From Buxus sempervirens (taxonomy: Eukaryota; Streptophyta; Magnoliopsida; Buxales; Buxaceae), in contig OX387194.1 of assembly GCA_947561395.2 (NCBI GenBank), forward strand, positions 19,330,048-19,394,047: a DNA stretch of 64,000 nt, in the 5' to 3' direction. A program made the translations under genes and the position numbers. The notes under the pieces were generated by a model. That model was not told where the DNA came from. It was given only the letters and a program-made list of their open reading frames with translations, and did not search any database. Shown in pieces: positions 1-64,000 of the stretch. How positions within the stretch are numbered: the stretch's first letter is position 1; each line of letters begins with the position of its first letter.

Positions 1-170
1 TGGACCGTACTGTGTATACGGTTTTCTCGAAAAATTCAATTTTAATCAGTTTTTCCCACTAAATCTTATTTCTTTAACCTTTAAATAATGATAAAGGGAA
101 ATGAGTTTGAATAAAATGCTTCAAAAAATAAATAAATAAATAAAATGTGAGAGAAAATCCTTGGGCCTCT
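1..170. other. AT-rich flank with one 19-bp hairpin
   Basis: The stretch is A/T-rich and has no ORF. Positions 4-22 hold a dyad (ACCGTA...TACGGT) of the same form as the hairpins in the alpha LTR at 12796-13020. It may belong to the 5' leader of the gag element that follows. The 5' LTR of that element is not visible in the window. Confidence 0.5.
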
Positions 171-1412
171 GAAAGCCTTTGAATTTCAGACTTTTCCTCA
201 AAACTCTTTGGGCCTCTGAAAGCCTTTGAATTTCAGACTTTTCTTTAAAACTCCTTGGGCCTCTGAAAGCCTTTGAATTTCAGACTTTTCCTCAAAACTC
301 TTTGGGCTACTGAAAGCCTTTGAATTTCAGACTTTTCTTCAAAACTCCTTGGGCCTCTGAAAGCCTTTGAATTTTAGACTTTCCTTCAAAACTCTTGGGG
401 CCTCTGAAATCCTTTGAATTTCAGACTTTTTCTCAAAACTCCTCGGGCCTCTGAAAGCCTTTGAATTTCAGACTTTTTCCTTTGGGCCTCTGAAAGCCTT
501 TGAATTTCAGACTTTTATCAAAAATCCCCGGGCCTCTGAAAGCCTTTGAATTTCAGACTTTTATCAAAAATCCCCGGGCCTCTGAAGGCCTTTGAATTTC
601 AGACCTTTTCTCAAAAATGCCCTTGGGCCTCTGAAAGCCTTTGAATTTCAGATCTTTTGGGCCTCTGAAAGCCTTTGAATTTCAGACCTTTTTTCTTTTG
701 GGCCTCTGAAAGCCTTTGAATTTCAGATCTTTTGGGCCATTTGAAAGCCTCTTAATTTCAAACATCCATTTCATTTTTGGGCCGTCTATAAGCCTCTGAA
801 TTATAGACAATCATATCCTTTGGGCCTCTAAAAGCCTCTGAATTTTAGACAAATCATTTCTTTGGGCCATCTAAAAGCCTCTGAATTTTAGACAAATCAT
901 TTCTTTGGGTCGTCTATAAGCCTCTGAATTATATACATATATCCTTTGGGCCGTCTAAAATCCCCTGAATTTTAGACACAACCTTTGCTTGGGCTGTCTA
1001 AAAGCCTCTGAATTTTAGACAAATCATTTCTTTGGGCCATCTAAAAGCCTCTGAATTTTAGACAAATCATTTCTTTGGGCCGTCTATAAGCCTCTGAATT
1101 ATAGACACATATCCTTTGGGCCTTTGAAAGCCTTTGAATTTCAGATCTTTTTCCTTTGGGCCTCTGAAAGCCTTTGAATTTCAGATCTTTTTCCTCAGGC
1201 CTCTAAAAGCCTTTGAATTTCAGACCTTTCTCAAAAATCTCTGGGCCTTTGAAAGCCTTTGAATTTCAGGCCTTTTTCAAAAATACCCCTGGGCCTCTGA
1301 AAGCCTTTGAATTTCAAACCTTTTGCAAAAAATATCCCTGGGCCTCTGAAAGCCTTTGAATTTCAAATCTTTTTCTCTTTTTGTGGGACCTGTTGGAAGC
1401 CCTAGAATATTC
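171..1412 (+). repeat. Tandem array of about 29 covarying hairpin units ahead of gag
   Basis: The consensus unit is GGGCCTCTGAAAGCCTTTGA followed by ATTTCAGAC and a T/A-rich spacer, repeating every 32-57 bp. Each unit is a hairpin with a 6-bp stem. Most units pair CTGAAA with TTTCAG. A middle block (about 775-1110) pairs CTATAA with TTATAG or CTAAAA with TTTTAG. One unit near 735 pairs TTGAAA with TTTCAA, and the last (about 1390) pairs TTGGAA with TTCCAA. Both arms change together, so the dyad is kept while the sequence drifts. The array lies in the untranslated leader of the retroelement and ends about 65 bp before the gag reading frame opens. Confidence 0.85.
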
Positions 1413-1477
1413 CAACAATTCTAAAAAAAAAAAGAAGCAAATAAAGAAAAAAAAATCCAAACTCGTGTTCACCCAGC

Positions 1478-3288
1478 TTGCACATAGGCATTCATAGGCA
1501 TGTGAATGAGATTAAATGGGTATTGATATTTTCCCTTTATTTTTGCCAGGTACCAAGTACACTTGCAACCATAGCTCCTGTAACCAGATCAAGAGCTCGC
1601 GCCATGAATCCCATTGAGACTGAAGCTGATGCTCCTCACCCAGATTTAGCCCTGCTTCAGGAGCGGGTGGCAGGACTAGCCCGAATGCTAGTGAACATAC
1701 TATCAGTACAGGCCCAACAAGTTCAAGCCCAGAACCAAGCATCCACTTCCAACCAAGCACCTCCACCTCAAATCAATATTCCACCTCTGGTTCAACCTAT
1801 TCCTGAACCCACCCCGGAACCTATACTGATCAGGGGGGAGACGGTTGAGTTTGAGAAAGAGAAGGAAAAAGAGAGAATGAGGGATGAGATGGAAAAGAAG
1901 TTCATGCATAGGCTGGAGATTATTCAGGACGAGCTAAGGGAAGTGAAAGGGATACGTAACCTTGGGGGCACCACTTTTGAAGATCTGTGCCTATACCCCG
2001 ATGTATGTCTACCGGCCAAGTTTAAATGCCCAGATTTTGATAAATATGATGGCACTGGCTGCCCAATGAGCCATTTGAAGTTATACTGTGGGGCTTTATG
2101 CCAGTTTGGCCGGGATGACGGCATACTAATTCAACTATTCCAGAGGAGTTTAATTGGAGCTGCTTTGAAGTGGTTTACCACTTTGGATCATGGGAAAATA
2201 AGAAGGTGGAAGGATTTAGCAGATTCCTTTTTGGCACAATACAGGTTCAACTCTGAGATTATACCAGATAGGTATGACATGATGAGGATGACAAAGAGAA
2301 ATGATAAGACCATAAGGCAATATGCTAAAAGGTGGAGGGAGTTGGCTGCACAAGTCAAGCCACTCGTGGGAGAACCAGAAATGATTTCAACTTTCATCAT
2401 GACATTGGGGCAACCATTTTACAGTCACTTGGTGGGTCAAACTACCACCAACTTTGCTGCCCTAGTGCAAGTGGCAGACAGAATTGAAGATGGGATCAAG
2501 TCTGGGAAAATAGCTGATTATTCTGCAGTGTTGAACCAGGAAGCTTCCACCACTTTCTCTACACAAAAAAGGAGAATGGTAATGGAAGAATAAAGAATGA
2601 AGAAAGGATAGAAGCAGAAGTGAATATGGTGCAACTTCCTAGGGAACCCTTTCAAATCAATGCCCATCCACCTCCTATCAAGCCAACCCATCAATTTCCT
2701 TTGCTGCCTATTCAAATTAATGTCCCTTCTGCACAGCATGTGAAGAAAGAAACAGAAGTAAGGAAGAGAAGGGAATTTTTTAAACTGCCTATGAGACCAT
2801 CTGAGCTTTTGCATACTTTACTTCAAAAGGGTTATGTGACTTTGAGGTTGCCAAATCCTCATGCAAGAAAAGGGAAGGGTTATGATCCATCTGCAATTTG
2901 TGAGTATCATATGAGTAGTCCAGGGCATACCACAGATCGTTGCTTGGCCCTAAAGCATGCAATTCAGGATTTGCTGGATAATAACTCTTTATCATTCAAT
3001 TTAGTCACTCCCATCCCACCTACCGATAACAATGGGGCAGGCAGCTCAAATGCAATAGGGACAATTTTCTCTGGAGAAAGAAGATTTGACCCTTCTCAGT
3101 TTATCGCTCCTATTGGTCCAACAGTCAGGGTTTATCTTGGAAGAAATGCTCCTGGTTATGAGCAGGAAGGCTTGCCTTACTCGGCAGGAGAAAGAAATTT
3201 TCTGAAAAAGAAAGAAAAGTCAGCTTTTGTCTTTGAGAACGGGGGCAATTTTCGAATTCCCACGTTCTCTGAAAAGAAACCTGCATAA
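1478..3288 (+). pseudogene. gag: Frameshifted gag polyprotein of a Tat/Ogre-type Ty3/Gypsy retrotransposon
   Basis: Two overlapping frames, 1478-2593 and about 2578-3288, together encode a gag protein, the capsid/nucleocapsid of an LTR retrotransposon. The first frame holds the capsid-type Retrotrans_gag domain at roughly residues 180-300; recognisable pieces are LPAKFKCPDFDKYDGTGCP, GAALKWFTTL and FLAQYRFNSE. The second holds the Tat-type motif CEYH...GHTTDRC, a zinc-knuckle-like element followed by ALKHAIQDLLDNN. The frames differ by one base, and the shift most likely lies in the six-A run at 2565-2570. A good acceptor (pyrimidine tract plus CAG, ending 1549) lies inside the upstream end of the first frame. 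Codons before 1549 may therefore be intronic, with translation starting at the ATG at 1603. No protease, RT or integrase follows. Lineage is inferred from motif resemblance, not from a search. Confidence 0.85.
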
Positions 3289-6200
3289 AAAGAATGCACA
3301 TTTCTTGAGGATCCTAAGGAGCCTTGTTCTCAGGAAGTGATTTTAATAAAGGTTCTTCAAAAAAAAAAAAAGATTTTCCCCTTTAACATTTTCATAGAAA
3401 AAAAAAAGTTTTTAGCAAGGTCCTTTTACTTATGAATCATATCTCTTATTGAATTTCATTGAGTTGAATATGACTTTGACATTGGGCTCAATTTTGAGAC
3501 CAAAATCGAAGAAAAAGACATTTTATATGAAAATTCAAATCTTTTTAAGTGTCATGAGAAGAATATTCTGTAAAATTATGAAATGACCAATTTTATGGCC
3601 TTTGGAACTAAAGATGACCAACAGTCTTCAACAGAAAAGATAGAAGAAGATTTGAAGTTTCTTCATTAGAATACAGAAAGGATCGCACCACTTACTGATT
3701 CGTTCAAAGGGAAGTTGATAATATTGTTTGAAGAAATTTTGGGGCTTTACACTTGAAAATATAGGAGAAGATCTAACTGTTTCGTTGGAAATAGAATTGG
3801 GCATCATTTGATGGAAAGAATCCAAATTCATAAGATTGATCAAAAGGTGAAGAACTTGTTCATAATAGAAGTTCTATTTGAAGAGGCTTTTATCTTGATA
3901 GAAGTTGAAGAAAAAAGAGAAGAAAAAATCCTGAGCCAGTCATGTAGTACAACTTTACCAAATCTGAAAATTCAAAGTTTTCTTAAAATGATAAGAGGCC
4001 TTTCTTTCTTATATCCCCAAAATTTTTGAAATCTCTAGTTAAACCCTTTGAGCTTGATACATTTTTCCAAGTAACCTAAACTGAGAATTGTAACCCCCAC
4101 ACTGGGGCAAATTTATTAAGACATAAAAAAAAGAGGGAATGAAGGGACAATTATTGAAGTTCAAAAGTGATTTTGAATATGTTTTCAGAAAATGGGGCAA
4201 AGAAATGAAAAAAAAAAAGAAGAAAAAGAAAGAAAAAAGGATTATCAAATACTATTTGGAGAATGTCTTCAAAATTGTGAAGAAATGGATGGAAAAAAGA
4301 ATTTCAATACTGGAGAATAAGTTTCAAATGAAGAAATCAAATTAAGGGAAGAACTTCATTACTGAGGCAATTTTGTATTCATTCCAAGGGAAGAAATGCC
4401 TTAAAAATTACAATTTTAGTTAACCCATTTGATCATATGGTATTTGAGCCTTTTATTCCTTTTCTTTCTAAGAGGAAAGCCCGGAAGGGCGCTACATGGC
4501 AAATAATTAGCTATCTACAAGAAGGAAATCGTCAGAGAGGAAAGCCCAGAATTGGCAGAGATCCAAGTAAAGTCCTCATGTTGGTGGTTATTTTGAGATA
4601 CAGTCACTCTTCAAGTGATTGAGAAAAATTCTCTTTTCAAGACTGAAGCAACATAATCAGAACTATGATATGAATCATCTGTGAACAAGTTGATGGCCAT
4701 CAAAATTGCCATTAGGAAATTATTGCTGAAGTTGAAGTCATAAATTCTCATATCATGGATACAATGGAGAAACAATTGCTCTTCAATTGGATGAAGGAAA
4801 ATGTCTTTCTAGATTGGGGCAAAATATTCAGATTGAAAGAATCGTCATATCTGGAGCATCAATTGACAAGCCGATGGTCATGGGAATGATTCTAAAGGTT
4901 CCGAAGGCTTATTTTGGTCTTTCTTTATTTTCAGAAATAATCTTCTCATTATTCAACTTGATTTTAATTTTTTTTGACTATATGCTAATAAGTGATTGGA
5001 TCATTTTTTCAAAAAAATATAAAAACACAAAAAAGCAAAAAAATATATTTTTGGCCTATGATGAGCATCTATATCTTTTTATAAAACATTGGTTTTGCAA
5101 GCATTAGAGAATTCTGAGGCCACTAGTATAAAACATATTTTCTTATGTTTGCATTTGCATTCTTTTATTAGGGTTTCTTTTTGGCAAAGGTTAAAAAAAA
5201 AAAGAGAGAGAAAAAGAGAAAAAGAAAAAAAAAAGAAAAAGGAAAAAAGAGGATCATCTCTACTGAGGGGCAAATACTTCTTCAAACAATCAAAACTGGG
5301 GCATGCTCAGTGTCTTTCCTTCTGGGTTTTCATTGGAATGAATTACAACATCTGGAAGAAGCAATCAAGCTTTAGTGTTCGAATTTGAAAGAAAAAAAAG
5401 GCTTTGAAGCAATGGCATGTTTTCTTCGTTAAACAAGGGTTCCCAATTCTTCAATCATGAAGAAGGATTTTACTGGGGCAGCAAGAGGCATGAAAGACAG
5501 ATCATGGGTTGTAAAGACATGAGATTAGATCATCAGATTATGATTCTCAAATCCATCAATCAAGATGAGGGCATTCACTTGGGCAATTAAAAAGCATGAA
5601 GACAGGTTATGGGCAGTAAGGGCACATACATCGTTAATGAGAGAGCAAGAAGATAAAGAAGCAAAAGCAAGTTGCAAAATATTCAAGCACAGGTTCGGGC
5701 ATCAAATGGCACCCAGGTATATCAAATAAGAAAATCAATCAGGAAAATTCAAAAAGTGAAAAACATCAAAATCAATTGAGTTTGCAGTGGTCAATTTTAA
5801 ATCCACATTCTTTTCAAAATTTGCTTGTCTCAGATTTCTTTTCATAGCCACGAAAGCTCTAAGAAATCTAAGATAAGGAAGAGACGCCACCCCATCAGAC
5901 TTCAAGCAGGGGTTTCATTGGCTATCTTCGAATCCATGTTTTCATCATTTCTTTGTTTGACCAAAGCAAGTTCAATTAATGAGATGTTTTTCAAATGGGT
6001 AATTTTGAGTTGTGTCTGTTCTTCACTGTTCATTGTGCTACAACTACAGGCCACCTAGAAAGATTTATTTTTCATCATTTTCTCCACACTTTTCAGGAGA
6101 TTAATGTTTATATTAGTTGTAAGTTGCAAGGATTGCCACCTTACCCACTTTTGTTGTAAAATTTGTCTCAAATCTCACTTCATAGCCACGAGTGCTCAGT

Positions 6201-6383
6201 GAGACTAGAGAGGAGGATTTGGCCCTTAAGCTGAGGGACTTTTTAGAAAATCTTCCGCAATGAATTATTTTTACTAAAATCATCTATTTAATCCTTGCAA
6301 AATGCAATTAGTTAGACAAAGATCTCAAAAAGTGCAATTGGTGGGTCTTTTTACTCTCTGCTGGTAATTGGTTTCAATCACCA
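3289..6383 (+). other. Non-coding 3' internal region of the gag-only element
   Basis: About 3.1 kb of A/G-rich sequence separates gag from the polypurine tract. In a full Tat/Ogre element this is where protease, RT-RNase H and integrase would lie. I see no aspartic protease motif, no YADD/YVDD box and no integrase zinc finger. The small ORFs here are lysine-rich translations of purine runs. A short motif related to CTGGGGCAA recurs about eight times, for example near 4101, 4192, 4812, 5262, 5474 and 5580. Confidence 0.7.
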
Positions 6384-6399
6384 GCAAAGAGGGGGCAGC
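6384..6399 (+). other. Polypurine tract next to the 3' LTR
   Basis: The sequence GCAAAGAGGGGGCAGC directly precedes the TGTAGACACC start of the LTR. A purine run ending just before the 3' LTR is the plus-strand primer site of LTR retrotransposons. It identifies the LTR at 6400 as a 3' LTR joined to the gag internal region, not a solo copy. Confidence 0.8.
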
Positions 6400-6494
6400 T
6401 GTAGACACCCCAAATTGCACTAAAAATGAGAAAATAATTGAAAATATTAATTGGGATTTGAAAAAGGTCAAAAAAGTGTAAAATCTGACCAAAC

Positions 6495-6612
6495 TGGTCA
6501 TGACCATATTTTGTTTACGGACTGGTCATACTTGCAGTTGATATACGGTCACAGCATGCCCGTATTAATAATACGGGTAGGGCGCGACAGTAATATATAT
6601 ACGAGCACGGGG
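6495..6612 (+). repeat. 28-bp-period hairpin array in the U3 part of the LTR
   Basis: Four units have ACGG/ACGA ends at 6520, 6548, 6576 and 6604, exactly 28 bp apart. The third unit is a perfect 19-bp palindrome, CCCGTATTAATAATACGGG (6559-6577). The others are imperfect. Confidence 0.75.
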
Positions 6613-6814
6613 GTCTTTGTGCGAATTTTACCTTTTTGATTTTTAAGCCTTATCTGCACCCAAATATCTCTCTTGGATAACCGAATTCTCTTATTTATCT
6701 GTTCGAATTATCTCATTTATCCTTGTGGATAAAGGATTGGCATGATCTTGTATTTAACTCAAACTGAAACTCTATCTTGCCAAACCTTGGACCAACCATA
6801 CCCTTGGGTTCGCC

Positions 6815-6920
6815 TATAAATAGAGGGCCTTTCCTCAAGCAAAAGGCCACGAAATTTTGAAGTCTAAGAAGCTCCAAGAGAAGAAGAGGAACCCCTACTG
6901 CTCTGCTTGCTCAATCCAGG
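6815..6920 (+). promoter_or_regulatory. LTR promoter: TATA box and leader splice donor
   Basis: TATAAATAG at 6815-6823 is a strong plant TATA box, predicting a start near 6845-6850. At 6919/6920 the sequence AG|GTAAGT is a near-perfect splice donor. Together they predict a short leader exon of about 70 nt. The same TATA-donor arrangement is seen in the LTRs at 8566, 12683, 14767, 21881, 45810 and 49404, which suggests it is functional. Transcription itself is inferred. Confidence 0.65.
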
Positions 6921-8565
6921 TAAGTCCCTTTTTCCTTTTATTTTCTGTCTTCAATTCTAGAGATAATAGGATCTTCTCTATTGCTGTAGAATAAGGCCAT
7001 CTTTTGTACTTGTCTTCCTAAACTTGTCTCTAAGTACCTCAAGAGTCTCTCTAGCCGTAAAACGTGAAGAGAGAGCTAGGGGAAAAGAGAACAAGTGGAT
7101 TCCTAGAATAGAACCCCATATCTGTTTTTCTTTTTTTTTTAAAAGAAAGCCTCTGATTGTGTTTGTATAACCAAACCTATCTCCAAGTACCTCAAGAATC
7201 CTCTCTAGCCGTAAAACGTGAAGAGAGAGCTAGGGGAAAAGAGAACAGGTGGATCCGTAGGGTAGACCCCCATGTGTTTTAATCTGTGAGATGTGGCTGC
7301 TTTGAATATCCTGATCATGTTTTAATGCTTTTTATGATGAATCTGAATGAATCCATGAATCTATGATGTTTATAGCATGAGATCTCCACTTTTTTTTTAT
7401 AAAATTTGGATTTTCCACATATTTGCACCTACAGCACTGTTTTCGTGATTTTTGTGATTTTAGGCTAAGATCTTGGATCTATCATGATCAATATAGTAGA
7501 TCTGGATCCAGAAGTCTGAAAGTAAATTTCAGGGTTTCATGATATGGTTTTTAAATCGTTTTTCATTATTGAGAGAAGACCTTACGGTCTAAATTGTTCC
7601 CTTTTGATGTTTTTCATCAACGTGGGTATTTTTGATTTTGATTTTTAGATTTAATGTGAAATTTGGGCTCTACCTATATCCTGGACTATTCAAGTTCAAT
7701 TTTGAAATATTTTATAAAAATCATATTTTTCTAGATTTCTAGAATTTGACTTGAAGCCAGATTTTTGGATTTTTCACTTTAAATTGATTTAATTTGATTT
7801 TATCTCAATTTTATTTTGATCATGAAACCCTATGAATGGTATGATCAGACTTGAAAGTTCTGGATCAATCAGACTATTCGTATGAAAAAACCATACATTT
7901 TTCTCTTTTTTGTGATTTTTATAGCAAGCCTTTTTTCTTTGAAAAACATGAACAATACCTGGCAACCACCTTGTGTGGATGAATAGGGGTGCCTAACACC
8001 TTCCCCTGTTCATAACCTAATCCCCTTACCCATCTCTGGTTGTTTTTTTAGGAAGGTTATTTTTACCCTAAAAGTGCCTTTTGTGCTTATTTAATATTTT
8101 GGTGTCCATTCACACCTAAATTGAATGGTGGCGACTCTTTGTTTTATTCAATCCCGTGTGATGATTGAGAAAGTCATTGGATTTGATTTTTTCCTATGTC
8201 TCACAAACGCTAAATTAGAATAATCACAATAAGATTCAAGACAACAATGAAATATAATTTGTCCACCTCATGGGACTCATGAAATAGAATACTAGAGAAA
8301 GAGAATATACATGTGCTAATATGCTACCTAACCGAATTACGATGGACTAGCCGCTCTGCAGTCTAGCTATTCAACACCAATAGAAGAACCCAACCATGAG
8401 TTATCATGTACGGCCCAACTAATCCAGGAGTGGGTAACGTAGCGATCGACCAATCCAGGAGCGGTACCATCCTCGAGATAACGGAATGCTTCAGACACAG
8501 AATTCAAACTCCTCTTATACACATTTCATGTACTAGCTATTCTATGGATCCATATAACTGCTAAG

Positions 8566-10218
8566 TGTGAGACATGGGAAAAATCAAATCCAATGACTTC
8601 CTAATCATCACACGGGATTAAATTAAACAAAGAGTTGCCACCATTCAATTTAGGTGTGAATGGACACCAAAATATTAAATAAGCACAAAAGGCAATTTTA
8701 GGGTAAAAATAACCCTCCTAAAAAAACAACTAGAGATGGGTAGGGGGATTAGGTTATGAACAGGGGAAGGTGTTAGGCACCCCTATTCATCCACACAAGG
8801 TGGTTGCCAGGCATTGTTCATGTTTTAATAAAGGAAAAAGCTTGCTATAAAAATTCATGAAAAATCATAATAAAAAAAACAAAATTGTATGGTTTTTTCA
8901 TACGAATAGTCTGATTGATCCAGAACTTTCAAATATGATCATACCATTCCTAGGGTTTCATGATCAAAACAAAATTGAGATAAAATCAGATAAAATCAAT
9001 CTAAAGTGAAAAATCCAAAAATTTGTCTTCAAGTTAAATTCTAGAAATCTAGAAAAATATGATTTTTATAAAATATTTCAAAATTTAACTTGAACATTTC
9101 AGGACATAGATATAGCCCAAATTTCACATTAAATCAAAAAATCAAAACCAAAAATACCCACGTTGATGAAGAACATCAAAAGGGGAGAACTTACATCGTA
9201 GGGTCTTCTTTCAATAATGAAAAACGATTTAAAAACAACTTCATGAAACCATAGAATTTACTTTCAGGCTTCTGAATCCAGATCTACCATATTGATCATG
9301 ATAAATCCAGGATCCTAGCCTAATATCACAAAAATCACGAAAACAGTGCTGTAGGTGCAAATATGTGAAAAATCCAAATTTTAGCAAAAAGTGGGGATCT
9401 CATGCTATAATCATCATAGATTCATGTATTCATTCAGATTCATCACAAAAACAATTAAAACATGATCAAGATATTTAAAGCAGCCACATCTCACAGATTA
9501 GAGCACATGGGGGTCTACCTTACGGATCCACTTATTCTCTTTTCCCCTAGCTCTCTCTTCACGTTTTACGACTAGAGAGGATTCTTGAGATACTTGGAGA
9601 CAAGTTTAGGAATACTAGATACAAAAAATGGCCTTATTCTACAGCAATAGAGAAGATCCTATTATCTTTAGAATTGAAGACAGAAAATAAAAGGGAAAAG
9701 GGACTTACCTGGATTGAGCAAGCAGGGCAGCAGAGATTCCTTTCTTCTCTGGGAGCTTCTTAGACTTCAAATTTTCGTGGCCTTTTGCTTGAGGAAAGAC
9801 CCTCTATTTATAGGCAAATCCAGGGGCATGGTTGGTCCAAGTTTTGGCAAGATAGCGTTTCAGTTTGAGTTAAACACAAGATCATGCCAATCCTTTATCC
9901 ACAAAGATATTTCGAACGAATAAAGATATAATTCGCTCATTTAAAGGGATATTGGACTAAAGATAAGGCTTAGAAATCGAGAGAAGAACAGAACTCGCAC
10001 GAGTCTGATGCGCCCGTAAATGATTTACGGTCCAATGGTTCCCGTATATGTATTACGGGCGCTGCGTGCCTGTATACAAAATTCGGGCGCGCTTAGCCCG
10101 TAGATACAATACGGGCAAGGCTTAAATTATTCATTTTCATGCATTTTTGGCTTGTTTTAAATTCCAATTAATGTTTTTATTATTTTCTCATTTTGTAGTG
10201 CAATTTGGGGTGTCTACA
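8566..10218 (-). mobile_element. Solo LTR, alpha family, with perfect 5-bp TSD CTAAG
   Basis: It begins TGTGAGACATGGG and ends GGGGTGTCTACA, the reverse complement of an alpha LTR. CTAAG at 8561-8565 and 10219-10223 is the target duplication, so the ends are exact and the copy is a solo LTR (1653 bp). The TATA box is at 9804-9812 and the splice donor boundary at 9708/9709, both on the minus strand. It is inverted relative to the LTR at 6400-8205 and only 360 bp away. Confidence 0.9.
10013..10115 (-). repeat. 28-bp-period hairpin array in LTR U3
   Basis: Four dyads begin at 10013, 10041, 10069 and 10097, exactly 28 bp apart. The first contains the perfect palindrome CCGTAAATGATTTACGG. The second and fourth pair CCCGTA with TACGGG. 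Confidence 0.8.
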
Positions 10219-11839
10219 CTAAGCCCATTCAACAGTGAGAAAAACTAACCAGGATAATGGACATACTTCTCAATAACACCCACCAAATACAGAACCTTAT
10301 CTGTATAACCAAATCTGCCCATGCGGGAAGCAATAAATCAGGCACCGGCCTTGTCACACCAGTGACCCAAAACCAAAACAGAATGCACCGAGTCATATGT
10401 CCAAAACTCCAGGTTTCAACATGCCAATATGTCTCCAATCTGTATCGACTCCATCGATGCACAAAATACCTTCATATCACCCAAATACAAGTGTATGAAC
10501 TCACAAAACCAACCTTGGTTAAAAGTAAAATCTTTTGGAACAATAGAATCAAATAAAAGTCTCTTTAGAAACATATACCCAAAATCTTTATAAAATTGAA
10601 TTTTAAACATCCGCCAGTGCAAACAATCCACAAATACCTCAATCTTGATGGTACATAGGTTAAAATTTGATAAAAACACTTCCGTAGTGCAAAACTAGGT
10701 TGAAAGACAAGTTTTCCAAAATCTAACAGACAGGTCGCTCAAGCGGCCAAGGGCGCTCGAACGGCCTTCACAATATGTTGTTTCAGGGTAGGTCGCTCGA
10801 GTGACTGTTCTAGTGACAGTTCAATCTGGGAAAATTGCTCTCGGGTTTTGAATAAATACATAGGGTGCTCGAGCGACTGCTCAGGCGGCCCAATACATGA
10901 AAAATCCGTAACTTTGTGAAATTCAACAAAAATTCCACAGCTCAATATTTAATGCATCAAAACCATTTTAAATCATTCTAAAACACTTTATAAACATGCT
11001 AGAACAATTCCCAACAATTAAAATATCATAAATAACAAATACCACGTATTAAATCACCGATTAACCATGTATATCGTCTAAACACGAATTTGTATTTATG
11101 CAAGCGTCAAAGGGACTACTTACCTATTTCTAGGATTTAAACCTTCTCTAAGAGTAACAAAAAATCATTCCTAAGATTGCCAAATGATCACAACAAGCCT
11201 TGATCATGTCTGGGTTAAGAAAATCACCACTTTAGGAACCCAACAACACTTCTATCTCTCAAAAACAGAACTTTCTATTGACTTGCTCTTACCTGAGTTT
11301 CTATGCACGAAAATCCTCTCTTTTCCTTCTCTAAGACGACTCCAACAAGTTGTTTAGGGTTTGGTTTAATCACAAGGAAGCAAAGAAGAAAACAAGAGGA
11401 ACAATAGAAGTGGGCGTGCGGCTTCTCCTATTTTGTGTTTTGTTCTTAACCTGAATCACTCCATGCATGATTAGGTTTTGTTTATTATTTATTTCTTTTA
11501 CTTAATTGTCCTCCTTCATTAAACCAATTTTACAATCAAGCCTTTAACCTTAAACCAACTGATTCCGGGTCAACCCACTCTCCTTGGGTTCGACCAACTC
11601 CCCTATTGTTTATCTTCTATTTTATTTCTAATTAGTTCTTACTAATATAACCCATAGCACAAATAATTATCATATTAAAATAATACTTAGTCCGTAATCA
11701 TGAACTCACCTTATATAGGCTCTCCTATCACTTCCGGTTCATCTAGAACTTCTCCGGGATAAACCAAAATTTCATCTCCTGCATATTATTAATCAATTAG
11801 TCTATTTATTTATTTGTTACTAAAATCTGAGATTTTACA

Positions 11840-12682
11840 TTCTGGGATCACAGTCTTTTGGAAAATATTTGGGTGTTCCAGTTCTGTGACATAAGCTGAA
11901 GACTAATGGCTATTTAGAGCTTCTCAGAAGAATGGCAAACCAGATTGTTTGGCTAAAAATCCCTCCTCTCTCAAATGGGAGATCAACTTTAATAAAATCG
12001 GTTTTAAATGCTCAATCGTTATATTTCATAGATTGTTTTCTACTTCCCCTGGAAGTGATACACAAGATAGTCTCCATCACCGGAGCATTTTTTTTAGGAT
12101 CAACGATAGGAGATTAGGACAATACATACAATATGCTAAGAGAAAATTACACTGCCTTGGAGATGTGGAAGACCTAATGTTAAAAGAGCACTACTTACAA
12201 ATAAGGCTCTAATCCTCAAGGCTGCTTGGCAGTTGATAGTGAATGAGGATGTTTTATAAGTCAAAATCATGAAAGATATGTACTTCTTGAAAGTTTCTTT
12301 TACTGTAGCTTAGGCTAATCTTAACCATTCTTATGCTTGGAAGCAAGTTCAAAGTTTGAAGTCATGGATTAATCAAGGAAGTTCATGGAAAATAGCAAAT
12401 GGTCAGAGCATGGACATCTTGAATGACAAATGGATCATGTTATCATCAAGAAAATAGGAATTACAGAAAAATCAAAACCAGTTCAACCTCTCAAAGGTTT
12501 ACCAGTTGTTATTACCAGGCACAAATGAGTGGGATATTGCTTTGCTTGCGAAATTCTAGAATGAAGCAACTATACAGGAAATTCTCTCCATGCAGGTCAC
12601 TTCGAGTCTGGGTCTTGATTTTAGATACTGGGCGGCCACGTCATTAGGGAAATAGTTTTGTCATCTTATCACATGATGTTAG
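11840..12682 (+). pseudogene. LINE (L1-type) ORF2 fragment, segment 1 of 3
   Basis: Broken frames encode the part of a plant L1 ORF2 just after the RT core. Examples are SLLENIWVFQF, LKIPPLSNGRSTLIKSVLNA, KDMYF and SWKIANGQSMDIL. These align in order with 62090-62670 of the LINE at the right end of the window (LLLSQMGRVVLINSFLNAQ, GWTIANGVEISIL). Many stops and frameshifts make it dead. It is interrupted at 12682 by an LTR and resumes at 17764. Confidence 0.8.
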
Positions 12683-12795
12683 TGTAGACACTCCAAATTA
12701 CATTAAAATTAGAGGAAGTAATGAAAATACATTGAAAGTTGAATGCATGTTGCCAGACAAGTATTTAGACTTTAATTTCTTAAAAATAAAGGGGG

Positions 12796-13020
12796 ACCGT
12801 ATGAATCATACAGTTGGATTTGGTTTTATTTCATGCTTTGTACATGAAGCGCAGCTGGCGGCCACGTGGCATCTGGAAACTTCAGCCGTTATGCCATGTC
12901 AGCAATGAACATGGGATGCTAATTGAATTAGGACCGTAGCATTCATACAGTTTTCATAAATTTTTATGTTGAGCGTATAGACCATACGGTTTTGGGAAAA
13001 TCGTATGATATATACGGTTT
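12796..13020 (+). repeat. Hairpin units of mixed 39- and 28-bp spacing in LTR U3
   Basis: Four 19-bp dyads of the form ACCGTA...TACGGT occur near 12796, 12933, 12972 and 13000. The last three are 39 then 28 bp apart, so this LTR shows both spacings seen separately in its relatives. Confidence 0.65.
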
Positions 13021-14766
13021 TGCCCTGTTTTGCCATTTCCAGAAAAGCTTGAGATTTGGGCTCTATTTACCATTTGTACCTCTCTCTAGGAGACCTGATC
13101 TGCCTCCATTTACCCTCCAAAATTCCCTGAATTCCTTCAATTCATGCTTTTGGCTTGAATTGGAAGAATCTACAATGATTTTTTGTGCATTCCCTTGAGA
13201 ATTTCTTGCCCCTCCTTGTGCTTATAAGTAGAGGGCCTCTCCTCTAGCAAAGAGCTAGAATTTTGGTGCTTTGGTGCTTTAGTGCTCTTGAAGAAGAATG
13301 GAAACTCTGCTCAATTCTCCACTCAAGCCTCCAAAGCTCTCAAGGTAATATTCTCAAATTTCTCTTTACATTTCTTTCAATTCAAGTGCTCTCTAATCTT
13401 ATACCTTTATGTAGTGTAAGGCTTGGGTGTATTTGAAACCCCAAACCATTGCTTAAAGTACCTTAAGCCACATCTCTAGATGTAAAACGTGAAGAGAGAG
13501 CTAGGGGAAATAAGCTATGGGATGGATCCTTAGGCTTAGAACTTTGATTGCCATGTTTTTGTGATTAATTGTTGTTTGTGTGTGTTTTTGTTTCAAATTT
13601 GGAAGAATTACATATATCTATACTGTTTGATAGCATTTGATCTCAATTCTCTCCGCAAATTTGATTTCCTACACACTTTTATGCACACAAATACTTGATT
13701 TCTTCAATTTAGGCATAGATCTTAGATCTACCATGCTCAATATGGTAGATCCGAGATTATGGCCTTAGATCAACATCTCAGGACTCTTGATACTTTATTT
13801 TTAATGGTTTTAATCCTTTAGAGAAGATCTCATGGTCTAATCTCTCTCAATTTGAACAAATCTCAAGAAATATGGCTAGATTTGGCTTGCACCCTCTATA
13901 TAATGAGAGATTTGAGCCAAATATATGTCCTATATGATTTTGAACCATTCTTATGTTATTTCAAGTGTTTTAAATTCAGACCTATAAAATAATACGCACA
14001 CACCCATGGTTTTGGCTTGATTTCACCCAATTTTTTACAAATCTGGACAGAACCTGTGCCTAATATTGTGTCATTCATAACTTCATCATATGGTTGAATT
14101 TTTGAATGATTTTACTGGCATAAGAAAGAAAAGGAAGTCTAGTTTAATCCTGTAAATTTTGAGTAATTTATATGAAGCCGTTTGCTCACACCATTTGATT
14201 GAAGTTGACAAGTCAGATCTGCACAATTTGCTGTACTTGTAACTTTAACTGAGCACCGAAGGCTCATTTCAACTCTGATTTGAGTGATTTTGATTTGAGA
14301 GTCTTTTTTTTCATAAGTCTGATTTCAAATCCAATTAATTTCATAACTTTTCAATCAGAATTGAGCTCTGCGTACTTAATTGACTTTGTACTGCACAGTA
14401 GTCGGTTATAGAGTTATAGAGTCAATTTGTGATCGAATGAGCATATTTGAGAGAGCACACCAGCCACAAACGGATGAAGTTTTGGGTGAAGCCTATGCCA
14501 TTCGAAAGATGGTGCCTCATACTTCATCCATGTCAATTTTCAAGGATTTATATGGAGCCAATCTCTACGAATACGCTCTCAAAGTTGACTGGTCATCGAT
14601 TTCTCTGTGATACATTAGTAACTTTGAGCAAGCACAACTCTCTTGTTTGAAATTGGATTTGAATACAATTTTTACAATATCTTATACTACATATAAGCTT
14701 TCAAATGGCTTTGGTTTCACTCAATTTGAATTTAAATTAAATGAGTTATAGTTAATCAAAGGTGCC

Positions 14767-17279
14767 TGTGAGACATGGGAAAAATCACCGGGATGATTTC
14801 TCCTCCGTCAACATACGGGCTCAACGTAAAATGTGGGAGAGTCGCCACCATTCAGATTTTTTTGAGGTGAGAATGGACACCAAAAGATTCAAAATAAGCA
14901 AAAAGAGCTAAAAGGCAAATTCTAGAGTAAAAATAACTCTACTTGAAAATCAAATCCAGACATGGGTAAGGGGATTAGATTATGAACGGGGGAAGGTGTT
15001 AGGCACCCCCATTCACCCACACAAGGTGGTTGCCAAGTGTTGTTTATGCTAAAAAATAAGAAAGCTTACTAAAAATCATTAAAAAACCTTGAAAAAGGAC
15101 AAATGTATGATATCTTCACATGAAAATCCAAATGAATTCCAGATCCTCTTTTATGTCAATATCACTTCTGGAATATCACCAAAAGATGGAAATCAAAGCA
15201 AAAGTTGCACAAAACCAAGTTGAGTTAAATCCGAAAAATTCGGTAAAAGCAAGAACCATTTGTCTTGAAATCATTCAAATCCAATTTAAATTGAATCAAA
15301 CCAAATTCATTTGAAAGATTATGATAGATAGAAGACTCATGCAAATTTTCAATCCATTCCAATTAAAATCCTAGGAGTTATTCTCCTTTGGAATCTACTG
15401 CTGGAGATAATTAAAAGTGATAAGTGGGCAACTTTGGAAAATCATTTAGAAACATCGGCTTCATATAAATCCATTAAATTTGGTGTGAGTGAAGTCTGTA
15501 TAGCCATATTTCAAAAGAAACTAGCCTCATACAAAAATTCATTCGGATGTGCCTTGGGTGGTCTCCCGAACAGGCCGCGAAGATCACAGATTTACCCAGA
15601 AAAGTGCTGTTGAGCAGTTCTGAGTAAATCTGTTACCAACAACACAAATGGAGTCAAAAAAATTATGAAACCAACTGGATTTGAAACTAGACTCCCAAAG
15701 GAAAACTCAGAGACAAGAATCATTCGAATCGGACTTAAAACGAACACATGGCGCTCAGTCGAAGTGACAAGTTGCGTATTCAGACCTGAACTGACCTATC
15801 AACTTCGACAGAGAGGTGTCAAAAATCCGCTTGATAGAAATTAATGAAATTTTACAGGCATAAACTAAACAGCCCCACCTTTCCCATGGCTCTAGAATCA
15901 CTCAAAAATTCATCCGGACGACGAAGTTACGAGTGTCCGAAGTTGGGGTACAGTTGCTGTCAAGTTAAGCCCTTTTTGAGTAAAATCCATTTAAAACAGT
16001 GATCCAGTGTGTGGAATCCGTGCAAGATGAATTAAAATCACTTGAAAAAGTGTTGAAGAACCTCTAGAAATAATAGGATATAAGCTTGGCTCACCATTCT
16101 CTCTGATTGGAGAGAATATGCCAAAAAGACCCAATATTGAGCAAAAGTGCCCAAAAACCGAGAGGTTGGACCTAAAGGCCTTTAATACTCAACAAAACTT
16201 GCTTGAAATTAATTTGAAAATCAATAGGAAATATCCCAGAATTGTTTGGGGCTATTTATTCGAGATCTATCACAATGACGGTAATAGATCCAAAATACAA
16301 GCCAAATCCGACAAAACAAGTGCTATGTGTGTATGTGTATAAAAATCCATTTAAGAACAATATAACAACATATGGCATGCATTCATATCAATCGAAAGGG
16401 TTCTAGAACAACCTAGGGTTCCGTCCCATTATCGTTTCCCTTAGTTCTCTCTCCCCGTTAAACACGGTTCTTCAAGATAATCTTGGGGTACTTTGAATAT
16501 GAAACGGTTTTCATAGATTCCAAAGGCTTATTCAAATAGGTTCTAATACTAGGATCAATTCCCAGTCTCGTTTCCCCTAGATCCCGCCTTCACGTTTTAC
16601 GGCTAGGGGGAGTCTCGAGGTACTTTGAGTAGGAGAAGGTTTTCATACACATAGAAGAGGCCTTATTCTACAGAAAGGTAGAAGAAGAGATCTAGATCTA
16701 GAATATAAAAATAGAAAAATAAAGAGAGGTTTGAGGCTTACCTGGGCTTCTGGAAGCAAGATTGCAGCGGTTCCCCTCTTCACTCGGAGCTCTTTGATCT
16801 CCAACTTTTTGGCAGAAGTTCTTGGCAAGAGTTAATGGCCATTTGCTTGAGGAGGAGTCTCCTATTTATAGGCAAAGGCTAGGGCTAGGGTTTGCATTAT
16901 GGTAGACACAAAATGATGTCTAGAGTCCACCAGCCTTAACCCTAAGGCTATTTCTGAGATTTCCACTCTTTTAATGAAGGATATGATGGTAAAAAGTGAA
17001 AACTCTCGGAAAACCCTAATTTGAGTAGAAAACATGTATCCGACATATCAGGCCGAATACACAAGCACTTATATATATCCGACATATGATGTCGGATACA
17101 TTAAGAGCTACTTATATCCGACAACTTATGTCGGATATGAAGAGGTATGCTTGTATCCGACCTGAGTTGTCGGATACAAGGAAAAATGCACATTTCTCAA
17201 ATTTTGTGTTGGTTTCAAAGGAAATAATGATTTTTGTCAATTATTCTTCATTTTTACTGTGCAATTTGGGGTGTCTACA
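14767..17279 (-). mobile_element. Solo LTR nested in another LTR, perfect TSD GTGCC
   Basis: It begins TGTGAGACATGGG and ends GGGGTGTCTACA, length 2513 bp, minus-strand alpha family. GTGCC at 14762-14766 and 17280-17284 is an exact 5-bp duplication, and removing the element restores the host LTR. The TATA box is at 16861-16870 (reverse) and the donor boundary at 16741/16742. The CTTCACGTTTTAC box is at 16588-16600. Most of 14767-16100 shares text with 21881-23300. Confidence 0.92.
17037..17176 (-). repeat. 39-bp-period hairpin array in LTR U3
   Basis: Four 23-bp dyads start at 17037, 17076, 17115 and 17154, exactly 39 bp apart. Stems are 8 bp, mostly TATCCGAC paired with GTCGGATA, with 7-nt loops. 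Here the stem carries CCGAC/GTCGG where the copy at 23945 has CCGGC/GCCGG. Confidence 0.85.
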
Positions 17280-17763
17280 GTGCCTAACTCAAATAGCTTA
17301 TTCTTGCACTGATTTTTCCAGATTTAGTCTAATCCTCTTTTCTTCAATTTTTGCCTTGATTTCTAATTGAATCATGAAGTCTTGAGGGTGATATATCTAT
17401 AGAGAGAGTTCAGAATCAATTGGACAACTTATGTGGAGAATCACACATGTGTTTGCTCTCTTTTTGCTTTATTTTTATTTGAAATGTATGCAAGCATGTA
17501 GCATGAATAGGCATATGGCAACCATCTTATATAGATGTGTAGGATGAGTAGGGGTGCCTAACACTTTCTCCTATTCATAACCTAACCCCCTTACCCAATA
17601 TATGGACTAGACCTTAAATTAGAGCTTCCTTGGTTCTATGTTATTCTTTATTGCATACTTTGGTGCCCATCCACACTAAGATTTTGGATGGTGGTGACTC
17701 CATGTTTTTATTAAGCCCGTGTGGTGTTTAGGAGGTCATCTAGGTGATTTCCTTGGTCCCACA

Positions 17764-17970
17764 GTAGGAAACTCTAGTTCAACAACAACGGCCAGATTGG
17801 CTCAAAATGTGGCATACCACTTTCATCACAAGATCATATTGTTTTTATGGAAATTTATTAATTAAGGCTTACCTACTGCTGATTTTCTAAATTCTCACAT
17901 AGAATATATCGATAATACTTGCATTTTGTGCAGAGAACAAAAAGAAAGTCTTGAACTCCTATGGATGCAC
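17764..17970 (+). pseudogene. LINE ORF2 fragment, segment 2 of 3 (zf-RVT region)
   Basis: Frames read FLWKFIN.GLPTADF and CILCREQKESLELLWMHC, the zinc-binding zf-RVT motif that follows RT in plant L1 ORF2. They match FLWKSLHDALPTGDLL and CREHAETTEHLW of the LINE at 58494-63520. The segment continues 11840-12682 and is followed by 24672. Confidence 0.78.
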
Positions 17971-19334
17971 TGTAAAATCCTGAATTTTAATATAATTAAA
18001 ATTTTGATTTTAGTAATTATAATAAGTGAGATGGTAAATTTTTGCAGAAATTTATAATGACAAGGAGATTTGGGGTTTCAGATTTACAAAAGTTGGAAAT
18101 AAGAGGTAAGTTAGTTATTTAATTTCTATTGGTTGAATTTATATGATTAGGTGATGTGGCAAGCATGCAAACGAGCTATTTTAAGTGTGTTCATCCAGGT
18201 AGTAGTTGGTGGAGTGGCAAACATGGAAACAAGGGAGTAAGGAGGATTTTGGCGGCAACTATATATGTGGTTGTTAGTTATAGTCGTTCATTTCTAATCG
18301 CTGAATCTAGAACTCTCCAGAGACTTACTTTAAGGTTTGAAGAGTGAAAGTGGACGAACAGTTCTGGAAGAAGGAATATTTGTTCAGAATTGAAGAAATT
18401 AGAGTAGAGAGAACTAGAATTCGATTGGAATTTAAGAGGCAACTATTTTGGCTTGATTAGATCTGAAGAAATTATTCAGATCAGAGAGAAACCAGGTGAG
18501 ATCTGGTTCTATAAATTCAATTTCGTTTGAAACTAATCTCATTATGAATCAGAGATCAGATCTGATCAATCTCAATTGTTTTCTACAATAAACAGTGAGA
18601 TTGTAAAGGAAGGAATAAATCTGAGCTAAATTAGTGGATTCGTGCGTTTAAGAAGTTTGAATCTGAGCTAAATAGAGGTAAGTAGCACCCTTCCAAACTA
18701 ATTCAAGCTAGTTTTCGAGGTTTAATTGCATTGAATTCGAGTTTGAGTGTTGAAAATACAGATTTGGGTGTTTTTGATGCATTTGAAGAAGAATCATAGA
18801 TCTGATTTACAAACCATGATTAATTGTTGTTGATTCATTTAGAAAGTCTCTATTAATGATTTAGAAGATGTTTGCATGGTTTTAGAATGATTAAATTAGG
18901 TTTGGTAGTTTAATTTTTTGAAAAACTCAAAAATTTCACATTTCCGTTTGTGACCTGAAATTTGGCCTGAAATTGGCATGGCGCCTGCAATAGGGCTTGA
19001 GTGCTATCCCAGGTGTCGAGCCTGTGTTTTCTTAAAATCTCAGAACCCGAAAGTTCAACTTTCCAGACAAGCCGAGCGCCTCTAGATTTTTCAAATTAGG
19101 GAGAATTTTACTATAAAATTGTTTTTAATTAAATTCAACTTATGTAAAAATAAGATTTAAGTATTTAGGAAATGTTTGCATATGTTTTATCTTAAAATTC
19201 AAATTTATAAAGATTTTGTGCACATTCAACTAAAATGAGTTTTTGAGATACTTTTGGTTCCAAACTATTGTAAAAGGAGTTTAGTTTGATTCCTATACTT
19301 GTAACACTTCACTGAGTTCATTCCTAAGATGTTT
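17971..19334 (+). mobile_element. 5' part of a gamma-family LTR, 3' part missing
   Basis: It starts TGTAAAATCCTGAATTTTAA, matching the gamma start at 55033, right after LINE coding sequence (left flank TGCAC). About 1.36 kb is present, including a CGAGC/GCGCC-rich block at 18980-19085. It is entered by a beta LTR at 19335. No matching GGGGCGTTACA end exists before LINE sequence resumes at 24672, so the rest was deleted. Confidence 0.65.
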
Positions 19335-21880
19335 TGTGCGCACCCGATTTTGGTCGCACGACGAGGCGCACACAAAACGATGCGTGCCTCGGGATTTGTT
19401 TGGAGTCGCCACTGCCTGATGGGGTGCAGGCAGACACCTGGATGCCTAAGTCCTTCTACTAAGGCTTGGTCTGTGGCTTGAGATTCTAAGTGGGTTCTCG
19501 GTTGCAGTCTGGGGAAGTCCGTAGACACCCCAGTCCACCCCGTCAAGTGACGGGTCCCATAAGTTTCCCTAGTTTGAGTCAACTCAGTTGGTCTCTCACT
19601 CACCCGATTCCTATTCCAGCATGTGATTTGATTAAGTCTGGCGGGACCGCCAAAGTGATGTGGGTCCAGTTACTTGATTTTATCTTTTTAATTAAAGCGA
19701 TGTGAGTCGGATTGGGCAGGCCCCATTGGAAGGCCCGCGGATTCCTTGGTGGGCTTGGTTGAGCCCACATGTCCCCTGGTGGGCCTCAGTCTAAACCTGA
19801 GAGGCCCTTTGGGCTTTGGTTTAAGTAAATTGATTTTATTTAAATTCCAAGTTTGATTAAATTTGATTTCTATGCACAAGTGGGCCGGGATTGTTCGTGG
19901 GCCCTTGAGTGGACCACACAATTGGTTGCCAAGTGGTTTGAGTTATCTTTGATTACATATACCAAAATGGGCCAGATATTGGGCTTGGGGCCCTTTACCT
20001 AGGCTTGGGCTTGAAAGCCCAAGACTTCCTGAGTTAGGGTTCTTAAACCCTAAGTTGGTTGGGTTCATGGGCTTAGTGGGCCCGAATAGGCCCTGCCCGT
20101 GGTCTCGGCCAAACCACGATCTACTTTAAGCATGCATGGCCCAACTAGGGCTTGGGTGGGCCTCAAGTGGTCTGGCCCACTCAAATCTTTTATTTATCTT
20201 AGTTAAGCAAAAATAAATTGGTCGGGCTTGGTGGGCCCCGTTGGAAGGCCCACCGGAAATCAATTTGGACCGGTTCGCCCGGAGTTGATCAAACAAACCA
20301 AAAAATCTCACAGGATCAGCAAAAATGACAAAAAAAAATGAATTCTGGCAGTGTAGCCGGCCTGAGATGCCGGTTACACACAGGTCTCTGTGTATCCGGC
20401 ATCTTTTGCCGGCTACAAGTGGGCCTCTGTTGATCCGGCCTGAGTTGCCGGATCAACCTACAAAAGCCAATTTTCGGATTTTTGCCTTGGGGTTGGATTC
20501 TTAGGCCTCTTGGGGTGTTCCAGGGATTGTGTGGGCTCCTGTGTGAGCCCACAGTGGTTCGGAGAAGAGCCACCTTGCTTCTTCTTTGGTTCCTTTTTAT
20601 TGAAAACCAATCATTAACATACATTGAAGAAAATCAAGCAACATAGGGCTTCAATGAGCATGCTTTAAGTCAAAACCAAACTTGATAATAAGACACCAAT
20701 TAAGAGCTGAAAAATAGGTTTCATATGCATGCAAACTACACTAAACAATAACATATATAAAGCACCTAGATATGCTTCTAAGGTGTGAAAGTATAAACAT
20801 ACTAGTGTGATATGTTCAAAACCAAAAGAGAATGATTTCTTATGGTCGAAAACAGCAGCTTAGACTAAAAGAAAACATGATGAAACATAAGGAAACGGTA
20901 AAAAAACTATTCGCATAATCCCAAGATGATGGCATGCATGTTTTAAAGGGTAGATGATCTCATGCACACCAAAAATAATGATAAAACCCTATACAAACAA
21001 GAGAAGAAAAGAGAACTCAACATGCATCCTATGCAACCCATAACATGATCACATCCATGTAACATATTCATTTAGCCTAAAAAATGTCTAAAGAAAGGAT
21101 AAAGAGGGGGGATTACTAAAAGGGGTACATGGGATAGCAAAGAAGGAGAACATACTCCCCATTGAATAAAAAGAGGATAGAAACAGCAACTTCTAAACAT
21201 TGGAAATCAAGCAAGAAAAAGACAATCTCTTCTTCTCTCTTTAGATCAACCGAAATCCATCCCTTATCTTACGGAAGTACCAACTCACATAAAATCAAGA
21301 AAAGAGAGCATGATGGGGAGATAAATGCAAAGAACACTCTAGAACAGAAATCCCACAACATGCATAATATTCAACATACTTTGAATAAGTCAAATCTTAC
21401 ATATGTTCAATAAAATGGTCTAAGAGGACTCACCTTGGGCTTTGAACCCTTGTAGAAGATGTGTGGAGCCTCCTTGGAGCTAGGACCAAGGCTGGAACCT
21501 CTCTTGGCACCACCAACAGCAAGCCTTCCCCCTTTGCTTGAGTGAGAGTGGAGAAGAAGAAGAAAAAAGTGGTAGATGGAGCAAGGTGAGGTGCTTGGGA
21601 GAGATGAGAGAGCTTGGGAGAGATGGGAGAGAGGTTGGAGCTCTTGGAGAAGAAGAATGGTGGGAGATCAAAAGTGTCTCAAAAATGAGAGAGCAACCCC
21701 ATACGTATGGGGCTTGGGGGGGGGGGGTTTTATTCATGTGGTACCAAGGATGGGCATGCATGCATGGGGGGCATAATCATGGGAGAGAGAGTTGCATGAG
21801 GGGTGGCATGCATGGATGATGCCCATGCATGCCCATCCACCATGAGAGAGGGGGATGCATGTATGAGGCATGCATGGTTG
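19335..21880 (-). mobile_element. Beta-family LTR, truncated at its right end
   Basis: It starts TGTGCGCACCCG and shares long text with the intact copy at 49404-52552: GAGTCGCCAC, GATGGGGTGCAGGC, CTTGAGATTCTAAGT, GTCCGTAGACACCCCAGTCC. Three 39-bp-spaced dyads begin at 20354, 20393 and 20432. A donor-like AAG|GTGAGT lies at 21433/21434 (reverse). Its U3 and right terminus are missing; sequence passes through a CATGCATG-rich stretch straight into the next LTR. The left flank TGTTT (19330-19334) has no partner. Confidence 0.65.
20354..20454 (-). repeat. 39-bp-period hairpins in the body of a beta LTR
   Basis: Three 23-bp dyads start at 20354, 20393 and 20432, exactly 39 bp apart, with CCGGC...GCCGG cores. 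The flanking bases differ: TAGCCGGC pairs with GCCGGTTA, and GATCCGGC with GCCGGATC. The last shows both arms changing together. Confidence 0.8.
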
Positions 21881-23944
21881 TGTGAGACATGGGAAAAATC
21901 ACCGGAATGATCATCCCTCCGTCAACACACGGGCTCATCGCAAAAATGGGAGAGTCGCCACCATTCATGATTTTGGGGTGAGAATGGACACCAAAATGTT
22001 GAAAATCATTAAAAAAGTGCAAAATGCCAATTCTAGGGTAAAGATAACCCTACTTGAAAATCAAATCCAGAGATGGGTAAGGGGATTAGATTATGAACGG
22101 GGGAAGGTGTTAGGCACCCCCATTCATCCACACGAAGTGGTAGCCAAGTGTATGTTCATGCAAAAATAAGAAAGCTTGCTAAAATCATAGAAAATCTTAA
22201 AAAAGGACCAATGTATGATATTTCCACATGAAGATCTAAATGGATTCTAGATCTTCTCTTATATCAATATAATTTCTGGAATATCTCAAAAGATGGAAAT
22301 CAAAGCACAAGTTGCTAAAAAAACCAAGTTGAATCAAATCCGGAAAATTCAGTAAAAAGTATGCCATTTGCCTTGAAATCCTTCAAATACCATTTTAAAT
22401 TGAATCAAACCAAATCCATTTGAAAGATTAGGGTAAATAAGAGTCTCATGCAAAATTTCACTTCATTCCGATAAAAATCCTAAGAGTTATGCTCCTTTGA
22501 AGTTGCTGCTGGGGATTTGTAAAAATGATAAGTGGGCAACTTTGGAAAATTGTCTAGAAAAATCCACTCCATAAAAATCCACGAAATTTGGTGTGATTGA
22601 AGTCTGTATGGCCATCTTTCAAAAGAAACTAGCCTCATACAAAAATCCCTTCGGATGTGCCTTGGGTGGTCTCCCGAACAGGCCCCGAAGATTACAGATT
22701 TACCCAGAAAAGTACAAATGAACAGTTCTGAGTAAATCGGCTACCAATAATTCAAATGGAATCCAAAAATTATGAAACTAATTGGATTTGAAAATAGACT
22801 CATAAAGGAATACTCAGAAACAAAAATCACTCGAATCGGACTTAAAACGAACACATGGCGCTCCGTCGAAGTGACAAGTTCTGTATTTGAACCTGAACTG
22901 TCCACTTAACTTCGACAGAGAGGTGTCAAAAATCCGTTTGATGGAACTTTATGAAATTTGGTGGACATAAACTAGACAGCCTCACCTTTCCCATGGTTCT
23001 GGAATCGCTCCAAAATTCATCCGGACGATGAAGTTATGAGCGTCCGAAGTCAGGGTACAGGTGCTGTCCAGTTAGGCCCTTCTTCAAGAAAACCAAATTC
23101 GAAAAAGTGATAAAGTGTGTGAGATTCGTGTGAGATGAGTCCGAAACTTTTGAAAATCACTTGAAAACACTCCAGAATTTGATTGAGGCCATTTATTGGA
23201 GATTTATCACAATGAATGTAATAAATCCCCAAATGTGAGCCTATTCACCAAAAAAGTGTAATATGTGTGCAAGAGTGAAAAACCAAACAACATATCATGC
23301 ATATAGATTCAACAAGATAGGTTCTAGCATAGCCTAGGGTTCCGTTCCATTATCGTTTCCCTCTGTTCTCTCTCCCCGTTAAACACGGTTCTTCGAGATA
23401 ATCAAGGGTACTTTGATTATAGAACGGTTTTCAATCATTCAAAAGCCTTATGCTACATAGGTTCTAGCACTAGGGTCAATCCCCAGTCTCGTTTCTCCTA
23501 GATCCGCCTTCACGTTTTACGGCTAGGGGAGTCTTGAGATACTTTGAGCCGGGGAAGGATCTCCACACATACAAACAAGGCTTTATTCTACAGAAAGGTA
23601 GAAGAAGAGATCTAGATCTAGGAATGTAAAGACAGAAAATAAAAAGAAAAGTTGAGGCTTACCTGAGTTCTGGAGGCGATTCCGCAGCGGTTTTCTTCTT
23701 CTCTTGGAGTTCTTCTTTGCGAGAATTCAAAACAAGAGTTGAGTCCATTTGCTTAAGGAGGAGTCTCCTATTTATAGGCAAAGGTTAGGGTTAGGGTTGG
23801 TGAGAATGGTAGACACAACATAATGTCTATAGCCCACCAACCTTAACCCTAAGGCTATTTCCGAGATTTCCCCTCATTTAATGAGGGATATGATGGTAAA
23901 AGTGAAAAGCTCTCGGAAAACCCTAATTTTGAGCAAAACTAGCG

Positions 23945-24084
23945 TATCCGGCATGTCAGGCCGGATACACAAGTACCTTAATGTATCCGGTCTATGATGC
24001 CGGATACACTGAGGTCTACTTGTATCCGGCATTGTCCACCGGATACAAAGAAGGACACTTGTATCCGGCCTGAGTTGCCGGATA
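23945..24084 (-). repeat. 39-bp-period hairpin array in LTR U3
   Basis: Four 23-bp dyads start at 23945, 23984, 24023 and 24062, exactly 39 bp apart. The consensus is TATCCGGC, a 7-nt loop, then GCCGGATA. The 16-bp spacers are less conserved than the stems. Confidence 0.88.
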
Positions 24085-24129
24085 CAAGGAAAAAAAGCCT
24101 TTTTTTTTCGAATTTTAACACAGGCAATA

Positions 24130-24235
24130 CTTATTTACATGTAATATCGTTTAAGTAAATGTCCTCGTATTTTTTAATCTCCATTTACTTAAGATATTAC
24201 ATGTAAATAAGCAAACACCCCCCCCCCCCCCCCCC
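24130..24235. repeat. Near-perfect 30-bp inverted repeat followed by an 18-C run
   Basis: Arms 24130-24161 and 24182-24211 are reverse complements apart from a 2-nt bulge, with a 20-nt loop. The ends read CTTATTTACATGTAATATC and GATATTACATGTAAATAAG. A homopolymer of 18 C follows at 24218-24235. It resembles a very small MITE or foldback insertion, but no TSD is evident. Confidence 0.75.
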
Positions 24236-24671
24236 ATTTGAATCCATTAAAAATAGTTCCAGACCCAAATTCCAAGTGAATAAAAAGTCAACTTTCCAGT
24301 TCTAGGCAAAATTCCGATTTTTCAGGTCTGGAAAAAAGGTTCAATATGTTAAAACCCTGGTATTCGTCAAGATTTAAAATCTCAAAAAATTCATTTATGC
24401 AATAACATTGCTAAAAACCTGATTACCAGGAAAAATTATCTTGAAATCTTGCTTTAAAAAATATTTCATTTTCTGGGGTCAAAAGTCAACAAAATTCAAC
24501 CGGAAAAAGTTTGACTTTGCACAAAAGATAGAATTTGGGTCTTTTCCTTTACGGCTTTGGATTCAAATGGGTTAAGTATCTCAAGCCTAATGCAAAGAAT
24601 TGAAAATTCCAATAAAATATTTCTCTCCTTCAAGATTTATCAAAAATCGTGCAATTTTGGGGTGTCTACAG

Positions 24672-25391
24672 AGGCACTCTAAAACAAATTGCCTAGGACT
24701 CTTTTTGCCTTCGGTTCTCACATATTTTGAAGCTTAAAGCCCCAACACTTGACTTTGTGCTAATGGATTTTCTTATAGACATTGCCAACTTTGGGTAGGT
24801 AATTTGAAAGATGAGGAATGCTGTAATTTTTTAACAAAAGGAACTATCCTTAGAAGAGACATATCGCCACATTGCTAGGCTCCAGGAAGATTCTAAACTT
24901 CTTACTAATAGCATTAGAGATGTGACAAAGGCTCCAACAGAACTTGAAGTGCAATGGAATTATCCAGAATCACCTTATGCAAAAATTAATTTCGACAGAG
25001 CCTTTAGAAGTGCAAGTAATCAAGCGGTTGCTTGAGCTATCTATAGAGATCATTTTGGAAGTTTTTTTGGGTGGATTTTCTACTGTGGTTAAGGTTTCTT
25101 TTAGTGATCCAGGCTAAAGCGTTAGTCGCGTTAGAAGGTCTCAAGTTGGTTGCTGCTATTGGTCGATCTTAGGTGATTTTGGAAGGGGATTCTTTGATTC
25201 TTGTACAACTTTTGTCCAAACTTGAATCAGATTGGCCGTGGAGAATTCATGCAACACTAAGTGAAATCTGGGATTTATGTACCTCTTTCCTATCAGTTCA
25301 TTTCTTGCATACCTTTAGGAAAGGTAATCAAGTGGTTGACTCATTAGAAAACTTTGTAATGGTCAAATTTCAATGTACGTAGCTTAGCTAC
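24672..25391 (+). pseudogene. LINE ORF2 fragment, segment 3 of 3 (RNase H-like end)
   Basis: Broken frames give NFDRAFRSASNQAVA, then AKALVALEGLKLVAAIG, and an open stretch at 25173-25382 with VILEGDSLILVQLLSKLESD and HTFRKGNQVVDSL. This is the RVT_3/RNase H-like domain common at the C-terminus of plant L1 ORF2. It follows segments 1 and 2 in order, so the three pieces are one LINE copy. Confidence 0.8.
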
Positions 25392-28300
25392 TATAACGTC
25401 CTGGATTGGGAGTAATTAATCTATACCAATATATAAAGGGAATTGCCAAGATTCTGCCCTGATAATCAAATGGAATGAGTAACCAAATGGAATTAATCTA
25501 TGCCCAAGTTGCCCCTTAGCTATTTCTTCTTTTATAGATTTATTATGCCATGTAACTTTAACTAACCAAAGAGAATGAGATGGTGGAGTGTTTTTCTAAG
25601 TAGGCCCCATAAAATATTTTCAAATTAGGATTTTGCTATTTACGTAGCGTTTGCACTCCCCTAATGAATAATTATCTAAACCTGAAATGTTAGTATTGTG
25701 GGGCCGGGAACAAAATAAAAACAATGGAAGTCTTCAAAATTACATCAGTTGGATATCAAGGAATACTAAACTACTCTCAACTCTCTAACATAATATTAAT
25801 CCTCTAAAGAACTTAAAGGAACCTAAAAATTACTTCAATTGACTATAAAGAAAATATAACTAGGAAACAATAACATGATCCTCTAAATCATCTACTGTAC
25901 CCTCAGTAGTATCTACCCTGATTGGCTCGTCATTTCTAAGAGTATTTGAAAAATAAAGACAATTAGAGTGAGATATAAATCTCAGTAAATAGCAATATGC
26001 ATGCTAGAAAAACAGTCTATAAAGATTTCCCTAAACAATTTCATGAGGTATAACGATAAAACTGAATGTCAACTGTATTAAATGACATGGCACACTACAT
26101 TAGTGACATGATAAGACTCGTGAAAATATTAGAATCTTTATAAGATTAGTCAATAGTCCCAACTTGACAATCAAGTCTAGATAACCCCAAAACCGAATTC
26201 CAAATAATACAACCAATAGACCTTACCCCATGGTGGCTACAAATTGCTGCAGTCTTCCCCTTTAGAAAACCTCACCTTATGGTGGCTCACCATTGGCTAC
26301 TACAGAATAACCAAATAAAGATAATCTAACTCTTCACTATCTAGCTACATATTTGGATTCATAACGCGCTAAGCCCGCTAGACACAAATCAACAAAAAAC
26401 TATCCATTTTGATTGTCAAAACCAATAATAATAGTTTCAAACCAATGCCTTTTCCTTAGGCACAACCAAAATTTCCAAACCAAAGTAACAGAGATGTGTA
26501 TCCAAATTAAGTTATTCCTCATGAAAAACCAAACACATTATCCTCATAGTGAAATCCAAATAATAATGGTTGGCCAAACATAACTCTTCTATAGTAATTC
26601 CCCAATATTATTCAAATTTCCTCAATTTAAAACCTAAAGCACCATAATTTATAGAAAATCAAAGTTCAATATTCTAAAGCTCTTGAACTTCACACTTGAT
26701 GTTGCATTCAAGCATGGGTCGAGCGAACAAAAACAGCTTTCAGGTTTCAAATTAATTCTTAGTCACACTATGTTGTGCTCAAGCGTGGCTCGTTCGCGAT
26801 CAAAATAACACTTGGTGCTTGATTTGGCGCTCGAGCCAATTTGCAGATTTTCTTGGGTTTCTGCAATTACAAAGTCGAACCCTTCTTTATTCACAATTTC
26901 TTATAAAAACCAATTAGTTTTCATTCTAAAACATACCTAAACTCTTCTAAGTTGGTTTTATTTAAATTGAAATTCTTGAGGATGAAACATGTTTTTAACA
27001 ACTATTTCATTGATCGTCCCATAAATTTTAACTTGTAAAAGCTTAATAATATTTCTAAAAATCTTCCTGTCAATACTTCTTTGTCCATATTCAAAACCAA
27101 ACTTCTGTTCCCTTTAACCACCAATCCAAACAGAGTAAAACATGCAATTTCCTCCAGTTTTCTTAGAGTTTGCCACTTACTCTGATTGCAAATCCTCAAT
27201 AACTTCCTTTGAGGTTTCTCCCAAGCTCTTCAATTTCTTCTTTCCTAGATTTCCTTCCTTTCTTCCCTTTTCTCTTTCTTCTCTTTTCTCAGCCATAGCA
27301 CTCTTCTCCCTTCTAGGTAGAGCTGGAAAAAATTGAACCGACCCGACGGGCCAACCCGATTAACCTGATTATAAACTGGTTGGGTTGACCCGTTTATTAA
27401 TTGGGTTGGGTGCGGGTTAAGGTTTTCCCAACCCGCCCATAATCGGGTCAACCCGATTATAACCCGTCTACCCTACGGGTTACCCGATTATAACCCAATC
27501 GCAAAACTCTTACTCTTCCGGTCTTCCGCTCTTCTGCCCCCAAGGTGTTTGGGAGTCTCCCTCTCTTCTAGTTCTGTCCAGATCCTTCTGAGAGATCTGA
27601 GGTACCTGAATCCGGTCCTCTTCACGAAGCTCACAAACGAGTGGTCGCAAAAACGAGATCAAAACTCTATAGGATCATTTGCAGAAACCCTAGCTTCGGC
27701 GCAAAGATCGAACTGCATCTGCGTACATTAACACTCAGGCGGAGAAATCATCCGCTGGAAGCCATTAACAGAAACTTCTTCAGCATAAGCATCGATTCAC
27801 TCACATAGAGAGTAAGTTAAATTTGATAATTTTCTCTTTTATCCTCTGCAAGATGCTTTGCCAGCACCTTCTCTTCTTCACCGTGAGTTTTATACCATTT
27901 TATCAGGACATGCGTGATGCGTATGTGACAAGAGATTAGGAGGGCAAAAAAGAAAAATAAAAGAAGAGGGCTCAAACAATATTTGTACCAAATTTTCCTA
28001 TTATAGCAAAATCAAAATAAAAAATTTGCTGGAAACGATAGCAAAGGGGCAAGAAGTGAAGAAACCCTAGATCGATTGAGATTGAAAAGTCCCGCTTCAT
28101 TTTGGTCTGTTGCTGTTGAGCAATAGTTCGATGATTTACGTGTACAGCTTGAAATCAAAATAAAAGAACTCAGAAGTCAGGACCTCCACCATCCACCATC
28201 GAAGAAGAAGAAGAAATTGCAGAGAATAACCTAAATCTCTCATATCTCAAACAAGAAGAGAGCAAAGAAGTCGTATGGAAAACGAAAATAGTGGGGGAAA

Positions 28301-28996
28301 AGCTTGCAGAAAAAGCGCCCATAGATAGGCTCTCTTTCCTCCCGGCTCCCGGTCATAGTCGTGTGGGGGAAAGCAAAACAGTCGATGGGGATGAAACCAA
28401 TAATCGGGTTGGCGGGTTGAACCCGATTAGTGGCGGGTTGGGTTCGGTTTAGGGGTTTTCCAACCCGCCACTAATCGGGTTCAACCCGACCCAACCCGAT
28501 TAACTCTCAGCCCGACTCTGATCCGCCCGAACCCGACCCGTTTCCAGCTCTACTTCTGGGTTTATTCGACCACTTTTCCTTGGTATTAGAAATCTACAAT
28601 TATTTAAAAGGAAAACCTATTCAAATTAGGAAACTCATTCCCTCAATTCTCTCTCACATGCCCCCATTAATTGGAGTCTTTATGAATTAAAATCCGTTTT
28701 TAGTTACTCTCTAAAATTCTCTTAAATATTCTCCCTTAAATCCCATATATGTATCCTTCTTATTTAATTAAGTTTTCCCTTCATGATCAAGTATATTGTT
28801 ACTTCACCATAGTATCGACTTCCTCAAATTTCCAAAAATCTCTATTCTTTAAAATAAACTCTAATTCCTTCTTTATCCCTTTCTTCATTTGAAACCACTA
28901 TTATTTAAAATCCCTAAATTTCAAATCTCCATATAATTTTATCCTAATATTCTCAATTAATTTCTTCATTTTATTTATAAAATTCAAGGTATTACA
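25392..28996 (-). mobile_element. Gamma-family LTR carrying a hAT insertion
   Basis: The left end TATAACGTCCTGGATT and right end CAAGGTATTACA are the reverse complements of the gamma end and start. Typical gamma text occurs at 25970-26010 (GAGATATAAATCTCAGTAAA) and CGAGC-rich blocks at 26695-26850. The hAT element at 27318-28552 lies within it. No matching TSD was found (GCTAC left, ACTCA right), so the copy may be rearranged or its ends slightly misplaced. Confidence 0.6.
27318..28552. mobile_element. Non-autonomous hAT element, 8-bp TSD CTTCTRGG
   Basis: Terminal inverted repeats are TAGAGCTGGAAA and TTTCCAGCTCTA. Flanks are CTTCTAGG (27310-27317) and CTTCTGGG (28553-28560), an 8-bp duplication with one mismatch, diagnostic for hAT. 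Both subterminal zones are dense in CGGGTT/AACCCG. The interior (about 27490-28330) is a different, non-repetitive sequence with a 60-codon ORF at 27549-27731 of unknown origin, possibly captured DNA. No transposase is visible. Confidence 0.85.
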
Positions 28997-29383
28997 ACTC
29001 ACTCCCTCCTTTCTCTTTACCTTTCATCTTGCTGATGTTAGAGGTCGCATTTTTGTAAGATCTTAATCCAATAATATATGTTTTTGGGTTTTTACCTACC
29101 AAAGAAAAACCAAAAAAACGGGTGAAGAGGTTGGTTCAACTCCATCCAATTCAATTATCCTTCAAGTTGAATGAAGTTGAAGACCCCATAAACATAAAAT
29201 TTTTACAAAATACAATAAATTTAAAAATGTTCGGTTCAATACAAATCGTACATGGTTTTTTTTTGTGTTCACATTTGGTTTTCATTTACTCCTCTAATTT
29301 AACCTGAAGATCCATGTTGGGTTTATAGTTAAGTTGAGCTGTGGTTTAGAATGAGTCATTGAGATGTCCAATGGTAGCTCGAC
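28997..29383. other. Unassigned AT-rich stretch
   Basis: I see no gene, RNA or repeat that can be named. The short ORF at 29122-29307 runs through AT-rich text and has no recognised motif. Confidence 0.4.
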
Positions 29384-29857
29384 TAAGGGTTGTCAGTAGG
29401 TCGGATAAAGATCTGAATTCGACCCGATTATTCGAATATGGATCTTAGTTTAGATCCAATTATCCGAACATGATTATATTCAGATTCGAATATGGTATTA
29501 CACATATTTGACCCAATAAATATCCAACTGTTTATTTTGTATATATGTTATGTTTTTGTAGGCCTTTCTAAGTTTTTTTTTATATATTAGTATAGAAGGA
29601 ATGAAGGTTTCGTATAGTATTTATTGATTTAAGGTCATAATATAAGACAGATTTGAATTAATACATCCTTATTTGATCCATAAATAATATTTTAATTTTT
29701 TTCCATAAATAATATAATCAGATTTAGATATCGGATAATCGGTCGGATTCGAATTCGGTATTAGATGTGAAAAATACGTCGGATAATTGGTATTTCTTGT
29801 TGAATCGAATTTAGATCTTAGCAAATTCGTATCGTATTCGACCCGTTTACAGCCCTA
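29384..29857. mobile_element. hAT-type MITE with imperfect 8-bp TSD
   Basis: Ends are TAAGGGTTGTCAG and TTTACAGCCCTA. Flanks AGCTCGAC (29376-29383) and GGCTCAAC (29858-29865) match at 6 of 8 positions. Subterminal text is rich in GACCCGA and TCGGAT. Length 474 bp, no coding capacity. Confidence 0.7.
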
Positions 29858-30189
29858 GGCTCAACCAACCCGTCTAGTTTGATTTTTAAGACGTTTCTTG
29901 TCGCATTTATCCTTTCATTCTTCACTCTTCTTTACTAAAGTACTTGTATAGTCAAACTCCCACTTCATTTTTTAATTAATTCAAAGTACCATTTTGTAGT
30001 AACAACACGCAAATCCAGTTAGGATACAAAATAAAGCTTATTGGCCATCGATTGATTGAGTTATTTGAGAGAGAAAATTATACTTGCCTCTTTTTTGCTT
30101 TTTGACAATTGCAACTACCTCCCTTGAGGTTTCTAAAATGATAATAACCTCATTTCTGATTTTGTTATTTGCTATATGTCCCTCCTTAG

Positions 30190-30544
30190 TAGGGATGACA
30201 ATGGGGCTGTTTAAACGGGTAACCTGCTCACCCCCAAATCGGACTTTCATATATTAAAGTATCTTTTTTAATGTCTTATATATTACTTTCATGTATACCA
30301 TATCTAAAAAATACATATTTTATTAATATATATATTTCTATTTAATAAACATGTTTTTTTTTTACTCACATTTTATATTCCAACCGCCCCATTACCAATC
30401 CGATAGGCGCGGAAGGGCTAGGCTTTGATATTGGCTAAACTATTATAGGGGTGGGTTCATGTTCACCAAAACCTGCCCCGTTGTGGCTAAATTATTATAG
30501 GGGCGGGTTCACATTCACCAAAACCTGCCCGGTTGCCATCCCTA
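30190..30544. mobile_element. hAT-type MITE, ends visible, TSD unclear
   Basis: Ends TAGGGATGACAATGGGGC and CCGGTTGCCATCCCTA form imperfect terminal inverted repeats. A direct internal duplication of about 55 bp (AAACTATTATAGGGG/AAATTATTATAGGGG) lies near 30436 and 30488. Flanks do not show a clear 8-bp duplication. Confidence 0.55.
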
Positions 30545-32586
30545 AAGAGATAACAAGAAATATCAAAATCCTACAACATGCTTTCTAATTTTTGTTTTTT
30601 TAATTAGTTTGAGAGATCGGTAAATACGAGAAAATGCAAAACAAGAAATACTGGAATCCCATATTTCGTTTTCTTGACATCCAAATTATGAAATCAGGTA
30701 TATGTAGAAGTGACACCGCGTCATTTTCAAATTTATCCTAAACCCAAACGACAAACTTGAACAGGACAAAAAAGAGCATCTTACCCAAAAAAAAAAAAAA
30801 AAAAGGGACAAAAAAGGGGCATATATAGAAGTGCCTTGTTTTCAGCTACAACTCAACTATTAGTTTGGATCAATCTCTTTGGCAGCTAATAACATCAAAA
30901 GCATTCCAAAAGTTAAAAAATTAATATTTCAAAATTCGAACCATCCAATTAAATTTGGTTCAATGGACGGGTAAGGCAACGGAAAAAGGAGAACCCTCTA
31001 TATACATGCGGTACGCTTGAAAGGGCCTAAATGAATAATTGGTACAAACCGGTATAAAGCCAATGTAGTATAAGAATACTAGAAGTGTGCACGTACAGTA
31101 CTGCATGTAAAGAGAGAGAGAACAGTTTTATAACTATCTAGATTTTAAATGAATAGATAGAATTTTAACTATTTTAACTTTATATTAGTTATGCTTTAAC
31201 AAGGAATATGCTTTTTGGGGAAGGCGTGCATAGTTGTTGGCACACTTCCCAAGGGACCTATTCTCATTATTACATGTAGTATAAAATTACATTATTATAT
31301 GTACTATAGAAGTACAGATTTTTTTAAAGAAAGAATCTGCTATTGGCCAATACCGAGTTATCTCAATGGATTCAAATTGATGCCCATGATTTTTTTAAAC
31401 CGGGATCGTCTTGTTGCGGTCCGGGACAAGGCCTTTTGAGGAAGGTATTAGACTCCGGCGGTCCCGAGTTAGATTGCCCGAGTCAAATGGGTACCGGACG
31501 GTATTGGTATTGTTTTGACTTGGACGGTCTAACTCGGAACCGCCTGAGTTCAAACGCCTTTTTCAATTTAAGAAAGAGACCCTTTCACGCTTTACAATGA
31601 CGTCTTGCACGCTAGCCTGCAAAGGGTCAAACGTTTTCTCAAAAGAGTTTCTGACTCTCGCAGGCTGTCATGTGATATGTCGCCAAAAAAAAACAAAAAA
31701 AAAAAAAAAAAAAAAAAAAAAAGAAAAGAAAGGGAAAGAAGGAGAGAGAAGGAAACAGATCAGAGAGAGCCTCTCTTAGGCTGGCGTGACGGCGTCTTCT
31801 CCGGCGAGCCTGCAAGACAGCTAAAAAAACCGAAAAAAATGACGGAGATAGAGAGAGAAAGAGAGGGGACGAACGAGATTGTTCTTCCGTTGTCGCAGGA
31901 GTGAACAGTGAGCACGGGATCATGTTATTGGGGTTTCATTTTTAGATCGGCTGGGACCGCCTTGTCTCACCGGTCCGGTCCACTTTGTACCAGGACCGGC
32001 CCACACCGGTCTGGTCTCCGATCCCGATACAAATACCCATGCTGATGCCGGCTCGTTTGACTGGTTGGTCAAATTATTAATATGGGAAACACTATTGTAC
32101 CAGCCCAGATTAAAAATCATGAGAGAAAAAAAAAAATTTAAAAATCATGAGCAAAAATGGCCTGCACCCAATTTATCGTGCATTTGTGTACTAGCCAATG
32201 CATTCTACTTAAATAACGTGTCACCCTTACTTATATATGTATTGGGAGAAAGCATTTCCTCTAGAGCCAAAATTTGGTAGTTCAGTGAAACCACCGGCTA
32301 GGATGAAGTATAGATGTGTGGGGCTCCCTACTGAAATGGGCATCCTTCTGTGTGTTTCATGCTGCTTCCCCTGAGTGGCACCAGATGAAATGCTCTCGTA
32401 TTGGGAATGATAGAAAGGGATCCATAGAATGCGTCAAAAACATAATTATCTTTCATAAAATAATTTTATAATGCATAATTACAATACATTGAGGTGAGTT
32501 CTTTTTTTTTTTGCTTTTCAGAAAAGAGACCTTTAATAAGTTCAAAGCCTTATATGTCCTAAACAATTGTTTATTTTCAAATTTTT
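30545..32586. other. Intergenic stretch with CCGG-rich repeat and long A run
   Basis: There is no convincing gene. Two zones, about 31380-31560 and 31945-32035, are rich in ACCGG/CCGGT words of the type found near hAT ends, and may bound one degraded element, but I could not define termini. An A run interrupted by one C fills 31685-31722. ORFs around it (31597-31923) are translations of that run and its purine-rich neighbour. Confidence 0.4.
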
Positions 32587-33068
32587 AGGGATAATTATAG
32601 TTCATGCCCTTGAGGTTTAGTTTGTGTAACAATCTCCCTTTCTAAAGGTTTGACCATTAAAATTTTATTAATTTTGATGAGGTGGCAAGACAAAAAATAT
32701 ATATTGAAAATTTTGCCCTTCTTATTTTAATTATTTAAAATAAAATACAAAAATTTTCTTTAATGAGTTGGTTGAATGTTTACAAAATTAGTTCAAATGA
32801 AAAAAACCTGACTCATCAATACACATCTATCTTGAGGGTGTTTTTGGTACTAAGACCTAAATAAAGCTTCTTTTACTTCTTAAATGTTAAAAAAGGGGGT
32901 AAATTTGTCTATTAAAATTTTTTTCAATTATGATTTTAATGGTCAAATGTTTAAACGGTGGAAATTGTTACACTTAAAAAACTTAAAATGGTAAACTGGT
33001 ATTTTAGGAATCTCGGGAGGACCAGTGAGATTATTGGAAACCCCAAGGGATAAACTGTAATTATCCTT
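32587..33068. mobile_element. MITE with about 30-bp terminal inverted repeats
   Basis: The left end GGATAATTATAGTTCATGCC and the reverse complement of the right end, GGATAATTACAGTTTATCCC, remain similar for about 30 bp (ending CTTGAGGTTT / CTTGGGGTTT). The interior is AT-rich and non-coding. The superfamily is uncertain; long TIRs would suit a Mutator-like MITE, but the T-rich flanks hide the TSD. Confidence 0.65.
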
Positions 33069-33506
33069 TTTAATTACATTTGACACCGCTAATAACTAAA
33101 GATACGCCGTCCCATCGGTCGACAAATATCAGAAGTCCAAAACGAAATCCTCGTTTGGTCAACTAATTTTTATATTCCTATCTTCACGTCTCCTAACATG
33201 TTAATATCTATGAGTTGGAAAAAAATGAACGCTGACCCACCAACCAAATAGTGCATAGACGGTGGTAACACACGCATGCGTAACCGCGTTACTGAAATTG
33301 TACTTCAAAACAAACAACAAAATGGATTAAAAAAAATCAGAAATTACTAAATCAAAACGATGCCACGTGTAAGATCTGTACTTCACAAATTCACCTCCTA
33401 AGTTTTGTAGGTTCAAATATAGATCCAAAGTGGGTTTCCTTTGCTTCTTTTTACTGGTGAACAGCACGTGCATACTACATATTAGTTAGTGTACACGAGT
33501 TATACT

Positions 33507-33901
33507 TAGAGTTGGCAACGGGTTGGGTCGGGGGTTAATCGGGTTGGACTAAATTAAGGCGGGTTAAAAAACCCTCAATCCAAACCCAACCCACCAATAA
33601 ACGGGTTCAATCCGCCAACCGGTTTATTATTATTATTTATTTTTCACAAAATATTATTAAAATAAGGTTGGGGGTTAATTGGATCGGGTTGTACCTGGTT
33701 CGGGTCAGGTTTTGGGGTTACTCAGGTCGGAACATGACACTTTTGTCAACTTTTTTTAATCGGGTTACCCCGTCGGGTTGGCGGGTCATACTTTGGTTGG
33801 AGTTTCGCCAACCCGCACCCAACCCAATTAATAAACGGGTCAACTCAACCTGTTTATAATCGGGTTGACCCGTCGGGTCAGGTGGCATTTTGCCGGCTCT
33901 A
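33507..33901. mobile_element. hAT MITE with perfect 8-bp TSD GTTATACT
   Basis: Ends TAGAGTTGGCAACGG and TTGCCGGCTCTA are inverted. GTTATACT at 33499-33506 and 33902-33909 is an exact 8-bp duplication, so borders are certain. The 395-bp body is filled with CGGGTTGG/CCAACCCG words, as in the element at 27318. ORF 33668-33859 is not a gene. Confidence 0.9.
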
Positions 33902-33909
33902 GTTATACT

Positions 33910-34692
33910 ATTTGATTCTATAATTAGTTAAAATTAATTTAATTAGAAGATAAAAGATAATATGAACAAAAGAGGGACTCTTTGAGTAGCAGGCGTTAGT
34001 CGAGAATCTGCGAGGTTCCTTTCATATAGATGATTCTGAGCTTATAATGTCTTGAGAGCATATCATCTGGAATGTTAGTTATATCATCGCCTGTTCCGAA
34101 CATTAAAATGCTTGTACACATTAGTCTTATACACAGGAGTATAAACTCGCTTCACTATCTGGAAGAGATAATTAAACAAGTAATGTTCGAGTCGATGTTC
34201 AGTCCAATGTCTCTTGCAATGTGAAATATCGCGAGATTGCTTAAGGTTTAAAACTTTGGTACTGGCTGCATTACCAGTCTTAGCTAATGTTGAATCATAT
34301 TGACTAGTACGAATTAGTATTGGTCCATTTTTACCATATATACTGGTGTCATATATTGTTATTAAGATTGGTACCGAGTTGTAACGGCCGATACTTAAAA
34401 CCATGAGATTGATAACGATCTTCTCTAATAGATACCCTTGTATTGATATATAATAGTGAATTCATTGACTATAAAAATGAGTCACCTTCAATGTATCACA
34501 TTACAAGCTTACATAGCACAGGGTGTAAACTTTCCTTGTTTTTAAGGTTGACCCGGATTACAGACCCGGAAAAACATTATCAATTTCAAAACGTTTCATT
34601 CCAAAGAGGCGTAACGTACCGGTATCATCTTCCGCACGCCGCATTTGAGTTAAAAACCGTCAAACCAAAAGGAGAAATCAGACGGAGCTTTC
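33910..34692 (+). other. Upstream region of the tetraspanin gene
   Basis: No ORF or repeat with a recognisable identity lies here. It probably contains the distal promoter of the gene that starts at 34946. The closest defined transposon border is at 33901, about 0.8 kb upstream of the TATA box. Confidence 0.4.
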
Positions 34693-34945
34693 TATAAATA
34701 ATAAAAAATTTGTTCAAAAATTACAAATTTCAAATTATGAAATAATATAACTTACTTCAGAAACCGAACGTTCTCAGAAACCGCCTCGAGCTTTCTCGTC
34801 AAACTGCTATATGTTCTCCCTGAAACTAACATTTCAATTCAAACTCCTCTGTCTTCTTGCTTCTCTATTTTCTTCTATCTCTCTTTTTTGTTTGATTCCT
34901 TTACGTTCTTCCTTTCTCTGTTTCTTGAAAAATTTCTGAAGAAAA
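34693..34945 (+). promoter_or_regulatory. Putative core promoter and 5' UTR of the tetraspanin gene
   Basis: TATAAATA at 34693-34700 lies 246 bp before the start codon. The last 120 bp before the ATG are pyrimidine-rich (CTCCTCTGTCTTCTTGC), typical of plant leaders. The context of the ATG is GAAAAATGTT, with A at -3. The transcription start is inferred. Confidence 0.5.
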
Positions 34946-36471
34946 ATGTTTCGACTGAGCAACAATCTTGTGGGGATCTTGAACTTCGTAACGTTTCTCC
35001 TCTCGATTCCGATACTGGGAGCGGGGATATGGTTGAGGACGCATGGCAATACCGTGTGCGAGAGGTTTCTGGACAAGCCCCTTATCGTTATCGGCATTTT
35101 TCTCATGCTGGTTTCTCTAGCGGGGTTGATCGGCGCTTGTTGCCGTGTTTCATGGCTTCTCTGGATTTACCTCTTCGTGATGTTTCTTCTTATTGTCCTC
35201 CTGTTCTGTTTCACGATCTTTGCCTTCGTTGTGACCAACAAAGGGGCTGGACAAGTGGTGTCGGAAAGAGGGTACAAGGAGTACAGGTTAGGGGATTACT
35301 CGAACTGGTTACAGAAGAGGGTTAACAATAACAAGAACTGGAACAAAATCATGAGTTGTTTGCACGACAGCGAAGTTTGTAAGAGTCTTTCTGAGGATAC
35401 GGATAAATCCTTCCAGAAGTTCTATACTAAGCATTTGTCTGCGATTCAGGTACTTCATTATGCAGATTTTTGATAAATTTTTCTATTTTCATTTATGGGT
35501 TGTGATTTAAATTTCTAGGGATTTCTTGTTGATTTCATCTTGTTGATTTTAGTCTTCTATTTTCTATATTTTGTAGGGGATTTCTTGTAGGTTTCATGAA
35601 GTAATTTAGAACATATTAATGGATCTCATGTCTATTTGAGATAATTTTCTTCAATCTTAATATAGATCCCGGGGTTCTTGTTACTGGGGGTGTTTTTTGA
35701 CCCTTTTATTTTTATTTTTATTGTTCTGGAGTTTTTTTTTCTAAACCTTTCATATGTTCTTGAATTTCTGATAGATTTAGGATGTGATACAGTTCGTGTA
35801 ATGGGCTTCCTTCAAACAGAACAAACTGCTTGACTTTTACTGGCCTCTTTTATCTGCACTTGTTTCAATGTTTTGTCTTGGGCTATTCTTGGGATTTCTT
35901 GTTGATTTTATGAAATTATTTAATTTATTGGTTTATCACTTCTTGTTAAAGATGTTTTTTTTTTCAGTTCTGGAGGGATTCCAGGATCTTAGTTTTTGGG
36001 ATTTCATTGAATTCTGAAAACACTTAATGTGTTATTGTATTTCTGATACAATCAGGGGAAAAATTTGCTTCATTTTATAATGGCTTCTTTCATTTGAACT
36101 TCATAAATATTCTAACAACATGTTTTTTGCCCTTTTGCTTGTTCTTATTGCAGTCTGGTTGCTGTAAACCTCCAATGGAATGTCAATTCACATTTGTAAA
36201 TGCAACCTTCTGGACAAGGCCCGCAACGGTCACAAACTCGACGAACCCAGATTGCACAACATGGGATAATGATCAGACCAAACTCTGCTACAAATGCCAG
36301 TCTTGCAAGGCTGGGGTGATCGATAACCTCAAGAGGGACTGGAAGAAGGTGGCAATTGTGAACATTGTCTTCCTCATCTTCCTTATTGTTGTCTACTCTG
36401 TTGGATGCTGTGCTTTTAGGAACAATAGGGAGGACAATGCCTATCCTGGACGGAAAGGAGGGTACCCTTAA
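34946..36471 (+). CDS. TET8-like: Tetraspanin, TET8-like (two exons, 273 aa)
   Basis: Exon 1 is 34946-35449 (168 codons) and exon 2 is 36154-36471 (105 codons plus TAA). The intron 35450-36153 begins GTACTT and ends TTATTGCAG. The joined protein is 273 aa, the usual size for plant TET8-type tetraspanins, and has no internal stop. It shows four membrane segments at about 8-30, 46-66, 71-96 and 234-256, a short first loop, and a large extracellular loop (about 97-233). That loop has the plant signature GCCKPP (170-175), further cysteines at 138, 145, 178, 202, 213, 216 and 219, and NxS/T sites at 184 and 196. Tetraspanins organise membrane microdomains and exosome-like vesicles. It is the only intact host gene here. 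Exact orthology is inferred from family resemblance, not from a tree. Confidence 0.93.
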
Positions 36472-37740
36472 ATTTGTGATCATAGATCAGATCAATACAC
36501 AGACCTGAGGATTTGTTTGTTCTTCTGTGTATGTTGTTTTGTTTCAAGAGTTATTATCACTATTACTTTTTTTTTTGGTTCTTTTATTGTATAGTTTGTA
36601 TTGTTGTTGCTACTCTTACCAGGTTATAGTTGTTATATGCTTGAAAGCCTAGTTTCTTTATGTTATCTTTTTATTCATTTTGTTTCCTACAGAATGAACC
36701 CATTTTTTTTTTCTTTTATGGGTTGGGGGGTTGTGTGATGGTTTGGTGGTGGGGGTGATCTGACTACAAACCTTGCTTCTAAGCATTTTATAACAGGTCA
36801 TCTGTCCTGTCAAGATAGATGACCAAGGAGAGAGAGGTTCATTTTGGCCAGACCTTTTCACCAGTTTGATGAGCCCTCTTTGGCTCTGTAAATTCTTTGA
36901 CGCTAATAACAAGCCAAAGTGGCAGATTTGAATATTGAATTTTCTCTAGGTGATGAGCCACAGATTTTCCTTTTTGTAGTTTGAAGCAGAAATTAATTTC
37001 ACTAAAACGAAGAAGATTAAAGTCCCTATATCTGAATAATTAGTATTTAGGAATCTCAACTTTTTGAGGGATCTAAAAGAAAAATAATGGGAATAAAAAA
37101 TGAGAAATCCTCATTAGCAGTTAGCACTGGGTCTGCAAATACAAATCATCATGAAAGCAGGAAATTCTGCAACCCAAAGCAACAAATCCAAACAACTATT
37201 AAAGAATAAATGCAGTCAAAATGATTCCAATTCCGTTCTGCACGCAGCACAAACTAAACCCAAAACCCCTTTTGGTGGGGTCTCCAAAATCATAATCCTT
37301 AAGGAGGAATACCCAAGTTAAATTCCAGATAAAATAGGATTATGATCTTCAAAATAATCTGATACAAGTTATATCCATGACGAAATTGAAACCCTTCCAA
37401 TGACCAAAATCTGGTTAAGTTCACTGTGGCATTAACTAGCTCAAGGTTTTCAACTTGATATTTCCTTTGATTACAAGACTACAAGTTTACTGTGTCAAAA
37501 GAAAATCTGGATCTTGCAGTTTTGCCTCAACATCTCGAAGACTAGGCCAACTTGGAGTTTAGTAACAACTTGATTGACACATTTAATCAAACCTGAAAAC
37601 GAGTCGACTCGCTGAATGGCTTTTAAATCCATCCTGTTTTTGCATTGGTATCAACTTGATTCATAATACAGAAAGAAATGGTAATGCTTATAACTTTTAC
37701 ATACTGAGAAAACCGTAAAGTAAAGCCCTCTTCATGAAGG
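36472..37740. other. 3' flank of the tetraspanin gene and intergenic spacer
   Basis: The first 200 bp are T-rich and probably include the 3' UTR and polyadenylation region. No other gene or transposon end is evident. ORF 36658-36912 (minus) has no recognised domain. Confidence 0.5.
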
Positions 37741-38849
37741 TCAGAGGTAAGATGAAAAGGTTTTATCCATTAATGGTTCCTCTCTTACTATTATTAGCAT
37801 CTCTGATTTCTCAGCCAAAAGGGGTACCACCAAATCAATTTTCCTCTCCATTGAATCATCAACCAAGAAATTTACTGAATTTGCTGCATCGTTTGTTGGG
37901 ATCGTATCGAAATCGCTTTTCATCTGTTCTGCATCCTTCGCTTTACCCCATAACACAATATACAAACCAATCACTACAGCAGCAGAACCTGCCATGCTGA
38001 AGGGAAGCAATAGAAGTTCAGTGAGTTTCGGTGTGGAGAAAGGGATTACTTAACCGAACAAATTAAGCAACAAAAGATTCATATAAGAACATGAAGCAGA
38101 ATAACCTTCCAACATAAAGCTCCTCGTGAAGAATTACACAAGCCAATATTGTCACTATAACTGTGTTCAGGGGACTGAACATTGCAGCAAAGAGAGGTCC
38201 CCTTTGTGAAATGCACCAAGAGTGAACAAAGAAGGAAAACCCACATTCAATTGCCTGTAATCCAAATATGTCCAGTTATATATATCCACTAAAAATTTTG
38301 AGAAAAAATCTAGACTTTTTGTATACAATCTATGGGGGCAGTACAGGAAACTTCGTGAAGATTTCAGGTATTTCAAAGTAATTACTGAGTAAAAACAGCA
38401 TGCAACTTCACAGCTTGAATGGAGCATCCATGATCTTGGGTTTGGTTCCAGGAAGAATGTAAGAGTTGCTGATTGCAACAATGCAAAGAAACACATCCAA
38501 GCAGATAGCGATAGATGATCAGGATAGCTTGCTGACACTGGGACCTGTTTGCATTTAAAGAGAGATTTATTAGTGATTGTACTTCAGTAGAGTTGTGAAT
38601 TATGAGAACTGAAATACCTGCAACGTACAACAGTCAAATTGACCAGCAACAAGAGCTTCCAAAGAGGAGGAGACAACCCATCAGCCAATTCTCACCCTCA
38701 GCAAGCAAAAGAGATTTTGCAGGCTGCAATTCAATGTTTTGGAGCTTTGGGCCCTTCAAAATGTCATGGATACTGCCCCACCAACGCAGATAACTGTCCC
38801 TGATATCTTAGCCATGCTTCTCAAGCTTTTGATATCAAAATTTTCCAAT
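37741..38849 (-). pseudogene. WAT1-related (EamA/DMT family) transporter pseudogene, 5'-truncated
   Basis: Four exon-like blocks lie on the minus strand with matching splice sites: 38849-38618, 38544-38386, 38254-38106 and 37996-37741. They encode the C-terminal half of a WAT1/nodulin MtN21-type membrane transporter; recognisable pieces are YPDHLSLSAWMCFFALLQS, AIECGFSFFVHSWC, RGPLFAAMFSPLNTVIV, ILHEELYVG and AAVVIGLYIVLWGKAKD. Such proteins have ten membrane helices and export auxin or other small molecules at plasma membrane or tonoplast. The first block is broken by a frameshift at a four-T run and by a TGA where tryptophan is usual (CCWSI*LLL), and its last codons are out of phase with the next block. 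The exons for the N-terminal half are absent from 38850-39200. The last three blocks are intact, so the lesions may be fairly recent. Confidence 0.8.
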
Positions 38850-39214
38850 CTGTAGAAATTTCAACAATGAAGGATGCGTTGATATCTGTAGACCTCAAAG
38901 CTTAAGCTAATAAGGCAAGGTGTAACTATAAATATAAGACAGCTCAAATACAATATCTCAACACTACCCGCGCATGTGACTTCGGATTGGAACATACACA
39001 AGTCACATACAATTGTTTCGCTTCTTAAAAAATTGTTAAAAAGGCAAGAAAAGCAATTATATTGCTTTTGCTTTTGTGAAGATCTTTTTACAAAACATAA
39101 CTGTTTGATTTACATTTTCTTTGCTGTAGTAAAGTGCAAATAAATGTTTGGTAACACCACCAAAATAAAAGATATAATCATTGCTTCTTGACTAATATTG
39201 TTACAAAAGGCATT
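38850..39214. other. Spacer without genes
   Basis: This AT-rich stretch should hold the missing 5' exons of the neighbouring pseudogene but does not. From about 39050 it contains words such as GCAATTATATTGCTTTTGC that recur inverted near 40030-40110. Confidence 0.4.
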
Positions 39215-39935
39215 GTTATGGTAGGGGCGAGTGGTGGTGGTGGTGATGGTGAGAGTGGGGGTGGTTGTGATGGGGATGGGTGGTGGTGTTGGTGGTGGTA
39301 TATAGTGGCTGTAGTGGTGGAGAGTCAGGCATGGTAATAGTGGTGATGGTTAGTGAGGGTGTAGTGGTTGGTGGGTGGTGGCATGGGAATGATGGGTAGT
39401 CATGGTAGTGGTGGGATGGTGGTCTAGTGGGTGGGTGTTGGTGAGGGTGATGGGGTGATGGTGGTTGCGATAGTGGTAGTGGTGGTGGGTGGTATTGTGA
39501 TCGGGCCTTGGGGGTGGTGGTGCTAGTGGTGGCGATAGTGGGTAGTAGTTTTGGTAATAGTGGTAGTGGTAGTGAGAAGGGTGTGGTGCTGGGTGAGTGG
39601 TTGGTGGTGTTGGTCTTGGCGGATGTGTGGTGATGGATGGGCCTGTAGTGATGGACATGGTGTATGATGGTAGTGGTGGTTAGCTGTAGTAGTGGTGGTG
39701 GTGGTTAGCGGTAGTAGTGGTGGGGGGTAGTGGATTAGTGGTGATGGTGGGTGGGGGTGTATGTGGTAGGAGATTTTTTTGGTAGTGTGTATGGATGGAC
39801 TAGTGGTGGGTGTGGTGGGGTGATGGTGGTGGTGAGCACAATGGAGTGAGTTAGGGTAAGTGGTGTTAGTAGTACTAGTGGTGGTGGCTATAGTGATGTT
39901 GGTGGTGGATGGATGGATGGTTGGTATTAGATACA
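39215..39935 (+). repeat. GGT/GGTGAT minisatellite
   Basis: About 720 bp consist almost wholly of GGTGGT, GTAGTGGTGG and GATGGTG words on the plus strand, strongly G-biased with almost no C. Histidine/threonine/proline-rich minus-strand ORFs (39350-39936) are translations of this repeat. Inverted GCTTTTGCTT words on both sides (about 39060 and 40100) suggest it lies inside a MITE. Confidence 0.85.
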
Positions 39936-40671
39936 ATATAGTAATTTAAACATAAAAAAAATATAAAAATAAAAGTAATAATTTTTTGAATTTTATGTGA
40001 AGCAAAATGTTTGATTTTTTCTATATCATGAGAAGCAAAAGCAATCACCAAAATACTTTTTTTTTGTTGTAAAAAGATTGATTTTGCTTAAATAAATAAA
40101 GAAGCAAAAGCAAAAAGTAATGCAAAACTCTATAGTGCCTAGAATTCGGATTTCCATATTTTATTGATTATTGATTTATTTTTCTCATGGATTGAGGCAC
40201 AAACTAAGTGGTAATGAAACAATTAATTAAAACAGCAAAAGAATCAAGATATATCAGAGAGCGCTAAAGATTAGAACCATATCCTTATTGAAATCACATA
40301 ACCATCTTATTACAAAGATTGAGTTTAAACTTTATCTAGAGTTTAAGCCCACTAATGATCTAATACCCTAGAAGTGTCCTTGCCAATATAACCTGAAAAC
40401 AAATCGTTTTGAAAACGCGATATGAGATATAAAATTCCAGTAAGTAGTAACAATGCATGATGTAAAATTTTTTTTCCGATAATTCTCAAATTATAACATG
40501 AAGTTTAAAAGCAATAAACCAATAAACATAAAGGAATTTTCAATAAATAAACAGTATTTCCAATACAATTTTCCAAACCAAACGTCAAGTGTCAAAATCA
40601 ATATCAATCCAAGTATCAAAACCATTATTTATCCAAGTATCCAAAACCAAGTGTTAAACCAAGCATCAAAC

Positions 40672-42999
40672 TCTAACGCCTTGAACCCGGGTCAATGCAA
40701 AACAGGCACCCAATCCGAATTTGAAGTGCTACTGGGCCCAAAACATCAAATAACCAGACCAATAATATTATTCATTTAACAATTAATATCAGAGTGCAGA
40801 AGTTTATCATCTATAAAAACTCAATAATAAGCGTGGATAAAAGTCATCCAAACCATTTCATCAAAAATAAATCAAGTTTGGTAAAATAGGTTCTATCACT
40901 CTCGATCACTTTCATAAACATCAATCCATAAAATAACAAATAAATAAACAATGTCTCAATTAACTATATCAACCTCGAAAACCTAACTACTCAAGATAAT
41001 AACAATCCTCTAGGAGAAAATCTGCAATCTTGCCCTGACTATTAAACCCCAAGTCCCTCTCTCGCGTATCAGCTGAAAACAAAACAAAACACGAATGAGA
41101 TATAAATATCCTAGTAGGTAACAACATGCATGAATAAACAATTATACTTAAAAATAGTTATTCTTTCATGCTTGATAAAGTAAATGAATAAACATGATAC
41201 AATCTCAATAAATAAAATAGTAATCAAATAAAGACAATTCAATAGATATAATCTTTCCTCTCAACATGATTTCCAACACCAAAGTGTAATAAGCAAAACC
41301 AAAACCAATCCATCATATGTCTTTGTAGGAATCATGAAGACAAGAAGGCCTTTAATAAGAAACTCTCCATTCATTATGCCACCATGAGACTTATAAGCGA
41401 CGCTACTAAGACCCTCAAACCCATATAACAACTGAGACAAGAGACGTAGTCATTGACTTATTGCGCACGAAACTTATGAAGTTCAGCACGTACCATCTAG
41501 CATGCAGCACCTTAATCATTACACAGGGATGATTGCTTATCCACACATACATGTAGACCCTCCAAAACAAACTAATTTGCAAAGGAAGCGTGATTGCAAA
41601 CTAGGAGTACCCAACCATAGAAAAATCTCTTCACTCTCAAGCTTAACCCTATGGATCTACATGCAACTATGCCCATTAGACACCAACAATAACAACTAAC
41701 TCAAAACAATATAGTTAGCAATAGTGCCTAGTGGCATATAGGGTTTTCCGAAGCTTAAACTCTTTCGAAATATAATTTTACAAAATAATTCCGATGTGAA
41801 GATTTTTCTAAAGTTTAGAAATCAAGATACTTTAAAATATATTTTGCTGAGTAATAACTTTTCCTAATCAAATCAAATTAGATGGTGAAATAACCCAAAA
41901 ATCCTTTTATTTTCAAAGTAAGACAACTCTTTTTGCAAACAACCCTAAATCACTCATAAATTGTTTTTAATACACAAGATCATTGAAAACAATTGTAAAC
42001 ATTCAATATTTGTTGATTTAGGTATTTAAATTCATTTAAAATTATTTTGGTTTTGAATAACTCTTCAAAATATGAAAAATCAGGTTTCTGTTTAAGTTGC
42101 TCGACCCTGTTGCTCAGGCAACCTGGTTGAGCGGCCATGTAATTTAAAATAAGATTTAAAATCAAGTGGTGCTCACCATAGGCGCTTAGGCGATTTGCTA
42201 GGCGACGTACACTAAAAATAATTATTTTCTATAGTCACTCAACCTTGGTCACTCAGGCGATCGGTTGGGTGACTACCTCCTAAAAAAAACACAGGCGAGA
42301 CGCTTATCTAGGTCGCCCAGGTGATCTTGTCAGGCGCTCGACAAACAACGCTTTTTTCCAAACTTTGAATCAAGTTCTTAAGCAACAACCCACATTCTAT
42401 TCATCAAAATCATCTCTAATAACTTCAAAAACATATATACATTACTTCCAAAACATGCTAGACGATCAAACCTTAGTAAAACTCAGTTTTCGATTAAACA
42501 GGTGTGCTACCTACCTCTATTCGATCAAGTTTCCTTCTTCCTCCTCTTTCCTCTTAGTGTAGATGTTGATCTTTCTCTCCACAGCAACATAGAACTCTTC
42601 TTGGGTTGCAGAACACTTCAAGATCAACAAAGCTCTATGGTTTCTCCTTTCTTCTCTCGATTCTTCTCTTCCTCTACTTTCAGCCGCAAGAGATTACAAA
42701 GAGTAGGTATATGATTGATTAGTCGTATACTCACTTAATACAAACCCTATTTTAATCCCATGATTCCATGCATCTCCCCCCATCATAACCTATACTACTA
42801 ACCAATCAGAATAAAAGATAACCTTAAATTAATACTTACTTCAATATCTCATGATCCAACGGTTAGATTTGCATCAAACTCCTGATCTCTTTCATCAATG
42901 TTATCACCTATATATTTAATTATAATCCATCAATAAAATCCACAATAAAATACTGATTATTATTTAATTAAAATTTCTGGAAATTTTCGGGGTATTACA
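40672..42999 (-). mobile_element. Solo LTR, gamma family, perfect TSD CAAAC
   Basis: It begins TCTAACGCCTTGAACCCGGG, a near copy of the reversed gamma end, and finishes TTTTCGGGGTATTACA. CAAAC at 40667-40671 and 43000-43004 is an exact duplication. Length 2328 bp. Between 42095 and 42350 it holds several GGTCGCTCAGGCGA-like words. There are no coding domains. Confidence 0.88.
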
Positions 43000-43231
43000 C
43001 AAACCAATTACCAAACCATGCGACATTATATGGCTCATGAAATAAGAATTCTTTGGAAAATCTAAGGACCCACTCTGATTACCACCTCACATTTTACATG
43101 TATGAAGGTGGCCGGATACAATACACGTTCATCGAAAACAAGACAAAGCACCCAAACCAGATACAATATTTGAATTGGCAAGTACAACCCAGTCAAACTA
43201 CAACAATATAATAAAAGAGACCTTATCGAGA

Positions 43232-44674
43232 CACTACAAAAATGAGGAGCATTAGCGACGGCTTTTAGCGGCGGTAACCAAATTCCCGCCGCTAAAAGCA
43301 CTATTACCGGCGGTAAAAGTACTTCCCGCCCCTAAAAATTAGTTTACCATTTTTTCCGCGTGAAAATTTTATGGCGCCTTTTTTCAGCGCGAAATAGCTT
43401 TTAGCGGCGGTAGCTACCGCCGCTATATTAAGTTTGCCGGCGGTAACATAACTACCGCCGGCAACAAGTTGGCGGGAAGTTCCCGCGAAGACTTTTAGCG
43501 GCGGTAATCTAATTCCCGCCCCTAAAAGAGGACTTTTTGGGGTGGTAAATTGTTTACTGCCCCTAAAAGCCATTCCTAAAAAAACAAAAATTACTTTTAG
43601 CGGCGGTAAACAAGTTCCCGCCCCTAAAAGCCATTTATTAAAAACAAAAATTACTTTTAGCGGCGGGAAGTTTTTAAAACCGCCGGTAAAAACGAAATAA
43701 AACAGGTTTTACCGGCGGTTAACCGCCGGTAAATAAGTTAGTCATTTTAAAAAAAAAAAGCACAGAGTTATTGAGAGACTTTTTAGGGGCGGGAATTTAT
43801 TACCACCGGTAAAAGCAAAAGCGGGAATTTTTCCCGCATCCTAAATCAAATGAATTTCGTTTAACTTTTAGCGGCGGTAACTACCGCCGCTAAAAGCTAA
43901 AGCGCCAAATTTGAAATTTTATTCGACTTTTAGCGGCGGTAATTTTGTTACCGCCGCTAAAAGTCTCTTCTATATATACAAACCGAACCTCTTCTTCTTC
44001 CCCTTATATTTTTCTTCTTATCTTTTTCTTCTTGTCTCTGTCTCTCTACAGGTATGTATTTTTCTTTTTATTTATTATTTATATTTTCTTTTCTCTTTTG
44101 TAAAATTATTCTCTCACTAACATCCTAGTATTTCTCTCTCTGCAGGTTTCTTCAAAGGTTTCACTCTCTCTCTATCTCTCTTTCTCAAACTCTCTCTATC
44201 CCTATCTCTTTCTCTCTCTATCTCTATCTCTCTTTCTCAAACTCTCTCTATCCCTATCTCCTTCTCTCTTTCTCTTTCTCTCTCTATCTTTATCTCTCTT
44301 TCTCAAACTCTCTCTATCCCTATCTCCTTCTCTCTCTCTCTCTAAAAATCTCTGCTGCCGAATGGCAGCAGAAATTTTTTTATTTTTTAAATATGTTTTT
44401 AGCGGCGGTAATTTACCGCCGCTAAAAACCAAATTACCGCCGCTAAAAACCATTATATTGTGTTTTTTTATTTTTTATATTTTTTTACCGGTGGTATTAT
44501 TCCGCCGGTAATGGCTTAGAAATAGCGGCGGTAAGGAAATTACCGCCGCTAAAACCTTTACCGTCAGAATTTTTTGCGACGGGAGGCCTTACCGCCGGTA
44601 ATACCTTTACCGGCGGTAATTGTATGTTTACCGGCGGTACCCTACCGCCGGTAAAAACGTGTTTTTTTGTAGTG
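43232..44674. mobile_element. Non-autonomous CACTA (En/Spm-type) element, TSD AGA
   Basis: Ends are CACTACAAAAATGAGG and TTTTTTTGTAGTG, inverted. AGA flanks both sides (43229-43231 and 44675-44677), the 3-bp TSD expected for CACTA. The 1443-bp body is packed with TTTTAGCGGCGGTAA and its reverse complement, often as back-to-back dyads such as GCGGCGGTAACTACCGCCGC. A (CT)n tract lies at 44160-44345. No transposase is present; the ORFs are translations of the repeats. Confidence 0.93.
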
Positions 44675-45385
44675 AGATACACGTTGAGAACGTATTGCCA
44701 TAACTCAACTAGATATTGGAAGACCTCACAAAAATACATAATGGAAACACATACATTAACCAAATAAAGATTGACTTATTTGACTATCTAGTTAAAGTAT
44801 GGATCCACGCTAAGCTATGCCCGCTTGACACTAAACCAAAAATTCAAAATATATCCAAATCCAAACAAATAGTGACATCATGGTATAAAAATCATTGCAA
44901 GGTATATGGAGGAAACTAATAGCTCATCTCAAGGTACATGAGAAAGGAAATACATTATCACTCTAAGATACATGGGGAGAACCAAAATATCATTGCAAGA
45001 TACATTAAAGAATCAAAATCTCAATCCAAGATATTTGGAGAGGAACCAAACTCACCACATGATACATGGAAGGAAAAACAATCCACAAGATACATGTGAA
45101 AAACAAAAACCATATGTTTCCTAAAATAAACAAAAACCAAATACCTTCTGAAATTTCAAATAAACTTTGAAAAGCCAAAGACATCCTTTTTAAACTAAGA
45201 CCATGTCCAAAATCCTTTTTGGGGTTCTAGTCTACTCCAGAATCAATGGAATCCAGCTAAAAACTTCATTCCAATTCATCACAATCATAATCCTCGATTA
45301 AACAAGGTCATATACTTTTCTCAATACATACTCAGATAAAAATGAAGCTGTAATTATCATTTTATACTGTAAAATGGATCTTAAA

Positions 45386-45809
45386 CACTACAAAAAATGA
45401 GGAATAGAAGGCAGACTTTCATGGGCGGTAAGCATTTCCCACCTCTAAATAGCACTTTTTTCTGGCAGTAATATCTTATTTCTACTCTTTCTTTAGGTTT
45501 GTTGATGACATTAGGGTTTGGGTCGTTCGTCTTCTTCTTTTTATAATTGGAGTGAGAAGAAGATGAAGAAGAACAACGATGCATTTGGGGTCCATTTGGT
45601 GGTGAAGGAGGTGGGGGCATTTAACATTTGTTTCTAAACTTCTCTCTCTCTTTTTACCTCTTTCTCTTTCTAGATCTCTCTCATTGTTGTTGTTTTATCG
45701 CCAGACAACGGCTTATTTTTTATTTTTTAACTTAATCTCTAGGGCAGTGAAATATATATTTTGTAATATATTTTAAAATGCCCTTTTATTGGCAGTAGAT
45801 ACTAATGGT
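45386..45809 (+). mobile_element. CACTA element fragment (left end only)
   Basis: It starts CACTACAAAAAATGAGG and keeps degraded relatives of the repeats in the element at 43232 (GGGCGGTAAGCATTTCCC, TGGCAGTAATATC). It is entered at 45810 by an LTR. A clear right CACTA end was not found after 48464. Confidence 0.65.
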
Positions 45810-48464
45810 TGTAGACACCTCATGTTGTACCAAAATATAAGAAGACGGTAGAATTATTTTGTATTTAAAATGTGTATTTATTGATAACTTTATCAAGTCA
45901 ATACATATATTCTAAGTACAAAAAATTTTTTATTTTCTTTGGCACCGCTTTATGTGAACGGTGCAATTAAATCAATTGCATTGTCTTTAGTAAATGGTGT
46001 AAATCATAATTAAAACATGGTGCAATTAGTGTTTGCTGAGGTGGCTTCTAGAACCTTCAGCCATTATTCCACCTCAGTGTGAGTACGTGGGTTGTAATTG
46101 AATTGGCACAATTCAAGTATAACATTGTAGAGAAGATTTGTGTTGCACCATTACATATGCATGATATAATGTATTTTTTATGTTGCATCACTCTGTGTAT
46201 ACGGTGTTTAATGAAAATCTTCTAAATGAAAATTCTCATGATATTTCTCTTAATTACATTTAAATCCTCTCTCTAGAAGCCTTGGTTTGCCAGATTTGCC
46301 CATGGAATCCCCTCTAATTCCCTCCAATTCAAGTTTGAAATTCAAATTGGAAGGATTTAGACTTCATCTTGTGCATGCATACCCTTGGGACATACTTATC
46401 CCTTCCTTTGCCTATAAATAGAAGGCTTTAGCTTAATTTTAGGGGCTAGAATTCTAGAGATTGAAGGCCTTGCTTAGGGAAGGGAGACTCTGCCCAAGTG
46501 CCAACTCAAGCTTCTATTGCTTGCTAAAGGTATACTCCTTTAACTTTTTGTAATTCCTTTTCATTTTTGAGCAATCTCTTCGTTCTACCTTCTGTGGCAT
46601 AAGGCTTGGGTTTTTTTATAGCCTCAAACCTTGTTCTAAGCACCTCAATCTTCTCTCTAGCCATAAAACGTGAAGAGAGTAACAAGGGAAAGGATCAAGG
46701 AATGGATCCTAGAGCTGAAACCCATGTTTTTCAAAGATCGATCAACATCTAAAAAGAATTTTGCTTTGATTGCTAGTTTTGAATTTTTTTTTTTTTCATT
46801 TTGGGAGCATTTTAGAGATCTATATAAATTCATGATCTAAGATCTGAAGCTCCCCTCATATTGGTGAGTTTTTTTATACATATTTAATTTTACACATTTA
46901 CACACACTCACTATATGCATGATTTTTGACCAATTTTAGGAATAAATACTTAGATTGGTTAGATATAAGGATCAAACCTCAAAATAAAGTTTCAGATCTT
47001 TTGATTTTCCTTTGAGTTTGAATTGATCCAAAGAAGAAGACATTGTTGTCTAATTTCTCAGATCTATCACTATTAACCAAGTTTGGAATCGGATTTTAAT
47101 CAGATTCTCCATGCTATAAGAAATCTGAGTAGATCAAGCTCCCATATATTTTTAAGGCATTTGTTTTATTTTATTTCATTAGCATATATGTTCTTAGTTT
47201 TGCTTTGATGAGAATCCACACTTTAGATTTGGAGGCTTTGGTTTCTTTTGTAATAGTTTTCTCAAAACTGTCACTATATATCAATGTAAACTTCAAGAAC
47301 TCATAACTTCATTATTTGGATGAATTTTTAAGTGATTTCAATTCGTATGAAAGGCAAATATGTCGATTTCAGTCATGCTAATTTTCATGATTTTTTTTAT
47401 TGAGTCAAGCCTCTATTATGCTTGATTGAAGTGTGACAGGTCTGTAGAATAATAGTTGTAGAACCTGTCAATTCAAATAAGTATAACTGGTTCATCTGAA
47501 ATCCAATTTAAATGATTTTAATTTTTGAGTCTTCTTTAATGAGTCTATTTTTTTTTAATGGAATCAGTTTGAATTGATTTGGATTTATATTGAAGGTTGA
47601 CGTTTGATTGACCTTGTACTGCTCCATAGCAGAGCATAGGGTCAATATATATGTGATGATTTTAGAGGGTTGGTGGATGCACATAACTCTCATATGGATA
47701 TACATTTCTATTAGCTTATGCCATTTGAAAGAAGGGTTATATCCTACTTCATTTAAGTTCTTTGTGAAGAATCTATATAAAGTTGATCTCCACAAATAGG
47801 CCTTGAAATTTGTCTTGGCCTACACTTTTACTATTGTTGTACTGGCAACTTCAACCAAGTATATCTCTCTTGTTTGTAATCCTTTTTAAATGAATTTTAT
47901 GTTGAGTTTTTCTCATCAAATATGCTTTCAAATGTTATTGGTTTCACTGATTTTGGATTTGTTTTGAGTGAGTTATTTTTGATTGAGTCAACACTGCTCA
48001 AATAGCAGTTTTCAAACTTGATCTTCTTAGTTCAAATCTAAACATATTATTGAGTTTATTCTGGAGTTTATTGCAATTTTTCAATTCAACCAGATGGTTT
48101 TGCAGGTGATATGTCCCTAAGGAGCATCCAAATTCATTGGATGATCACTATGGAGGATCACACATTTTTATGTATTCTCTTTATTGCTTTAATGTATGTG
48201 TTAGATATGCAAGCAATTATAAAGTGATGAAAACTTGGCAACCATCATTAGGTGGATGAGTGAGGGTGTCTAATAACTTTTCCTACTCATAACCTAACCC
48301 CCTTACCCTAAAATTTGGTGCAAACCTTTAATTGAGCCTACTTTGACTCATTTTTACAATTTTTGCACACTTTGGTGACCATTCACACCAAGACCCTTTG
48401 GATGGTATTAACTCTAATTTTTAATCACGTCCTATGTAATATGCTTGGCAGTCCAATGACCGTC
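45810..48464 (+). mobile_element. Solo LTR, alpha family, TSD ATGGT
   Basis: It starts TGTAGACACCTC. ATGGT at 45805-45809 and 48465-48469 brackets 2655 bp. It holds a 23-bp dyad GCACCG...CGGTGC (45942-45964), a TATA box TATAAATAG (46413), a donor AAAG|GTATAC (46529/46530), a variant ATAAAACGTGAAG box (46663-46675), and the alpha U5 text near 48240-48300. The right end reads GACCGTC rather than a canonical CA, so the terminus has decayed. Confidence 0.78.
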
Positions 48465-50448
48465 ATGGTTTTATAGCTTGGAATGAGTTCTAGGGCTTGT
48501 AATGATTTTTAGTAAGAAAATTGGGTTTGGTTCCATTTTGGAAATGATTTTCCCCTAAATGAGTTTTGAAGAATACACTATAAGGAGGAATCCCCCAACA
48601 CCTATTTTTCAATCACATTTTGAAAGGAAAATCAAAATTTAAAGAAAGTGTTTAAAAGTGATTTTTAGGATTTATAAATTAATTAAAAAATAGATAAGGC
48701 CAATTTAATAATAGTAAAGAGAAAAATAATAGTTAAGATGCAATCTGGCATATTGCACGAAAATAATTTTGGGGAAGGTGATCAAAGAATTTTAGGAAAG
48801 TAATAGTTGAGAACAACACTTTTATTCAAATCTGACTCTTAAAGGGGTTTTATGGAAGTTAATGGAAAGAGCTTGTAGATTAAATATAAATGAAAATTTT
48901 GGTTATCGGAGGTTGTGCCAAGCCTCTAGAAAGCTACAAAATTAATACTATTGTGTGGGGGCATGACAAGGCTTATTTGAACAAATCAAATCAAATTGGA
49001 ATAAGAAGGAATGGAGTAAAATACTATGATGAAACTATAGAAAAACTCTTATAAAATTTAACTATTAAATTAGGTTAGGAAAATACGGTGATTAACAAGG
49101 AAAATGTTAGGGGGTTTAATTTGGAATTGGAAAGATTAAAAGAAAATACTTGAAAAACTTATTATTTGGATAAAGTTGTGTTTATAAATTTCTGATCCTG
49201 TGGATACGGTTAAACTTTGATTATTATCATTGGATTTCATTTTGGATTAGACAGGATTGCCATGGTTATGAAATTTTTACATCGAACTGGTTTTAAGCGG
49301 ATTCTACGGAAAGAGGATTTTAACTGATTATGAATGATTGGTTTTTTGGTTTGGAATTGGTTTTCCTCCATGTCCTTGGAGTGACGGATTGTGATGCCCA
49401 TGTTGTGCGCGCGTCGGATACGCGGCACGGGAAAGCTTCGGAGTCGCCACCGCATGATGGGGTGCAGGCGGACACCTGGGTGCCTAATCTTGTCTATTGG
49501 TCTGGTCTGCGGCTTGAGATTCTAAGTCGGTTCTCGGTTGTGGTTTGGGGAAGTCCGTAGACACCCCAGTCCGCCCCGTCGGATGAGGGGTCCTGTGGGT
49601 TCCCTGGTTTGAGTCAGTTTACTTGGTCTCAACCGATTCTTAATCCGATATGTAATTGGGTTAAGTCTGTCGGGACCTCCTGAGGGGTGTGAGTCCCTTT
49701 AATTGTTTTTATCTTGCTTACTTAGGTGATCTGAGTCTGACTGGGTGGGCCCCATTGGAAGGTCCACGGTGTTCTTGGTGGGCTTGGTTGAGCCCATATG
49801 CCTCTGGTGGGCCTCTGTCTAAGCCTAGGAGGCCCTTTGGGTTTAGGTTAGTGAGTTGATTTTACTTAATTGTTTAAGTTGGAATTTTAGGTGATTTTCA
49901 TGAAAAAGGTTGGTCTGCATTGGTTGGCGGGCCCCGGGGTGGGCCCCCCCATGATGGTTGCCAATGGTGTTTTGGATCTATTTTATTTAGCTTTGCCAAG
50001 AATGGGCTGGTCACTGGGCTTGGGGCCTGTGATCCAGTTTTGGGCCTGAAAGCCCGGTTTTTTTGAAGCCTAGGGTTTGCACCCTGACTTGGTTGATTAG
50101 TGGGCTTTGGCGGGCCCGACAGGCCCTTGCCCTTGGTCTTGGCCAAACCATGCTATTTAAACAAACCATTCCACACAACAAGGTTCGGGTGGGCCGCATT
50201 GGGTTTGGCCCGCCCGGTTCAATTATCTAATTTTACTTAACTTGCTAGGATGGCATGTTTTAGGGTTTATCGGTCTTGGTGGGCCCCGTTGGAAGGCCCA
50301 TGGGTATTCCGAGTTGGACCGGCGGTCCATGTCCCAAGTTGGGTTTCCGGGTGACCCGGAGACCCTATTGGTTCATTTGGTTTTGTTGAAAGTAGCATGA
50401 AAATTTGGCAAGGACCAAGAAAACACAAAAAAATGGCATTTCTGTGTG

Positions 50449-50510
50449 TATCCGGCCTTGGTTGCCGGATACACGTAGGCCACAGGTGATCCGGCCTGAG
50501 TTGTCGGATC
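50449..50510 (-). repeat. Two 39-bp-spaced hairpins in the middle of the beta LTR
   Basis: Dyads at about 50449-50471 and 50488-50510 align exactly 39 bp apart. The first has TATCCGGC with GCCGGATA; the second has GATCCGGC with GTCGGATC. They match the position of the array at 20354-20454 in the sister LTR. Confidence 0.78.
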
Positions 50511-51725
50511 ACACTGAAATGGCCTTTTTTGGAGTTCTGCCATTTGGGGTTGTTTCCAGGGGGTTCCTAGGGGTCTTTTGAGGTTCTGTGGGCCCCTGGG
50601 AAGGCCCACGCAGGTCAGGAGATGGGGAATCCCCCATCCTTTGTCTCTTTTGGTGGTTCCCTAGCAAATGCCAAGGGGGGAAGAGGCATCTGGGTTGTCT
50701 CCTCCACTTGGGATCAGGTATACCAATATGGCAGGGACCAAGGTGTCCCTGCTTGGTTTCCGAAACTCCATCATAGCACACAACAAAGGTCCATAGAGGA
50801 CCCTTTGAATCAAGAACTTGAAGCATGCTCTCACGACTGACCAAAATATGCATGCTCAATACTTTAAACAAGGGTACAGCCACCACATGGAGGGGATTAA
50901 CATGCTTAATGTGTATGCATGCAAGGAGGTAATTTATCATGCATAAACACACGAATGCAACTAAGTAAGTCTAGCACTTGTCACCAACCAACAGAAAAAG
51001 ATTCACACAGCATGCGAGAAACAAGGAAATCAGCAAAGGTGATCACATGCATCCCCTATGAACTATAAAAAGATCTTAAACTAATGCTCCATGATTAAAA
51101 CAAAAGCCTCCAGAGAAGGGAAAGAGAAGGGGGGTTATATGGGGGGTACATGAGATCAGGTTGGGAGAAGCATTCTTCCCCCCCAAGAAAACTCAAAACA
51201 GCGGGTTAAAATAGCATAGAAAAGAGAACTCTCCTACTCCTAATGAACACTATGTGGACTTCTTGACTGTGTTGGACCTCATGCCATGAAAATAAAAGTG
51301 AATGCATGCTTAGGACAACACAAAAATGAACCATGCAAAGAAAGAAGCAAATGTGAGAAAGGCAACAGAAAAATCTGAATTTAATATTTGATGAACACCA
51401 TATGGTGAGGAACCTTACCTGATGGTTTTTTGGCTTCTAGGTGGCGGTGGAGGCACTTCCTTGGGGGTGGTACAGCAGATGGAGACCTTCCTCCTTGACA
51501 GCAGTAGCTCTTGCTCCAATCCTATGTTGGGGTGCAAGTGATGAGAAGGAAGGTGAGAGGAGGGTGAAGTGCCTTGGGGTGGTGTTGTGGGGCTATGGAG
51601 GGCAAAGAGATTTGAAGAAGGGAGGATTTGGGTGAGAAAGAGTGGTGGAAGAAAGTTGAGAAACAGCCAAAGAAGCTAACCCCCGGCCAGAGGTTGCTGC
51701 TGTGCTTTTATAGACAAACTTAATG

Positions 51726-51968
51726 TATCCGGCATTAAATGTCGGATACACTACATGTCCTTTGTATCCGGCATTTAATGTTAGATACACTGAACCCCCT
51801 TTGTATCCGGCATAAAATATCAGATACAAACAAAATTATTTCAAAAATTTAATGCGGCCGCAAATTTGTCGGGGAATCGGCGCGAATCTCGCCGAGCAAA
51901 TCTTTGTATCCGACATTTGAGTCCGGATATGAAGAGGAGAAAGTGTATCCGGCATATTTGGTCGGATA
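51726..51968 (-). repeat. 39-bp-period hairpin array in U3 of the beta LTR
   Basis: Dyads start at 51726, 51765 and 51804 (39 bp apart), then after a 103-bp gap at 51907 and 51946 (39 bp apart). Stems are TATCCGGC-like. The gap contains another dyad-rich sequence (CGGCGCGAATCTCGCCG). Confidence 0.85.
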
Positions 51969-53509
51969 CAAATAAAAAAATTACGGATTTGCCCCTTGAC
52001 TTGACCGATTCGACCGATTTGATACTTTTGAATATCTACAGATTTCCCCCTGCGAATTTTGGTTTAGTCCCTGAGATATTTGATGATTTTTGGATATTTG
52101 AGATTTAGTCCCTGAGATATTTCGCGGCATTCATCGCCACGTGCGCAGTTTCTTCGCCACGTGTGCAGTTTCCGGTTTTGTTGCGCGGAAACTTTGACAG
52201 CTCATATCTCCTTCATCCGAACTCCGATTTGAGCAAACTCAATTGCGTTAGACTCGTATTGGATCCCTCCATCCAATGACATAGGGCTAAACACTTGGCA
52301 TGGGGTTCAAGGAAAAGTCAACTTTCGGCTCTCCTTTAAGTTTGACCGGCCCACCGAACCTTCATCCGGACTCCGATTCTAGCAAACTCAGTTGCGTTGG
52401 ACTCGTGTCGGGATTCTCCATCCAATGAGATAAAGCAAAGTGGCCAACTTTCACTCGATCAAAAAGTCAACTTTCCACCCCTTAGGGCTTGACTTTCTGT
52501 CTAGGGTTTGCATTTCCGGCTCTTCTGGGAGTGCAAAAATGAGGTGCTTACACATGTACTTGGGTAGTTTTGATACCTCCGTGTACTCGGGGCTGCCCCA
52601 TGTACTTGGGATGTTGATGCCTCTGTGTACTCAGAGATACCCCTGTGTACTCGGGATGATATGATTGAGATTCAGATGAGTTATGCTTGCTATATTTCAC
52701 GGTTGATTTTGGTTTTAGAGTCTAGTGGGAATAGCTTGATATGGATCCATGTAGGAGCTAGGTAGTGGAAAGGATTGTTCTTTGTTAGTTATAATTCTTT
52801 GTTCACGCACGCGTTTCCACTGTGTACTTAGTGAGGCCTGATCGTGTACTCGGCTGGCTGCGGCTATCACTCATTTTATCGTGTACTCGGACTATGTTTG
52901 GGTAGTACATGCCAACCCATCACTGTACTGGGTGGGTTCTCCCGTAATAAGACGATGATCGTGTACTTGGCTTGACACCTAAGCCGGGAGGTGGCATAGT
53001 GAACATTGATGTTATCCTAGTTAAAGACAGTCTTACTTCATGAGTCCTGCTATGACTTGTTGATTTATGATTTGACACTCGGATTTGTTTGACATGCGGA
53101 TATATTCTGGTTATTCTGTATCAATTGATATGTTATCGTGAGAATATATGGTTTACTCGCATTATCACCTCTGATGTATGTTTTAATCTGAATCATGTTT
53201 TAGAACTGTTAAAAATGTTTATAAGCATGCATGGGCTACTTACTGGGATATTTGTATCTCAGTACGTTTTGTTTTGTTTTGTTTTCAGATCTTGGAAAGG
53301 TTGATATCAGAGGGTAAAGGTTGGAATTGGGCGAGTTCAGATTAGAGCTTTGATATTTTAGTTTGAGTTGGGTTTTAGTTGCCTCTGTTGACATATTTAA
53401 TTGTTTCTTCATGTTTCCTTTACTTTGATATTATGACCTTGGGTGGAAAAGTAACCCTTCGGTGATGAGTTACGATTTAGTTTATGTAACCTGGATCCGG
53501 GGCGTTACA

Positions 53510-54458
53510 AAAACTTCTTTTTAAGTTATAAAAAAAAGCTTTGAATATTTATAACGCCTTATAGAATGAATAGTTGGTTACCAAACTCCGTACTCATCTT
53601 CTCTTCAAGTTGCTCAAACCCATTCTTGGCAAATGAGTTCATAGAACTTATTCCAGATTCATAATGAATGCCAAAAGAGGCCATGGACCACACCCTGGCA
53701 AATAGTTTTCTGGGCACTTGGTCCACGGTCCACGTCCTCGTTGTAATTTGTAGTCTCTAAAGGCTCACATGAACTTATTCTAGATTTAGAATGAATGCCA
53801 AACTAGACCATGCACCATGTTCTGCCAAATAGTTGGTTGGGCACTTGGTTCACGGACCACGTCCTCATAGTAATTCCTCGCCTCTAAAGAGACGCCATAT
53901 CTGTTGGAGCTCTCATTAGAAGATTTGCTGGTCCAATGGTGAAGAGTATATACATGTCAACATCAATCACAGACTTCTATGCACCATTCATTGTTGGACC
54001 AATAGATCTTCCAGCGAGGGGCTCTAGCTGATTTCAAAAGTCATCTAAAGGCGCTTTGCCTTGTTCGGAGTCTATCTTAACTGTCCTTAAGTGTATTAGG
54101 ATTGTAATGGCGATAGAGCAAATTGATCGATTAGCCCCTTCTGTGTGCACCCCCTCGTGGGTCGCACTGGAAGTGTAGGCAGGCCCACTAGCTTTGATTT
54201 GATTTAGTGTTTAGTCTCATTTATGCTTAGTCGGTTGGGTTATGTAACATCCAAGTTTTGGAGATTCTTGTGTTTTGCATATGGTTGCTAAATTAGGGGC
54301 TAAATTGGTATTTTATTGCAGGAAAAAGTATTAAATTATTTTATGCTATTATTGTGTTAACTACTGGTGCAAAAAAAATTTTTGGTAGTTGGTCTTATAT
54401 TTAAGCATGTGTAAATTAAGGGTTTTCTTAAAGATTGGTGGAGTACACATGAGTGGTA
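53510..54458. other. Unassigned stretch with a 127-bp imperfect duplication
   Basis: Two copies of a block that starts GAACTTATTC and runs to a CTAAAG end begin at 53644 and 53771. They share CATAATGAATGCCAAA-type and GGGCACTTGGT text with about 80 percent identity by eye. TGTAACATCCAAG at 54245 looks like a gamma LTR start, but its end was not traced. No coding sequence is supported. Confidence 0.5.
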
Positions 54459-54669
54459 TTAGATAGTAGGGCTGCAACTCGGTCCCGGTAAACCTGAAAC
54501 CAACCTGAATCAAACCGACTTCGGTTCGATTCGGTTCAGTTTTTTAGAAGTTCGGTTCAGTTTTGGTCCATAAAACATTAACCTGAATTAAATCGGTTCG
54601 GTTTTGGGTTAAGTGTTCGGTTAAATTAACCGAACCGAACCGAAACCGAACCGAATTACATTATTTACC

Positions 54670-54900
54670 TTAAGTTACTGCAGTGGTTACTTCGTCCGAT
54701 GTGCTTGTAATCAGATCTGGAACCATCTAAAAGTGAAAGAATCATTGCCAAATCACCTTTGTTCAACAACCACATGGGTCAGACCAAGAGAAACTGCCAG
54801 TTTGACTCCTTCAAGTGCTCCCCAAGCTTCCGCTTGAAGAGCAGAAAAAGCTCCTATCTCGACCCAGAAACTTGCCAGGAAGATGGGGACACTGGGCATA
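54670..54900 (-). pseudogene. RNase H-like (RVT_3) fragment inside the hAT element
   Basis: The minus strand reads GAFSALQAEAWGALEGVKLA then VSLGLTHVVVE, and after a frameshift DLAMILSLLDGSRSDYKHIG. This is the pattern of the RVT_3/RNase H-like domain found at the end of plant LINE ORF2 and in related host genes. It has no start and is frameshifted, so it is a fragment. Confidence 0.7.
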
Positions 54901-54984
54901 AGGTACTGGATCATCTTAGGTTTGGATTCTTGTTAATTAACTTGAAATGGACAATTAAAATTTACTGCTTCAATTTGGGTGAAC

Positions 54985-57900
54985 CTCTTGGTGAACGTAG
55001 GTTGTTCGGGAGCGATTCCGCTTTTGGTAAACTATAAAACCCCGAATTTTCACTTAATAAATAATAAATAATAAATAAAAGAAAATATAAGTTAAGTGAA
55101 GATTTAGAGGTAAGTAATTCAAATAGGTCATAAATTGTAAAAAAAGAAAGAATTTTAATGAAATTAACCTAAAAGAGTAAAAAGGGTATTTTGGTAATTT
55201 TTAGAAAATGGTAATTGATAATTAAATCATTAAATAATAACTAGAATTAGAAAATAGAAGGAAATAATTTATTTTGACAATCTAGAAATTAATAAAAAGC
55301 CTAAAAGTGGGAAAAAGGGTAATTAGGAGATTTCACGTCTTAATTTTTGGGAAAATAAGGTTTTAGGTGATAATAATGTTTAACTAAATGTTTTGCACGA
55401 AAATAGGTTATAAATAGGAGTTTAGATAATAAAAAACTTAATTAGGATTGTTTAAGTAGAAAAATAGAAGGTGGAGAAAAAGTAGGAATTAAATTAGAAG
55501 GATTAGACTTTAACTAGACCATGGTTGGGTTAGCCCAAATTAAATTAGCCAATTAGGGTTGGTTTAGGATTTCTAAAGTTTAGTATAAATAGGAAACTAA
55601 GGTTAGACAAGAGGGAATTTTCGTGGGTTTCTTATGGAGAGAAAGGAGGGAGAGAAATGAAGGAGGTTTCTAATGGAGGTGTCTAATCAGCCACCATCAA
55701 AATATGATCGGGAAAAATTCGTACGGTGGATCGCCTTCAAATTTAGAGCTTTTGTTTATCACTGATGGAAATACATTGTGTACGGTGGAGATTTGAATTG
55801 AAAGAGTCTAGCTTGGTGCGTTTGGGAGCAAAAGTCAGGTCCAGAATTAGAAGTTTCAATGGAAGAAGGATTTAGCGTATAAGGCAAGTAGTAACCCTTG
55901 GAAAACATGAGGAACTGCATGATTTCGTTTTCTGTGATTTCATATGGATTGAATGGATTAGTCGGAACAGTATTTACATGAAATCAAATTGTTTATATTT
56001 TAGTGTTTGGTGTTCTTGAAGGATTTGTTGAAATAATGGAGAAAACTTGGTTTGATCATGAAATAAATTATAGGATGGTATTTAATTAATAAGAATTGAT
56101 CTAGAAGGCTTTAGGAATGTTTTAGAATGTTATTAGATTAATTTAGACCAAAGAAACATATAGCAAAAATATAAAAATCCGAACTTTGAAAATCTGGAAA
56201 ATTCTGTTAAAAATTGCACTAGCGCCTAGGATCGCCCAGCCCTATAGAGGTAGGCGCTCTAAGCAGAATTTGTAGATTTTTGGAATCCAAATAAATCTCT
56301 AATAATTTTTCTAGTATCTTAACTATTCTAACATCTTTATGAAGGCCTAATTGAGGTATAGAAAATATAAGAATTAAATTTAATAAACATCCAAATATTT
56401 AATGTCTTAATGGTAAAATAGTATATAAAAAGGCCTAAACAATGGAGAATAATGTTAGAAATAATATCCCTGGTATTTATAGCGTATAAACATCTTCTAA
56501 ACTTTATTTTAGGTCTGTAGAACATGCTGGAGAAATAAAATACAGAAAATTCAAATAGAAACTAGCTTAGGTGTTAAGGTAGGAAATTGGATTCTAATAA
56601 AAGGGATTAATAAAGAAAACTCTAAGTAAGATTGGATTTACTTTATTATGAGCTTTAAATAGGAATATTGGCTATTGGAATTGCATAAACTCAGATTTTA
56701 TCGGATTTATGATACTTGAGTTTTATTTTGAATATAATTGGAAGAATTGCATATGTTATTCTGAAAAAGCCTATAATTGGATTTGTAATGATTGAATCAT
56801 GATTTTCACTTGGAATGGAATACTTGGGTATGGTTTGGTATGTAGTATGATGTTGTTCACTTTACTTTTACGGTTGGGTGATACGGCTTTTGTGGTTGAG
56901 TTGATATTAACTTTTACGACAGAGATGGGTAATCCTCTGTGTAGAGATGTGTAATCCTTTATGGGTAAAAGTGTGTATGCTTCCTACAGTAGCGTGTCCT
57001 CCCTCCCGTATGTGGTTTCATCGTGGTTTGTGTCAGTGGGCTTAGCTGTATATGGATCCATAGTTTTGGCTGGTTAGCTAAGTGGTATTTAGTTTGGGTT
57101 GAGTTACTCCTATATGAGAGCGCGCTTCCCTTTGCAAGTTAGTTTGCTCTGGGAAGGTCCTATGTCTGGAGGGACACCCCGGTGAGCCGCTGGTGATTCG
57201 CTGTACATGTGGATAAGCGATCACACTCCATGTATTGATTCTGGTGCTGCATGCTGGTGGTACGTCCAACTCTGCGGGGTTCGTGTGCAATAAGTCGGTG
57301 AGTACGGCTCTTACCTAAGCTGCGCTGCATGGGGCTTGAGTATCATTAAGTAGCACTGTTCCTAAGCCGCACGGTGGAATAGCAGTTAGTTGAGTGTCAT
57401 CTCAAATACTTATCATCTTTGTGAGTCCTGCAATGGCACATGTTTTATCGCCTTATTTGTAATTGTCCTGAATAACTGGTATTTCTCGTCTTATCGTTGA
57501 TTAATCGAATACCTCATGACTATTGCTTACATTGGACTGTTTCAAATTGCATGCACCTACTACTTGCTGAGATGTAAATCTCACTCTGTTTTCCCCTATT
57601 TTTTAGGTTGCTTGGAGAGATCGCGAAGATGGGGTTTTAATTTGATGGGTAGAATTATAATTGGTATTAATGCCACATGTTGATTAGATAAACTTTATGG
57701 TAAACTGAATTGATATTATTGAATAAAGAATTGTTTTTATTGGCCACCATAACTCTGATGTAATTAATTCATTAAAGTTTTAAAATTATTGTGAATCTTG
57801 GTTTGTATCTGACCCCAGCTTTGTGGTAACACCTCGAGTTTGGTTGTTGAATCGGACTTTGGTTGTTACAGTAGCGAACCGGGTTCGGGTTGGGTGCTAG

Positions 57901-58220
57901 TTTTGCACTGACCCGGGTTCGGGGCGTTACAGAAACCTCTCGGAAAGCGGTTAAGAAGGATGCATCTACAGCACCCTCTATTTGCTCATCTGTTTGATAA
58001 AGGAGAATAAGATTAGAGCCGTCCAAGCTGGAATCGTGAAACCACTAGTTGAATTGATGGCAGATTTTGGTTTTGGTATGGTTGATCAAGCAACTGTCGT
58101 CTTGAGCTTCCTTGTTTCCATCCTCAAAAGGCAAAACAGCTTTGGTTGAAGAAGGCGGTATTCTGGTACTAGTGGAGATCGTAGAGGTGGGATCGCTGCT
58201 GCGGCAAACCCCGCATCCCA
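54985..58220 (+). pseudogene. U-box-type ARM-repeat protein fragment, split by an LTR
   Basis: Before the LTR (to 55032) the frame reads VNVGCSGAIPLLVN. After it (from 57937) come LSESG, KKDASTA, NKIRAVQAGIVKPLVELMAD, FGMVDQATVVLSFLVSI and GKTALVEEGGILVLVEIVEV. This is the armadillo-repeat region of plant PUB-type U-box E3 ligases, where ARM repeats bind substrates. No U-box is present. At least two frameshifts and a short deletion break it. Removing the LTR and one TSD copy makes VN|LSESG contiguous, which supports the LTR borders. Similarity is judged by eye against the ARM consensus. Confidence 0.75.
55033..57931 (+). mobile_element. Solo LTR, gamma family, TSD TAAAC/GAAAC
   Basis: It starts TATAAAACCCCGAATTTTCA (TG decayed to TA) and ends GTTCGGGGCGTTACA. 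Flanks TAAAC (55028-55032) and GAAAC (57932-57936) differ at one base. Length 2899 bp. It has a TATA box TATAAATAGG (55583) and an AGCGCC...GGCGCT block near 56220. It is the reference for the gamma family in this window. Confidence 0.88.
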
Positions 58221-58493
58221 CATCGGTTAAAAGACCAACTGAATATGTAGCCGAACGCCTATATGTAGGCATTGCCCTCGTTAGAGATCAACGCTTGCAT
58301 CCAAACATATATAATCTTATTTTATTTAATTCGGTTCGGTTTGGGTTTTCGGTTATTTGATTTAATTTCGGTTCGGTTTTCGGTTTATAATTCGGTTCGG
58401 TTCGGTTTGGGTTGAATATTTGTAATTTCGGTTTGATCTTGGGTTGACATCAACTCGGACCGAACCAGACCGAGTTGCACCCCTATTAGATAG

Positions 58494-61400
58494 TAGTACC
58501 ATAGTGAACATCTTTAAAGTCAATTGTTGTACGTTTCATTACTTTTTCTTACTTTGTCTTTAGCGAATGAAGGCTTTAATGTTTTGTACGGTTTGGCTGT
58601 GAGGGTGATACACCAAATCCCCTTCCTTTTGGAATTTTTGTCGAATCCTTGGATTCTACTCAGGTTTGGGTGGAGTTTTGTTTTGAGGGAATGCCTATCT
58701 TTCATTTTTCTTGTCATTTTGTAGGGCATGTGATCACTCCTTGCAAGAACAGTCCATTGAAAATCAGATGTGTTGCCTGGCTGACTTTGTGCCCAGATAT
58801 TCAGCTAAGAATACGGTCCCTTGCCGGCGGCTTCGGAATGATCTACAGCATCACCTTGCAAAAGTCAGTGATGCTTGGAAAGTGCAGGCTGCTACCACCT
58901 CGGATCTGTTTCATGAGTCAAACCGCATGAGTCCAGTGGAATCGTTACCCGTGGATCAGACTACTGGACTGGGCCCAATTACCAAGGATCAATGTTATGG
59001 GGTCCACGAAAAGAGTGCTCCAACTGGGCCTCTCTTAGAATCGTCTAGCAGTTCTCATGGGCCTTTTTCTTTTTCTGCCATATGTAGCCCAGCTGGCTCC
59101 TTCAGTGGGCCTGCTTTTAATCTCTTACTAACAGATTTTTTCAAGACCCCTCTGTAGGAAAACAGTGTCCGATCTAGCTTTCATCTATCGGCTGCTCCCC
59201 ACTTGGTGCTAACTGAGAACAAGGAAAAGAACCCGTTTGCCATAGCCAATCGGCTTAAGAGACATTAGAGGAAATCTCTCACCATTCATTCCATGACACA
59301 TAAGGATGAGGACTTGGAACAACAAACACCAAAGGAAGCTAATCAACCATCCAAGAAGAGGAATTTTGAAGAATCCCTTGTTGCTTAATCAGCTATGCAG
59401 AATTCAAGACCCTCCAACCCCTGCATCTCTTCTCCACCTACTTCCCTGGGGGTTTGCTCGGCGGCTACCCCTCCCAAATGAAGCTTATATTCTGGAACTG
59501 TCACGGACTTGGTCAGTCCGCGACATAGTAGCACCTAAAAGACCAAGTGTCAGCTCATAATTCGGATATGGTTATCCTATTAGAAAATTTTGCAAAATCT
59601 CCTTTAGCTGATAAAGTAGCTAGAAAGCTCAATTTTGCTAGTCATTTTGTATTACCCGCTGTAAACTGTAGAGAGGGATTCATTAGTTTGTGGAACAATG
59701 ATTATATAATCAATATATTATCTCATTTTGATTGGATGATCCTATTTTAGGTTACCCATAAAGATAAGAATTGGATTATTTTGTTTATTCATGCCTATTT
59801 CAATGCAACGATTCAGGATGACCAATGGAATACCATCTGTCAAATGGAGGCTCATTTTTCATCAACTTGGATGCTATTAGGTGACTTTAATGTGATGTTT
59901 TAATCGACTGAAAAACGTGGTGGTGCTCCCAGTGGCGGAACCAGGACTCCAAATCTCGGGGGGCAAAAAAAATTTTCAATTAACACTTCTCATGAAATAT
60001 AGAAATTTTAATGAGTTGGGGGTGGGCAAACCAGAAATTTTAGAGGGTGTTCTCATGAAATATAGAAATTTTAAGAGGGGGGGGGGGGGGGGGGGGGGGT
60101 GGGGGTGGGGCCGCAAAACAGAAATTTTAGAAGGGATTCTTATGAAATATAAATATTTTCAATGGATTGGGGGGGGGGGGGGGGGGCAAACCAGAAATTT
60201 TAGGGGGGGGGGGGGGGGGGGGGCAATTGCTACACTGGGTGCTCCTCTTCCTGCTAGACAAGTGTAGAATTTAAAAAATATGATTCATAATTGCTACTTG
60301 ACTAAGATTGCCATGCATGTCCCTTAGTTCACTTAGACAAATGGTCAGCAGGGATTTAGAAGAATTTCTGAAAAGCTTGATAGAGTATTTTTCTCAACTG
60401 ATTTGTTTGAGCTTTTTCCACACCCCACAGTTTTTGCCCAACCAATAATTTCATCCGATCATTGCCCGGTGGTAGTTAATCTGCTTCACAGCACCAAAGG
60501 CAAATCAAGACCCTTCAGGTTTGAGGCCTTCTGGGTTCAAGAACAGACATGCTTTCAAACCATTGATGATTTTTGGAAGCGCTCATCTTTGCAAGATGCA
60601 AGCTGTTCTATGCAAAGAAGGTTACGAAATTTGAAGGCTGACCTGAGACACTGGAATAAGGAGGTCGTTGGTAACATCAATGTAAATAAATCAGATTTGT
60701 TGGTTAAGATAACATCATTACAATCGAAGATTGAAGTATTATATGACATTGGCCTAAGTGAAGCAGAGTGAAAGCTTAAAAAAGAATATGCTCAAATTCT
60801 TAGGCACCAGGAAAGTTTTTGGGCCCAAAAGTCTCGAGTGATATGGTTAAAGGAGGGAGATCAAAACACCAATTTTTTTCCACAGAACCATCTCATAAGG
60901 CACCAAAGGAATTTCATTTACTCTTTGAAGAATGAAGATGGCATCTAAGTTGTTAACAAGACCCAGTTGGAAAGAAAGGTTGGTTGTGTCCCATTTCAAA
61001 AAAATTTATCAAGCCCGACCACAATGGAACCTATCGGAAATGACAAGTTTGATTCTATGCAAAATTTCATTTGAGCAGTATGACACTATCAATCAATTGC
61101 CTTCCCCTGCAGAAATCTGGAAGACAGTTCAGACCATGGGCCCTTTAAAGGCCCCAGTCCCGGATGGATTTCAAGGACTTTTTACAAGTCCTATTGGGAA
61201 ATTATTGGTGATGAGGTGGTAAAAAAAATCCAGGATTTTTCAGGTATGGCATCTTACCGCAAGATTTAAATCATTCGTGTATATGCCTTATACTTAAAAA
61301 TCCTCATCCTAGAAATTTAAATGATTTCCGTCCAATCAGTTTGTGTAATTTTTTGTATAAGTTGATCATAAAAATTTTGGTTAACAGAGTTAGGCCTTTT

Positions 61401-63520
61401 CTATGTGATTTGATTTCCCCCTACCAAACTACATTTGTGCCTAACTATTCCATTAGGGATAACATTCTCATCAATCATGAGGTGGCTCATTGTTTCAGAA
61501 AGAAAAAAAATGAAAAAAAAACAAGAATGCAAAGGTTCATAGGATTAAACTAGTCTATCAAGGTATGTTTAGTCTTAAATTAGATTTTGCTAAAGCTTAT
61601 GACAAATTAAGCTGGTCTTTCCTCAAATCAGTGCTGTTGGCTCATGGGTTCAACGCAAGTGTTGTGAACATGATTATGGAATGCGTAACATCTGTCTCCT
61701 ACAGTGTATTACTCAATGGTAAGCCTGTTGGTCACTTCTCTGTTGGGTGTGGAATTAATCAAGGTGACCCCCTTTCCCCTTATTTATTTATTTTGTGTCA
61801 GCAAGTCTTATCATTAGCTCTTATTCGTGCTGAGAATGATGGGAGAATAAGGGGCATTTCTTTGAAAAAGGGTGGTATATCTCTCAATCATCTAATGTAT
61901 GCGGATGATGTGTTTATTTATAGTCACACTACTGAGAGAGAGGCACACACCATTGTTAGACTTTTACACAAATATTGTGTAGAGTCTAGACTATCCATTA
62001 ATAAAGATAAATCTTTTTTGTGTTTCAGCAGCAATACAAGCAACCAAAAGTGAGCAAAGATATGTCAGATCATGGGGATTCAAGGAAAGCAAAAACAGGG
62101 GAAATATTTGGGACTTCCCATCATTGATAGAAGGCCAAAAGCAAGGGACTGTGAGGAGCTGTTAAATAAAATATCTAATATATTGGCTGGGTGGAAAAGT
62201 TTACTTTTGTCCCAAATGGGTAGAGTGGTTCTTATTAATTCTTTTTTAAATGCCCAACCACTACATTTCATGAATTTCTTTTTACTGCCACAAGACAGCG
62301 AACAAAATAGATGGTATGGCTTGAGGATTCTTCTAGAAAAGAAACAAAGAAAATACCCAAGCCTTACATATCGTAAGCTGGGAGAAGATTACCTCACCTT
62401 GGAGAAACGGAGGCCTTAATATCAAGAGAATGAACCTGATGAATAAATCTCTAATTCTCAAAGCCACTTGGAATCTTACTACAAAAAGGATAGGCATTTG
62501 GGCTGCTCTAATAAAAGACATGTACTTCCTCCATCATACCTTCCTTGAGGCAGCATTTCATCATAAACATTCGTATGGATGGTATCAGATGAAGAACATG
62601 GCAGAATGGATACGAAATGAAAGTGGGTGGACAATTGCCAATGGAGTTGAAATAAGTATTCTTTAGGACAACTGGGTGTAAGGAATAGATCAGAAACTCC
62701 AAGTCCAGAAGAACCATCATCTCTTCAAACTGTCAACAATAAATCAGCTACTGCACCCCATGCTCAACACTTGGAATCACAGACTGTTAGCACAATTTTG
62801 GAATGAGGAAACAGTCCACAAAATCAGCTCCACACAGGTTTGTTCATCCTTAAAAAAGGACATCATACAGTGGAAAGGCATTGCTCAAGGTAAGTTCTCC
62901 GTAGCTTCTGCATATAGAGTCTTTGCGAGAATATCTTGTAACAACTCTAACTCCTTGTGGTTAAAGGTTTGGCCTTTAAAGTGCTCTAGTAAGGTGAAAA
63001 TATTCTTATGGAAAAGCCTTCATGATGCTCTCCCAACTGGTGATCTCCTAAGGACTAGGATAGGTAGAGTTGATAACTCTTGCTATTCGTGCAGAGAGCA
63101 TGCGGAGACGACGGAGCACCTTTGGCTATTGAGTCCCTTCGCTTGTGCTCTTTGGTTTAAAGCAATCGGAGGGGCTGCTCAAAGCCTTGGACCCCAACAC
63201 TCCTTCTTCCAATGGTTCAAGCACTTTGCTTCTTTAAAGCCACCTACAATAGCAGTTAACATGATGGATCTTTTAGCAAACGTGGCAAATTTCGGGTTGA
63301 CGGTGTGGAACAACAGAAATGGGGCAATGTTCAATGGCAAAAGCCAGTTAGTTGATGATGCATGCCGAACATACAGGAAACAGCAGGAGGAATCAGTTAT
63401 GTTACAGCTTGAATCTCAAAAACAAGTGCAGCACAACATAGAAAGATTCAACCTTGTTACCCATTTGTGAAAGTCAATTTTGATGGAGCATGGAGTGTAG
63501 CAGAAAGAAGATTAGGTATT
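58494..63520 (+). pseudogene. L1-type LINE: degraded ORF1 and ORF2
   Basis: ORF1 remnants (58520-59157) include a CCHC-like knuckle (FHFSCHFVGHVITPCK, first Cys lost). ORF2 starts at 59477 with MKLIFWNCHGLGQS, the endonuclease N-terminus; LLGDFN and SSDHCPVVV are further endonuclease motifs. RT is recognisable in NDFRPISLCNFLYK (about 61320), DFAKAYDKLSW and GDPLSPYLFILC, with the catalytic MYADD at about 61900. The zf-RVT region FLWKSLHDALPTGDLL (62760-63470 frame) follows, then the start of RNase H (VKVNFDGAWS), where it stops. Stops and frameshifts occur throughout, for example directly after GDFNVMF. A MITE lies in the endonuclease at 59930-60237. It is related to the three-part LINE at 11840-25391. 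Confidence 0.88.
59930..60237. mobile_element. hAT-like MITE in the LINE endonuclease, TSD GGTGCTCC
   Basis: GGTGCTCC at 59922-59929 and 60238-60245 is an exact 8-bp duplication, and removing the insert rejoins the LINE sequence. The ends are CAGTGGCGGAACC and GCTACACTG. The body has about three copies of a GGCAAACCAGAAATTTTAG / CATGAAATATAGAAATTTT block separated by G runs (60077-60099 and near 60170-60222). Confidence 0.87.
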
Positions 63521-63744
63521 GCCCGCCATTGAAGGAAAAGGAGAAAAGAAAGACAATAGCTGAAAGAGACAAGGAAAATGAAATTCGTCTGCAGTATTTT
63601 ATAAGCAGGCCGAAAGACGAAGCCCAAAAGATCTCACCATTTCGATCATGGGAAAGTGGCGAAATGATGGCAAATCTTCTGTATCAAGCAACGGACAAAA
63701 AATATTTCGAAAAACTAAAATACTTACTCATTATACCGGCCAAT
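63521..63744. other. Short unassigned stretch
   Basis: LINE similarity stops near 63520 in the RNase H domain. The following frame (to 63768) is charged and has no recognised motif. No transposon terminus is visible before the LTR at 63745. Confidence 0.35.
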
Positions 63745-64000
63745 TGTAAACACCCCAAAATTGCATGATTTTTGATAAATCTTGAAGGAGAGAAATATTT
63801 TATTGGAATTTTCAATTCTTTGCATTGGGTTTGAGATACTTAACCCATTTGAATCCAAAACCGTAAAGGAAAAGGCCCGAATTCAATCTTTTGTGCAAAG
63901 TCAAACTTTTTCCGATTGAATTTTGTTGACTTTTGACCCCAGAAAATGAAATATTTTTTAAAGCCAGATTTCAAGATAATTTTTCTCGGGAATCAGGTTT
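63745..64000 (+). mobile_element. Start of an alpha-family LTR, cut by the window end
   Basis: It begins TGTAAACACCCC and continues as a close reverse-complement match to 24440-24671, for example CTTGAAGGAGAGAAATATTT and TTGAGATACTTAACCCATTT. No polypurine tract precedes it, so it is a 5' or solo LTR. Upstream bases are CCAAT. Confidence 0.75.

Follow-up and report, generated by a model that had tools for sequence, protein, structure and literature searches.

The window analysed here is a stretch of 64,000 nucleotides from Buxus sempervirens (G000:C21:19330048-19394047, in a genome of 677 Mb), and near its start a tandem array of short hairpins sits just ahead of gag in an LTR retrotransposon, with gag present and pol undetected. 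The features of this element are as follows, in window positions unless a contig is named; a slash within a splice site marks the junction.

G000:C21:19326941-19328737, ~3.1 to 1.3 kb upstream of window position 1: 5' LTR
163..1416, + strand: tandem array of 29 hairpin units (unit pattern and TRF), each typically GGGC + 1-2 nt + 7-nt arm + loop GCCTYTGAA + 7-nt arm + linker, the linker nearly G-free
163..727, + strand: units 1-13, mainly type A (TCTGAAA / TTTCAGA), spacing 34-49 nt
734..1105, + strand: units 14-22, one of type E (TTTGAAA/TTTCAAA), the others of type B (TCTAAAA/TTTTAGA) and type C (TCTATAA/TTATAGA), ~43-nt spacing
1118..1367, + strand: units 23-28, type-A-like, several with one mismatch or G.U
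1385..1416, + strand: unit 29, type D (GTTGGAA GCCCTAGAATA TTCCAAC)
1531..1550, + strand: predicted 3' splice site (pyrimidine tract, TTGCCAG/GT), last intron base 1549
1604..2593, + strand: first part of the gag ORF (Pfam Retrotrans_gag PF03732, E 5.3e-12), ended by a stop in the window copy
2620..3288, + strand: downstream ORF in another frame, no Pfam match, probably the remainder of gag (a single frame in many other copies)
3289..6399, + strand: gag-to-3' LTR region, no pol domain detected
6386-6396, + strand: polypurine-like AAAGAGGGGGC, just 5' of the 3' LTR
6400..8205, + strand: 3' LTR (TG...CA), 96.5% identity to the 5' LTR

The element was recognised as an LTR retrotransposon by its paired TG...CA LTRs, a flanking TSD (AATGC/AACGC, one mismatch), a PBS (TGGCGACTCTGCTGGGGAC) two bases past the 5' LTR and a gag of the Retrotrans_gag type. 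The PBS pattern TGGCGACTC[CT]GCTGGGGA was present in 17/20 copies of the family, and a single open gag frame of ~590 aa was found in many of the other copies. Scanning 10 of the 25 ORFs listed between 3290 and 6400 against Pfam gave no pol-like domain and three weak, unrelated matches below cut-off; within the ORFs scanned, the element is a gag-only, non-autonomous one (gag present, pol absent). It had been called gag-only in a preliminary description, which the Pfam scan bears out for this copy, but elements of this lineage that do bear pol carry such arrays as well. The element belongs to Ty3/gypsy and is probably Tat/Ogre-like; the Tat/Ogre placement is a lead, suggested by gag, by a G-patch between gag and RT and by the long leader. 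Elements of that lineage are marked by an additional RNase H (aRH) (PMC6317226). The element's LTR recurs in inverted orientation, perhaps as a solo LTR, soon after the 3' LTR (window 8566-10218).

About 29 hairpins had been described at 171..1412. The array proved real, with 29 units and limits of 163-1416, was also detected by TRF, and contained the stem types named earlier (CTGAAA, CTATAA, CTAAAA, TTGAAA and TTGGAA with their partner arms). Additional to that description are the LTRs and PBS, the pol-bearing relatives with related arrays, the scarcity of G in the linkers and candidate splice sites that would place the array in an intron. A representative unit reads GGGC-C-TCTGAAA-GCCTTTGAA-TTTCAGA, followed by a short linker; the loop of unit 29 is 11 nt. 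The seven-pair stem was entirely Watson-Crick in 20/29 units, complete with G.U in four more (24/29 complete when G.U is allowed) and carried one mismatch in the remaining five. Units were spaced 34-49 nt apart across the array, a lone 80-nt step in one pattern listing spanning a unit that the pattern did not match. A coding role was ruled out because this spacing is mostly no multiple of three and stop codons fall within the unit. No Rfam family matched at gathering score in window 1-8300 or at loci L052, L036 and L040.

A DNA search with the array gave 133 matches, from 40 scored of 1,668 candidates. Twenty copies, including that of the window, were picked by array score and read; these and all relatives described below come from one genome. 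Matches to both array and gag were found in 20/20 copies, as were the dyads (the copies being picked by array match), so that the case held to speak against a structure, namely copies lacking dyad symmetry, was not seen. Each copy carried 20 to 47 units. Among the total of 582, the commonest stems were TCTGAAA/TTTCAGA (233), TCTAAAA/TTTTAGA (176) and TCTATAA/TTATAGA (70), and GTTGGAA/TTCCAAC was found in 19/20 copies. With two stem positions partly free, the unit pattern matched 25,420 times across the genome. Against IMG/VR, the window gag had no relatives and the unit pattern gave two single matches; the pattern had no match in GTDB genomes.

To judge whether the two arms change together, the gag-only units (578/582 parsed, 20 copies) were reduced to 145 distinct rows. 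In these, 95.6% of stem cells were paired compared with a shuffle mean of 88.4%, and 85 cells showed a double change compared with a shuffle mean of 28.7, neither value being reached by any of 500 shuffles. All six controls with slid stems scored far lower on three measures, namely paired cells, cells with a double change, and covariation. Stem pairs showing at least one double change numbered four, a figure matched by 110/500 shuffles and by 3/6 slid controls. Pooling with the pol-bearing relatives (110 distinct rows, 776/779 units parsed) gave 89.9% paired cells versus 78.9% in shuffles and 113 double-change cells versus 41.6 (0/500 in both cases), together with six pairs showing a double change, a number reached by 8/500 shuffles. 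The double changes comprised C-G/T-A/G-C at pair 1, C-G/T-A at pair 2, G-C/A-T at pair 4 and A-T/T-A/G-C at pair 5, and, counted from such types, perhaps six or seven were independent.

The joint change of the arms noted beforehand therefore holds across genomic copies and pol-bearing relatives. Pairing exceeded expectation, where no excess would have spoken against a structure, with expectation defined by shuffles and slid stems rather than by a tree, so that relatedness remains in it, and with perhaps half a dozen events behind the double changes. Exceptions to the rule were also present. Mismatched stems in the pooled set included CTTGGAA/TTCCATG (19 units), CTTGGAA/TTCCAAC (16) and TCTGGAA/TTCCATG (13), and two mismatched types occurred in 8/20 and 6/20 gag-only copies. 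One-sided changes in the gag-only set gave G.U versus A.C 10 versus 8 times at pair 4 and 11 versus 15 times at pair 2. A pyrimidine at stem position 4 matched the genome 22 times compared with 27 for the reversed pattern, none beyond chance. G/C at stem pair 5 with loop GCCTYTGAA matched 16 times (reversed control, 0), four of these units having TCTGNAA arms and three of the four a complementary partner base; we do not claim a new stem type from these matches, which exclude the outer arm ends. The case for selection acting on the fold is fairly good.

Folding of the leader RNA had been proposed as a check, and 851 nt of the array folded globally no better than shuffled sequence (z +1.08 on the + strand, -1.45 on the - strand). 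Global folding was consequently dropped as evidence, and the signal lies in the local hairpins and their covariation, not in overall stability.

The unit listing led to a further locus, G000:C1:3413700 (L031), where a similar array is followed by gag, a G-patch (22.3 bits, cut-off 22) and a reverse transcriptase fragment matching RVT_1, the part read extending from gag to partial RT. Its gag shares 70% protein identity with that of the gag-only family, and its PBS is the same. A search with this gag scored 121 of 9,731 candidates, L031 itself included, all at 92% or above, and we read ~1 kb ahead of gag in L031 and in 20 loci hand-picked from that search. Hairpin arrays were again found before gag, with stems, loops and periods that differ from those of the gag-only arrays; sequence and period thus differ, and what is kept is a row of hairpins immediately ahead of gag. 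Type D units occurred in 21/21 leaders. In the five D-rich leaders examined, the repeat was a composite of 71-77 nt, type D hairpins (CTTGGAA GCCCTAGAATA TTCCAAG or TTTGGAA GCCTCAGAATA TTCCAAA) taking turns with another hairpin, F, whose commonest form, CTTTGGTTGGT TATTTTT ATCAATCAAA, was present in 16/21 leaders. Two of the 21 (L031 and L046) carried B/C/E units together with the relatives' gag; array type thus does not strictly follow gag type, which speaks against a gag-specific code. At G000:C1:8473823-8566747, seven matches to the pol-bearing family's gag lie on one strand at a regular spacing of ~15.3 kb, perhaps as tandem elements.

Ogre elements carry an intron inside pol. Here, an intron was predicted in the leader. 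The acceptor CAG/G was kept in 18/20 gag-only copies, the window copy having it 54 nt 5' of its gag ATG. The donor CAG/GTAAGT was found within the LTR, with the context expected, in 11/20 copies, the sequences read for the others apparently mostly starting downstream of it. In the pol-bearing relative, CAG/GTAAGC and CCCAG/GT occupy the corresponding places. Assuming a start 40 nt after the beginning of the TATA-like CTATAAATAG, the unspliced leader is 4,257 nt with 78 ATGs and the predicted spliced leader 120 nt with none; were transcription to begin over 9 nt upstream of that point, the latter would gain a single ATG, opening a short frame. Splicing of the leader from the LTR donor to the acceptor before gag is thus likely. 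As the array is inside the predicted intron, only unspliced RNA would carry it, along with the PBS.

We tentatively favour reading the array as a repeated cis-acting RNA element, a multi-site tag on the unspliced genomic RNA of the gag-only element and its relatives, and put the likelihood of this somewhat short of even. The leader would be an intron of the gag mRNA, with its donor in the LTR and its acceptor just before gag, and unspliced genomic RNA alone would carry the array. Many small hairpins together would then form a tag read by Gag and/or a host RNA-binding protein, and RNA so tagged would be set aside for packaging and reverse transcription. By keeping the tag, the gag-only family would continue to be processed by its relatives' machinery. 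In favour of this reading are the stem covariation beyond shuffles, the splice sites and the PBS common to the relative, and, as detailed below, the slower change of cores than of linkers, the scarcity of G in the linkers, the + strand folding of the relatives' leaders and the G>A counts in their hairpin F. Against it stand the lack of strand bias in gag-only folding, the unremarkable global fold, the symmetric one-sided changes, the mismatched stem types, the small number of independent double changes, the hairpin F counts being of units, and the loose match of array type to gag type. We infer that the function of the array is either packaging or the control of splicing or export.

The nearest rival, less likely but with an appreciable chance of being right, is that hairpins and pyrimidine-rich linkers keep some of the RNA unspliced or export it, in the manner of the M-PMV constitutive transport element. 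The array lies directly upstream of the conserved acceptor, inside the predicted intron, and its linkers are rich in C/T and nearly without G: across 562 linkers of the gag-only copies (223 distinct), G made up 0.8% and C 25%, compared with 22% G in the leader before the array, 23% in gag, 18.5% in the post-gag region, 18% in the LTR and 15% between array and gag. The G-patch of the pol-bearing relative, just above cut-off, also fits, as M-PMV recruits DHX15 through its G-patch for packaging of genomic RNA (PMC11459146), and retroelements require an export route for unspliced RNA (PMC10309623). However, splicing is itself a prediction here, there is no evident reason why its control should take 20-47 units, and the G-patch parallel is an analogy. 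The reading of a tag and the control of splicing or export could also be one system.

An unlikely alternative, though one that several observations fit, is that the array is a by-product, tandem duplication and template switching during reverse transcription having spread palindromic units, and quasi-palindrome mutation having copied one arm to the other to give covariation without any function of the fold. Expandable tandem repeats are a known feature of Tat elements (PMC7004042), the unit number here ranges from 20 to 47 between copies, the elements studied here have further tandem hairpins in LTR and leader, and an A-U to U-A swap at stem pair 5 would need two steps unless templated. The different rates of change within the unit argue against a by-product. 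In gag-only copies we counted 157 changes in 4,435 linker bases (from the 330/562 linkers with at most two changes from a common form), 47 in 5,013 loop bases and 74 in 7,770 arm bases, so that ~3.5% of linker bases had changed compared with 0.9-1.0% of loop and arm bases, the cores changing ~4x more slowly; random equal-length linker pairs were 70% alike and cores 95%. The faster linkers also avoid G: A>G occurred twice (0.2% per A) and T>C 41 times (1.8% per T), making A>G nine times rarer per base, compared with 0.36% and 0.16%, respectively, in the arms. G avoidance in the linkers is strand-specific; this aside, strand-specific evidence in the gag-only copies is weak, and folding showed no strand bias there (mean z -2.07 on the + strand and -2.17 on the - strand, 6/20 copies).

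Hairpin F of the pol-bearing relatives offered a further contrast, since it contains two G.U and two G-C pairs with all the Gs in one arm. Among 157 F units with at most three changes from the commonest form (16 loci), the two wobble-paired Gs were replaced by A 17 times (6 loci) and 14 times (8 loci), and no such change was seen at the C-paired Gs. Changes against the helix were also seen, the outermost pair showing T>C 33 times (12 loci), a position near the base showing A>C five times, and four further kinds of breaking change appearing once or twice each. Genome-wide, single G>A variants that keep the helix were counted 249 and 371 times and those that break it 36 and 28 times, about ten times fewer. 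These counts, of two sites versus two, are of units and not of events, so that duplication inflates the helix-keeping excess and may alone have spread the F variants; in the places listed, helix-keeping variants often recurred within one array and the others were mostly single. Templated correction should erase G.U pairs, yet both are kept in the commonest form (85/154 F hairpins). Measured against shuffles (40-nt span, 15 shuffles each), the relatives' leaders were also the more stably folded on the + strand, with a mean z of -5.7 compared with -2.4 for the - strand, and with 18/21 leaders in the same direction and L031, L042 and L046, both B/C/E arrays among them, as exceptions.

Translational control is improbable: a structured leader could govern access of ribosomes to gag on unspliced RNA, by shunting or internal entry past the 78 ATGs, and this leader is indeed very long and ATG-rich, with the array ending 187 nt before the gag ATG, but the conserved splice sites point to a short spliced leader almost without ATGs, which would make such control unnecessary. 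Least probable is a DNA-level element in which the palindromes are protein-binding sites or cruciforms, for although perfect dyads are symmetric on both strands, gag-only folding lacks strand bias and the G>A changes in hairpin F would improve a cruciform too, the loop and flanking GGGC are asymmetric and conserved about as well as the arms, and the near-G-free linkers and conserved G.U pairs are strand-specific. The commonest F form keeping its G.U pairs fits RNA better than a cruciform. The cruciform raised in the preliminary description thus becomes less likely, on the conserved G.U pairs and + strand folding of the relatives, the wobble test applying to their hairpin F and not to the units of the window, where one-sided changes are symmetric; the joint change of the arms survives from that interpretation, and packaging, dimerisation, Gag binding and translational control, also raised there, are candidate roles.

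Under the preferred reading as an RNA tag, the individual folds may be more elaborate than hairpins. In types A/B/C, GGGC could pair with the loop GCCY in the order of an H-type pseudoknot, the geometry having a first loop of 1-2 nt and a second stem of 7 bp. No covariation between GGGC and GCCY was found inside the gag-only family (145 distinct rows), and double mutants of stem 1 (GGAC..GTCT) numbered five genome-wide, a count too small to weigh; stem 2 did show the covariation expected of an H-type pseudoknot. In type D, the first RGG base and the fourth loop base were G/C in 135 units, A/T in 33, A/C in three and A/G in one (172/174 units, two being without RGG), essentially as one event. 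The downstream CCC/CCT varies likewise and could instead close the type D hairpin, and shortened D units, CTTGGATAGAGTAGTCCAAG, are without the loop CCC. A pseudoknot of GGGC with the loop GCCY fits the sequences but is unproven. The fullest version of the tag reading would have 20-47 small folds, possibly H-type pseudoknots, in the leader intron acting as a multi-copy identity tag of genomic RNA, its sequence and period turning over while fold and position are kept, common to gag-only and pol-bearing relatives (Ty3/gypsy); so specified, we regard it as doubtful.

In retroviruses, packaging signals and the constitutive transport element consist of one or a few stem-loops with tested function, whereas the array described here has 20-47 units and a proposed function. 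As in our reading of the array, those signals are structured RNAs that mark unspliced genomic RNA (PMC8096270, PMC11459146, PMC10309623), and the G-patch is common to the pol-bearing relative and M-PMV (PMC11459146). Tat elements (Ogre, Retand) likewise carry family-specific non-coding tandem arrays of variable length, but between pol and the 3' LTR rather than between PBS and gag (PMC7004042, PMC11963269). The units here are hairpins with covarying arms, unlike those repeats, and 'hairpin' does not appear as a word in the main text of PMC11963269. TR-GAG elements, a gag-only non-autonomous type, likewise have LTRs, a PBS, a polypurine-like tract and gag with pol undetected; a leader hairpin array was not met for them in the literature surveyed, and here pol-bearing relatives with similar arrays occur in the same genome. 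The plant retrotransposons BARE1/BARE2 separate a spliced, Gag-only mRNA from the packaged RNA and include a parasitic subfamily; BARE is, however, Ty1/copia and splices out 104 nt at the gag end (PMC3735527), whereas splicing here is predicted before gag.

Among open-licence PMC papers, searched by titles and the starts of abstracts, no hairpin array ahead of gag was found. What is new is the unusual combination of structured leader RNA with element-borne tandem repeats, each kind being already known. The separation of translated from packaged RNA in plant LTR retrotransposons is seemingly little known, as is how gag-only elements ride on their relatives. If the tag reading is true, conserved and countable hairpins confined to unspliced RNA would provide a concrete element to delete, count or bind, and tandem repeats in such elements would represent a selected RNA structure and not merely satellite seed. 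The ~25,000 natural units in one genome lend themselves to sequence-function analysis.

A second conserved part of the leader, a block of ~450 nt, lies between the PBS and the array (L009 5132-5592, ~window -917 to -457; L052 2664-3160). Identity between the pol-bearing relative and 19/20 gag-only copies was 80-83% in this block, higher than in the array-to-gag stretch (73-75%, two copies compared). The block looks non-coding because an indel shifts the frame after its ATG, and RNAalifold gave almost no covariation, with both sides changed in 1/118 predicted pairs. Further repeated hairpins with differing stems (for example ATACGGGC..GCCCGT, TATCCGG..CCGGATA) were seen in an LTR (L009 3020-3150) and in leaders (L009 5950-6075, L052 3330-3475).

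Elsewhere in the window, 39-nt tandem repeats, mostly forming hairpins of 9-12 bp with stems TGTATCCGGC..GCCGGATACA and TATCCGACAT..ATGTCGGATA, lie at 17032-17161, 23982-24091 and 51724-51828. Direct repeats at 14767-17186 and 21881-24094, 80-85% identical and probably the LTRs of another element, have such 39-nt hairpin repeats at their ends. Hairpin-like repeats with CTTTTAGCGGCGGTAA / CCCGCCCCTAAAAG occur at 43485-43570. Finally, a tetraspanin ORF was found at 34946-35473, and ORFs matching RVT_1 and zf-RVT, which may belong to a LINE-like element, at 61565-63470.
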